Source: Rubrivivax sp.
GTDB lineage: Bacteria; Pseudomonadota; Gammaproteobacteria; Burkholderiales; Burkholderiaceae_C
Assembly (NCBI GenBank): GCA_024641965.1
Contig: JAHECC010000011.1
Coordinates: 1 to 45,775, forward strand
Direction of reading: 5' to 3'
Length of the DNA: 45,775 nucleotides
Shown here in pieces: positions 1 through 45,775 of this stretch (position 1 is its first letter; every line of letters begins with the position of its first letter). The notes under the pieces are model-generated. The model did no database searches and was not told where the DNA came from. It was given only the letters and a program-made list of their open reading frames with translations. The position numbers were made by a program, and so were the translations under genes.

Positions 1-247
1 CCACGCGCTCATCGGCACCCAGACGGTCATAGGCCATGCGGTCGGCCACCTGCACCAGGAACACCAGCCATTCGCTCAGGAAGGCGAAGTAGACCGCGCC
101 GATGTCGATGTCGAAGCGCGCACCGCGCATCTGCGTCAGCGCGTTGTGGGCCACCCGCCAGACGATGAAGGCCATCACGCCGGCCACCTGTTCCGGCGTC
201 TTCGGCTTGTCGGTCTTGAACCACTGGCTCTTCAGGCGGATGGCCAT
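1..247 (-). CDS. Conserved hypothetical protein, C-terminus truncated by window start (MAIRLKSQWFKTDKPKTPEQVAGVMAFIVWRVAHNALTQMRGARFDIDIGAVYFAFLSEWLVFLVQVADRMAYDRLGADERV...)
   Basis: Manual translation of the minus strand from ATG at 247; open to the window edge; starts 13 nt after the stop of the upstream DsrC-like gene; absent from the ORF track because no stop lies in the window. Confidence 0.7.
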   Translation of the reverse strand, partial: MAIRLKSQWFKTDKPKTPEQVAGVMAFIVWRVAHNALTQMRGARFDIDIGAVYFAFLSEWLVFLVQVADRMAYDRLGADERV

Positions 248-260
248 GGCGGCTGCAGCG

Positions 261-590
261 TCAGTAGCCGCCCTTGCCCAGGGGCTGCGGCAGCCCGGCG
301 ACTTTGGCCGCCTGCTTGGCCGGGCCCATCGGGAACAGGTCGTACAAGGCCTTGCTGTCCACGCCGTCGCGGATCTCGGCCATGCCCTTGAGCAGGTTGC
401 GGAAGTTCGGGGTGTGGCCGTGTTCGCGGTACTGCTCGCGCTGGAAGTGGATGACCTCCCAGTGCGCCGGCGTCAGCGTGATGCCTTCGGCCGCGGCGAT
501 GACCTCGACCACCTCATCGCCGTAGTCGGGCTCGAGCAGGAAGCCCTGCTCGTCGCACTCCAATTCCACGCCGTTCACGCTGTAGCTCAT
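261..590 (-). CDS. DsrC/TusE-family protein lacking both C-terminal cysteines (RspA-like)
   Basis: DsrC-like throughout (LTPAHWEVIHF, ALYDLFPMGPAKQAAKVAGLPQPLGKGGY); CysB position is Ala and the CysA region has no Cys. Confidence 0.9.
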   Translation of the reverse strand: MSYSVNGVELECDEQGFLLEPDYGDEVVEVIAAAEGITLTPAHWEVIHFQREQYREHGHTPNFRNLLKGMAEIRDGVDSKALYDLFPMGPAKQAAKVAGLPQPLGKGGY

Positions 591-620
591 GCCAGGATCT
601 CCATTTCAACCGTCAAGGAT

Positions 621-1241
621 TCAGGCGCCGACGGCGGCCGCCGACTTGTGCGGCACGAACAGCCCGCAGCCCAGAGCGCGATGCGGCCCCAGCCCCAGCC
701 GCAGCAGCGTCAGCGAGTCGGTCGGGCTCAGCTGGTGCAGCATCAGGCTGAATCCGCTCAGCACCCCGGCGGCAGACTGCCGCTGCTGGCGCTTGCCGCA
801 CACCGCGAACGCACGGATGCCCAAGCGCGCCAGTTCGTCATGCACCGTGACCATGAACGCCGTCTCGTCGTCGCCTTCGGCGGCAACGAAGGTCGCATAC
901 AGCGTCGCGTATGGCACCAGCTCGTGGGGCCGGGCATCGCCGAGCCGCAAGTCGCTGCCGGCCACGGCCAACGTGCAGCCACCCAGCGGCGCCAGCGCCG
1001 GGACGCGCGACTGCGGCACCCGCAGCAGCAACCTGGCGCGGCGCGACAGCCAACCTTGCGGCTCGCTGCCGGGCACCAGCTTGATGCCGTGCACCCCGGC
1101 CGTCGGATGGCCTCGCAGCCACGGCAGCTGTGCGTCCAGCGCGTCGGCCAGCGCCTGCGCATGGTCGCGCGGCAGGCTGCGGCCGTCGATCGCAAATGCC
1201 ACGTCGACGGCGGCTTCATCCGGCAACGCCTGCAGCGTCAC
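621..1241 (-). CDS. Orphan Cas6/Cmx6-like RAMP-fold protein (type I-MYXAN Cas6 family)
   Basis: LSRRARLLLRVP, AVCGKRQ, SGFSLMLHQLSPTDSL and C-terminal glycine-rich loop GLGPHRALGCGLFVPHK (G-x-G-x5-G-x-G). GTG at 1241 overlaps the upstream stop (GTGA); ORF-track start is 1265. Confidence 0.75.
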   Translation of the reverse strand: MTLQALPDEAAVDVAFAIDGRSLPRDHAQALADALDAQLPWLRGHPTAGVHGIKLVPGSEPQGWLSRRARLLLRVPQSRVPALAPLGGCTLAVAGSDLRLGDARPHELVPYATLYATFVAAEGDDETAFMVTVHDELARLGIRAFAVCGKRQQRQSAAGVLSGFSLMLHQLSPTDSLTLLRLGLGPHRALGCGLFVPHKSAAAVGA

Positions 1242-1453
1242 GCCGACTCCTGCGCCCGGGCCCACTTGACCAGTGCCTCACCCCAGGCGGCGGCCGTCAG
1301 CGGGTCGATGTCGAAGACCGTGAAGCGACTGTGCTCGCGTATGCGCGTGCGCAGCAGGCTCATACCGCCGCTTTCCAGGTCGTGCTGCTGCAATTCGATC
1401 TCCTGCCCGCCCAGTGGCGCGCGCAGTTTCAGCAAGGGTGTGATGCGGTTCAT
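1238..1453 (-). CDS. Small conserved hypothetical protein (71 aa from ATG 1453)
   Basis: ORF 1238-1561; internal Met MNRITPLLKLRAPLGGQEIELQQ... chosen; GTGA coupling to the Cas6-like gene. Confidence 0.6.
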   Translation of the reverse strand: MNRITPLLKLRAPLGGQEIELQQHDLESGGMSLLRTRIREHSRFTVFDIDPLTAAAWGEALVKWARAQESA

Positions 1454-1579
1454 CAATCGGCTTGTCGCGCGTCGAAGCGGCACTTTGCAACCTGCGCTAT
1501 TGAGCGCGACCGCCGCCGCAGGGTCCATAGCCGTGACGGGGGGGGCGAGGCCTACTCCCAATGGGTAGGTCGCGCACCC

Positions 1580-1592
1580 CCCTATTTGGTCT
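1580..1592 (+). promoter_or_regulatory. CCTATTTGGTCTA motif upstream of dsrA, shared with the two-component/CMD-Rieske promoter
   Basis: 11/13 identical to CCCATTTGGGCTA at 16910-16922; lies in the divergent dsrA upstream region. Confidence 0.4.
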
Positions 1593-1728
1593 ATCCACGG
1601 CTAATCAACCGGAGTGATGGCGCGCGCCGCGGCCGGGGTCGAAGATTCGCCATCCGGCTTGCTGTCTTGGCAGGACCGAGGCATGCAAGCAGCCAGCGGT
1701 CACCGCCGCCGCGACAAGGAGACAACCG

Positions 1729-3030
1729 ATGGCCAAGAAGCCCCACGACACGCCGTTGCTCGACCAGCTCGAGAGCGGCCCCTGGCCCAGCTTCGTCACC
1801 GGGCTGAAGCGCCTGGCGCAGGACAGCGACTATGTCGTCGACCTGCTGGGCACGCTCGAGACCTCGTACCGCACGAAGAAGGGCTACTGGAAAGGCGGCA
1901 CCGTCGGCGTGTTCGGCTACGGCGGCGGGGTCATCCCGCGCTTCACCGAGCTGAAGAACGAGGACGGCACCCCCGTCTATCCGGACGCCGCCGAGCTGCA
2001 CACGCTGCGCGTGCAGCCGCCGCCGGGCATGCACTACAACACCGACGTGCTGCGCAAGATGTGCGACATCTGGGAAAAGCACGGCACCGGCCTGATCGCC
2101 TTCCATGGCCAGAGCGGCGACATCATGTTCCAGGGCGCCAAGACCGACAAGGTGCAGGCCGCCTTCGACGACCTGAACGAACTCGGCTTCGACCTCGGCG
2201 GCGCCGGCCCGGCGGTACGCACCTCGATGAGCTGCGTCGGTGCGGCGCGCTGCGAGCAGAGCTGCTTCGACGAAGGGCGCGCGCACCGCCAGGTGATCAA
2301 TTCCTTCACCGACGACATTCACCGCCCCGCACTGCCCTACAAGTTCAAGTTCAAGTTCAGCGGCTGCAGCAACGACTGCATGAACTCGATCCAGCGCGCC
2401 GACATGGCGGTGATCGGCACCTGGCGCGACAACATGCGCAGCGACGAAGCCATGGCGCGCAAGTGGTTCGACAAGCACGGCATGACCGAACTGGTCAACG
2501 ACGTGGTCTCGCGCTGCCCGACCAAGGCCATCATGCTGAAGGAAGTCAAGGAGCTGCGCACCGGCGAGCACCTGACGACGGTGAAGGTCAGCGACACACA
2601 GGCGCTGGAGATCGACAACAAGAACTGCGTGCGCTGCATGCACTGCGTCAACGTCATGACCGGCGCGTTGGCCCACGGCACCGACACCGGCGCGACGATC
2701 CTGATCGGCGGCAAGCGCACGCTGAAGATCGGCGACCTGATGGGCACCGTGATCGTGCCCTTCATGCCGCTGAAGACCGACGAGGACTACGACGCCCTGG
2801 TCGAGCTGGGCCAGAAGGTGATCGACTTCTTCGCCGAGAACGCGCTCGAGCACGAGCGCACCGGCGAAATGATCGAGCGCATCGGCCTGGTCAACTTCCT
2901 CGAGGGCATCGGCGTCGAGATCGACCCGAACATGGTCGCCACGCCGCGCACCAACCCCTACGTGCGCACCGACGGCTGGGACGACGAAGTGGCGAAGATC
3001 AACGCGCGCAAGCAGCAACAGCCGGCCTGA
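1729..3030 (+). CDS. dsrA: Dissimilatory sulfite reductase alpha subunit (reverse type)
   Basis: 433 aa; siroheme/4Fe-4S motifs (CVGAARCEQSC, FKFSGCSNDC) and ferredoxin domain NCVRCMHCVNVM; followed by dsrB. Confidence 0.97.
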   Translation: MAKKPHDTPLLDQLESGPWPSFVTGLKRLAQDSDYVVDLLGTLETSYRTKKGYWKGGTVGVFGYGGGVIPRFTELKNEDGTPVYPDAAELHTLRVQPPPGMHYNTDVLRKMCDIWEKHGTGLIAFHGQSGDIMFQGAKTDKVQAAFDDLNELGFDLGGAGPAVRTSMSCVGAARCEQSCFDEGRAHRQVINSFTDDIHRPALPYKFKFKFSGCSNDCMNSIQRADMAVIGTWRDNMRSDEAMARKWFDKHGMTELVNDVVSRCPTKAIMLKEVKELRTGEHLTTVKVSDTQALEIDNKNCVRCMHCVNVMTGALAHGTDTGATILIGGKRTLKIGDLMGTVIVPFMPLKTDEDYDALVELGQKVIDFFAENALEHERTGEMIERIGLVNFLEGIGVEIDPNMVATPRTNPYVRTDGWDDEVAKINARKQQQPA

Positions 3031-3044
3031 CACGGAGACACCCC

Positions 3045-4112
3045 ATGGCCCATCGCACCCCGATCGAAAGCGGCGCCCCGGACAACAAGCAGTACATGCA
3101 CCCGACGTTGCTGAAGAACTACGGCAACTGGAAATGGCATGACCGTCCGCGCCCTGGCGTGCTGCACCATGTGTCACACAGCGGCGAAGAAGTCTGGACC
3201 GTGCGCGCCGGCACGCAGCGTCAGATGGACGTGTACACGATCCGCAAGCTTTGCGAAATCGCCGACACCTATGCCGACGGCCATGTGCGCTTCACGATCC
3301 GCAGCAACATCGAATTCATGGTCGCCGACCCGAACAAGGTCGCGCCGCTGGTCTCCGCGTTGCAGGAAAGCGGCTTCCCGGTCGGTGGCACCGGCAATTC
3401 GGTGTCGATGATCGCGCACACCCAGGGCTGGCTGCACTGCGACATTCCCGGCACCGATGCGTCGGGCGCGGTCAAGGCGCTGATGGACGACCTGCACGAG
3501 GAGTTCATCAAGGAGGACATGCCGAACCGCGTGCACCTGTCCACCAGCTGCTGCGAGATCAACTGCGGCGGCCAGGCCGACATCGCCATCATCGTGCAGC
3601 ACACCAAGCCACCGAAGATCAACCACGCGCTGGTGGCCAACGCCTGCGAGCGCCCGGCCGTGGTCGCGCGTTGCCCGGTCGCGGCCATCCGCCCGGCCAT
3701 GGTCAACGGCAAGCCCTCGCTCGAGATCGACGAGAAGAAGTGCATGTGCTGCGGCGCCTGCTACCCGCCCTGCCCGCCGATGCAGATCAACGACCCCGAG
3801 TACACCAAGCTGGCGATCTGGGTCGGCGGCAAGAACTCCAACGCCCGCGGCAAGCCGACCTTCATGAAGATGGTGGCCTCGGGGCTGCCGAACAACCCGC
3901 CGCGCTGGCCCGAGGTGTCGGCGATGGTGAAGAAGATCCTCTACACCTACAAGAACGACGCGCGTTCCTGGGAGCGACTGTCGGACTGGGTCGAACGCAT
4001 CGGCTGGCCGGGCTTCTTCGAGAAGTGCGACCTGCCCTTCACCAAGTACCTGATCGACGACTGGCGCGGTTCGCGCGCCAGCCTGAATGCGTCGACCCAT
4101 ATCCGCTTCTAG
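3045..4112 (+). CDS. dsrB: Dissimilatory sulfite reductase beta subunit
   Basis: MAHRTPIESGAPDNKQYMHPTLLKNYGNWKWHDRPRPGVLHHVSHSGEEVWTVR; CCEINCGGQ, CMCCGACYPPCPP. Confidence 0.97.
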   Translation: MAHRTPIESGAPDNKQYMHPTLLKNYGNWKWHDRPRPGVLHHVSHSGEEVWTVRAGTQRQMDVYTIRKLCEIADTYADGHVRFTIRSNIEFMVADPNKVAPLVSALQESGFPVGGTGNSVSMIAHTQGWLHCDIPGTDASGAVKALMDDLHEEFIKEDMPNRVHLSTSCCEINCGGQADIAIIVQHTKPPKINHALVANACERPAVVARCPVAAIRPAMVNGKPSLEIDEKKCMCCGACYPPCPPMQINDPEYTKLAIWVGGKNSNARGKPTFMKMVASGLPNNPPRWPEVSAMVKKILYTYKNDARSWERLSDWVERIGWPGFFEKCDLPFTKYLIDDWRGSRASLNASTHIRF

Positions 4113-4121
4113 AGCCGCAGC

Positions 4122-4481
4122 ATGAAGTTCGGCTTGATGGTCAGCGAAGGCCCTTACACGCACCAGGCTTCGGACAGCGCCTACCAGTTCGCCAAGGCGG
4201 CGCTGGACAAGGGCCACGAGATCCAGCGCGTGTTTTTCTATCACGACGGCGTCAACAACGCGACACGCCTGACCGAGCCGCCGCAGGACGACCGGCACAT
4301 CGTCAACCGCTGGTCGGCGCTGGCGGCCGATCACAAGATCGACCTGGTGGTGTGCGTCGCCGCGGCGCTGCGCCGCGGCATCAAGGACGAGGTGCTGGCA
4401 CCGGGCTTCCGCATCTCGGGACTGGGCCAGTTGGTCGACAGCGCCATCAAGAGCGACCGCGTGGTGACCTTCGGGGATTGA
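4122..4481 (+). CDS. dsrE: Sulfurtransferase subunit DsrE
   Basis: 119 aa DsrE family with VVCVAAALRRG cysteine segment; position in dsrEFH. Confidence 0.93.
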   Translation: MKFGLMVSEGPYTHQASDSAYQFAKAALDKGHEIQRVFFYHDGVNNATRLTEPPQDDRHIVNRWSALAADHKIDLVVCVAAALRRGIKDEVLAPGFRISGLGQLVDSAIKSDRVVTFGD

Positions 4482-4484
4482 CAC

Positions 4485-4862
4485 ATGAGCACCGATCCGA
4501 GCCGCATCAAGAAGGTCATGTTCGTCAACCGCAAGGCGCCCTACGGCACGATCTACGCACTGGAGAGCCTGGAGGTGGTGCTGATCGCCGCCACTTTCGA
4601 CCAGGACGTGAGCCTGGTGTTCATGGACGACGGCGTGTACGAACTGCTGAAGGGCCAGAACACCAAGGCCATCGGCATCAAGAACTTCTCGCCCACCTAC
4701 CGCGCGCTCGACGGCTACGACGTCGAGAAGCTGTACGTCGAGCGCGAATCGCTGGCTGCGCGCGGCATCAGCGAAGACCAGTTGCTGGTCGACGTCGAGG
4801 TGCTGGGCAGCGTGCAGATGGGTGAGCTGATGGCCCAGCAGGACGTGGTCCTGAGCTTTTGA
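4485..4862 (+). CDS. dsrF: Sulfurtransferase subunit DsrF
   Basis: DsrF/TusC-like (KKVMFVNRKAPYGTIYALESLEVVLIAATFDQDVSLVFMDDGVY). Confidence 0.93.
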   Translation: MSTDPSRIKKVMFVNRKAPYGTIYALESLEVVLIAATFDQDVSLVFMDDGVYELLKGQNTKAIGIKNFSPTYRALDGYDVEKLYVERESLAARGISEDQLLVDVEVLGSVQMGELMAQQDVVLSF

Positions 4863-4879
4863 ACAAAGGGCGAGACACC

Positions 4880-5179
4880 ATGCTGCACATCGTCAACAAG
4901 TCTCCCTCGCAGTCGCGCACGCTCGACAGCTGCCTGCGCCTGGCGCGCGACGGCAGCGCGCTGCTGCTGATCGAGGACGGCGTCTATGCCGCAACCAAAG
5001 GCAACGCCGACGCCGCTGCGCTGCACCAGGCCTGCGGCCGCCTGCAGGTGTTCGCGCTGCAACCCGACTGCGACGCGCGCGCCGTCACCTCGATGCTGGC
5101 CGAAGGCATCACGCTGGTCGACTACGCGGGCTTCGTCGACCTGGTGGCCCAGAACAAGACCTCGCATTCCTGGCTTTGA
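4880..5179 (+). CDS. dsrH: Sulfurtransferase subunit DsrH
   Basis: MLHIVNKSPSQSRTLDSCLRLA..LLLIEDGVYAA; DsrH/TusB family; start at 4880 preferred over ORF-track 4859. Confidence 0.92.
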   Translation: MLHIVNKSPSQSRTLDSCLRLARDGSALLLIEDGVYAATKGNADAAALHQACGRLQVFALQPDCDARAVTSMLAEGITLVDYAGFVDLVAQNKTSHSWL

Positions 5180-5233
5180 GGCCGACCCCGGCGCATCGCC
5201 CCTATCGAAAACGACCCCGACCCTGGAGAGACC

Positions 5234-5566
5234 ATGAGCATCGAAGTCAACGGCACGACCTACGAGACCGACGAGGAAGGCTACCTCGTCAACCTGGCCG
5301 ACTGGACGCAGGAGATCGGCGAGCACATCGCCAAGGAAGAGAACCTGGAGATGAGCTCCAGCCACTGGGAAGTCGTCAACTTCCTGCGCGACTACTACAA
5401 CGAGTACCAGATCGCCCCAGCGGTGCGCGTGCTGACCAAGGCCATCGGCAAGCAGCTCGGACCGGACAAGGGCAACAGCAAGTACCTGTACGAGCTGTTC
5501 CCCTACGGCCCGGCCAAGCAGGCCTGCAAGATCGCCGGCCTGCCCAAGCCCACCGGCTGCGTCTGA
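5234..5566 (+). CDS. dsrC: DsrC sulfur carrier protein
   Basis: C-terminus KQACKIAGLPKPTGCV with the two redox Cys separated by 10 residues. Confidence 0.97.
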   Translation: MSIEVNGTTYETDEEGYLVNLADWTQEIGEHIAKEENLEMSSSHWEVVNFLRDYYNEYQIAPAVRVLTKAIGKQLGPDKGNSKYLYELFPYGPAKQACKIAGLPKPTGCV

Positions 5567-5600
5567 GTTCCCGGCGTCGACAGAACAGGACGCGGCGGCC

Positions 5601-6332
5601 ATGTCGGCACTCGCGATCGGCTATGCCATGCTCCTCTACGCGGCCTTTGCCGTACTGGTGCTGGGTGTGGCCGTCAAGATTCGCGGCTATGCGCGCACCC
5701 CCGCACCGCTGAAGATCCCCACCACGCCGGCACCGACGACGAGTACCGGCGTGGCCCTGCGCCTGACGCGCGAGGTCGTGTTTTTCGAGAGCCTGTTCAA
5801 GGCCAGCAAGTGGACCTGGCTCTTCGGGTGGCTGTTCCATGCCGCCCTCCTGCTGGTGCTGCTGCGCCATGTGCGCTACTTCCAGCAGCCGGTCTGGACA
5901 CCGATCGTCTTCGTCCAATTCTTCGGCACCTATGCCGGCTTTGCGATGGTGATCGGATTGGCCGGGCTGTGGGCGCGCCGCTTCCTGGTCGACCGCGTGC
6001 GCTACATCTCCACGCCATCGGACCACCTGCACCTGGCGCTGCTGCTGGCGATCGGACTGTCCGGATTGACGATGCGCTTCGTCGCCCACACCGACATCGT
6101 GGCGGTGAAGGCCTTCATGCTTGGCCTCATGCGTCTGTCGATCCAGCCGCTGCCGGCCGATCCACTGCTGCTGCTGCACCTGACGCTGGTGGCGCTGCTG
6201 ATGTTCGTGTTCCCGATCAGCAAGCTGATGCATGCGCCCGGCCTGTTCTTCAGCCCCACCCGCAACCAGGCCGACACCTCTCGAGAGGCACGCCATCTGG
6301 CGTCCTGGGCGGCGGCACTCGAGAAGAAGTAG
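5601..6332 (+). CDS. dsrM: DsrM membrane cytochrome b (NarI-like)
   Basis: Multiple TM segments, position between dsrC and dsrK. Confidence 0.92.
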   Translation: MSALAIGYAMLLYAAFAVLVLGVAVKIRGYARTPAPLKIPTTPAPTTSTGVALRLTREVVFFESLFKASKWTWLFGWLFHAALLLVLLRHVRYFQQPVWTPIVFVQFFGTYAGFAMVIGLAGLWARRFLVDRVRYISTPSDHLHLALLLAIGLSGLTMRFVAHTDIVAVKAFMLGLMRLSIQPLPADPLLLLHLTLVALLMFVFPISKLMHAPGLFFSPTRNQADTSREARHLASWAAALEKK

Positions 6333-6335
6333 CCG

Positions 6336-7832
6336 ATGGCTGCTGCCAAGTTCGACACCCCTGCTCTCAAGCCCTATCCGGTGATCCCGCTGGTGGCCGA
6401 GGGGGCGATGGCGCACAGCAAACCCTTCGTCGCGTCGCCCGCGATCCAGGAGGCGATGGGCTTCCCGGCCGAACTGGCCGAGGGCTGGGAGAAGCGCGCC
6501 ATCGCCAAGATGGGCGAGCTGCTCGACAAGTACCGCTCGCTGCGCGTCTACATGGATGCCTGCGTGCACTGCGGCGCCTGCTCCGACAAATGCCACTACT
6601 TCCTGGGCACCGGCGACCCGACGAACATGCCGGTGGCGCGGCAGGACCTGATGCGCGCGGTCTATCGCCGCTACTTCACCTTCGCCGGCAAGCACTTCCC
6701 CAAGCTCGTCGGCGCGGTCGATATGACCAGGGACGTGCTCGACCAGTGGTGGAGCTACTACAACCAGTGTTCCGAGTGCCGCCGCTGCTCCGTCTTCTGC
6801 CCCTACGGCATCGACACCGCCGAAATCACGATGGCCGCGCGGGAGATCATGGATTCGGTCGGTCTGGGCCAGAAGTACGCCAACGAGATCCTGGGCAAGG
6901 TGCACCGCATCGGCAACAACCTGGGCATCCCCGAACCGGCGCTGAAGGACACGCTGGAGGGATTGGAAGAAGACACGAAGGATGAAACCGGCCTGGACGT
7001 GCTCTTCCCGCTCGACGTCGAAGGTGCCGAAGTGCTGCTGATCACGCCGTCGGCCGACTTCTTCTCCGAGCCCCACGTCGAGAGCCTGATCGGCTACGCC
7101 AAGGTATTCCATGCCGCAGGCATCAGCTGGACACTGAGCTCCAAGGCCTCGGAGGCGGCGAACTTCGCGCTTTTCATCGGCAACTACGAGCAGATGCGCA
7201 AGGTGTCGATGCGGGTCAAGGAAGAAGCGCAGCGGCTGGGTGTGCGGCGCATCGTCGTCGGCGAGTGTGGCCACGCGTGGCGCGTGGCCTACAGTTTCTG
7301 GAACACGCTGATCGGCCCCTTCGACTGGCTCGACCCGCGCTACCCGGTGCCGCAGCACATCTGCGAATTCACCTACGACCTGATGCAGCGTGGTGCGATC
7401 ACGTTCGACAAGGAAAAGAACGACGACCGCATCGTCACCTTCCATGACTCGTGCAACGTGGCGCGTGGCTCACGCATGGGCGACATGCCCGGCGGCCAGT
7501 TCGTGATCCCGCGCGAGATCATCAAGGCGGTAGCGAACCATTTCCATGACATGGCGCCGGAGACGATCGGCGAAAGCACCTTCTGCTGCGGCGGCGGCGG
7601 CGGCCTGCTCACCGACGATCTGCTCGAGCTGCGCGTCAAGGGTGCGCTGCCGCGCATGGAGGCGCTGAAGCACGTCGTCGACGACCGCGGTGTCAATTTC
7701 ATGGCCGCCATCTGCGCCATCTGCAAGGCCCAGTTCAGCAAGGTGCTGCCGTACTACGGCTTCGACATGAGCATGGTCGGCGGCGTGCACCAGTTGGTGA
7801 GCAGGGCCATCCGTCTGGGCGAAACGCGCTAA
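6336..7832 (+). CDS. dsrK: DsrK, HdrD-like Fe-S protein
   Basis: Cys-rich 4Fe-4S motifs (CVHCGACSDKCHYF, CSECRRCSVFCPYG) and CCG-type cluster residues. Confidence 0.95.
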   Translation: MAAAKFDTPALKPYPVIPLVAEGAMAHSKPFVASPAIQEAMGFPAELAEGWEKRAIAKMGELLDKYRSLRVYMDACVHCGACSDKCHYFLGTGDPTNMPVARQDLMRAVYRRYFTFAGKHFPKLVGAVDMTRDVLDQWWSYYNQCSECRRCSVFCPYGIDTAEITMAAREIMDSVGLGQKYANEILGKVHRIGNNLGIPEPALKDTLEGLEEDTKDETGLDVLFPLDVEGAEVLLITPSADFFSEPHVESLIGYAKVFHAAGISWTLSSKASEAANFALFIGNYEQMRKVSMRVKEEAQRLGVRRIVVGECGHAWRVAYSFWNTLIGPFDWLDPRYPVPQHICEFTYDLMQRGAITFDKEKNDDRIVTFHDSCNVARGSRMGDMPGGQFVIPREIIKAVANHFHDMAPETIGESTFCCGGGGGLLTDDLLELRVKGALPRMEALKHVVDDRGVNFMAAICAICKAQFSKVLPYYGFDMSMVGGVHQLVSRAIRLGETR

Positions 7833-7854
7833 ACGCATACAGGAGATCCACCCC

Positions 7855-9810
7855 ATGTCCCAAGCCGCAGCCACCCCGGCCAAGCCGCTGACCTTCCGCC
7901 GCTTCAAGGACGGCGACCACGAGCCGCTGGCCTGGCAGCAGGAGATCTTCGACGCCGACCATTCGCACAAGTGCCCGACCTACATCCAGAGCACGCCGCC
8001 GTGCCAGGGCAGCTGCCCGTCGGGCGAGGACATCCGCAGCTACCTGAACATCGTGCGCGGCATCGAGAAGCCGCCCGCGGGCGTGCCCTGGCAGGAATAC
8101 GCGTTCCGCCGCGCCACCGAGGCCAACCCCTTCCCGTCGGTGATGGGCCGCGTGTGTCCGGCGCCCTGCGAATCGGGCTGCAACCGCAATGAGGTCGAGG
8201 ACTTCGTCGGCATCAATTCGGTCGAGCACTTCCTCGGCGAATACGCGATCGAGAAGAAGCTCGCCTTCGCGAAGCCGTCTGCGCGCAGCGGCAAGTCGGT
8301 GGCCGTCATCGGTGGTGGTCCGGCCGGCCTGTCGGCCGCGTACCAGCTGGCTCTGCGTGGCCACGACGTGACGATCTTCGACGAGCGTGCCGAACTCGGC
8401 GGCATGATGCGCTACGGCATCCCGGGCTTTCGCACGCCGCGCGAGGTGCTCGACGCCGAAATCCAGCGCATCCTCGACCTGGGCGTGACCGCGCGCATGA
8501 ACTGCCGCATCGGCAGCGACGTGACGATGGCGCAGATCCGCGAGGAATTCGACGCAGTGTTCCTCGGCCTGGGCGCGCAGGCCGGGCGCGCGCTGCCGGT
8601 GGAAGGCGCCGACGCGTCGAACTGCGTCACCGCCACCGCTTTCCTGAAGGCCTTCAACGACGGGCGCATGCGCCATGTCGGCAAGCGCGTCGTCGTCGTC
8701 GGCGGCGGCGACACCTCGATCGACGTGGCCACCGTGGCGCGCCGCCTCGGCCACATCGACAAGATCAACGAGAGCGACCGCCCCGAACATGTCATCGCCG
8801 GCTACGCGGCCCACGACGTGGCCGAGATCTCGGCGCGCCAGGGCGCCGAGGTCACGCTGACCTCGATCTTCGCGGTCGACAAGATGCAGGCCAACAAGCA
8901 CGAGGTCGAGCAGGCGCAGGCCGAGGGTATCGACATCCGCGGCGGCACCGCGCCGCTGGGCGTGGTGCGCGACGCCGGCGGCCGTGCCGTGGCGCTGCGC
9001 GTGGTGCGCTGCGAGGCCCGGATCGTCGGCGGCAAGCTCGAGATCAAGAACATCGCCGGCACCGAGGAAGACATCCCCGCGGACCTGATCGTCTCGGCCA
9101 TCGGCCAGGCGGTCGACTTCAGCGGGCTGGCCGAATTCGACAACGGCAAGGGCGGCATCAACGCCGACCGCAACTACCAGGTGCAGGGCCAGCCGGGCAT
9201 CTTCGTCGGCGGCGACGTGGTGCGCCCGCACCTGCTGACCACCGCCATCGGTCACGGCGCGATCGCCGCCGACGGCATCGAACGCTTCCTGCGCAGCGAG
9301 CCGCTGGACAGGCGGCCGAAGATCGACGTACACACCTTCGACCTGCAGCGCAAGATGGTCGAGAAGGGCCTGACGATCAGCGAGGTGCACGAGCCGATCC
9401 GCGGCACCGATGCCAGCAGCGGGGCGATCCACAACTTCGACAACCGCTCCGACCGCTACGTCATCCCGCACGAGGAGCTGTTCCTCGGCCACTTCCCGTA
9501 TATCACGCGGCACCGGCGCAAGATCGTCACGCTCGACGCGCAGCAGGCACTGGGCAATTTCGAGGAGCGCGTGCTGCCGCTGACCGAGGCCGAAGCCATT
9601 GCCGAAGCCAAGCGCTGCATGAGCTGCGGCCAGTGCTTCGAGTGCGACAACTGCGTCGTCTACTGCCCGCAGACCGCCGTGTTCAAGGTGCCCAAGTCGA
9701 AGTCGACCACCGGGCGCTACGTGGACACCGACTACGCCAAGTGCATCGGATGCCACATCTGCAAGGACGTGTGCCCGACCGGCTACATCCAGATGGGGCT
9801 GGGCGAGTGA
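7855..9810 (+). CDS. dsrL: DsrL, NAD(P)H-dependent oxidoreductase (GltD-like with C-terminal ferredoxin domain)
   Basis: VIGGGPAGLSAAYQLALRGHDVTIFD; C-terminal CIGCHICKDVCPTG. Confidence 0.95.
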   Translation: MSQAAATPAKPLTFRRFKDGDHEPLAWQQEIFDADHSHKCPTYIQSTPPCQGSCPSGEDIRSYLNIVRGIEKPPAGVPWQEYAFRRATEANPFPSVMGRVCPAPCESGCNRNEVEDFVGINSVEHFLGEYAIEKKLAFAKPSARSGKSVAVIGGGPAGLSAAYQLALRGHDVTIFDERAELGGMMRYGIPGFRTPREVLDAEIQRILDLGVTARMNCRIGSDVTMAQIREEFDAVFLGLGAQAGRALPVEGADASNCVTATAFLKAFNDGRMRHVGKRVVVVGGGDTSIDVATVARRLGHIDKINESDRPEHVIAGYAAHDVAEISARQGAEVTLTSIFAVDKMQANKHEVEQAQAEGIDIRGGTAPLGVVRDAGGRAVALRVVRCEARIVGGKLEIKNIAGTEEDIPADLIVSAIGQAVDFSGLAEFDNGKGGINADRNYQVQGQPGIFVGGDVVRPHLLTTAIGHGAIAADGIERFLRSEPLDRRPKIDVHTFDLQRKMVEKGLTISEVHEPIRGTDASSGAIHNFDNRSDRYVIPHEELFLGHFPYITRHRRKIVTLDAQQALGNFEERVLPLTEAEAIAEAKRCMSCGQCFECDNCVVYCPQTAVFKVPKSKSTTGRYVDTDYAKCIGCHICKDVCPTGYIQMGLGE

Positions 9811-10286
9811 TGAACCCGCGGCACCGCGCCTTCGCGCGCCGTGCCGCGGCGTGGCTCGCTTGCGCATGGATGGCGGGCCCGGTGCTGGCGCAGCAGGCCA
9901 CGGCCGGCCGCGTGCCGTTGCCGGCCATCGAGGCGGCGCGAGGCGAGGCCTGCGTCGCCGACCCGGCGTTCATGCGACGCAACCACATGGATCTGCTCAA
10001 GCACCAGCGCAACGAGACCGTGCATCTGGGCGTGCGCGATGCGCGCGCCAGCCTGAAGGGCTGCATCGAGTGTCATGCCAGCGCCGCCAGCGGCAGCGTC
10101 GCGCAGGCGCCAGGTGACTTCTGCAGCAGCTGCCACGGCTACGCCGCGGTGAAGATCGACTGCTTCGAATGCCATGCCAGCAAGCCGGCATCGGCCAAGC
10201 TGCCGCCGTCACATCCGAAGAGCGTTGGCGGCTTGCCGCTGCCTTCGAGTGCATTGTGGTCGCCCTGGCTGGCGAGTGCGCGATGA
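9810..10286 (+). CDS. dsrJ: DsrJ triheme cytochrome c
   Basis: Start ATG overlaps the dsrL stop (ATGA); signal-like N-terminus; three CxxCH motifs (CIECH, CSSCH, CFECH). Confidence 0.93.
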   Translation: MNPRHRAFARRAAAWLACAWMAGPVLAQQATAGRVPLPAIEAARGEACVADPAFMRRNHMDLLKHQRNETVHLGVRDARASLKGCIECHASAASGSVAQAPGDFCSSCHGYAAVKIDCFECHASKPASAKLPPSHPKSVGGLPLPSSALWSPWLASAR

Positions 10287-11053
10287 GCCCGCAGCGCGAC
10301 ACCGGTGCCAAGCAGGCGCTGAGCGGCCGCCGCGCTTTCCTGGGCCTGGCCGCGGCCGGCCTGGGCGGCGTGCTGATCGCCCCAGGCGTCCACCTGATGG
10401 AGGTGGCGCAGGCGGCGGCGCCCGGCGCCGCGCCATCCGGCGCGAATGCGAAGGTGCGCTGGGGCCTGCTGATCGACACGACCAAGTGCGCCAGCGGCTG
10501 CAATGATTGCGTTACTGCCTGCAGCACCGAGAACGGCCTGGCGGCACCGACCCGGCCGACCGATGCGCAGTGGATCCGCAAGGTCGAGATCAAGTCGATC
10601 GCGACCGGCCGCGCGCAGTCGCTGCCCGTCATGTGCCAGCACTGCGCCGAGCCGCCCTGCGTCGACGTGTGCCCGACGGGGGCGTCGTTCAAGCGCGCCG
10701 ACGGCATCGTGCTGGTCGATCGCCACACGTGCATCGGCTGCCGCTATTGCGTGATGGCCTGCCCTTACCAGGCACGCTCGTTCGTGCACGAAGCACTCAC
10801 CGCGCAGAAGCCCGAGGTGCCGCGCGGCAAGGGCTGCGTCGAAGGTTGCACGCTGTGCGTGCACCGCATCGACGCCGGCGGCGGGCCCGCCTGCGTCGAG
10901 GCCTGCAACAAGGCCGGTCATCACGCGATGCTGTTCGGTGACCTGAACGACCCCGACAGTGAGATTTCGCGCCGCGTGCGCGAACTGTCGACCCAACCCT
11001 TGCGGCCCGACCTGATGCTCGACCCGGGCGTGCGCTATCAGGGCTTGGCATGA
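10283..11053 (+). CDS. dsrO: DsrO periplasmic ferredoxin (Tat signal)
   Basis: GRRAFLGLAAAG N-terminus, multiple 4Fe-4S motifs; overlaps dsrJ by 4 nt. Confidence 0.93.
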   Translation: MSPQRDTGAKQALSGRRAFLGLAAAGLGGVLIAPGVHLMEVAQAAAPGAAPSGANAKVRWGLLIDTTKCASGCNDCVTACSTENGLAAPTRPTDAQWIRKVEIKSIATGRAQSLPVMCQHCAEPPCVDVCPTGASFKRADGIVLVDRHTCIGCRYCVMACPYQARSFVHEALTAQKPEVPRGKGCVEGCTLCVHRIDAGGGPACVEACNKAGHHAMLFGDLNDPDSEISRRVRELSTQPLRPDLMLDPGVRYQGLA

Positions 11054-12243
11054 ACACCGGCAAGTTCGGCCCCGTCCATTTCTATCTGCTGCTGGCATTG
11101 GGTGGGCTGCTGGTCGCCGCCGGGCTGGGCAGCGCCCACTACATGGAAGAGCATGGCCATGTCGTCACCGGCATGAACAATCACGTCGTATGGGGCCTGC
11201 CGCACGTGTTCGCGATCTTCATGATCGTGGCCGCGTCCGGTGTGCTCAACGTGGCCTCGATCGGCTCGGTCTTCGGCCAGCCAGCGTACAAGCGGCGCGC
11301 GCCGCTGTCGGGCCTGCTGTGCCTGGCGATGCTGGCCGGCGGCCTGATGGTGCTGATGCTCGACCTGGGCCGGCCCGAGCGCCTGATCGTCGCCGCCACG
11401 CACTACAACCCGAAATCGGTGTTCGCCTGGAACGTGCTGCTGTATTCGGGCATGTTCGGCATCGTCGCCGTCTACCTGTGGACGATGTTCGAGCGTCCGA
11501 TGAACCGCCACTCGACGGCCGCCGGCGTGGCGGTGCTGGTCTGGCGCTTCGCGTTGACCACCGGCACCGGCCTGATCTTCGGCTTCCTCGTCGCGCGCCA
11601 GGCCTACGGCTCGGCGCTGCTGGTGCCGCTGTTCATCGTGCTGTCCTTCGCCTGGGGCCTGGCGGTGTTCCTGATCGCGCAGGCGGCGATGGTCGCTTGG
11701 AACGACCAGCAACCGGATGGCGCCATTCAACGGCGCATGGCGCGGCTGCTCGGCGTGTTCGTCGCTGCCGCGTTCTACCTGGTGGTGGTCTACCACCTGA
11801 CGAACCTGTACTTCGCGCGCCAGGTGGCCTTCGAGACTTTCATCCTCCGCGATGGCGGCATCTTCCCGCTGCTGCTTTGGGGTGGCTATGCATTGGGCGG
11901 TACGGCCTGGCCGCTGCTGCTGCTGTTCCATCCGCGACTCGGCGGGCCGCGCGCCACGCTGCTCGCGGCGGCGCTGGTCGTGGCCGGCGCGTTCGCCTGG
12001 CTCTATGTGTTCATCATCGGCGGTCAGGCCTTCCCGCTGGAGATCTTCCCCGGCCACGTGGTGTCTAGCAGCTTCGGCGATGGCGCGGTCGCGCACTACG
12101 TGCCACGCTGGCCGGAATGGCTGCTCGGCCTGGGCGGCATCGGCGCGGCCTTCGTGCTGACGACGATCGGCGTGCGCGTGCTCGATTTCATGCCGCAGGA
12201 CGACATCGCAGTGCTGCAGGCCGGCGCCAAGGGGAACGCATGA
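11050..12243 (+). CDS. dsrP: DsrP NrfD-like integral membrane protein
   Basis: 397 aa polytopic NrfD/PsrC-type protein, overlaps dsrO. Confidence 0.93.
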   Translation: MNTGKFGPVHFYLLLALGGLLVAAGLGSAHYMEEHGHVVTGMNNHVVWGLPHVFAIFMIVAASGVLNVASIGSVFGQPAYKRRAPLSGLLCLAMLAGGLMVLMLDLGRPERLIVAATHYNPKSVFAWNVLLYSGMFGIVAVYLWTMFERPMNRHSTAAGVAVLVWRFALTTGTGLIFGFLVARQAYGSALLVPLFIVLSFAWGLAVFLIAQAAMVAWNDQQPDGAIQRRMARLLGVFVAAAFYLVVVYHLTNLYFARQVAFETFILRDGGIFPLLLWGGYALGGTAWPLLLLFHPRLGGPRATLLAAALVVAGAFAWLYVFIIGGQAFPLEIFPGHVVSSSFGDGAVAHYVPRWPEWLLGLGGIGAAFVLTTIGVRVLDFMPQDDIAVLQAGAKGNA

Positions 12244-13646
12244 AGCTGCCGCGTTTGCTGATTGCTGCCGCCCACAAGTCGTCTGGCAAGACCACGCTGA
12301 GCATCGGCCTGTGCGCGGCCTTGCGCGTGCAGGGCTTGGCGGTGCAGCCGTTCAAGAAGGGGCCGGACTACATCGACCCGATGTGGCTGGCCTTGGCCGC
12401 GGGGCGCGACTGCTTCAATCTGGACCCCTATCTGTCGAGCCACGACGAGTTGCGATCGGACTTCGCCCGGCAGGCGGGCACGGCCGACATCTGCCTCATC
12501 GAAGGCAACAAGGGCCTGTACGACGGGCTGGCGCTCGACGGCAGCAACAGCAATGCCGCGGTGGCGAAGATGCTCGGCGCGCCGGTGCTGCTGGTCATCG
12601 ACGCGCGCGGCATGACCCGCGGCATCGCTCCGCTGCTGCTCGGCTACCAGGCCTTCGACCGCGACATCCGCATCGGCGGTGTGGTGCTCAACCAGGTCGG
12701 TGGCAGCCGCCACGAAGCCAAGCTGCGCGCGGTGATCGAGCACTACACCGACATGCCCGTGCTGGGCGCGCTGGCGCACGAGCCGGAGGTGTCGCTGGAC
12801 GAGCGCCACCTCGGGCTGACGACGAGCCTGGAGTTCGACGACGCGCACGCGCGTGTGCAGCGCATCGGCGAGCGCGTGGCCGAACAGGTGGACGTGGCGC
12901 GAGTGCTCGAACTGGCGCGCGCTGCGGCGCCGTGGCCGCTGGCCGCAGCCGGCGTGGCGCCTGCACCGGCGCCGACACGGCCGGTGCGCATCGCCATCGC
13001 CCGCGACAAGGCTTTCGGCTTCTACTATCCGGACGACCTGGCGGCGTTGCGCGCGGCTGGCGCCGAGTTGCTGCCCTTCGACACGCTGCGCGATGCGCGG
13101 CTGCCGGTGGCGGACGGACTGTTCATTGGCGGCGGCTTTCCCGAAGTGTTCATGGACGAGCTGCAGGCCAACGCCAGCCTGCGCGACGACATCGCTGCCG
13201 CGATCGATGCCGGCCTGCCCACCTACGCCGAGTGCGGCGGCCTGATGTACCTGGCGCGCAGCCTTCAGTGGCGCGGCCGCATCTGCCGCATGGTCGGAGC
13301 GATCCCGGGCGACGCGGTGATGCACGAGCGGCCGGTCGGCCGCGGCTATGTCCGGCTGCAACCGACGGCCGACCACCCCTGGGCGGCGACCGGCGAAGTG
13401 CGGGCGCACGAATTCCACCATTCCAGCCTGGAGCATCTGCCGAGCGACCAACGCTTCGCCTATCGCGTGGAGCGCGGTCACGGCATCGACGGCCGCAGCG
13501 ATGGCCTGCTGCACCGAAACCTGCTCGCCTCGTACACGCACCTGCGCGGCGACGGCTGGGCCGAGCGCTTCGTCGCCTTCGTGCGCAGCGCCTGCGGCGG
13601 CCGGCGCGAGATGCGATCGCCGCAGACCGAACGGCTGGTGGCCTGA
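12240..13646 (+). CDS. dsrN: DsrN siroheme amidase (cobyrinic acid a,c-diamide synthase family)
   Basis: LIAAAHKSSGKTTLSIGLCAAL P-loop, CbiA-like glutaminase domain. Confidence 0.92.
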   Translation: MKLPRLLIAAAHKSSGKTTLSIGLCAALRVQGLAVQPFKKGPDYIDPMWLALAAGRDCFNLDPYLSSHDELRSDFARQAGTADICLIEGNKGLYDGLALDGSNSNAAVAKMLGAPVLLVIDARGMTRGIAPLLLGYQAFDRDIRIGGVVLNQVGGSRHEAKLRAVIEHYTDMPVLGALAHEPEVSLDERHLGLTTSLEFDDAHARVQRIGERVAEQVDVARVLELARAAAPWPLAAAGVAPAPAPTRPVRIAIARDKAFGFYYPDDLAALRAAGAELLPFDTLRDARLPVADGLFIGGGFPEVFMDELQANASLRDDIAAAIDAGLPTYAECGGLMYLARSLQWRGRICRMVGAIPGDAVMHERPVGRGYVRLQPTADHPWAATGEVRAHEFHHSSLEHLPSDQRFAYRVERGHGIDGRSDGLLHRNLLASYTHLRGDGWAERFVAFVRSACGGRREMRSPQTERLVA

Positions 13647-14006
13647 ATGAACGTCGTGCCGACCATGACAAGGACGCTGCGCGTCGCCGGCCGTGAGGTC
13701 GAGACCGACGCCGAAGGCTACTTGCGCCACCTGGACGACTGGTCGGAAGACTTCGCCCGGGCCGAGGCGCAGCGCGAGGGCCTGACGCTGAGCGACGAAC
13801 ACTGGCAGGTGATCCGCTTCCTGCGTGAGTACTTCCACGAACATCGCGTGCAGCCGCAGGTGCGCGTGATGATCCGGCACTTCGCGCAGGCCTGGGGGCC
13901 ACAGCGTGGCAACAACCACCACCTGCACGAACTGTTCCCGGTCGGCGGGCCGCAGAAGCAGGGCAATCGCTTGGCCGGCCTGCTGCGCACCAAGGGCGAG
14001 CACTGA
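13647..14006 (+). CDS. DsrC-family protein lacking both conserved cysteines
   Basis: LSDEHWQVIRFLREYFHEHRVQPQVRVMIRHF...LHELFPVGGPQKQGNRLAGLLRTKGEH; no Cys in the protein; start could be 13665. Confidence 0.88.
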   Translation: MNVVPTMTRTLRVAGREVETDAEGYLRHLDDWSEDFARAEAQREGLTLSDEHWQVIRFLREYFHEHRVQPQVRVMIRHFAQAWGPQRGNNHHLHELFPVGGPQKQGNRLAGLLRTKGEH

Positions 14007-14007
14007 T

Positions 14008-14023
14008 CACCGGCCACCCGGTG
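14008..14023. other. Short perfect hairpin CACCGG-CCAC-CCGGTG
   Basis: 6-bp perfect stem in the gap between the DsrC-like gene and the SUMT gene. Confidence 0.4.
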
Positions 14024-14051
14024 CAGACACCATCGAAGGGAGCATCGAACG

Positions 14052-14891
14052 ATGAAGTCCGATCAAGACTTTCTGCGCAGCCTAATGCGCGACAGCGACT
14101 GCACGCGCCAAGGTGCGGGCACCGTGCACCTGGTCGGCGCCGGCCCCGGTGACCCCGAACTGCTGACGCTGCGCGCGCTGCGCCTGCTCGCCCGGGCCGA
14201 TGCGATCGTCTACGACCACCTGGTGTCGCCGCAGGTGCTCGACTTCGTCTCGCCCGAGGCCGAGCGGATCTACGCCGGCAAGCAGCGCAACCGGCACAGC
14301 ATGCCGCAGCACGACATCAACCTGCTGCTGGTGCGGTTGGCGCGCCAAGGCAAGCATGTCGTGCGACTGAAGGGCGGCGACCCCTTCGTCTTCGGCCGCG
14401 GCGGCGAGGAAATGCAGGCGCTGGCCCAACACGGCGTGCCCTTCGAGGTGGTGCCCGGCATCACCGCCGCCTGCGGCGTGTCGTGTTACGCCGGCATCCC
14501 GCTGACGCACCGCGACCATGCGCAGTCCTGCCTGTTCGTCACCGGCCACCTGAAGGATGGCAGCTGCGACCTCGACTGGCCAGCGCTGGCGCGGCCGCGG
14601 CAGACGGTGGTGATCTACATGGGCTTGAGCGCGCTGGACGAGATCTGCGCGCAGCTGAAGGCGCACGGCGTGGCTGCCGACATGCCGGCGGCCGCGGTGC
14701 AGCAGGGCACGACCGCGCAGCATCGCGTCGTCACCGGCACGCTCGACACGCTGCCGCAGCGGGTGGCCGGACTGAAGTCGCCGAGCCTGATCATCGTCGG
14801 CGAGGTCGTGCGACTGCACGACACGCTGGCCTGGTTCGAGCCGCCGGCTGCCGAGGTGGACGCGCCGCTGGAGCTGGCGCTCAGCGCGTAG
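14052..14891 (+). CDS. cobA: Uroporphyrinogen-III C-methyltransferase (siroheme synthesis)
   Basis: [40 protein letters not shown]. Confidence 0.93.
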
Positions 14892-15576
14892 GCTTGGCGC
14901 TCTCGGCGCTGCGCGCGGCGCCGGCCGGCGTGCTGCGGAACTCCACCGCGAACACCGCCGCCTCGACGCGCGAGCTGAGGTTCAGCTTCGACAGGATATG
15001 GCGCACGTGCAGCTTCACCGTGTCGTGGCTGATGTCGAGCGCACGCGCGATGGTCTTGTTGCTTTCACCGCGCGACAGATGCTCGAGGATCTGCCGCTCG
15101 CGCTCGGTCAGGGATTCGAACTGGCTGCTGCGCGTGTCGCCCTTGGCACCGGACTGCAGCATCTGCGCCAGCTTCAGCGTCATCGCCGGCGCCACCACCA
15201 ACTCGCCCCGCGCAGCGCGGCCGATCGCGCCGATGACCTCGTCGGGCTCCATGTCCTTGAGCAGATAACCGCGCACGCCGGCGCGCAAGGCCGCCGCCAT
15301 GTCCTCCTCGGCGTCGCTCATCGTCAGGATGACGATCGGCGTGTCGATGCCCTCCACGCGCAGCCGCCGGGCCAGCGTCAGGCCGTCGGTGCTCGGCATG
15401 CGCAGGTCCAGCACCAGCAGGTCGGGCCGGTGTTCGCGCAACAGAGCGGACACCGCGTCGGTGTCGCCGGTTGCGACCACCACCTGCATGCCGCCACGCC
15501 TCTCGAACAGTTCGGTCAGACCGTTGCGGCACAGCGCATGGTCGTCGACCAGGGCGACGCGCAGCGGCGCGTTCAC
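14881..15576 (-). CDS. NarL/LuxR-family response regulator
   Basis: REC domain ([26 protein letters not shown]) plus LuxR HTH; GTG at 15576 overlaps the kinase stop (GTGA); ORF track starts at 15627. Confidence 0.92.
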
Positions 15577-16778
15577 GGCGTCACGCTCCGCCCGCCTTCG
15601 CCGATGGGGATGCTCAGCCGCACACACGTGCCGCCCCCATCGCGCGCCTGAACTGCCAATGTGCCCCCCAAACGCTGCGCGCGCTCGCGCATGATGTCGA
15701 GGCCGAAATGCGCACCGTCCTCGGCAGGCTCGGCCCCGTGCAGGCCAGCCACCGAAATGCCGGCGCCGTCGTCCTCGACGACGACATGCAGGTCGCCGCC
15801 GACACGGTGGACCGCCACATGGGCCTGCCGCGCCCGCGAGTGCCTGGCCACGTTGGCCAGCGCCTCCTGCACGATGTGGAACACCTGCAGCTCCTGCTCC
15901 ACCGACAGGTGCAACGCTGCGGCACGACTGTCGACAACCAGCCGGATGCCATGGCGATCGAGGTAGCCGGCCTGCAGCCCGCGCAATGCATGCAGCAGGC
16001 CCTTCGGGTCCATGCGCGTGCGGAAGTGCGTCAGGATCTGACGCAGACTGGCGTGGGCGTCGCTGACGGCCTGACGCAGGTCGTCTTGGTACTTCAGCGC
16101 GCGCGCATCGTCGTGCGCGATCAGCGCATCGTGCAGCAGCGGCAGCCGCATCTTCATGTAGACGAGCGTCTGCGCCACCGCGTCGTGGACTTCGCCGGCG
16201 AGCATCTGCCGCTCGTGCAGCACCGCAGCGCGCAGTTGCTCACGCTCAAGCCGCGCGTGGTGCAGGGCCAGCCCCAGCAGCTCGCCCACGGGTCGCAGCA
16301 GCGCGGCGACTTCGGTTCGCGGCGGCGTGCCGCGCGCGTAGAACAGGTTGACGACGCCGAGCACCTGATCGCGATAGCGCAGCGGCACTGCCGTCACGCT
16401 GTCGAAGCCATGGCCGATGAACTCGCCTGCGTTGTGCTTCACGCAGAGGCGCAGGTCATCGGTCCACACGGCCGGCGCACCGGCCAGCGCCTGGCCGCAG
16501 ACACCGCAGTCGCGCTCGACCTCGCGCTCGCCGGCAAGCAGATCCTGATCCAGGCCGACGCTGCCCAGCAGCCGCATGTGCGTGCCGTCGTCGCTCAGTG
16601 TGCGCACTGCGCCGGCCTTCGCACCGGACAGGCGCAACAACGGCTCCAGAAAGCGCTGCAACAGGGCTTCGAGGTCGTCGCCAGCGGCCAGCCCGGCCGT
16701 CAGCTCGGCCAGGAGCTCGCCCACCGGCGGCGACGCGGCGGGCGGCATGGCAATGACAACGGGCGAGGAGACGTTCAT
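15573..16778 (-). CDS. Soluble GAF-domain sensor histidine kinase (NarX/HisKA_3 type)
   Basis: GAF region with CGVCGQALAG...LRLCVKHNAG, HisKA_3 EVHDAVAQTLVYMKM, HATPase; no obvious TM segment; start at MNVSSP inferred. Confidence 0.9.
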   Translation of the reverse strand: MNVSSPVVIAMPPAASPPVGELLAELTAGLAAGDDLEALLQRFLEPLLRLSGAKAGAVRTLSDDGTHMRLLGSVGLDQDLLAGEREVERDCGVCGQALAGAPAVWTDDLRLCVKHNAGEFIGHGFDSVTAVPLRYRDQVLGVVNLFYARGTPPRTEVAALLRPVGELLGLALHHARLEREQLRAAVLHERQMLAGEVHDAVAQTLVYMKMRLPLLHDALIAHDDARALKYQDDLRQAVSDAHASLRQILTHFRTRMDPKGLLHALRGLQAGYLDRHGIRLVVDSRAAALHLSVEQELQVFHIVQEALANVARHSRARQAHVAVHRVGGDLHVVVEDDGAGISVAGLHGAEPAEDGAHFGLDIMRERAQRLGGTLAVQARDGGGTCVRLSIPIGEGGRSVTP

Positions 16779-16909
16779 TTTCAGTAGGCTGGGGCAATGC
16801 CGCTCAAGGCCGCATCGCCGTCGGGCAATTGCAAACCATAGCACCCCTCGACGCCATCGGTTGTGACCCGACGCCTGGCCGCCTGCTCGACCACCGCTGT
16901 CCTGGGCTA

Positions 16910-16922
16910 CCCATTTGGGCTA
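16910..16922 (+). promoter_or_regulatory. CCCATTTGGGCTA motif in the divergent kinase / CMD-Rieske intergenic region
   Basis: 11/13 match to the motif at 1580-1592; contains palindromic CCCA-TT-TGGG; overlaps heptamer TACCCAT and direct repeat GGGCTAC. Confidence 0.4.
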
Positions 16923-17067
16923 CGGGCCATTACCCTTCCCGGCTATAGACGCCCCGCGGCCCGCTTGCGCTAATCGCGGCACTGGATGATGCCTGCGCGA
17001 TCGCGCGCCGGCCGGACGCGGCGGCCCGCGCGACACACGAACTTCCCGCCGATTGGCTGAGCACACG

Positions 17068-17697
17068 ATGAGCGACGCCCTCAACTACCTGGCCAAGGCC
17101 CGCCCGGACGCGGTCGGCCACTACTTCGCCTTCCTGAAGGCCTGCGGCACGCGGCTGGACCCGAAGACGCGCAACCTGATCTCGGTGATCACCAAGGTGT
17201 ACGCGCAAACCGACCGAGGCTTCCGCCAGTACCTGAGACGCGCGCTGCGCGAGGGCTGCACGCCGGCCGAGGTGCTCGACGCGCTGCTGATGGCCTTTCC
17301 GGCACTTGGCCTGGCAAAGATCGTCTGGGCGGTGGACATCATCCTGTCGATGGACCTGCCGGAGTTCAGGCCGGAGGCGCTGCAGGGCGAAGACATGCAG
17401 TGGCACGACGTGATGGCCGCCGCCGATCTGCAGCCGGACGAAGTACAGCGCGTCGACTGCGACGGCCGCGGCTTGTTCGTCTACAGCGACGGCAGCGAGA
17501 TCCGCGTCTACGACAGCCGCTGCCCGCACCAGAGCACCAACATCCCGCACCTGGCATTGCAGGGCTCGACGCTGACCTGCCCGAAACATGAATGGGCCTT
17601 CGACGTGCGCAGCGGCCGGTGTATCGCAAAGGGCGACAGCCCGCTGCGATGCTGGCCCTGCAAGGTGGTCGACGGCCGCCTGTTGGCCCGCTGGTAG
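17068..17697 (+). CDS. Carboxymuconolactone decarboxylase-like domain fused to Rieske [2Fe-2S] domain
   Basis: N-terminal CMD-like helices (REGCTPAEVLDALLMAFPALG); C-terminal CPHQSTNIPHLALQGSTLTCPKH (CxH-x16-CxxH). Confidence 0.85.
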   Translation: MSDALNYLAKARPDAVGHYFAFLKACGTRLDPKTRNLISVITKVYAQTDRGFRQYLRRALREGCTPAEVLDALLMAFPALGLAKIVWAVDIILSMDLPEFRPEALQGEDMQWHDVMAAADLQPDEVQRVDCDGRGLFVYSDGSEIRVYDSRCPHQSTNIPHLALQGSTLTCPKHEWAFDVRSGRCIAKGDSPLRCWPCKVVDGRLLARW

Positions 17698-17745
17698 ACC
17701 GGCGCTCCGTATCAACACTCTATGCCCCAACCCTTGGAGACAAAC

Positions 17746-19095
17746 ATGTTCACTGCACGTCCTGCATTTGTGCAGCGCGCACCCGTCGCCGCGGCCCTGA
17801 GCCTGTTACTGGCCGCCGGTGCGGCGCAGGCTACCGATGGCTATTTCGCCAACGGCTACGGCATGACCAGCATCGGCATGGGCGGCGCCGCGGTGGCCGT
17901 CGCGCTCGAGCCCTTCGGCGGCGCCGTCAACCCCGGCGCGATGAGCTTCCTCGACAGCCAGTGGCAACTGGGCCTGAGCTGGTTCAGCCCCGACCGCAGC
18001 GCGTCGCGCACCGGCTCGGGCCCGGCCGGCATCGACGGCAGCGCCACCAGCGGCAGCACCAACTTCTTCATTCCCGAGTTCGGCGCCAATTGGCGCTACA
18101 GCCCGGAGCTTGCTTTCGGCCTGACGGTCTACGGCAACGGCGGCATGAACACCGATTACCCAGGCGGGCAGATACCGGCACAAAGCGCCTGCGCGCAGTT
18201 CAATCCGACACCGGGCCCGTACAACCTGATGTGCGGCAACGGCAGGCTCGGCGTCGACCTGATGCAACTGATGATCGCGCCCTACGTGTCGTGGCAGTTC
18301 ACGAAGGGCCATTCGATCGGCATCGCGCCGACCCTGGCCTACCAGCGCTTCAAGGCCGAGGGCCTGCAGGCCTTCGACAACCCGATGCTGTCCACCAGCA
18401 TGGGCAGCGTCACGAACAACGGCTACAGCGGTTCGTGGGGCGGCGGCGTGCGCATCGGCTACATGGGCCAGTTCACCGAGCAGTTCGCCGTCGGTGCAGC
18501 CTACGCGACGAAGATGTGGATGGGCGAGTTCGACGACTACAAGGGCCTGTTCGCGCAGGCCGGCGACTTCGACATTCCGTCGAATTTCACGCTCGGCGGC
18601 TCGTATCGGCCAACCCAGGAGTGGCTGCTCGCGCTGGACTTTCAGCGCATCTTCTACAGCGACTCGGTGGCGGTGAACAACCCGAGTTCGTTGATCGGCA
18701 ATTGCGCGCAGGGTCAGACCACAGCCTGCCTGGGGGGCAGCAACGGCGCCGGCTTCGGCTGGCGGGACATCAACGTGTGGAAGTTCGGCGTGCAATACAC
18801 GCTCAACGACCAGTGGACGCTGCGCGGCGGCTACAACTACACGCAAAACCCGATCCGGCCGCAGGACGTGACCTTCAACATCATCGCCCCGGGCGTGGTG
18901 CAGAACCAGTGGACGCTCGGAACCACCTGGAAGATCGACGCGGCGTCCCAGATCACTGGTGCGTTCATGTACGCGCAGAACAACTCGGTCACCGGCACCA
19001 GCCTGCTGGTCGGCTTCGGCGCGCCGCCGACGACGACCGAGACGATCTCGATGAAGGAATATCAACTGGGCCTCGCCTATACGCGACGCTTCTGA
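17746..19095 (+). CDS. OmpP1/FadL-family outer-membrane transporter
   Basis: Signal peptide ending AAQA, TDGYFANGYGMTSIGMGGAAVA N-terminus, beta-rich, terminal Phe (YTRRF). Confidence 0.9.
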   Translation: MFTARPAFVQRAPVAAALSLLLAAGAAQATDGYFANGYGMTSIGMGGAAVAVALEPFGGAVNPGAMSFLDSQWQLGLSWFSPDRSASRTGSGPAGIDGSATSGSTNFFIPEFGANWRYSPELAFGLTVYGNGGMNTDYPGGQIPAQSACAQFNPTPGPYNLMCGNGRLGVDLMQLMIAPYVSWQFTKGHSIGIAPTLAYQRFKAEGLQAFDNPMLSTSMGSVTNNGYSGSWGGGVRIGYMGQFTEQFAVGAAYATKMWMGEFDDYKGLFAQAGDFDIPSNFTLGGSYRPTQEWLLALDFQRIFYSDSVAVNNPSSLIGNCAQGQTTACLGGSNGAGFGWRDINVWKFGVQYTLNDQWTLRGGYNYTQNPIRPQDVTFNIIAPGVVQNQWTLGTTWKIDAASQITGAFMYAQNNSVTGTSLLVGFGAPPTTTETISMKEYQLGLAYTRRF

Positions 19096-19328
19096 TATCG
19101 ACCACGCCGGCGCGACGGCTTGACGAGCTGGCCGATGCGCTGACAGCCACTCGCACCACGACACGGCTACCGAACAGCATCCCTCGGGGTGAACGCAGTG
19201 CTTGGCCCCGCCGTTGCCTGAGCAAAGGGCGAGCCAGGGATTTCACTGATTTGCCGAACCTGGTCCAGTCTTATATTTGTATTTGCTTATATCCGGATTA
19301 AAGCTATGCCCTTCTGCGAGCAGCCGAA

Positions 19329-20705
19329 TTGAGCGATGCCAACGCCCCCGCCGGCCGCATCGTCAAGGCGCCGGAGTCTTTCCTGGCGAAGGATGGCATC
19401 CGCAGGGTCTTCGTCGAAGGCCGAGCGGGCCGGCGCGACTTCATCCGTTCGGCCTTCGCGGCTGCGGTCGCCGGCGCGGCCGTACCGGCAGCGCGAGCGC
19501 AATCGAATCCGGTTCCAACCGAAGGCGGTGATGCCAACATCCTGAACCTGCCCGCACACAGCACCGGCCTTGGCCAAGGCGTCGCGACCGATGGCTACGG
19601 CAAGCCCTCCAAGTTCGAGGTCAACCTACAGCGCCGCATCAACCCGGGTCTGACCCAGACCACGCAGTCGTCGGTGTCCTTCGCGCCGCTGCAATCGCTG
19701 TTCGGCATCGTCACACCCAGCGGGCTGCACTTCGAGCGCCACCACCAGGGCTGGTGGGACATCGACCCGTCGAAGCACCGGCTGATGGTCAATGGCTCCG
19801 ACGCGAAGATGCTGAAGACGCCGATGGTCTTCACGATGGACGAGCTGATGCGCCTGCCGGCGGTCAGCCGCTTCCATTTCATCGAGTGCGGCGCCAACAC
19901 CGGCATGGAATGGGGCCACGTCACCGTGCCGACGGTGCAGTACAGCCACGGCATGCTCAGCTGCAGCGAATTCACCGGCGTGCCGCTGAAAGTGGTGCTC
20001 GAACTGTGCGGCGTGGATTTCAAGCGCGCGCGATACGTGCTCGGCGAAGGCGCCGATGGCTCGTCGATGACGCGCACATTGCCAATGGAGATGGTCGAGC
20101 GCGGCGAGGTGCTGCTCGCCTACGGCCAGAACGGCGAGATGCTGCGCCCTGAAAACGGTTACCCGCTGCGCCTGGTGGTGCCCGGGGTGCAGGGCGTCAG
20201 CTGGGTCAAATACCTGCGCCGCATCGAGGTCGGCGACAAACCCTGGACCACCAAGGACGAGGCCATCCACTACATCGATCTGATGCCCGACGGCAAGCAC
20301 CGCCAGTACAGCAGCATCCAGGAATGCAAGAGCGTGGTGACCACGCCATCGGGTGGTCAGTTGCTGCTGGACAAGGGTTTCTACAACATCAGCGGGCTGG
20401 CCTGGTCAGGGCGCGGCAAGGTCAGCCGCGTGGACGTGTCGGTCGACGGCGGGCGCAACTGGCGCAGCGCACGACTCGAGTCGCCGGTGCTGAGCAAGTG
20501 CCTGACGCGCTTCAACCTCGACTGGGTCTGGGACGGCAAGCCGGCACTGGTGCAAAGCCGCGCCATCGACGAAACCGGTTACGTGCAACCCGCATACCGC
20601 GAGCTGCGCGCGGTGCGCGGCACGCGCTCGATCTATCACAACAACGCCGTGCAGACCTGGCTGGTGCAGGAAAGCGGCGAGGTGAAGAATGTCCAGCTTT
20701 CCTAA
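19329..20705 (+). CDS. soxC: SoxC, sulfur dehydrogenase molybdopterin subunit
   Basis: Sulfite-oxidase-like molybdopterin fold (FHFIECGANTGMEWG; GVQGVSWVKYLRRIEV); Tat-like RRDFIRSAFAAAVAG; TTG start from the ORF track. Confidence 0.94.
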   Translation: MSDANAPAGRIVKAPESFLAKDGIRRVFVEGRAGRRDFIRSAFAAAVAGAAVPAARAQSNPVPTEGGDANILNLPAHSTGLGQGVATDGYGKPSKFEVNLQRRINPGLTQTTQSSVSFAPLQSLFGIVTPSGLHFERHHQGWWDIDPSKHRLMVNGSDAKMLKTPMVFTMDELMRLPAVSRFHFIECGANTGMEWGHVTVPTVQYSHGMLSCSEFTGVPLKVVLELCGVDFKRARYVLGEGADGSSMTRTLPMEMVERGEVLLAYGQNGEMLRPENGYPLRLVVPGVQGVSWVKYLRRIEVGDKPWTTKDEAIHYIDLMPDGKHRQYSSIQECKSVVTTPSGGQLLLDKGFYNISGLAWSGRGKVSRVDVSVDGGRNWRSARLESPVLSKCLTRFNLDWVWDGKPALVQSRAIDETGYVQPAYRELRAVRGTRSIYHNNAVQTWLVQESGEVKNVQLS

Positions 20706-21750
20706 GCGCCTGCTGGCCCTGGCCGGGGTCGCATGGTGTGCCGCGGTGGCTGCGCAGAGCGTGGCCATCACCGGCATCGGCCGGCCCGCCACCGCGGCCG
20801 AGCTGGCGGCCTGGGACATCGATGTGCGGGCCGATTTCAAGGGACTGCCCAAGGGCTCGGGCACGGTGGCGCAGGGCATGGAACTGTGGGAGGCCAAGTG
20901 CGCCTCCTGCCACGGTGTGTTCGGCGAGAGCAACCAGTTCTTCGCGCCTCTGGTCGGCGGCACGACCAAGGATGACGTCAAGACCGGCCGTGTCGCCCGG
21001 CTGCTGGATCCGGCCTACCCGGGGCGCACCACCTTGATGAAGCTGGCCACGGTGTCGACGCTGTGGGACTACATCCATCGCGCGATGCCATGGAACGCGC
21101 CCAAGACGTTGAAGCCCGACGAGGTGTATGCGTTGACCGCCTTCCTGCTCCACCTGGGCGAGGTGCTGCCCGAGACCTTCACGCTCAGCGACGCGAACAT
21201 CGCGCAGGTACAGGGCATGATGCCCAACCGCAACGGCATGACCACCGCTCACGGCCTGTGGCCGGGCCCAGGCATGGGCAATGCCAAGCCCGACGTGAAG
21301 GCCGTGGCCTGCATGACGAACTGCGCCGGCAACATCACGGTGGCCTCGTACATTCCCGACCACGCGCGCAATGCGCATGGCAACCTGGCCGAGCAGAACC
21401 GCAGCGTCGGCGCGCAGCATGGTGCCGACACCACGCGCCCGTCCGGCGCACCGCCGGCGGCCGCTGCGCCCGAGAAGGCGGCGCCCGATTCGAACGCCGC
21501 CGCCGAGGCGCTGGCACGCAAGCTCAACTGCCTGACCTGCCACGGTGTAGACAACAAGATCGTCGGGCCGGGTTTTCGCCAGGTCGCGAAGAAGTACGCC
21601 GCGCGCAGCGACACCGCAGCCTATCTGGCACAGAAGATCCGCGCAGGCGGCAGCGGCGTATGGGGCCAGGTGCCGATGCCGCCGCAGACCGCCAGCCCCG
21701 AAGAAGTGAAGACCTTGGCGCAATGGATCGCCGATGGCGCCACGCCATGA
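20689..21750 (+). CDS. soxD: SoxD, diheme cytochrome c subunit of sulfur dehydrogenase
   Basis: Two CxxCH (CASCH, CLTCH), overlaps soxC. Confidence 0.94.
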   Translation: MSSFPKRLLALAGVAWCAAVAAQSVAITGIGRPATAAELAAWDIDVRADFKGLPKGSGTVAQGMELWEAKCASCHGVFGESNQFFAPLVGGTTKDDVKTGRVARLLDPAYPGRTTLMKLATVSTLWDYIHRAMPWNAPKTLKPDEVYALTAFLLHLGEVLPETFTLSDANIAQVQGMMPNRNGMTTAHGLWPGPGMGNAKPDVKAVACMTNCAGNITVASYIPDHARNAHGNLAEQNRSVGAQHGADTTRPSGAPPAAAAPEKAAPDSNAAAEALARKLNCLTCHGVDNKIVGPGFRQVAKKYAARSDTAAYLAQKIRAGGSGVWGQVPMPPQTASPEEVKTLAQWIADGATP

Positions 21751-21846
21751 AGCGGCCTCGCGCGACACACCACGCCCTCGGGCAACCCCGAATTACGTTC
21801 CTGCCCCGATCGACCATGATGCATTCACCTGAAGGAGATTGAAACC

Positions 21847-22305
21847 ATGCACACCCGACGCGAAATGATGGCCCGCAGTGTCACCGTTGCCAGTTTGCTG
21901 GCCGCTGCCGGTTTCCTGCCCACGCTGGCCAGGGCCGAGTGGCCCAAGGCGGCCTTCGAAGCGAAGTCGCTGGCCGATGCGGTCAAAGCCCTCGGCGGCA
22001 GTGCGCCGGCCGAGAGCAAGGACATCAGCATCACCGGCCCGGATATTGCGGAGAACGGCGCGGTGGTACCTGTAGGGGCATCGACCGCACTGGCCGGTGC
22101 CAAGCGGCTGCTGCTGCTGGTGGAAAAGAACCCCAACGTGCTTGCCGCGGTATTCGACATCACCGATGCGGTCGAGGCCAACGTCAATACGCGCGTCAAG
22201 ATGGGCCAGTCGTCCAACGTGTACGCGGTGGCGATGATGGGCGACGGCAAGGTGCTGTATGCCGTCAAGGAAATCAAGGTCACCCTCGGTGGCTGCGGCG
22301 GCTGA
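21847..22305 (+). CDS. soxY: SoxY thiosulfate carrier
   Basis: Tat-type N-terminus and C-terminal VTLGGCGG swinging-arm motif. Confidence 0.96.
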   Translation: MHTRREMMARSVTVASLLAAAGFLPTLARAEWPKAAFEAKSLADAVKALGGSAPAESKDISITGPDIAENGAVVPVGASTALAGAKRLLLLVEKNPNVLAAVFDITDAVEANVNTRVKMGQSSNVYAVAMMGDGKVLYAVKEIKVTLGGCGG

Positions 22306-22351
22306 TGCAAGCGCACCCCACTGAATACCCCGACATCCAAGGAGCATAGAC

Positions 22352-22663
22352 ATGGCAGACCCGATGCGCATTCGCGCCCAAGCCGCCGGTGACAAGACCA
22401 CCGTGCGCGTGTTGATGAGTCACGAGATGGAAACCGGCCAGCGCAAGGATTCGTCCGGCAAGGTGATTCCGGCCTGGTTCATCCAGGAGGTCACGGCCGC
22501 ACTCAACGGCAAGACGGTGCTGACCGCCGAGTGGGGCCCGTCGATATCGAAGAACCCGTTTCTTCAGTTCGTCGTCAAGGGCGGCAAGGCCGGCGACAAG
22601 ATCACCATCAGCTGGGTCGACAACAAGGGCGACAAGCGCAGCGACGAAGCGACGGTGAGCTGA
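22352..22663 (+). CDS. soxZ: SoxZ
   Basis: 103 aa, MADPMRIRAQAAGDKTTVRVLMSHEMETGQRKDSSGKVIPAWFIQEV. Confidence 0.96.
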   Translation: MADPMRIRAQAAGDKTTVRVLMSHEMETGQRKDSSGKVIPAWFIQEVTAALNGKTVLTAEWGPSISKNPFLQFVVKGGKAGDKITISWVDNKGDKRSDEATVS

Positions 22664-22677
22664 AGCAGCATCACACG

Positions 22678-22698
22678 GCGCTGCCGGCGAGGCAGCGC
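22678..22698. other. Perfect hairpin GCGCTGCC-GGCGA-GGCAGCGC (soxZ-soxA gap)
   Basis: 8-bp perfect inverted repeat, 5-nt loop, followed by TTCTT on the + strand. Confidence 0.75.
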
Positions 22699-22705
22699 TT
22701 CTTGC

Positions 22706-22730
22706 GGGGCCACCACCGATTGGTGGCCCC
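22706..22730. other. Perfect hairpin GGGGCCACCA-CCGAT-TGGTGGCCCC (soxZ-soxA gap)
   Basis: 10-bp perfect inverted repeat, 5-nt loop; stem can extend through TTGC/GCAA with a 2-nt bulge. Confidence 0.8.
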
Positions 22731-23555
22731 TTGCAACATTCGAAGAAGGAGACATCGTTGAAAAGGAAATTGCTCTTGGGACTGGCCGGCGCGGCGCTTT
22801 GCGTCGGCGCGTTGGCGCAGAAGTCCGCCGCCGACGGCATCGCCGAATACCGCAAGATGCTCGAGGACGGCAATCCGGCCGAGCTTTTCGAAGCCAAGGG
22901 TGAGGAACTCTGGAAGAAGAAGCGCGGCCCGAAGAACGCTTCGCTCGAGGCCTGCGATCTGGGCAAGGGAAAAGGCGTCGTCAAGGGCGCCTTCGTCGAG
23001 CTGCCGCGCTATTTCGCCGATACCGACAGCATGCAGGACCTGGAGTCGCGCCTGGTGACCTGCATGGAAGTGCTGCAGGGCTACAAGGAAACCGACATCA
23101 CCGAGGACCGCTGGGGCAAGAACGAGCTGGGCGATGTCGAGGCGATGGCGACCTGGATCGCGGGGCAGTCGCGCGGCATGCGCTTCAACCTGCCGCAGAA
23201 CCACGCCCAGGAGCGTGAGTACTACGCACTCGGCAAGAAGGCCTTCTTCTTCCGCGGCGGCACGCACGACTTTTCCTGCGCGTCCTGCCACGGCGAGGAC
23301 GGCAAGCGCATCCGCCTGCAGGACTTGCCGGACCTGACGAAGAACCCCGGTGACGGCATCGGCTTCGCGGCCTGGCCGGCCTACCGGGTGGGCAACGGGC
23401 AGATGTGGGGCATGCAGCATCGTCTGAACGACTGCTATCGCCAGCAGCGCTTCCCGTACCCCGGCTACATCTCGGACGTGACCATCGCGCTGGCCACGTA
23501 CATGGGGGTCAATGCCAAGGGTGCCGAGTCGATCGCACCGGCCCTCAAGCGCTGA
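22731..23555 (+). CDS. soxA: SoxA, c-type cytochrome
   Basis: CASCHGEDG heme motif, C-terminal NDCYRQQRFPYP ligand region; start may be TTG near 22758. Confidence 0.93.
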   Translation: MQHSKKETSLKRKLLLGLAGAALCVGALAQKSAADGIAEYRKMLEDGNPAELFEAKGEELWKKKRGPKNASLEACDLGKGKGVVKGAFVELPRYFADTDSMQDLESRLVTCMEVLQGYKETDITEDRWGKNELGDVEAMATWIAGQSRGMRFNLPQNHAQEREYYALGKKAFFFRGGTHDFSCASCHGEDGKRIRLQDLPDLTKNPGDGIGFAAWPAYRVGNGQMWGMQHRLNDCYRQQRFPYPGYISDVTIALATYMGVNAKGAESIAPALKR

Positions 23556-23568
23556 ACCGGAGACACCA

Positions 23569-24213
23569 ATGAAGATCACGAACAAGATGTGGATGGCTGG
23601 CGCCCTGGGCAGCGCTGCCTTGTTGCTGGCCGGTTGCGCAAGTGCGCCGGACAGCGGCGATGCCTTCACACGCATGATGAAGTCGTCCTTCAGCAGCAAG
23701 GGCATCGCCAAGGTCGATCGCCTTGATCAAGACCAGGGCCAAGCTGCCTGCTCGTCGGACCAACCGCCCACCGCGGCTGTCGCCGACAAGATCCAGGCCG
23801 ACGCGCTGTACACAGTGAAGTGGCCCACGGGTGGCCGCTACATCGGCGACTGGAAGGCCGGCGAGAAGCTGGCGCAAAACGGCCGCGGCATGACCTGGTC
23901 CGACAAGAGCGCCGACCCGGAAGCCAACGGCGGCAACTGCTACAACTGCCACCAGATCGACAAGAAGGAGATCTCCTACGGCACCATCGGCCCGAGCCTG
24001 TGGAACTACGGCAAGACACGTGGTGTCACCGACCCGAGTTCGGCGGTGTCGGCGCCGATCGTGCAATACACCTGGGTCAAGCTGTGGAACTCCAAGGCCT
24101 ACTCGGCCTGCTCCAACATGCCGCGCTTCGGTCACAGCAAGCTGCTCAACGAGAAGCAACTGGCCGACCTGATGGCGCTGCTGCTCGATCCGAAATCGCC
24201 GGTCAACCAGTAA
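23569..24213 (+). CDS. soxX: SoxX, lipoprotein-type cytochrome c
   Basis: Lipobox LLLAGCAS, CYNCH heme motif, follows soxA. Confidence 0.9.
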   Translation: MKITNKMWMAGALGSAALLLAGCASAPDSGDAFTRMMKSSFSSKGIAKVDRLDQDQGQAACSSDQPPTAAVADKIQADALYTVKWPTGGRYIGDWKAGEKLAQNGRGMTWSDKSADPEANGGNCYNCHQIDKKEISYGTIGPSLWNYGKTRGVTDPSSAVSAPIVQYTWVKLWNSKAYSACSNMPRFGHSKLLNEKQLADLMALLLDPKSPVNQ

Positions 24214-24226
24214 CGGGCTCTTTGCC

Positions 24227-24256
24227 AGCCCGGCCGAGCGCCGGGCTTTTCTTTTT
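24227..24256 (+). terminator. Rho-independent terminator between soxX and soxB
   Basis: GCCCGGC-CGAGC-GCCGGGC stem-loop followed by TTTTCTTTTTC. Confidence 0.85.
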
Positions 24257-24280
24257 CCCGAAGATGAGCCGTTATTTGAC

Positions 24281-26020
24281 ATGAACCTGAGCAAGCGCGA
24301 GTTCCTGCAGGTGCTGGGTGCCGCATCGGTGGCCGGCATGGGCCTGGCACGGTACGAGAGCGCCGATGCGCAGACCGCCGAAGCCGGCCTGTACGACCTG
24401 CCGCCGCTGGGCAAGGGGCCGGGGCAGGTGTCGTTCCTGCACTTCACCGACTGCCATGCGCAGTTGAAACCGATCTACTTCCGCGAGCCCAGCGTCAACC
24501 TCGGCATCGGCGACATGCAGGGCCAATTGCCGCACCTGGTGGGCGAGCACCTGTTGAAAATGGCCGGCGTGCCCGCGGGCACGCCGATGGCGCACGCACT
24601 GACCTTCCTCGACTTCGAGCGCGCCGCGAAACGCTACGGCCATGTCGGCGGCTTTGCGCATATGGCCACGTTGGTCAAGCGCCTGAAGGCCAGCCGCCCC
24701 GGCGCGCTGCTGCTCGACGGCGGCGACACCTGGCAGGGCTCGGCCACCGCGCTATGGACAAACGCGCAGGACATGGTCGATGTCTGCAAGTTGCTGGGCG
24801 CAGACGTGATGACGGGCCACTGGGAATTCACCTACGGCATGGACCGGGTGAAGCAGATCATCGACGGCGACCTCAAGGGTCGCGTCGACTTCGTCGCGCA
24901 GAACGTCAAGACCAACGACTTCGGCGATCCGGTGTTCAAGCCCTATGTCATGCGCGAGATGAACGGCGTGCCGGTGGCCATTGTCGGGCAGGCCTTCCCG
25001 TACACGCCGATCGCCAACCCGCGCTACATGGTGGCCGACTGGACCTTCGGCATCCAGGACGACAACCTGCAGAAGGTGGTCGACGAAGCCCGCGCCAAGG
25101 GCGCGCAGGTGGTGGTGCTGTTGTCGCACAACGGCATGGACGTGGACCTGAAGGTGGCGGGTCGGGTGCGCGGCATCGACGCCATCTTCGGTGGCCATAC
25201 GCACGACGGCGTGCCGCTGGCGGTGCCGGTGAAGAACCCTGGCGGCACGACGCTGGTCACCAACGCCGGCAGCAACGGCAAGTTCCTCGGCGTGATGGAT
25301 TTCGACGTCAAGGGCGGCAAGGTGGCGAACCACCGCTACCGATTGCTGCCGGTGTTCAGCAACATGCTCGCGCCCGACCCGGAGATGGCCGCACTGATCA
25401 CGAAGGTACGCGCACCGTACGAGGCCAAGCTGGCCGACAAGCTCGCCGTCACCGACGGTCTGCTGTACCGGCGCGGCAATTTCAACGGCAGCTGGGACCA
25501 GCTGATCTGCGATGCGCTGATGGAGGTGCAGGGCGCGCAGATCGCCTTCTCTCCGGGCTTCCGCTGGGGCACCACGCTGTTGCCGGGCGACACCATCACC
25601 CGCGAGCTGATGATGGACCAGCTGGCGACGACCTACTCGTACGCCACGGTGACCGAGATGTCCGGCGCGACGATCAAGACGGTGCTCGAGGACGTTGCCG
25701 ACAACCTCTTCAACCCCGACCCGTATTACCAGCAGGGTGGCGACATGGTGCGCACCGGCGGCCTGAGCTATACCTGCGCCCCGGGCGAGACCATGGGCAA
25801 GCGCATCCAGGACATGCGGCTTGACGGCAAGCCGATCGAGGCCGACAAGGCCTACAAGGTCGCGGGCTGGGCGCCCGTGTCCGCCGAGGCCCGCAGCGCG
25901 GGCCACAAGATGGTTTGGGACGTCGTCGAACAATGGTTGAAGGCCCAGGGGCGGGTCTCGCCACGCCAACCCAACCTGCCCCGCCTGGTGGGCATGGAGG
26001 GTAACGCCGGGCTTGCATAG
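24281..26020 (+). CDS. soxB: SoxB thiosulfohydrolase
   Basis: Tat-like N-terminus, calcineurin-type/5'-nucleotidase motifs (FLHFTDCHAQL, LLDGGDTWQGS, GHWEFTYG, GGHTHDGVP). Confidence 0.97.
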   Translation: MNLSKREFLQVLGAASVAGMGLARYESADAQTAEAGLYDLPPLGKGPGQVSFLHFTDCHAQLKPIYFREPSVNLGIGDMQGQLPHLVGEHLLKMAGVPAGTPMAHALTFLDFERAAKRYGHVGGFAHMATLVKRLKASRPGALLLDGGDTWQGSATALWTNAQDMVDVCKLLGADVMTGHWEFTYGMDRVKQIIDGDLKGRVDFVAQNVKTNDFGDPVFKPYVMREMNGVPVAIVGQAFPYTPIANPRYMVADWTFGIQDDNLQKVVDEARAKGAQVVVLLSHNGMDVDLKVAGRVRGIDAIFGGHTHDGVPLAVPVKNPGGTTLVTNAGSNGKFLGVMDFDVKGGKVANHRYRLLPVFSNMLAPDPEMAALITKVRAPYEAKLADKLAVTDGLLYRRGNFNGSWDQLICDALMEVQGAQIAFSPGFRWGTTLLPGDTITRELMMDQLATTYSYATVTEMSGATIKTVLEDVADNLFNPDPYYQQGGDMVRTGGLSYTCAPGETMGKRIQDMRLDGKPIEADKAYKVAGWAPVSAEARSAGHKMVWDVVEQWLKAQGRVSPRQPNLPRLVGMEGNAGLA

Positions 26021-26046
26021 CCGCGGCACATCACCAAGGAGACCGT

Positions 26047-26463
26047 ATGAAATACCTTACCCGCCTGCTAGCTGTGGCTGCGCTGTCCTTTGCCGCACTG
26101 GGCGCATTCGCTCAGGACACCGCCGTTTATCACGTCAACGACGCCGACAGCCAGGCACTAGACGCCTTGCGCAACATGCGCAATCACCTCGACGTCGATC
26201 CTTCCGCCAAGCTCACGCTCGTCGCCCACTCCAAGGGCATCGACTTCCTGATGGTGGGCGCCAAGGACAGCAAGGGCACCGAGTACGCGCCGCTGGTTTC
26301 CGCGTTGCGCTCTTCGGGCGTCAGCTTCGAGATCTGCGAAATCACGATCAAGCGGCGCAAGCTGGACAAGACCGCCTTCATCCAGGAAGCGGACTTCACG
26401 CCCTCGGGTGTGGTACGCCTGACCAAGCTGCAGAAGCAAGGCTACTCGTACATCAAGCCTTGA
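26047..26463 (+). CDS. Periplasmic DsrE-family protein
   Basis: Signal peptide, DsrE-like body (FEICEITIKRRK), C-terminal PSGVVRLTKLQKQGYSYIKP. Confidence 0.85.
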   Translation: MKYLTRLLAVAALSFAALGAFAQDTAVYHVNDADSQALDALRNMRNHLDVDPSAKLTLVAHSKGIDFLMVGAKDSKGTEYAPLVSALRSSGVSFEICEITIKRRKLDKTAFIQEADFTPSGVVRLTKLQKQGYSYIKP

Positions 26464-26471
26464 CGCGCGCG

Positions 26472-26493
26472 GCAGGCGCCTTGTGGCGCCTGC
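26472..26493. terminator. Hairpin GCAGGCGCC-TTGT-GGCGCCTGC between convergent genes (likely bidirectional terminator)
   Basis: Perfect 9-bp stem between the convergent DsrE-like gene and fccB; no clear U-tract. Confidence 0.6.
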
Positions 26494-26511
26494 ACCCCAA
26501 GGTTGCGGGCG

Positions 26512-27789
26512 TCACAACGCCAACGTGTCGGCCCAGATGTTGTCAGCCCAGCCGAGCGCGTAGCGGCCTTCGGTCTGGCTGGCTGCGGCTGACACGCCGC
26601 CCGAGCCCGGCACGGTCTTGAAGGTCTTGTCCTTGGCGTCGTACTGGTGCACCGAGGCCACGTGCATCGCATCACGCCCGGTGACGAAGCTGTAGCAGGT
26701 GTTCATCACCACCGGCGCGCTGTTCACCGCCTCGCCCTTGAGCAACTGGATGATGGCCGCGGCCGCGACCTTGGCCTGCTGGTTGGCCATGTGTCCCGAC
26801 TTCGGCATGGCCGGGCCGGGGAAGGTGGCGTCGCCGAGCACGTGCACGTTCGGCGCTGCGGTCGACTCCATCGTCAGCCAGTCCACGCCAGCCCAGCGGT
26901 CGTTCATGTTGAGCAGCCCGGCGCGGCGTGCCAGGTCACCGGCGCGCTGCGGCGGAATGACGTTGAACACGTCCGCCTTGACGTCCTCGAAATCCAGCTT
27001 TGCGACATTGCCCGACAGTTCCTTCAGCTCGGCATTCGGACGGTACTCGATGATGCCGGCGTAATGGTCCTTGAAGGCCTTCTCGAACAGCCCCTTCTTC
27101 GACGTGATATCGGGGTTGGCGTCAAGCACCAGCACCTTCGATCTCGGCTTGGCCACCTTCAGGTAGCTGGCCACCATGCAGGCGCGCTCGTAGGGCCCGG
27201 GCGGGCAACGGTAGGGCGACTTGGGGATGAACAGCGCGAACACACCGCCATCGGGCATGGCCACGATCTGCTGGCGCAGCGCCACGGTCTGCGGCCCGGC
27301 CTTCCAGCTGTGCAGCACGCGGCCGCTGGTCAGTGCCGCGTTGAGGCCGCCGATCGTATCGGTCATGAAGTCGATGCCGGGCGACAGCACCAGCCGGTCG
27401 TAGGACAGATCGCTGCCGTCCGCCAGGCGCAGCTTCTTGGCGGTCACGTCGATGGCGGTGGCTTCGCCGCGCACCAGCTTCACGCCCGCGGCCTTCAGGC
27501 CATCGTAGCTGCGCGTGATGTCGGCCATCTGCTTGTGGCCGCCGAGCACCAGGTTGCTGATCGGGCAGGACACGAAGTCGGCGTTGCGCTCGACCAGCGT
27601 GACGTCGACATTGCCGCCCCACAGCTTGAGATAGCGCGCGACGGTGGCGCCACCGTAGCCACCCCCGACCACGACCACACGGCCGATCGACGGCGTGGAA
27701 GACATGCCGGCACAACCGGCCAGCGAGGTGGCGGCCAGCGCGGCCCCGGCGCCGAGCAGCGTGCGACGTTGCATCATCGTGTTCTTCAT
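26512..27789 (-). CDS. fccB: Sulfide dehydrogenase flavoprotein subunit (FccB/SoxF)
   Basis: RRTLLGAGAALAATSLAGCAG leader, VVVVGGGYGGATVARYLKLWGG, C-terminal FCSD domain; start at 27789, not the 917-aa ORF. Confidence 0.93.
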   Translation of the reverse strand: MKNTMMQRRTLLGAGAALAATSLAGCAGMSSTPSIGRVVVVGGGYGGATVARYLKLWGGNVDVTLVERNADFVSCPISNLVLGGHKQMADITRSYDGLKAAGVKLVRGEATAIDVTAKKLRLADGSDLSYDRLVLSPGIDFMTDTIGGLNAALTSGRVLHSWKAGPQTVALRQQIVAMPDGGVFALFIPKSPYRCPPGPYERACMVASYLKVAKPRSKVLVLDANPDITSKKGLFEKAFKDHYAGIIEYRPNAELKELSGNVAKLDFEDVKADVFNVIPPQRAGDLARRAGLLNMNDRWAGVDWLTMESTAAPNVHVLGDATFPGPAMPKSGHMANQQAKVAAAAIIQLLKGEAVNSAPVVMNTCYSFVTGRDAMHVASVHQYDAKDKTFKTVPGSGGVSAAASQTEGRYALGWADNIWADTLAL

Positions 27790-27800
27790 GATTACCACCC

Positions 27801-28115
27801 TCACTTCTTCGCCGGTTGCGCGGCGAAGTACGCCGCCACCAGCTTGAGTTGTTCGTCGGTGTAGCCCTTGGAGATCTGATGCATGATCGTCGCCGGTTGC
27901 GTACCGCTCTTGTAGTCGGCGAGCATGGCGACGATTCTTTCGGCCGCCATGCCGGCCAGCGGCTTCATGTCGCCGCGCGCCTGCCCGTTGCTGCCGTGGC
28001 AGTTGGCGCAAGTTGCCGCGAGGTTTCGCGCCAGGTTCGGATCCTGGGCCTGCACCAAGGTCGACGCCCCGAGCAAGATGATGCATGCCGCAGCGCGGCG
28101 CAGGTGTGAAGGCAT
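27801..28115 (-). CDS. fccA: Small monoheme cytochrome c (FccA/SoxE-like)
   Basis: Signal peptide, CANCHGSNGQ; directly upstream of fccB. Confidence 0.85.
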   Translation of the reverse strand: MPSHLRRAAACIILLGASTLVQAQDPNLARNLAATCANCHGSNGQARGDMKPLAGMAAERIVAMLADYKSGTQPATIMHQISKGYTDEQLKLVAAYFAAQPAKK

Positions 28116-28178
28116 GGGCTTCCCCCTCCGGAAGGTGTTTGATCTTGTTCGCATTGGACCCCAACGGCGCCCCGCACG

Positions 28179-28202
28179 CGAGCCTTTCGGGCTCGTGATT
28201 TT
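28179..28202 (+). other. Hairpin CGAGCC-TTTCG-GGCTCG followed by TGATTTT in the divergent fccA/soxH-like region
   Basis: 6-bp perfect stem with short T-run on the + strand. Confidence 0.45.
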
Positions 28203-28257
28203 CCCCAAGACCCTGGCAACGCTGGCGCCGGTTTTGCATTGGGCGTAATATCAATGG

Positions 28258-29199
28258 ATGCTGATGTTCAAGCCATTGGGCACCTTGATTGCCTGCGTCG
28301 CGCTGCTTGGCACGACGGCCACCTGGGCGCAGAGGCCCCAGGCAGTGCAAGTGGCTCCGGGCGCGTACATGGTGCAGGGGCAGTCGGCACTGGGCTCCAG
28401 CGCGAACCGCAATTTCATCTCGAATGCCGCGTTCGTGGTCACGCCCGAGGGCGTACTGCTGGTCGATGCGCTCGGGTCGCCGGCGCTGGCGCGCGAGCTG
28501 CTCGCCGAGATCCGCCGCATCACGCCGGCGCCGCTGCGCTACGTGGTGGTGACGCACTATCACGCCGACCACATCTACGGGCTGCAGGTCTTCAAGGAGG
28601 CTGGCGCGACGATCATCGCGCATCGCGACGGCGCGCTGTACCTGAACTCCGAGACCGCGGCGCTGCGCCTCGAAGCCAGCCGCGAAGAACTGGCACCGGC
28701 GGTGGACGCCGACACCCGCCTCATCGCCGCCGACCGTTGGATCGACGCCCCGACGACGCTGCAGTTGGGGGGCATGGACTTCGTGCTGCAACCCGCCGGG
28801 CCGGCCCACACTGCCGAGGACCTGGTGGTGTGGGTACCGCAGCTGAAGCTGCTGCTGGCCGGCGACCTGGTTTTTCGCGGACGCATCCCTTTCGTCGGCC
28901 AGGCCGACAGCGGGCGCTGGATCACCGCATTGGACACGCTGCTGCGCTTCGATGCCCAGGTCATCGTCCCCGGCCATGGTCCGGTATCGAACAGCGCGCG
29001 CGCCGACCTGGAGATGACGCGCGACTACCTGGTGTTCCTGCGCAAGAGCATGGGCGAGGCAGCGCGCAACATGGACCCGTTCGAGGACGCGTATGCGCGC
29101 ACCGACTGGTCGCGCTTCGAACAGCTGCCGCTGTTTCGTGCGGCCAATCGCATCAACGCCTACAACACCTACCTGCTGATGGAGAAAGGCGGGCAATGA
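28258..29199 (+). CDS. Periplasmic metallo-beta-lactamase-fold hydrolase (SoxH-like)
   Basis: Signal peptide, THYHADHIYG, GPAHTAEDLVVW, VPGHGPVS. Confidence 0.88.
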   Translation: MLMFKPLGTLIACVALLGTTATWAQRPQAVQVAPGAYMVQGQSALGSSANRNFISNAAFVVTPEGVLLVDALGSPALARELLAEIRRITPAPLRYVVVTHYHADHIYGLQVFKEAGATIIAHRDGALYLNSETAALRLEASREELAPAVDADTRLIAADRWIDAPTTLQLGGMDFVLQPAGPAHTAEDLVVWVPQLKLLLAGDLVFRGRIPFVGQADSGRWITALDTLLRFDAQVIVPGHGPVSNSARADLEMTRDYLVFLRKSMGEAARNMDPFEDAYARTDWSRFEQLPLFRAANRINAYNTYLLMEKGGQ

Positions 29200-29702
29200 G
29201 ACACCCCGATCGTCGCTCGATGCTGGCCGCGTTGGCCGCGATGACGCTGGGCCCAGGGTCCACACGCTCAGCGCTCGCCAGCCCCGCGGCCGCCGGTGAG
29301 GCGGTGCGCTGGCCGCAGGTCGGCCTGCTCGACGGCAAGCGTTGGGGTGCGGCGCAGGCCGAGGGCAAGGCGGTGGTGGCGGTATTCTGGTCCACCACCT
29401 GCCCGTTCTGCCGCCGCCACAACGCCCATGTCGAGAAGCTGCGGCTGGCCGCCGCCGGGCAGCCGCTCGAACTGATCACGATCGCGCGCGAAACCGACCC
29501 GCTGGTTGTTCAGCGCTATCTGCAGCGTCACGGCTGGGGCTTTCCCGTCACGCTGGATCAGGGGCCGATGTCCGCGGCCCTGTCCACGCGCAACATGATC
29601 CCGCTGACCGTGACGGTCGACCGGCAGGGCCGGCTCAAGCAGGTGATCCCCGGCGAGATGTTCGAAGAAGACATGCTCGATCTGTTGAAACTTGCTGCCT
29701 GA
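29196..29702 (+). CDS. Periplasmic thioredoxin-like protein (SoxW/SoxS-like)
   Basis: FWSTTCPFCRRHNAHVEKL CxxC motif; overlaps the upstream gene. Confidence 0.85.
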   Translation: MRHPDRRSMLAALAAMTLGPGSTRSALASPAAAGEAVRWPQVGLLDGKRWGAAQAEGKAVVAVFWSTTCPFCRRHNAHVEKLRLAAAGQPLELITIARETDPLVVQRYLQRHGWGFPVTLDQGPMSAALSTRNMIPLTVTVDRQGRLKQVIPGEMFEEDMLDLLKLAA

Positions 29703-29718
29703 CCGAGGAGGTGCGCCC

Positions 29719-30228
29719 ATGAGGTTCCCGATGATCCTGTCCACGCTGGCACTGGCCTGGGTGGCAGGCGCAATGCCGGTACGGGCACAAGACAACACCG
29801 CCACCTACAGCCTGCGTTTCATGACACCGGAGACGGCGCTCAAGGCGGCGCAGGCCACGCTGGCCAGTTGTCGCGCGCAGGGCTTCCAGGTTGCGGTGGC
29901 GGTGGTTGATCGCAGCGGCTTGCCGCAGGTACTGCTGCGCGACCGCTTTGCCGGCCCGCACACGGTGGACATGGCACTCGACAAGGCCTGGACCGCAGCG
30001 ACCTTCCGCCGCAACACCGGGGATCTGGCGGCCGAGACCCAGGCCGGCCGGCCGATGAGCGGCATCCGCAGCCTGCCGCGTGTCATCGCCGCGGGCGGCG
30101 GCGTGCCGATCGACGCAGCCGGCACCTTGCTCGGTGCCATCGGCGTGTCAGGCGGACCCGGCGGCGAAGCCGACGAAAGCTGCGCCGCAGCCGGCATCAA
30201 GGCCGTGGCTGACGACCTGTCGTTCTAG
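29719..30228 (+). CDS. Exported GlcG/HbpS-family (heme-binding) protein
   Basis: Signal peptide; VAVAVVDRSGLPQVLLRDRFAGPHTVDMALDKAWTAATFRR...GGGVPI...GAIGVSGG. Confidence 0.85.
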   Translation: MRFPMILSTLALAWVAGAMPVRAQDNTATYSLRFMTPETALKAAQATLASCRAQGFQVAVAVVDRSGLPQVLLRDRFAGPHTVDMALDKAWTAATFRRNTGDLAAETQAGRPMSGIRSLPRVIAAGGGVPIDAAGTLLGAIGVSGGPGGEADESCAAAGIKAVADDLSF

Positions 30229-30237
30229 GTCCCGGCG

Positions 30238-30597
30238 ATGCCCATTCCTGCCTTCGCCTTCTTCATTGCGACGATGCTCGGCGGCACCGCCGCCGCGCAG
30301 ACACCGCAGATCTTCCGCGACGCCGACCTCGAACTCGGTGAAAAGCTGCTGCGCGACAATCGCTGTGCCGAATGTCATGCGCGCAAGGTGGGCGGAAACG
30401 GGGCGTCGATCTACCGCCCGCGCGGCAAGATCAACAGCCCCGGCGCGCTGCGTGGCATGGTCGATTTCTGCAGCACCGAACTCAACCTCGGCCTCTTTCC
30501 AGAGGAGGTCACAGCCGTGGCGGCGGTGCTGAACCGCGACCACTACCACTTCGGCGTGGGTGCCGCGCCTGCGGCCCGGCCCGCACCGGGCCGCTGA
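30238..30597 (+). CDS. Small monoheme c-type cytochrome
   Basis: Signal peptide, single CAECH. Confidence 0.8.
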   Translation: MPIPAFAFFIATMLGGTAAAQTPQIFRDADLELGEKLLRDNRCAECHARKVGGNGASIYRPRGKINSPGALRGMVDFCSTELNLGLFPEEVTAVAAVLNRDHYHFGVGAAPAARPAPGR

Positions 30598-30642
30598 AGA
30601 TCGGCCTTGACCACGCCGAGAGCAATGCCGCAGCGTTGACCT

Positions 30643-30658
30643 TGCATATTCGCATGCA
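30643..30658. promoter_or_regulatory. Palindrome TGCAT-ATTCGC-ATGCA, candidate ArsR operator
   Basis: Inverted repeat immediately 5' of the ArsR regulator ORF. Confidence 0.45.
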
Positions 30659-30677
30659 GACAAGCCAGGAACACCGC

Positions 30678-31043
30678 ATGGACGAGGTCAACGAAGAATC
30701 CGACAAGGTGTTCTCCACCGCGGCCGAGCTGTTCTCGCTGCTGTCCACACCGATCCGCCTGAAGATCATCAGCTCGCTGTGCAACGGCGAGAAGAACGTG
30801 TCACAGCTGCTCGGCGACATCGAGACCACGCAACCGAACATGAGCCAGCACCTGTCCACGCTGTACCGCGCCGGTGTGCTCGGCAAGCGCCGAGATGCCA
30901 CGCAGATCTACTACCGCATCGAAAGCGAGCGCGCCGCGATGCTGTGCCGCGCGGTGTGCACCCAGATCGCGGTGGAGCTGGACCCCGACGCCGAGATCGC
31001 CACCGACGGGCGCCTGACACCGCGCGTCGCCGCCCGCCGCTGA
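30678..31043 (+). CDS. ArsR-family regulator (SoxR/SqrR/BigR-like)
   Basis: LLSTPIRLKIISSLCNGEKNVSQLLGDIETTQPNMSQHLSTLYRAGVLGKRRDATQIYYRIESERAAMLCRAVC; alternative start 30654. Confidence 0.9.
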   Translation: MDEVNEESDKVFSTAAELFSLLSTPIRLKIISSLCNGEKNVSQLLGDIETTQPNMSQHLSTLYRAGVLGKRRDATQIYYRIESERAAMLCRAVCTQIAVELDPDAEIATDGRLTPRVAARR

Positions 31044-31072
31044 CGAGCTGCGCCGGGCGCGACAATCGCGCC

Positions 31073-32323
31073 ATGGCCACGACGCCGCGCCGCTGGATCG
31101 CGCACCTCGACATGGACGCGTTCTATGCGTCCGTCGAACTGCTGCGCTACCCCGAGCTGCAGGGCCAAGCAGTGGTCATCGGCGGCGGACGGCGGCACCA
31201 GCCACAGACACTGGCCGACGGCACGCGCCGCTTTGCCACGCTGCGCCACTACACCGGGCGCGGCGTCATCACCACCGCCACCTATGCCGCACGCGACCTG
31301 GGCGTGCACTCCGGCATGGGCCTGATGAAGGCGGCGCAGCGCGCGCCCGACGCGCTGCTGCTGCCGGTTGACTTCGACGAGTACAGGCGCTATTCGCGCC
31401 TGTTCAAGGCCGCGGTGGCCGAGGTCACGCCGTTGATCGAGGATCGCGGCATCGACGAGATCTACATCGACCTCAGCGCGGTGAGCGGCGTGCATGACCC
31501 GCTGGCTCACGACCCCTTCGGTGGTGTGCGTGCGGTGGCCCAGGAAATCCGCAACAGCGTGCGCAGCGCCACCGGCTTGAGCTGCTCGATCGGCGTGACG
31601 CCGAACAAGCTGCTGTCGAAGATCGCCTCGGAGCTGGACAAGCCCGACGGCCTGACGATCCTGACGCTGGACGACCTGCCCACACGCATCTGGCCGATGC
31701 CGGTGCGGCGCATCAACGGCATAGGGCCGAAGGCCGGCGCCAAGCTGATCGCGTTGGGCGTGACCAGCATCGGCGAGCTCGCCGCACAACCGCGCGATTG
31801 GCTGGTCGAGCATTTCGGCAGGAGTTACGGCACCTGGTTGCACGAGGCGTCGCACGGCCGCGACGAGCGACCCGTGGTGACGCACAGCGAGCCGGTGTCG
31901 ATGAGTCGCGAGACCACCTTCGAACGCGACCTGCACCCCAAGGCCGACCGCGCCGAGTTGACGCGCATCTTCACGCAGCTGTGCGAGCAAGTCGCCGCCG
32001 ACCTGCAGCGCAAGGCCTACGTCGGGCGCACGGTCGGCATCAAGCTGCGCTTCGAGGACTTCCGCACCGTGACACGCGACTTGACGCTGGACGAGGCCAC
32101 TGCCAACGCCGCCGTGATTCGCCGCGCCGCGGGCGCCTGCCTGAAACGCGTGGATCTGACGCTGCGCCTGCGGCTGCTGGGCGTGCGTGCCGGCTCGCTG
32201 CTCAAGGCGGCGCGTGCGCAATCTCTGACGGCACCGCGCTGCGGCGCGCCCGCGGCGAACAGCGTGCCGCAGGAGCTCGAGCTGCCCTTCGGTGGCGGCA
32301 CCGACACGGCTTTGCCGGGTTGA
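31073..32323 (+). CDS. dinB: DNA polymerase IV
   Basis: Y-family motifs HLDMDAFYASVE, IYIDLS, GVTPNKLLSKIASELDKPDG. Confidence 0.96.
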   Translation: MATTPRRWIAHLDMDAFYASVELLRYPELQGQAVVIGGGRRHQPQTLADGTRRFATLRHYTGRGVITTATYAARDLGVHSGMGLMKAAQRAPDALLLPVDFDEYRRYSRLFKAAVAEVTPLIEDRGIDEIYIDLSAVSGVHDPLAHDPFGGVRAVAQEIRNSVRSATGLSCSIGVTPNKLLSKIASELDKPDGLTILTLDDLPTRIWPMPVRRINGIGPKAGAKLIALGVTSIGELAAQPRDWLVEHFGRSYGTWLHEASHGRDERPVVTHSEPVSMSRETTFERDLHPKADRAELTRIFTQLCEQVAADLQRKAYVGRTVGIKLRFEDFRTVTRDLTLDEATANAAVIRRAAGACLKRVDLTLRLRLLGVRAGSLLKAARAQSLTAPRCGAPAANSVPQELELPFGGGTDTALPG

Positions 32324-32337
32324 GCCAAAGCCCCTGA

Positions 32338-32757
32338 TCAGCCCGGCTCGGTTGCGCCACGCACCGCGGCCGTCGGCAGGCGCCACAACCAGGTGCCTAC
32401 AGCGGCACAGCACAGTGCCGGCAACCAGCCGAATGCCGGCGGCAGCACCCACCAGGCCCAGGCCGAACCGAAGAGCATCATCACCAGTGCCAGCTGCTTG
32501 GCACGCAGGGGCACGGCGCGGTTGGCGCGCCAGTCGCGCACCATCGGGCCGAAGCGCGGGTGCAGCAGCAACCAGCGTTCGAAGCGTTCACTGCCACGCG
32601 AAAAACACCAGGCAGCGAGCAGCACGAAGGGCGTGGTCGGCAGCACCGGCAGGAAGATGCCGACGATGCCCAGCGCCAGTGACAGCATGCCGAGCGCGAC
32701 CCACAGCCCGCGCTGCCAGCGCGCGCGTCCGATCGATCCCGGCGTGACCCCGTGCAT
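32338..32757 (-). CDS. DUF454 (YbaN-like) inner-membrane protein
   Basis: GIVGIFLPVLPTTPFVLLAAWCFSRGSERFERWLLLHPRFG. Confidence 0.9.
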   Translation of the reverse strand: MHGVTPGSIGRARWQRGLWVALGMLSLALGIVGIFLPVLPTTPFVLLAAWCFSRGSERFERWLLLHPRFGPMVRDWRANRAVPLRAKQLALVMMLFGSAWAWWVLPPAFGWLPALCCAAVGTWLWRLPTAAVRGATEPG

Positions 32758-32865
32758 GGCGCGATGTTGCCACGCCGCAGCGCATCGCCTCCTGCGCGCG
32801 CTGACATAGACTGTGCGCGGTCGCCGTCGATCCGCGATGCGCGACGCGACCCACAGGAGCCTTGA

Positions 32866-34005
32866 ATGCCCGTCATCACGAACATCGAAGACCTGCGCGT
32901 GCTGGCCGAGAAGCGCGTGCCGCGGATGTTCTACGACTATGCCGATTCGGGTTCGTGGACCGAGGGCACCTACCGCGCCAACGAAGCCGACTTCCACAAG
33001 ATCAAGCTGCGCCAGCGCGTGGCAGTGAACATGGACAACCGCACGACGGCCACCACGATGGTCGGCCAGGCGGTGAAGATGCCCGTGGCCATCGCACCGG
33101 TGGGCCTGACCGGCATGCAGCATGCGGATGGTGAGATCCTGGCGGCCAAGGCGGCCGAGGCCTTCGGCATCCCCTTCACGCTGTCGACGATGAGCATCTG
33201 CTCGATGGAAGACATCGCTGCGAACACGAAAGCGCCCTTCTGGTTCCAGCTGTACATGATGCGCGACCGCGACGCGATGGCGCGCATGATCGAGCGCTGC
33301 AAGGTGGCCAGGTGCAGCGCGCTGATGCTGACGCTGGACCTGCAGGTCATCGGCCAGCGCCACAAGGACCTGAAGAACGGCCTGACCGCGCCACCGCGGC
33401 CGACGCTGGCCAACATCATCAATCTGATGACCAAGCCGCGCTGGTGCATGGGAATGGCCGGCACGAAGCGGCACAGCTTCGGCAACCTGGTCGGCCACGT
33501 CAAGGGCGTCAGCGACATGAGCTCGCTGGCGGCGTGGACCAACGAGCAGTTCGACCCGCGGCTGTCCTGGCCGGATGTCGAATGGGTGAAGGAGCAGTGG
33601 GGCGGCAAGCTGGTGCTGAAAGGCATCATGGACGTCGAGGACGCGAAGCTGGCGGTGGCGGCAGGAGCCGATGCCATCGTCGTCAGCAACCATGGCGGGC
33701 GGCAACTGGATGGCGCGCCGTCGAGCATCGAAGCGCTGCCGGCGATCGTCGACGCAGTGGGGTCGCAAACCGAGGTCTGGATGGACGGCGGCATCCGCAG
33801 CGGGCAGGACGTGCTGAAGGCCTGGGCGCTGGGCGCACGTGGCACACTGATCGGCCGCGCCATGGTCTATGGCGTCGGCGCGATGGGCGAAGCCGGCGTG
33901 CTCAAGGCACTGCAGATCATCCACAAGGAACTCGACGTGACCATGGCCTTCTGCGGCCACACCGACCTGCGCAACGTCGACAGTCGCATCCTGCTGCCGC
34001 GCTGA
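32866..34005 (+). CDS. FMN-dependent alpha-hydroxy-acid oxidase/dehydrogenase (LldD family)
   Basis: FYDYADSGSWTEGTYRAN, IVVSNHGGRQLDG. Confidence 0.93.
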   Translation: MPVITNIEDLRVLAEKRVPRMFYDYADSGSWTEGTYRANEADFHKIKLRQRVAVNMDNRTTATTMVGQAVKMPVAIAPVGLTGMQHADGEILAAKAAEAFGIPFTLSTMSICSMEDIAANTKAPFWFQLYMMRDRDAMARMIERCKVARCSALMLTLDLQVIGQRHKDLKNGLTAPPRPTLANIINLMTKPRWCMGMAGTKRHSFGNLVGHVKGVSDMSSLAAWTNEQFDPRLSWPDVEWVKEQWGGKLVLKGIMDVEDAKLAVAAGADAIVVSNHGGRQLDGAPSSIEALPAIVDAVGSQTEVWMDGGIRSGQDVLKAWALGARGTLIGRAMVYGVGAMGEAGVLKALQIIHKELDVTMAFCGHTDLRNVDSRILLPR

Positions 34006-34012
34006 AGCAGCG

Positions 34013-35578
34013 CTACGGCAGCGCCAGGATCGCCACCTTGCCGCCGCGGAAGGGGCGCGCATATTCGACGCGGGTGCCGGGCGGAATGTCCTTGTCCTCG
34101 CGGTAGGTGAAGACCAGACGTCCATCCGGATGCGCTGCGAGCCAGGCCATGACCTCAGCTTCGGGCACTTCGACCAGCGCATGCTGCAGCCGACCGGCAA
34201 ATGTCCATTGGCCGTGGTAGTCACCCTCGTGGGCCAACGACCGGCCTTCGCGCTCATGCTGCGCCAGCCTTGCCCCCATGGCGTCCAGGTCGTAGGGCTC
34301 GCGCATCGCGATCTCGAAGACCACCATCAGGCCGCAGGCGGCGACGACCGTGGCTACGGCCACGCGGCACACCTCCTGCACGGCATCGCCGGGCCGGCGC
34401 AGGGCCAGTGCGACGCCGCACAGCAGGCACAACCCGCCCCAGGCCCAAAGCAGAGCGCGCAGGTCCGCACCGACGACCATCGACGACAGCCGCGGTGCGG
34501 CGACGACCGCGCCAATGCCCAGCGCAATCAGCCCGGCGGCGGGCACGGCCAGCGCCCAGCGCGACGGCGGGGCATCGCTCAGCGCACGCGCAGCGAGCAG
34601 CGCGAAGAGCACGAATTCGGGCAACAGATAGTGCGGCCGTTTGCCGCTGACCAGCGAGAACACGACCAGGCAGAACAGCGCGCCAAAGAGCGCGAAGCGC
34701 CAGCCGCTTTCGTCGAACAGCGCGCGGCGCAGGCCACGCCACCATTGCGGCCACAACAGCCAGGGCGCGAGCAGCAGCGGCAGCCAGGCCAGATAGAACC
34801 ACCACGGCGCCTGGTGCGAGAAGCTGCGCACCATGCGGTTCGCGGTCTGACCCCAGAAGATGGCCTGGCGATAGGCCTCGCCGCCATAGATGCCCGCGGG
34901 AACGGCCCAGGCCAGGATCAGCGCCGCGCCGCCCAACAGCGCCAGCAGCACGCCCAGGTACCAGCGGCGCCATGGCGGGCGCCGCTCGCGCATCCACCAC
35001 GGCGCGAACAGCGCCAGCGGCAGCAGGTGCAGCAGGGCCACCGGTCCCTTGGCGTACAAGGCACCGCCCATGCCGATGGCGAGCAGCACGAAGCCTCCAG
35101 CGCCGCCGCCGCTGTGCCAGGCACGCACCAGACCGACGAAGCCCAGCGCAACGAAGAAGCTCAGCATCGCATCGAACATCAGTGCCGAGGCGAAATAGGT
35201 ATAGAGCAGGCTCGCAAGTACGATGAATGGCACCATGCGCGCGACCTCGGGACGTGCCGGCCAGAGCTGGCGCGCCATCACCTGCGACAGCGCCAGCGTG
35301 GCGGCGGCGAACAGCGGCGAAATCAGCCGCATCGACCAGTCGTTGACGCCGAACAGCGCCCAACTGGCGTGCATCAGCCAGAACAGCAGCGGCGGCTTGT
35401 GGTGATAGGGCTCGCCGTTCAGATAGGGCACGAGGAAGTCGCCGCGCTGCCACATCTCCCAGGCCACGGCGGCGTAGCGCGTCTCGTCGATCGGCAGCAG
35501 CGGACGCGCCAGCGACACGGCCAGCAGCAGCGCCCAAAGCGCCGCCAGCCACAGCGCGTCGCGCCGCACCGGAATCAT
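34013..35578 (-). CDS. ArnT-like GT83/GT39-type membrane glycosyltransferase
   Basis: PIDETRYAAVAWEMWQRGDFLVPYLNGEPYHHKPPLLFWL; multiple TM. Confidence 0.9.
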   Translation of the reverse strand: MIPVRRDALWLAALWALLLAVSLARPLLPIDETRYAAVAWEMWQRGDFLVPYLNGEPYHHKPPLLFWLMHASWALFGVNDWSMRLISPLFAAATLALSQVMARQLWPARPEVARMVPFIVLASLLYTYFASALMFDAMLSFFVALGFVGLVRAWHSGGGAGGFVLLAIGMGGALYAKGPVALLHLLPLALFAPWWMRERRPPWRRWYLGVLLALLGGAALILAWAVPAGIYGGEAYRQAIFWGQTANRMVRSFSHQAPWWFYLAWLPLLLAPWLLWPQWWRGLRRALFDESGWRFALFGALFCLVVFSLVSGKRPHYLLPEFVLFALLAARALSDAPPSRWALAVPAAGLIALGIGAVVAAPRLSSMVVGADLRALLWAWGGLCLLCGVALALRRPGDAVQEVCRVAVATVVAACGLMVVFEIAMREPYDLDAMGARLAQHEREGRSLAHEGDYHGQWTFAGRLQHALVEVPEAEVMAWLAAHPDGRLVFTYREDKDIPPGTRVEYARPFRGGKVAILALP

Positions 35579-35892
35579 GCGTGCGGATCGGGCGGCGCCA
35601 GGCGTTGCGCTTCGCTCTTCTCGCGCCGAATCAGCCACAGGTTGCGCAGGTAGACGAACAGGCCCATGCCCTGCCCCAGCATGAACACCGGGTCCTCGCG
35701 ATAGGCCGCGTAGATGAACAAGGTGACGCCGCCACCGAGCGAGAAGTACCAGAACAGCACCGGCACCACCGACTTGCGGGCGCGCTCGCTGGCCAGCCAC
35801 TGGATGATGAAGCGCATCGAGAACATCGCCTGGCCGGTGAAGCCGACGCCCAGCACCAGCCATTCGGGCAGCGTGATCGAGTGGAAGTTCAT
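35575..35892 (-). CDS. Lipid-A-disaccharide synthase N-terminal domain-like membrane protein
   Basis: GFTGQAMFSMRFIIQWLASERARKSVVPVLFWYFSLGGG. Confidence 0.88.
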   Translation of the reverse strand: MNFHSITLPEWLVLGVGFTGQAMFSMRFIIQWLASERARKSVVPVLFWYFSLGGGVTLFIYAAYREDPVFMLGQGMGLFVYLRNLWLIRREKSEAQRLAPPDPHA

Positions 35893-36635
35893 ATGTCGAC
35901 CTCCGGCCGTTTCATGCGCCGATTGAGCCACATCACGCCGAACATATCGACGATGCCGACCCACAGACGGTTGCCGATGCCGTACTTGGAGGTGCCGGCA
36001 GGCCGTGCGCGGTGGTTCACCGGCACCGACTGCACCGTGCCGCCATCACGCAGCACCAGCGCGGGCAGAAAGCGGTGCATGTGATCGAAGAACGGCAGGC
36101 GCATGAACACCTCGCGGGCGAACACCTTCAGGCCGCAGCCGGTGTCGGGCGTGCGGTCGGACAGCATGCCACCGCGCACGCCGTTGGCGATGCGCGACGA
36201 GATCTTGCGCACGAAGCTGTCATTGCGCGCCTTGCGCCAGCCGATCACCAGGTTGAGCCCCGGCGTGCGTTGACCGGGCCCGACCGCAGCCAGCAGCTTC
36301 GGCAGGTCCGCCGGGTCGTTCTGGCGATCGCCGTCGAGCGTGGCGATCCAGGGGTGCTGCGCGGCGCGCACGCCTGTGGCCACCGCCGTGCTTTGCCCGC
36401 AGGCCTGGCGGTGCCGGATGACCTTCAGGCGCGGGAAACGCTGCCCGGCCCGCAGCAACTGCGCCGGCGTGTCGTCGCGACTGCCATCGTCGACATAGAT
36501 CAACTCGAAATCGGCATGGCCATCGAGCGCGGCGTGGATTTCCTCGATCTGCGGCAGGATGTTCTCGGCCTCGTCCTTGACCGGCACGATCACCGATACG
36601 CATCCGGTGTAGTCAGCTATGGAACCGGAATTCAC
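35889..36635 (-). CDS. Family 2 glycosyltransferase (dolichol/undecaprenyl-phosphate type)
   Basis: VSVIVPVKDEAENILPQIEEI, LIYVDDGSRDDT; GTG start inferred. Confidence 0.88.
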   Translation of the reverse strand: MNSGSIADYTGCVSVIVPVKDEAENILPQIEEIHAALDGHADFELIYVDDGSRDDTPAQLLRAGQRFPRLKVIRHRQACGQSTAVATGVRAAQHPWIATLDGDRQNDPADLPKLLAAVGPGQRTPGLNLVIGWRKARNDSFVRKISSRIANGVRGGMLSDRTPDTGCGLKVFAREVFMRLPFFDHMHRFLPALVLRDGGTVQSVPVNHRARPAGTSKYGIGNRLWVGIVDMFGVMWLNRRMKRPEVDI

Positions 36636-36850
36636 GATGTTGAAGTCGGATCGCGAATCACGACCCGAAAAGAGAAACCGGGGCCGATGATAAGCGGCAC
36701 ACCGCGAACCGGCATCGGACCTGCGGGCCGGTGTCCGCCCCCTGAATTGGAGGCCGTCACCCAATCTTTGGGGTCGCATCCGCCTGCGAGCATGCTATGG
36801 TCGAAATATTGGAAAGCAGATGCTTTGCCAAAAGACAGGAGACCGCAGCA

Positions 36851-37663
36851 ATGGCCACCCGACACCGGCACGAAGGCACGCCCAGTGTGCTCAGTTCGAT
36901 GCTTGAAGTGCGCGCATTGTTCGAGATGGCATGTTTGCCCTATGCGGTGCCGATGCTGATGCAAGCGCCACGCGGCGACGGCCATCCGGTGCTGCTGTTG
37001 CCCGGCTTCATGGGCAGCGAAGGTTCGCTGATTGCTCTGGAGGTGTTCCTGCGCAACCGCGGTTATGCGGTGCAGACTTGGGGCCTGGGGCGCAATGTCG
37101 GTTTCCGGCCCGGCCATGCGTCGGCGATCGAACAGAAGATCCGCTACATGCACCACGAAAGCGGCCGCAAGGTCAGCCTGGTCGGCTGGAGCCTGGGCGG
37201 GGTGTTCGCGATGTACGGCGCCCACCAGGCCAGCGAATGCGTGCGCAACGTCATCACGCTGGGCAGCCCGATCACTGTCGATGCCTCGGGCAGCGCGGTG
37301 CCGCCGCTACTGAAGGCGTTGTATCGCCTGGTCGCGCACCCGCTGGGTTCGGCCGCGCATTCGATGCAGCCGCGCGCCAAGACGATGCGCGAAGGCAAGA
37401 TGCTGCCCATTCCGGTGAGCTGCCTGTATTCGCTCAGCGACGGCGTGGTGCCGCCGCAGGAAGCCACGATGGAGGGCGACCCCACATTGCATGAGAACGT
37501 GCGCGTCTGGGGCAGCCACACCGGCCTGGGCTTCAACTCGCTGGTGCTGCAGATCGTGGCCGACCGCCTCGCGCAGCCCGAGGGCCAGTGGCTGCCTTAC
37601 CGCCCGACGAGCGTGCCGGGCTGGCTGAACCAGGCGCTGACACACGAGGCCGTGCCGATCTAG
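36851..37663 (+). CDS. Alpha/beta-fold hydrolase
   Basis: VLLLPGFMGSEGSL, VSLVGWSLGGVFAMYGA nucleophile elbow. Confidence 0.85.
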   Translation: MATRHRHEGTPSVLSSMLEVRALFEMACLPYAVPMLMQAPRGDGHPVLLLPGFMGSEGSLIALEVFLRNRGYAVQTWGLGRNVGFRPGHASAIEQKIRYMHHESGRKVSLVGWSLGGVFAMYGAHQASECVRNVITLGSPITVDASGSAVPPLLKALYRLVAHPLGSAAHSMQPRAKTMREGKMLPIPVSCLYSLSDGVVPPQEATMEGDPTLHENVRVWGSHTGLGFNSLVLQIVADRLAQPEGQWLPYRPTSVPGWLNQALTHEAVPI

Positions 37664-39095
37664 CCGGCGGTGGTTTCGTCGGCGCGCGCGGCGCACGGGC
37701 CAGCGCCAGGTAGGCCTGGAAACTGTCGCGCAACTGCTGCGTGAAACCTTCGGGGTCGGGCAGCAACTCGCGGCAGCAGGTCGGCGAGATGATGATGCGA
37801 GCGTCGTAGCGCGTCACCGCGAACACCAGGCCCATGCCATCGGAGATCGGCATGATCGCGGAGAAGTAGGTCATGCGCGCGCCGTTCAGGTACAACGGCA
37901 CATCCGGCCCCGACACATTGGTGATGGTGCAGCTGGCAGCGGGCGCGTAGCGCGCGCTGCCCAGGCCGAGCTGGCCTTGCATCTTGCCGCTCAGCGCCAG
38001 CGTGGCGGCAGCCAGGTGATGGTCTTGCTGCATCGTCAGGGCATCGTCATCGGCGACACCGCGCGCAGCCGTCTGCACATGCACCGCGGCCAGCCGCTGC
38101 ACCAGGTCTTCGATCTCGGTACCGAGTTGCACACGCAGCCACGACAGTTTCGACGACCGGTCGGCCAGCGCGCCCTTGACCGGCGCGTGCACCGGGGTGA
38201 TCGCGCTCAGGCCGGCCTCGGGCAGTTCGCCCAGTGCCTGCAGGTGGCCGCGCAGCGCGCCGCCGCACACCGCCAGCACGGCGTCGCTGACCGTGGCGCC
38301 ATCGACCAGTTTGGCGATGGCCTCGAACTCCTCGACCATGAAGCGGCGCGTGTCGAACACGCGGTGCGGCGAGACCACCGAATTGAAGCGCGTGGTCACC
38401 AGCTGCTCGGGACGCAGCAGCAGGTCGCCGGCAAAGGTGTAGGCGGCACGCAGGTTGTCGGCGGCCTTGCGCGCCAGCGGCGTGCGCAGTTGCATCGGCG
38501 ACAGCAAGGCATTCAGCCAACTGCGCGCCAGAAGGTTCAGACTGCTCGGCGTGGGCTGAGGAAACCAGGGCTTTGGCGGCGGTGGTGTGGCCACCTTGGG
38601 TGTGATGTCGTGCAGCAGCATGGTCATGCGGCTGCCGCCTTCGGCATCGACCGCAGCGTGGTGCACCTTGATCAGCAGCGCGAAGCTGCCGGCCGGCAGC
38701 TCGAGCAGGCTGTCCAGCCCCTCAACCACGTAGATCTCCCACAACGGTCGGTTCAGGTCGAGCGGCCGCGCATGGATGCGCGAAGCCTGGATGCAGAACT
38801 GGCGCCAGTCACCGGGTTTGGGCAACGCGATGTGGCGCACGTGATACTCGAGGTCGAAGTTCGGGTCGTCGACCCAGTAGGGATGGTCCAGTTCGAGCGG
38901 CACGCGCTGCAGCTTGCTGCGAAACAGCGGCAGGCCGGCAAGGCGGCTCTCGATGTGCGCCAGGATGCTCTTGAAGCGCACCTTGCCTCCCGGCGCGGTG
39001 CTCTGGTCGTAGATCTGGATCAGGGTGACGTTGGCATTCGAGTGGCTCGTGTCCGCGTACAGGAAGCCGGCGTCATGGGCGCTGAGTTGTCGCAT
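37533..39095 (-). CDS. Wax ester synthase/diacylglycerol acyltransferase (WS/DGAT)
   Basis: LSAHDAGFLYAD, active-site-like HHAAVDAEGG, TNVSGPDVPLYLNGA. Confidence 0.9.
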   Translation of the reverse strand: MRQLSAHDAGFLYADTSHSNANVTLIQIYDQSTAPGGKVRFKSILAHIESRLAGLPLFRSKLQRVPLELDHPYWVDDPNFDLEYHVRHIALPKPGDWRQFCIQASRIHARPLDLNRPLWEIYVVEGLDSLLELPAGSFALLIKVHHAAVDAEGGSRMTMLLHDITPKVATPPPPKPWFPQPTPSSLNLLARSWLNALLSPMQLRTPLARKAADNLRAAYTFAGDLLLRPEQLVTTRFNSVVSPHRVFDTRRFMVEEFEAIAKLVDGATVSDAVLAVCGGALRGHLQALGELPEAGLSAITPVHAPVKGALADRSSKLSWLRVQLGTEIEDLVQRLAAVHVQTAARGVADDDALTMQQDHHLAAATLALSGKMQGQLGLGSARYAPAASCTITNVSGPDVPLYLNGARMTYFSAIMPISDGMGLVFAVTRYDARIIISPTCCRELLPDPEGFTQQLRDSFQAYLALARAPRAPTKPPPARSARPRVSAPGSASPARSSGGKAATGPRAARGGRPRSAAPAS

Positions 39096-39215
39096 GGATG
39101 AAGGTGCCTCGGCATTGGAACAACGCGGAGCATCGCACAGCCTGCGCAGGACAGGCGTCACCGACGCGTCGCAGCCCCAATGCCGGTTTGCCGTGCGTCA
39201 ACAAATTCCCGGACG

Positions 39216-40103
39216 CTAGAGCTGGCCTGCCTCGAAGGTGTTGCAGCGTGCCATGCTGCCGCTGGACAGGCCCTGCCGGAACCAGCGCATGCGCTGCTCG
39301 CTGGTGCCATGCGTGAAGGATTCGGGCACGACCACGCGCTCGCTCTGCCGCTGCAGCGTGTCGTCGCCGATCTTCGACGCTGCGTTCAGCCCTTCTTCGA
39401 CATCGCCCGGCTCGAGCCAGGCCTTGGCCTTCTGCGAGTGGTGCGCCCACACGCCGGCCAGGCAGTCGGCCTGCAGTTCCATGCGCACCGACAGGGCGTT
39501 CATCTGTACCTCGGACACGCGTCCGCGCATGCCGTCCACCTTGTCGGTGATGCCGAGTTGCTTCTGCACATGGTGGCCGACCTCATGCGCCACGACGTAG
39601 GCCTGGGCGAAGTCGCCTGGCGCGCCGAGGCGCCGGCCAAGTGTGTCGAAGAAGCCGAGGTCGATGTACACCTTCTGGTCGGCCGGGCAGTAGAACGGCC
39701 CCATCGCCGCCTGCCCCATGCCGCAGGCGGTGCGCGTGCTGCCGCGGAACAGCACCAGCCCGGGCGGCCGGTAGGCGCCTCCCGCGGCACGGAACTGCCC
39801 AGTCCAGGTGTCTTCGGTACTGGCCAGCACGGTGGAAACGAAGGCCGCGGCCTTGTCGTCGGCCGGGGGTGCCTGTGCCGGTTGCTGCACCTGCGGCGCG
39901 CCCGAAATAGCACCACCGCCGCCCATCAAACCGAGCAGCGTTAGCGGGTTGATGCCGAAGATCCACCCCGCCAGCAGCGCGATGACGATCGTGCCCAGGC
40001 CGATGCCGCGCCCGCCGACGCGCGGCATCCTGCCTCCGCCAATGCCCGGTGCGCCGCGCCGGTCCTCGACATGCTCGCTGCGCCGTTCGCCTTCCCACTT
40101 CAT
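39216..40103 (-). CDS. Putative neutral zinc metallopeptidase (YpfJ family)
   Basis: AYVVAHEVGHHVQKQLG HExxH, RMELQADCLAGVWAHH. Confidence 0.92.
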   Translation of the reverse strand: MKWEGERRSEHVEDRRGAPGIGGGRMPRVGGRGIGLGTIVIALLAGWIFGINPLTLLGLMGGGGAISGAPQVQQPAQAPPADDKAAAFVSTVLASTEDTWTGQFRAAGGAYRPPGLVLFRGSTRTACGMGQAAMGPFYCPADQKVYIDLGFFDTLGRRLGAPGDFAQAYVVAHEVGHHVQKQLGITDKVDGMRGRVSEVQMNALSVRMELQADCLAGVWAHHSQKAKAWLEPGDVEEGLNAASKIGDDTLQRQSERVVVPESFTHGTSEQRMRWFRQGLSSGSMARCNTFEAGQL

Positions 40104-40148
40104 ACTGCCCCTCCTGTGGCCCGCGTTTCCGGTCTGTTCTGCGGCGAC

Positions 40149-40718
40149 TCAGGCCTTCGGCAGCGTCACGCCGCGCTGGCCCTGGTACTTGCCGCCACGG
40201 TCCTTGTAGCTGGTCTCGCAGACCTCGTCACTTTCGAAGAACAGCACCTGCGCGCAACCCTCGCCGGCATAGATGCGCGCCGGCAATGGCGTGGTGTTGC
40301 TGAACTCCAGCGTGACGAAGCCCTCCCATTCCGGCTCGAAGGGCGTGACGTTGACGATGATGCCGCAGCGTGCATAGGTGCTCTTGCCCAGGCAGATGGT
40401 GAGCACGTTGCGCGGGATGCGGAAGTACTCCATCGTGCGTGCCAGCGCGAAGCTGTTCGGCGGGATGGTGCAAACGTCGGCCTCGATGTCGACAAAACTG
40501 CGCTCGTCGAAATTTTTAGGGTCGACCACGCTGCTGTAGATGTTAGTGAAGACCTTGAACTCGCGCGCGCAGCGGATGTCGTAGCCGTAGCTGCTGGTGC
40601 CGTAGCTGACGATCTTGCTGCCGTCGGCCGCGCTGCGCACCTGGCCCGGCTCGAAGGGGTCGATCATGCCGGCGCTTTCTGCCATGCGGCGGATCCAGCG
40701 GTCGCTCTTGATGCTCAC
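40149..40718 (-). CDS. dcd: dCTP deaminase
   Basis: [28 protein letters not shown], 189 aa, highly conserved. Confidence 0.96.
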
Positions 40719-40876
40719 TCAATATCCTCCGTGCCGCACACTGCGGTGCGAGTCCTCTTCGGCACAACCGGGCGGAGACTCATGCCTCGATTCTGGCATG
40801 TGCGCCCGCGCTGGACGTGCGTTCGGACCGAGCAGCCGCTATGCTCGAGGCAACGCTGTCAGAGCGGAGGTCAACC

Positions 40877-41422
40877 ATGACGAGCAGCCTTTTCCGACCC
40901 GCCGACGAGTTGATCGTGCAGTACGCGCGCTACCACCGCGACCAGCGCAACATCGCCACGCATCTGGTGGGCGTGCCGATGATCGTTTTCGGCGTGGGCG
41001 TGCTGCTCGCGCGCGCCACCGTGGGCCCGGGCGATCCGGGCCTGAGCCTGGCCTGGTGGGCCTGGGGTGTGGCGACGCTGTGGTATGTCAGCCGGGGGCA
41101 TCTGCTGCTTGGGTTGGCGGTGAGCGCCATCAACGCCCTGCTCTTCGCACTAGCGCACCTGGCCTCGCAGGGCAGCCAGATGCAATGGCTGGCCTGGGGG
41201 CTGGGCTTCTTCGTGGTCGGCTGGATCATCCAGTTCATCGGCCACTACTACGAGGGCAGGAAGCCGGCCTTCGTGGACGACCTCAGCGGCCTGCTGGTGG
41301 GCCCGATGTTCATCACCGCGGAGCTGTTGTTCATGCTCGGCCTGGCGCGACCGCTGTCGCGCGTGATCGAGCAGCGTGCCGGGCCGACGATGTTGCGGGA
41401 CCTGGCGCACCCGCTCGGCTGA
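40877..41422 (+). CDS. Mpo1-like/DUF962 membrane protein
   Basis: YARYHRDQRNIATHLVGVPMIVFGV, IQFIGHYYEGRKPAFVDDLSGLLVGPMFI. Confidence 0.9.
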   Translation: MTSSLFRPADELIVQYARYHRDQRNIATHLVGVPMIVFGVGVLLARATVGPGDPGLSLAWWAWGVATLWYVSRGHLLLGLAVSAINALLFALAHLASQGSQMQWLAWGLGFFVVGWIIQFIGHYYEGRKPAFVDDLSGLLVGPMFITAELLFMLGLARPLSRVIEQRAGPTMLRDLAHPLG

Positions 41423-41428
41423 ATGGAA

Positions 41429-42331
41429 TCAGCCGACCACCAGCCGCACCGGTCCGCGCTGCGGCTCGGGCTCGGAATCGAAGCGCTCGAAACCCGTGTA
41501 GCACAGGAAGTGGCGGTTCGCGGCGCGGCCGAACAGCGTCATGCCGAGCCGCTCGGCCATCTCGTGGCCCATCGCCGTGACGCCGTTGCGCGAGACGATG
41601 ATCGGCACGCCGATCTGCGCGGCTTTCATGACCATCTCACTGGTCAGACGGCCGGTGGTGTAGAAGGCCTTGTCGCCGCCTTCGATGCCGTGCAGCGCCA
41701 TCCAGCCGCTGATGGTATCGATGGCGTTGTGGCGACCGACGTCCTCGACGAACATCAGCATCTCCGCGCCGCGGAACAGCGCGCAGCCATGCACCGAGCC
41801 CGCCTTGCGATGGATGCTGTCCTGCTGGCGCATGGTCTCCAGCATGCGCTGCAAGGTGCTTTGCCGGATGCGCGCCACCGAGGCGTCGGGCAATGTCAGC
41901 GTTTCGATCTGCAACATCATGTCGCCGTATACCGTGCCCTGCCCGCAGCCGGTGGTGACCACGCGGCGCGCGGTGCGTGATTCCAGATCGACCAGCCCGC
42001 CACGCGTGCGCACGGCGGCCGCGGCCACATCCCAGTCGACGGTGATCGACTCCACCTGCGCCACTTTTTCGATCAGGCGCTGGTTGCGCAGATAGCCCAG
42101 TACCAGCAACTCGGGCATCGCGCCCAATGTCATCAGCGTGACCAGTTCGCGTTTGTCGACGAACAGCGTCAACGGCCGCTCCGCCGGAATCATGATGCGG
42201 CGCTGCGCGCCGTACTCATCGAGAATGCGGATCTCGCGCAGCAGTTCGCCGCGCGCCTGCGTCAGGCGCGGCGCCTCTGCGACCGGTGAAGCGCCCGCCG
42301 GCAGTGGCATGGATTCGCGTGGCGGCGGCAT
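41429..42331 (-). CDS. fdhD: Formate dehydrogenase accessory sulfurtransferase FdhD
   Basis: VTTGCGQGTVYGDM, DVGRHNAIDTISGWM, TGRLTSEMVMKAAQIGVPIIVSRNGVT. Confidence 0.93.
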   Translation of the reverse strand: MPPPRESMPLPAGASPVAEAPRLTQARGELLREIRILDEYGAQRRIMIPAERPLTLFVDKRELVTLMTLGAMPELLVLGYLRNQRLIEKVAQVESITVDWDVAAAAVRTRGGLVDLESRTARRVVTTGCGQGTVYGDMMLQIETLTLPDASVARIRQSTLQRMLETMRQQDSIHRKAGSVHGCALFRGAEMLMFVEDVGRHNAIDTISGWMALHGIEGGDKAFYTTGRLTSEMVMKAAQIGVPIIVSRNGVTAMGHEMAERLGMTLFGRAANRHFLCYTGFERFDSEPEPQRGPVRLVVG

Positions 42332-42340
42332 GCGCGCGCG

Positions 42341-42631
42341 CTACTTCCCCGGCGTGTAGACGAACGCGCCCGGGTCGACACAAGGCGGCGTCGCCTCGGG
42401 CGCATGGGGCGCCTTGCCGGCCTGTTTGGTGGCGGCAAAGTAGTCGGCAGCCACCTTGTCCTGCACCTTGCACAACTGGTAGGCGCCCACCTTGCCCGCG
42501 TGGGCACTCTTGGCCGCGCCCTCGGCCGCCTTGGCCTTGGCTTCGTCGCTCGGTGCTGGCAACGCCGCGTTGACCTGGGCGGCGAAAAGCGCCGCGACCA
42601 GCACGACGCCTGCGGTGAATAGGGATTTCAT
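42341..42631 (-). CDS. Small exported hypothetical protein in the formate dehydrogenase operon
   Basis: Signal peptide MKSLFTAGVVLVAALFAAQVNA; operonic position. Confidence 0.75.
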   Translation of the reverse strand: MKSLFTAGVVLVAALFAAQVNAALPAPSDEAKAKAAEGAAKSAHAGKVGAYQLCKVQDKVAADYFAATKQAGKAPHAPEATPPCVDPGAFVYTPGK

Positions 42632-42656
42632 GCTCGGTCTCCGCTGTCGATGAGGT

Positions 42657-43790
42657 TCAGGTCGATACACCGGCGGCACCGGTGCCAGGTGCAGGCACAT
42701 CCGAGCGCTGCGCCGGCACACGCCCGGCCTTGATGTCGTCGTACCAGAGTTCGTGATGCTCCTTGGCCCAGGCCTCGTCGACATAGCCGGTGCGCATGGC
42801 CTGGTAGGAACCCTTGACACCGACCGTGCCCATGTAGATGTGGCCGATGAACAGCGCCATCATCATGAACGAAGCCACGCCGTGCACGATGTTCGCCACC
42901 TGCATGTTGCCGCGCGTGTAGGCCACGATCGGCAATAGATGGTCGAGCACCAGGCCGGAGGCCACGACGATCAGGCCGAAGAAGATCACGCCACCCCAGA
43001 ACACGACCTTCTCGCCGGCGTTGAATCGGCCCGAAGGCACATGCTTCCCGCTGAGCAATCCACCGCCCTGAGCCAGCCATTGCATGTCACCGGCGCGCGG
43101 CAGGTTGTCGCGCAGGTAGGTCGCGATGAAGATGACCAGGGCCACCGCAAACACAGGCCCGGCGAAGTTGTGCAGGTTCTTCAGCGCGTAGCTCAGCCAG
43201 CCGAACAAGGTCGCACCGATGATCGGCAATATCACGAACTTGCCCACCGCCATGACGATGCCCGACACGGCCAGGATGACGAAGCTGATGGCCACGCTCC
43301 AGTGCGCAGCCCGTTCCAGGTAGGTGAAGCGTTCGATCCTGCGCCCGGTATCCGGTTCGTGCCCGCCAATGCCGCCCACGCGCCAATAGAACATGGCCAC
43401 CGCCAGGCCGACGATCAGCAGCAACGCCCCGCCATAGGGCAGGATCCACTTATTTCGCATCTGGCGCCAGGCCTCGCCTGCGGTGGTGTAGGTCGATCCG
43501 GGATACTGCACGAAGGACTGGATCAGCGTGCCGCCTTCCGCCCCGCCAAGGTTCGTCATGCCACGTGCCTCGCCAGACTCGCGCACGGCACGCCACATCG
43601 GCGCGTTGTTGCCGGGCTGCGACTTCGCCCGCTGCGCGTTCGTCTCGTCGGGCTTGGGTTCGGCAGGCGCCACGAAGCCGGCCGGCGGCGCATTGCCCTG
43701 CGCGCGTACAACCGACGCAGGCGCTAAGGCCAGCAAAAACGTCAACATAAGCGCGATGACGATCGTTGGACTGCGCACGGTCATTTGCAT
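42657..43790 (-). CDS. Formate dehydrogenase gamma subunit (cytochrome b556)
   Basis: ERAAHWSVAISFVILAVSGIVM, LHNFAGPVFAVALV, multiple TM; start inferred. Confidence 0.92.
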   Translation of the reverse strand: MQMTVRSPTIVIALMLTFLLALAPASVVRAQGNAPPAGFVAPAEPKPDETNAQRAKSQPGNNAPMWRAVRESGEARGMTNLGGAEGGTLIQSFVQYPGSTYTTAGEAWRQMRNKWILPYGGALLLIVGLAVAMFYWRVGGIGGHEPDTGRRIERFTYLERAAHWSVAISFVILAVSGIVMAVGKFVILPIIGATLFGWLSYALKNLHNFAGPVFAVALVIFIATYLRDNLPRAGDMQWLAQGGGLLSGKHVPSGRFNAGEKVVFWGGVIFFGLIVVASGLVLDHLLPIVAYTRGNMQVANIVHGVASFMMMALFIGHIYMGTVGVKGSYQAMRTGYVDEAWAKEHHELWYDDIKAGRVPAQRSDVPAPGTGAAGVST

Positions 43791-43814
43791 GGCTGCTCCT
43801 TGCATCGGCCGCAA

Positions 43815-44036
43815 TCAGCGCGTGGTACCGATACGCCGGTACTCGTTCTGGGCGTTGGCGCGCTCGGCCAGCTGTTGCTCCCAGCTGGCCTTGTCGCCCG
43901 CCTTCCAGCCGGACACGACAAACGGATCCTTTGCGCCCTGCCAGGCCGGTGTGCGCTCGGCGCCGACCCGCTGCTGCGGCTTTTCGCTGCACGCTGCCAA
44001 CGCCAGCACGACGATAAACATCAAGGTGGCTCTCAT
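43815..44036 (-). CDS. Small lipoprotein in the formate dehydrogenase operon
   Basis: Lipobox LALAACSEK; between fdh beta and gamma genes. Confidence 0.75.
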   Translation of the reverse strand: MRATLMFIVVLALAACSEKPQQRVGAERTPAWQGAKDPFVVSGWKAGDKASWEQQLAERANAQNEYRRIGTTR

Positions 44037-44665
44037 GACTTGGTCCCCGGTGGTTTGGCGGTTGCCGGAGCACCCGCCGTGGGCTTGCCATAGGCCGTAC
44101 CCCAACCCCAGACCTCGCTGCCCTTGCCGCGCGACAGCACGCGCACCCGCAGGATGTCGGCCACGACCTCGCCGTCACCGCCTAGCAGCGCCTTGGTGGA
44201 GCAGACCTCGGCACAGAGCGGCAACTTGCCTTCCGACAGACGGTTGCGCCCGTATTTCTCGAACTCGGCCTGGCTGCCGTTCGTCTCGGGCCCGCCGGCA
44301 CAGAAGGTGCACTTGTCCATCTTGCCGCGCAGGCCGAACGTGCCGTTGCTGGGGAACTGCGGCGCGCCGAAGGGGCAGGCGTAGGAGCAGTAGCCGCAGC
44401 CGATGCACACGTCCTTGTCGTGCAGCACCACGCCGTCATCGGTGCGGTAGAAGCAGTCCACCGGGCACACCGCCATGCACGGCGCATCGGAGCAGTGCAT
44501 GCAAGCCACCGAGATGCTTTTCTCGCCGGGCACGCCGTCGTTCAGCGTGACCACGCGGCGCCGGTTGACGCCCCAGGGCACGTTGTTCTCGGCCTTGCAG
44601 GCGGTGACGCAACCGTTGCATTCGATGCAGCGCTCGGCGTCGCAGATGAATTTCATTCGAGCCAT
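44033..44665 (-). CDS. Formate dehydrogenase beta (4Fe-4S) subunit
   Basis: CIECNGCVTACKAENNVPWGVNRRRV, CMHCSDAPCMAVCPVDC, CIGCGYCSYACPFG. Confidence 0.95.
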   Translation of the reverse strand: MARMKFICDAERCIECNGCVTACKAENNVPWGVNRRRVVTLNDGVPGEKSISVACMHCSDAPCMAVCPVDCFYRTDDGVVLHDKDVCIGCGYCSYACPFGAPQFPSNGTFGLRGKMDKCTFCAGGPETNGSQAEFEKYGRNRLSEGKLPLCAEVCSTKALLGGDGEVVADILRVRVLSRGKGSEVWGWGTAYGKPTAGAPATAKPPGTKS

Positions 44666-44675
44666 GAATGTCCCC

Positions 44676-45775
44676 TCAAGCCGTGGCTTTTTCGATCTGG
44701 CACAAGGTCGTCTTGGTTTCCTGCATCATCGTCACGCTGTCGTAGCCGTAGGTGGTGCCGGTGTTCACCGCCTCGCCGCGCACGACCGGATGCGCACCCT
44801 TCGGGTAGTAGCTCAGCATGTCGGCGCCACCCCATTGGCCGGAGAAGTGGAAGGGCAGGAACACGGTATCCGGGCCGACACGCTCGGTCACCAGCGCCTT
44901 CACTTGCAGGCCCTTGAAGCCGCTCAGGCCCTGCATCGGCGGCGTCTTGACCCACACCGTGTCGCCATCGCGGATGCCGCGGTCGTTGGCGGCGCGGGGG
45001 TTGATCTCGACGAACATGTGGGGTTGCAATTCGGCCAGCCACGGGTTCGAGCGTGTTTCCTCGCCACCGCCCTCGAATTCGACCAGGCGCCCGCTGGTCA
45101 TGACCAGCGGGAAGGTCTTGCCGATGTCGAGATTCTTTTCCTGCACGGTCTTGTACAGCGTCGGCAACCGCCAGAAGGCCTTCTTGTCGTCGTGGGTCGG
45201 GTAAAGCGCGACCAAGTCCGGCCGGTTGCTGTACAGCGGCTCACGGTGCTGCGGAATCGGATCGGGGAAGTTCCACACCACGGCCCGTGCCTTGGCGTTG
45301 CCGAAGGGATGGCAGCCATGCTTCATGCTCACGCGCTGGATGCCGCCTGACAGGTCGGTCTTCCAGTTCTTGCCCTCCGCGGCCTTCTGTTCGGCTTCGG
45401 TGAGGTCGGCCCACCAGCCCAGCTTCTTCAGCAGGATGTGGTCGAACTCCGGGTAGCCCATCGTCAGCTCGGCGCCCAGCGAGTGCGATCCGTCGCCGGC
45501 CAGCAGCGACACCCCGTCGCGCTCCACACCGAAGTTCGCACGGAAGTTGCCGCCACCGTCCATCACGTGGCGGCTGGTGTCGTACAGGTTCGGCGAGCCC
45601 GGGTGCTTGATCTCCGCCGTGCCGAAGCAAGGCCAGGGCAGGCCGAAATAGTCACCGTCGAGCTTGTAGCCGGTCTCCTTGTCGATGCCGCCCTTGGCGC
45701 GCAGCGTCTTCACGTCGAAGACATGCATGTTGCGCATGTGCGCCTTCAGCCGCTCGGGCGTCTGCCCGGTGTAGC
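44676..45775 (-). CDS. Formate dehydrogenase alpha (molybdopterin) subunit, C-terminal part, truncated by window end
   Basis: Molybdopterin oxidoreductase C-terminal domain (LVMTSGRLVEFEGGGEETRSNPWLAELQPHMFVEINPRAANDRGI); open to window edge. Confidence 0.93.
   Translation of the reverse strand, partial: YTGQTPERLKAHMRNMHVFDVKTLRAKGGIDKETGYKLDGDYFGLPWPCFGTAEIKHPGSPNLYDTSRHVMDGGGNFRANFGVERDGVSLLAGDGSHSLGAELTMGYPEFDHILLKKLGWWADLTEAEQKAAEGKNWKTDLSGGIQRVSMKHGCHPFGNAKARAVVWNFPDPIPQHREPLYSNRPDLVALYPTHDDKKAFWRLPTLYKTVQEKNLDIGKTFPLVMTSGRLVEFEGGGEETRSNPWLAELQPHMFVEINPRAANDRGIRDGDTVWVKTPPMQGLSGFKGLQVKALVTERVGPDTVFLPFHFSGQWGGADMLSYYPKGAHPVVRGEAVNTGTTYGYDSVTMMQETKTTLCQIEKATA

Follow-up and report, generated by a model that had tools for sequence, protein, structure and literature searches.

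The reverse Dsr pathway is a main route of sulfur oxidation in nature and, to our knowledge, no transcription factor is known to control it directly. The response regulator NarL, which belongs to the best comparable two-component systems (NarX-NarL and NarQ-NarP), binds heptamers of the form TACYYMT. Its site consists of inverted heptamers separated by a 2-bp gap (the 7-2-7 arrangement, TACCCCTAAAGGGGTA; PMC4549865). Among regulators of sulfur oxidation, sHdrR and SoxR of Hyphomicrobium denitrificans are ArsR-type one-component repressors of the sHdr/Sox pathway (PMC12423496). Searches of open PMC papers returned no account of the two-component system described below, nor of any dsr regulator.

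The window (the whole 45,775-nucleotide stretch of DNA that was analysed) carries, in order, a dsr cluster, a NarL-like regulator gene, a kinase gene, a CMD-Rieske gene, a FadL-like gene and then sox genes. The dsr cluster opens with dsrA (1729) and closes with genes for a DsrC paralog and, at 14052-14891, a CobA-type methylase. The sox part begins with soxC and a cytochrome c gene at the place of SoxD; soxYZ and a SoxA-type gene come next, followed by another cytochrome c gene, at the place of SoxX, and by a gene at that of SoxB. The two-component system and its candidate targets are encoded as follows.

261..1265, minus strand: rest of the divergent candidate target operon (Cas6/Cmx6-family gene and DsrC-like gene)
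261-590, minus strand: DsrC-like gene (PF04358)
621-1265, minus strand: Cas6/Cmx6-family gene, full-length (TIGR02807, 139.3 bits, above the cut-off of 98.85)
1238..1452, minus strand: DUF6967 gene, first of the divergent candidate target operon (PF22295, E 4.4e-27)
1729..3030, plus strand: dsrA, candidate target gene (PF01077/PF03460; 82-88% identical to the DsrA of relatives)
14881..15576, minus strand: NarL-like response regulator, receiver and GerE domains (Pfam PF00072 and PF00196, above cut-off)
15573..16778, minus strand: soluble GAF-HisKA_3-HATPase sensor kinase (Pfam)
17068-17697, plus strand: CMD-Rieske gene (Pfam), in the candidate target operon adjoining the kinase
17722-19095, plus strand: FadL-like gene (Pfam), in the same candidate target operon as the CMD-Rieske gene

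The Cas6/Cmx6-family gene sits between the DUF6967 and DsrC-like genes, and a similar gene stands beside dsr in several relatives (loci L108, L109, L122 and L125), a member of a CRISPR RNA-processing family thus travelling with sulfur oxidation. DsrC/TusE-like genes at 13647-14006 and 261-590, one on each side of the cluster, are present besides the DsrC of the dsr operon (5234-5566).

Its receiver domain and GerE DNA-binding domain make the response regulator a member of the NarL/FixJ (LuxR-type) group. The closest solved structure is NarL itself (1a04, E 1e-43), and the 26-residue recognition region is close to that of NarL. The regulator nevertheless scores 211.9 bits against the NCBIfam NarL equivalog model, under the cut-off of 250, and is thus not classed as NarL. 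Among the NCBIfam models, NarQ and NarX are nearest to the kinase core. Their scores (153 bits of 553 and 121 of 578, respectively) derive from the C-terminal part only, so the protein is not classed as a nitrate sensor. A fold search with the kinase recovered mainly generic kinase cores and gave no clue to the ligand. Within the GAF domain, C91, C94 and C112 are invariant in alignments of 18 and of 41 orthologs, and these cysteines make it plausible that the kinase responds to redox state, a metal or sulfur. The GAF cysteines of NarX, a partly usable comparison limited to the readable loci, form a CxC motif with a later cysteine and not CGxCG. A fourth GAF cysteine (residue about 125) is present in most of 17 aligned family orthologs, and the window's kinase has F at this position.

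The initial annotation had singled out a 13-mer upstream of dsrA and one upstream of the CMD-Rieske gene, matching at 11 of 13 positions in the same orientation, as a shared regulatory motif. The sites in the two intergenic regions are listed here, together with their basis. Alignment A1, to which the list refers, holds 27 composite units from relatives, the two sites of the window having been left out.

1499..1504, minus strand: putative -10 box CTCAAT of the divergent (DUF6967) promoter, from the GAC-AAT spacing
1522..1527, minus strand: putative -35 box TGGACC of the same promoter, from the GAC-AAT spacing
1523..1568, minus strand: composite unit facing the DUF6967 gene (operator, degenerate half-site, CGGCTATGGAC); held-out profile and alignment with relatives
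1553..1567: dsr operator, TACTCCCAATGGGTA on the plus and TACCCATTGGGAGTA on the minus strand, between the divergent DUF6967 and dsrA genes
1581..1593, plus strand: 13-mer CCTATTTGGTCTA, spacer and GGTCTATC segment; a chance match, from alignment with relatives
1611..1625, plus strand: conserved block GGAGTGATGGCGCGC upstream of dsrA, a GAGTGATRGCGCG-like block being present in most of the 19 dsr genomes
16908..16922, plus strand: operator TACCCATTTGGGCTA of the kinase/CMD-Rieske intergenic region, conserved upstream of the kinase of relatives
16931..16937, plus strand: second half-site TACCCTT adjoining the -35 box, ACCCGT being conserved in A1
16946..16951, plus strand: putative -35 box TAGACG of the CMD-Rieske promoter, from the GAC invariant in A1 and the spacing
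16969..16974, plus strand: putative -10 box GCTAAT of the CMD-Rieske promoter, from AAT at a fixed distance in 35 of 35 units

Both 13-mers are present, the second (CCCATTTGGGCTA) at 16910-16922 as described and the first one base to the right of 1580-1592, where it had been placed. Their pairing, however, is at chance level. Between the two intergenic regions, 7 same-orientation pairs of 13-mers with at least 11 matches were counted vs a shuffle mean of 3.9; at least one such pair occurred in 87% of the shuffles, and the probability of 7 or more was 0.21. A genome-wide scan for the 13-mer at up to 2 mismatches yielded 68 matches vs 133 for the reversed control and thus no enrichment. Footprinting of the aligned dsrA upstream regions placed the 13-mer on a variable spacer and GGTCTATCG and not on the operator, with relatives having CCCTTTCCGGTCTATCG, CCCAATCGGGTCTATCG and similar sequences, or nothing, at this position. 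The two copies do not occupy homologous places in the two promoters; the shared 13-mer is a coincidence and was rejected as a regulatory motif. It falls inside about 22 bp of additional sequence (two helical turns) that includes GGTCTATCG. About half of the relatives and the window (1570-1610) carry this addition between the dsr operator and the dsrA-side block, and it may be a duplicated promoter element.

With one of the two regions reversed, their similarity was significant (Smith-Waterman score 49, P=0.002), whereas in the same orientation it was not (P=0.29). The reversed alignment pairs TACCCATTGGGAGTA on the minus strand with TACCCATTTGGGCTA on the plus strand and extends through CGGCTATRGA. 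The true shared signal lies in opposite orientation, is larger than the 13-mer and consists of a 15-bp operator, a second half-site, a -35-like TAGAC and a -10-like AAT. Other elements pointed out earlier are part of it. The imperfect palindrome CCTACTCCCAATGGGTAGG was found at 1551-1569, and the heptamer TACCCAT occurs at 16908-16914 (plus strand) and at 1561-1567 (minus strand), the latter one base off the reported 1560-1566. TACYYMT was counted 9 times in the window vs 4.3 expected. The palindrome (1553-1567) and the site at 16908-16922 are members of a strongly conserved composite element, and A1 contains 14 invariant columns. Judged from the aligned units, the conserved arms are TACCC-N4/5-GGGTA and not spaced by N6 as in the NarL 7-2-7 site.

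A sequence-only profile of A1 was run on whole genomes, its E-values being rough. In the 4.4-Mb genome of the window, the best match was 16907-16952 on the plus strand (E 2.6e-11), followed by C68:7158-7202 on the minus strand, upstream of tusA and yeeE (E 2.7e-8), and by 1523-1568 on the minus strand, the weakest of the three (E 3.8e-4); beyond these, no match in this genome fell below E 0.2. All three adjoin sulfur genes or the two-component system itself. The tusA-dsrE2-yeeE class of site, absent from the training set, recurs in relatives, where the sites precede dsrA/DUF6967, soeABC and tusA-dsrE2-yeeE. Over 200 genomes of the family, matches at E<=0.004 were obtained only in the 19 dsr genomes, some of these matches being training data; none of the 181 genomes without dsr had a site at this threshold (best 0.017).

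The dsr operator occupies the same place upstream of dsrA in all 19 dsr genomes of the family, and in 18 of them the composite unit faces away from dsrA. In the window it likewise points toward the divergent DUF6967 operon, although the two genes have a single operator between them. Of 28 genomes examined from other families of the order, 24 have a TAMYCC..GGGTA operator upstream of dsrA (P<0.05 vs shuffles). On the kinase side, relatives read away from the kinase have in most cases the operator and then ACCCGTnCCGGCTATAGACG, and among 80 named loci a site lay just upstream of the kinase on this strand in 55 (7 on training contigs and 48 new). The composite operator-promoter unit is thus found both at dsr and beside the kinase, one of the features by which a Dsr-linked two-component system is defined here. 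The kinase-side site is missing in about a third of the kinase loci, mainly Rhodocyclaceae-, Sulfuricella- and Gallionella-like, and in 7 of the 19 family genomes, though most of the latter have the dsrA site.

The units also share a promoter-like spacing. GAC is invariant in A1. In all 35 units compared, which come from promoters of dsr, soe and tusA, AAT stands 21-22 nt after GAC and almost nowhere else. This spacing fits a predicted sigma-70 promoter with a -35 box TAGACG, a -10 box NNNAAT and a spacer of 17-18. TATAGA was considered as the -10 box, which would have put the operator at about -42, and was dropped, as the fixed AAT fits TAGAC/NNNAAT better. Relative to the start sites predicted in this way, the operator centres of the window's two promoters lie at about -66 and -68. 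Toward dsrA, TANNAT comes after the GAGTGATRGCGCG-like block in 13 of the 19 genomes, and the block at 1611..1625 probably serves the dsrA promoter as its activator-dependent -35 region.

The distribution of the kinase follows that of dsr. Among the 200 family genomes, the 19 with a kinase ortholog (46-58% identity, one copy partial) are exactly those with DsrA and include the genome of the window; the other 181 have neither. Across 299 genomes of the order, the kinase was found in 56, DsrA in 64 and both in 55. The corresponding P values (5.6e-27 for identical 19-genome sets by chance; Fisher P 2.6e-49 for the order) overstate independence through shared ancestry; the pattern nonetheless holds across many genera and several families. 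In the sole kinase-only genome of the order, the match is 36% identical, lies in an 807-residue frame and is probably a NarX paralog, while 7 of the 9 DsrA-only genomes contain a weaker kinase homolog of uncertain orthology. The kinase-regulator pair adjoins dsr genes in most loci with enough flank, the 80 named loci included, and is often divergent from soeA, sat, hydrogenase or CMD-Rieske genes. Orthologs occur in the named strains Ideonella aquatica, Hydrogenophaga aromaticivorans, Piscinibacter defluvii and Sulfuricella sp. T08.

Because the recognition region of the linked regulator is close to that of NarL, a binder of TACYYMT heptamers, this regulator is the natural candidate for the sites. 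A genuine NarL, acting with NarX, could also bind them and place sulfur oxidation under nitrate control while the linked pair acts elsewhere; the arms TACCC/GGGTA are NarL-type, and the window's genome has a NarX-like kinase (663-aa frame, 34% identical) at G000:C176. This is very unlikely, as many family genomes without dsr possess NarX-like kinases and have no such sites, the arms stand closer than in the 7-2-7 site (PMC4549865), and the linked pair is confined to dsr genomes. We consider it just as improbable that the sites, though real, are bound by another, unlinked regulator common to dsr genomes. The tie between regulator and sites is one of association only, and other regulators do exist, among them the LysR genes that some genomes have near sat or soeA. 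LysR genes, however, lie near only some dsr loci, whereas the linked regulator is NarL-like, matching NarL-like sites, and the strongest class of site is in the divergent promoter of the kinase itself.

Chance, that is, short motif similarity in GC-rich DNA with no function, accounts for the 13-mer. As an explanation of everything observed it has a negligible probability, and for the composite sites it is refuted by the held-out scan, in which sites conserved across genera and families reached E-values of 1e-8 to 1e-11. A less remote alternative concerns the sign of control. The linked regulator might bind the same sites as a repressor released by sulfur compounds, in the manner of the ArsR-type sHdrR and SoxR of Hyphomicrobium (PMC12423496); known repressors of sulfur oxidation act in this way, and the sign is unreadable from sequence. 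We nevertheless hold repression to be unlikely, since operators centred upstream of the promoter (about -66) and weak -35 boxes fit activation better.

The reading we prefer, and consider likely, is that the NarL-like regulator (14881-15576) and the adjoining cysteine-GAF kinase form a pathway-specific regulator of cytoplasmic sulfur oxidation. The earlier proposal that this two-component system acts through NarL-like heptamer sites on both dsr and its own region, made on the strength of the 13-mer, is well supported at the level of comparative genomics by footprinting, the held-out genome scan and the exact co-occurrence of sensor kinase and DsrA. It appears largely right and larger than first put: dsr and the system's own region hold as candidate targets but make too narrow a set, to which tusA-dsrE2-yeeE and, in relatives, soeABC should be added. 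The observations cover the sites and their conservation, the genes behind them, and the fact that only genomes with dsr and the kinase have such sites; from these we infer that the regulator binds there, as well as its sign of control, the start sites and the kind of signal. With its cysteine-bearing GAF domain, the soluble kinase would sense a signal in the cytoplasm and would phosphorylate the regulator. The latter would then bind TACCC-N4/5-GGGTA operators, often with one extra base inside one arm, and a further TACCC half-site that adjoins a weak -35 box (TAGAC). It would thereby control sigma-70 promoters with predicted starts about 66-68 bp downstream of the operator centre. The position of the operators upstream of weak -35 boxes suggests that the regulator is probably an activator.

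In the window's genome, the predicted targets comprise the region between the divergent dsrA and DUF6967 genes, the CMD-Rieske promoter, which faces away from the kinase gene, and, on another contig, tusA-yeeE. TusA/DsrE2/YeeE function in sulfur delivery, Dsr in oxidation to sulfite and Soe in oxidation to sulfate; the targets, with Soe in relatives, would thus make up one pathway. The CMD-Rieske and FadL-like arrangement (17068-19095) recurs in L184 and L212, and in these loci, as in the window, the kinase-side promoter faces these genes instead of soeABC. The soeABC genes of the window's genome lie on contig C227 beside a LysR gene, and no such operator was found there. Its soeA (G000:C227:10968-13874, L275), 79% identical to that of a relative, is away from the dsr cluster and divergent from the LysR gene, without the operator, unlike in most relatives. 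More tentatively, it is possible that a dedicated, lineage-wide system monitors sulfur inside the cell, the invariant GAF cysteines responding for instance to sulfane sulfur or redox state, and switches on the complete cytoplasmic TusA/DsrE2-Dsr-Soe route as one regulon, by means of a NarL-type regulator that has evolved an operator spacing of its own.

These genomes point to a NarL-like two-component system that is conserved, dedicated to dsr and equipped with an operator of its own, and to a defined candidate regulon for sulfur oxidation. This result names a regulator, a likely operator and likely target genes for the Dsr pathway, with orthologs in named strains, and makes the question of how bacteria decide to run this pathway directly testable. 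The system resembles NarX-NarL and NarQ-NarP in the domain order and recognition region of its regulator, in its TACCC/GGGTA half-sites and in a kinase core nearest to NarQ/NarX. It differs from them in that the kinase is soluble and lacks the membrane nitrate-sensor part, the regulator scores below the NarL cut-off, the operator arms are closer (14-15 bp in all vs the 16-bp 7-2-7 site), and the pair is found with dsr and not with nitrate respiration. Pathway-specific control of sulfur-transfer and oxidation genes together is shared with sHdrR and SoxR (PMC12423496), whereas the system here is a two-component one for dsr. With RsrS-RsrR and RegB-RegA of Acidithiobacillus, it has in common the two-component control of inorganic sulfur oxidation; in the available parts of their descriptions, those systems are set apart as serving the tetrathionate and iron/sulfur pathways of Acidithiobacillus and not dsr (PMC5093147, PMC5506826).
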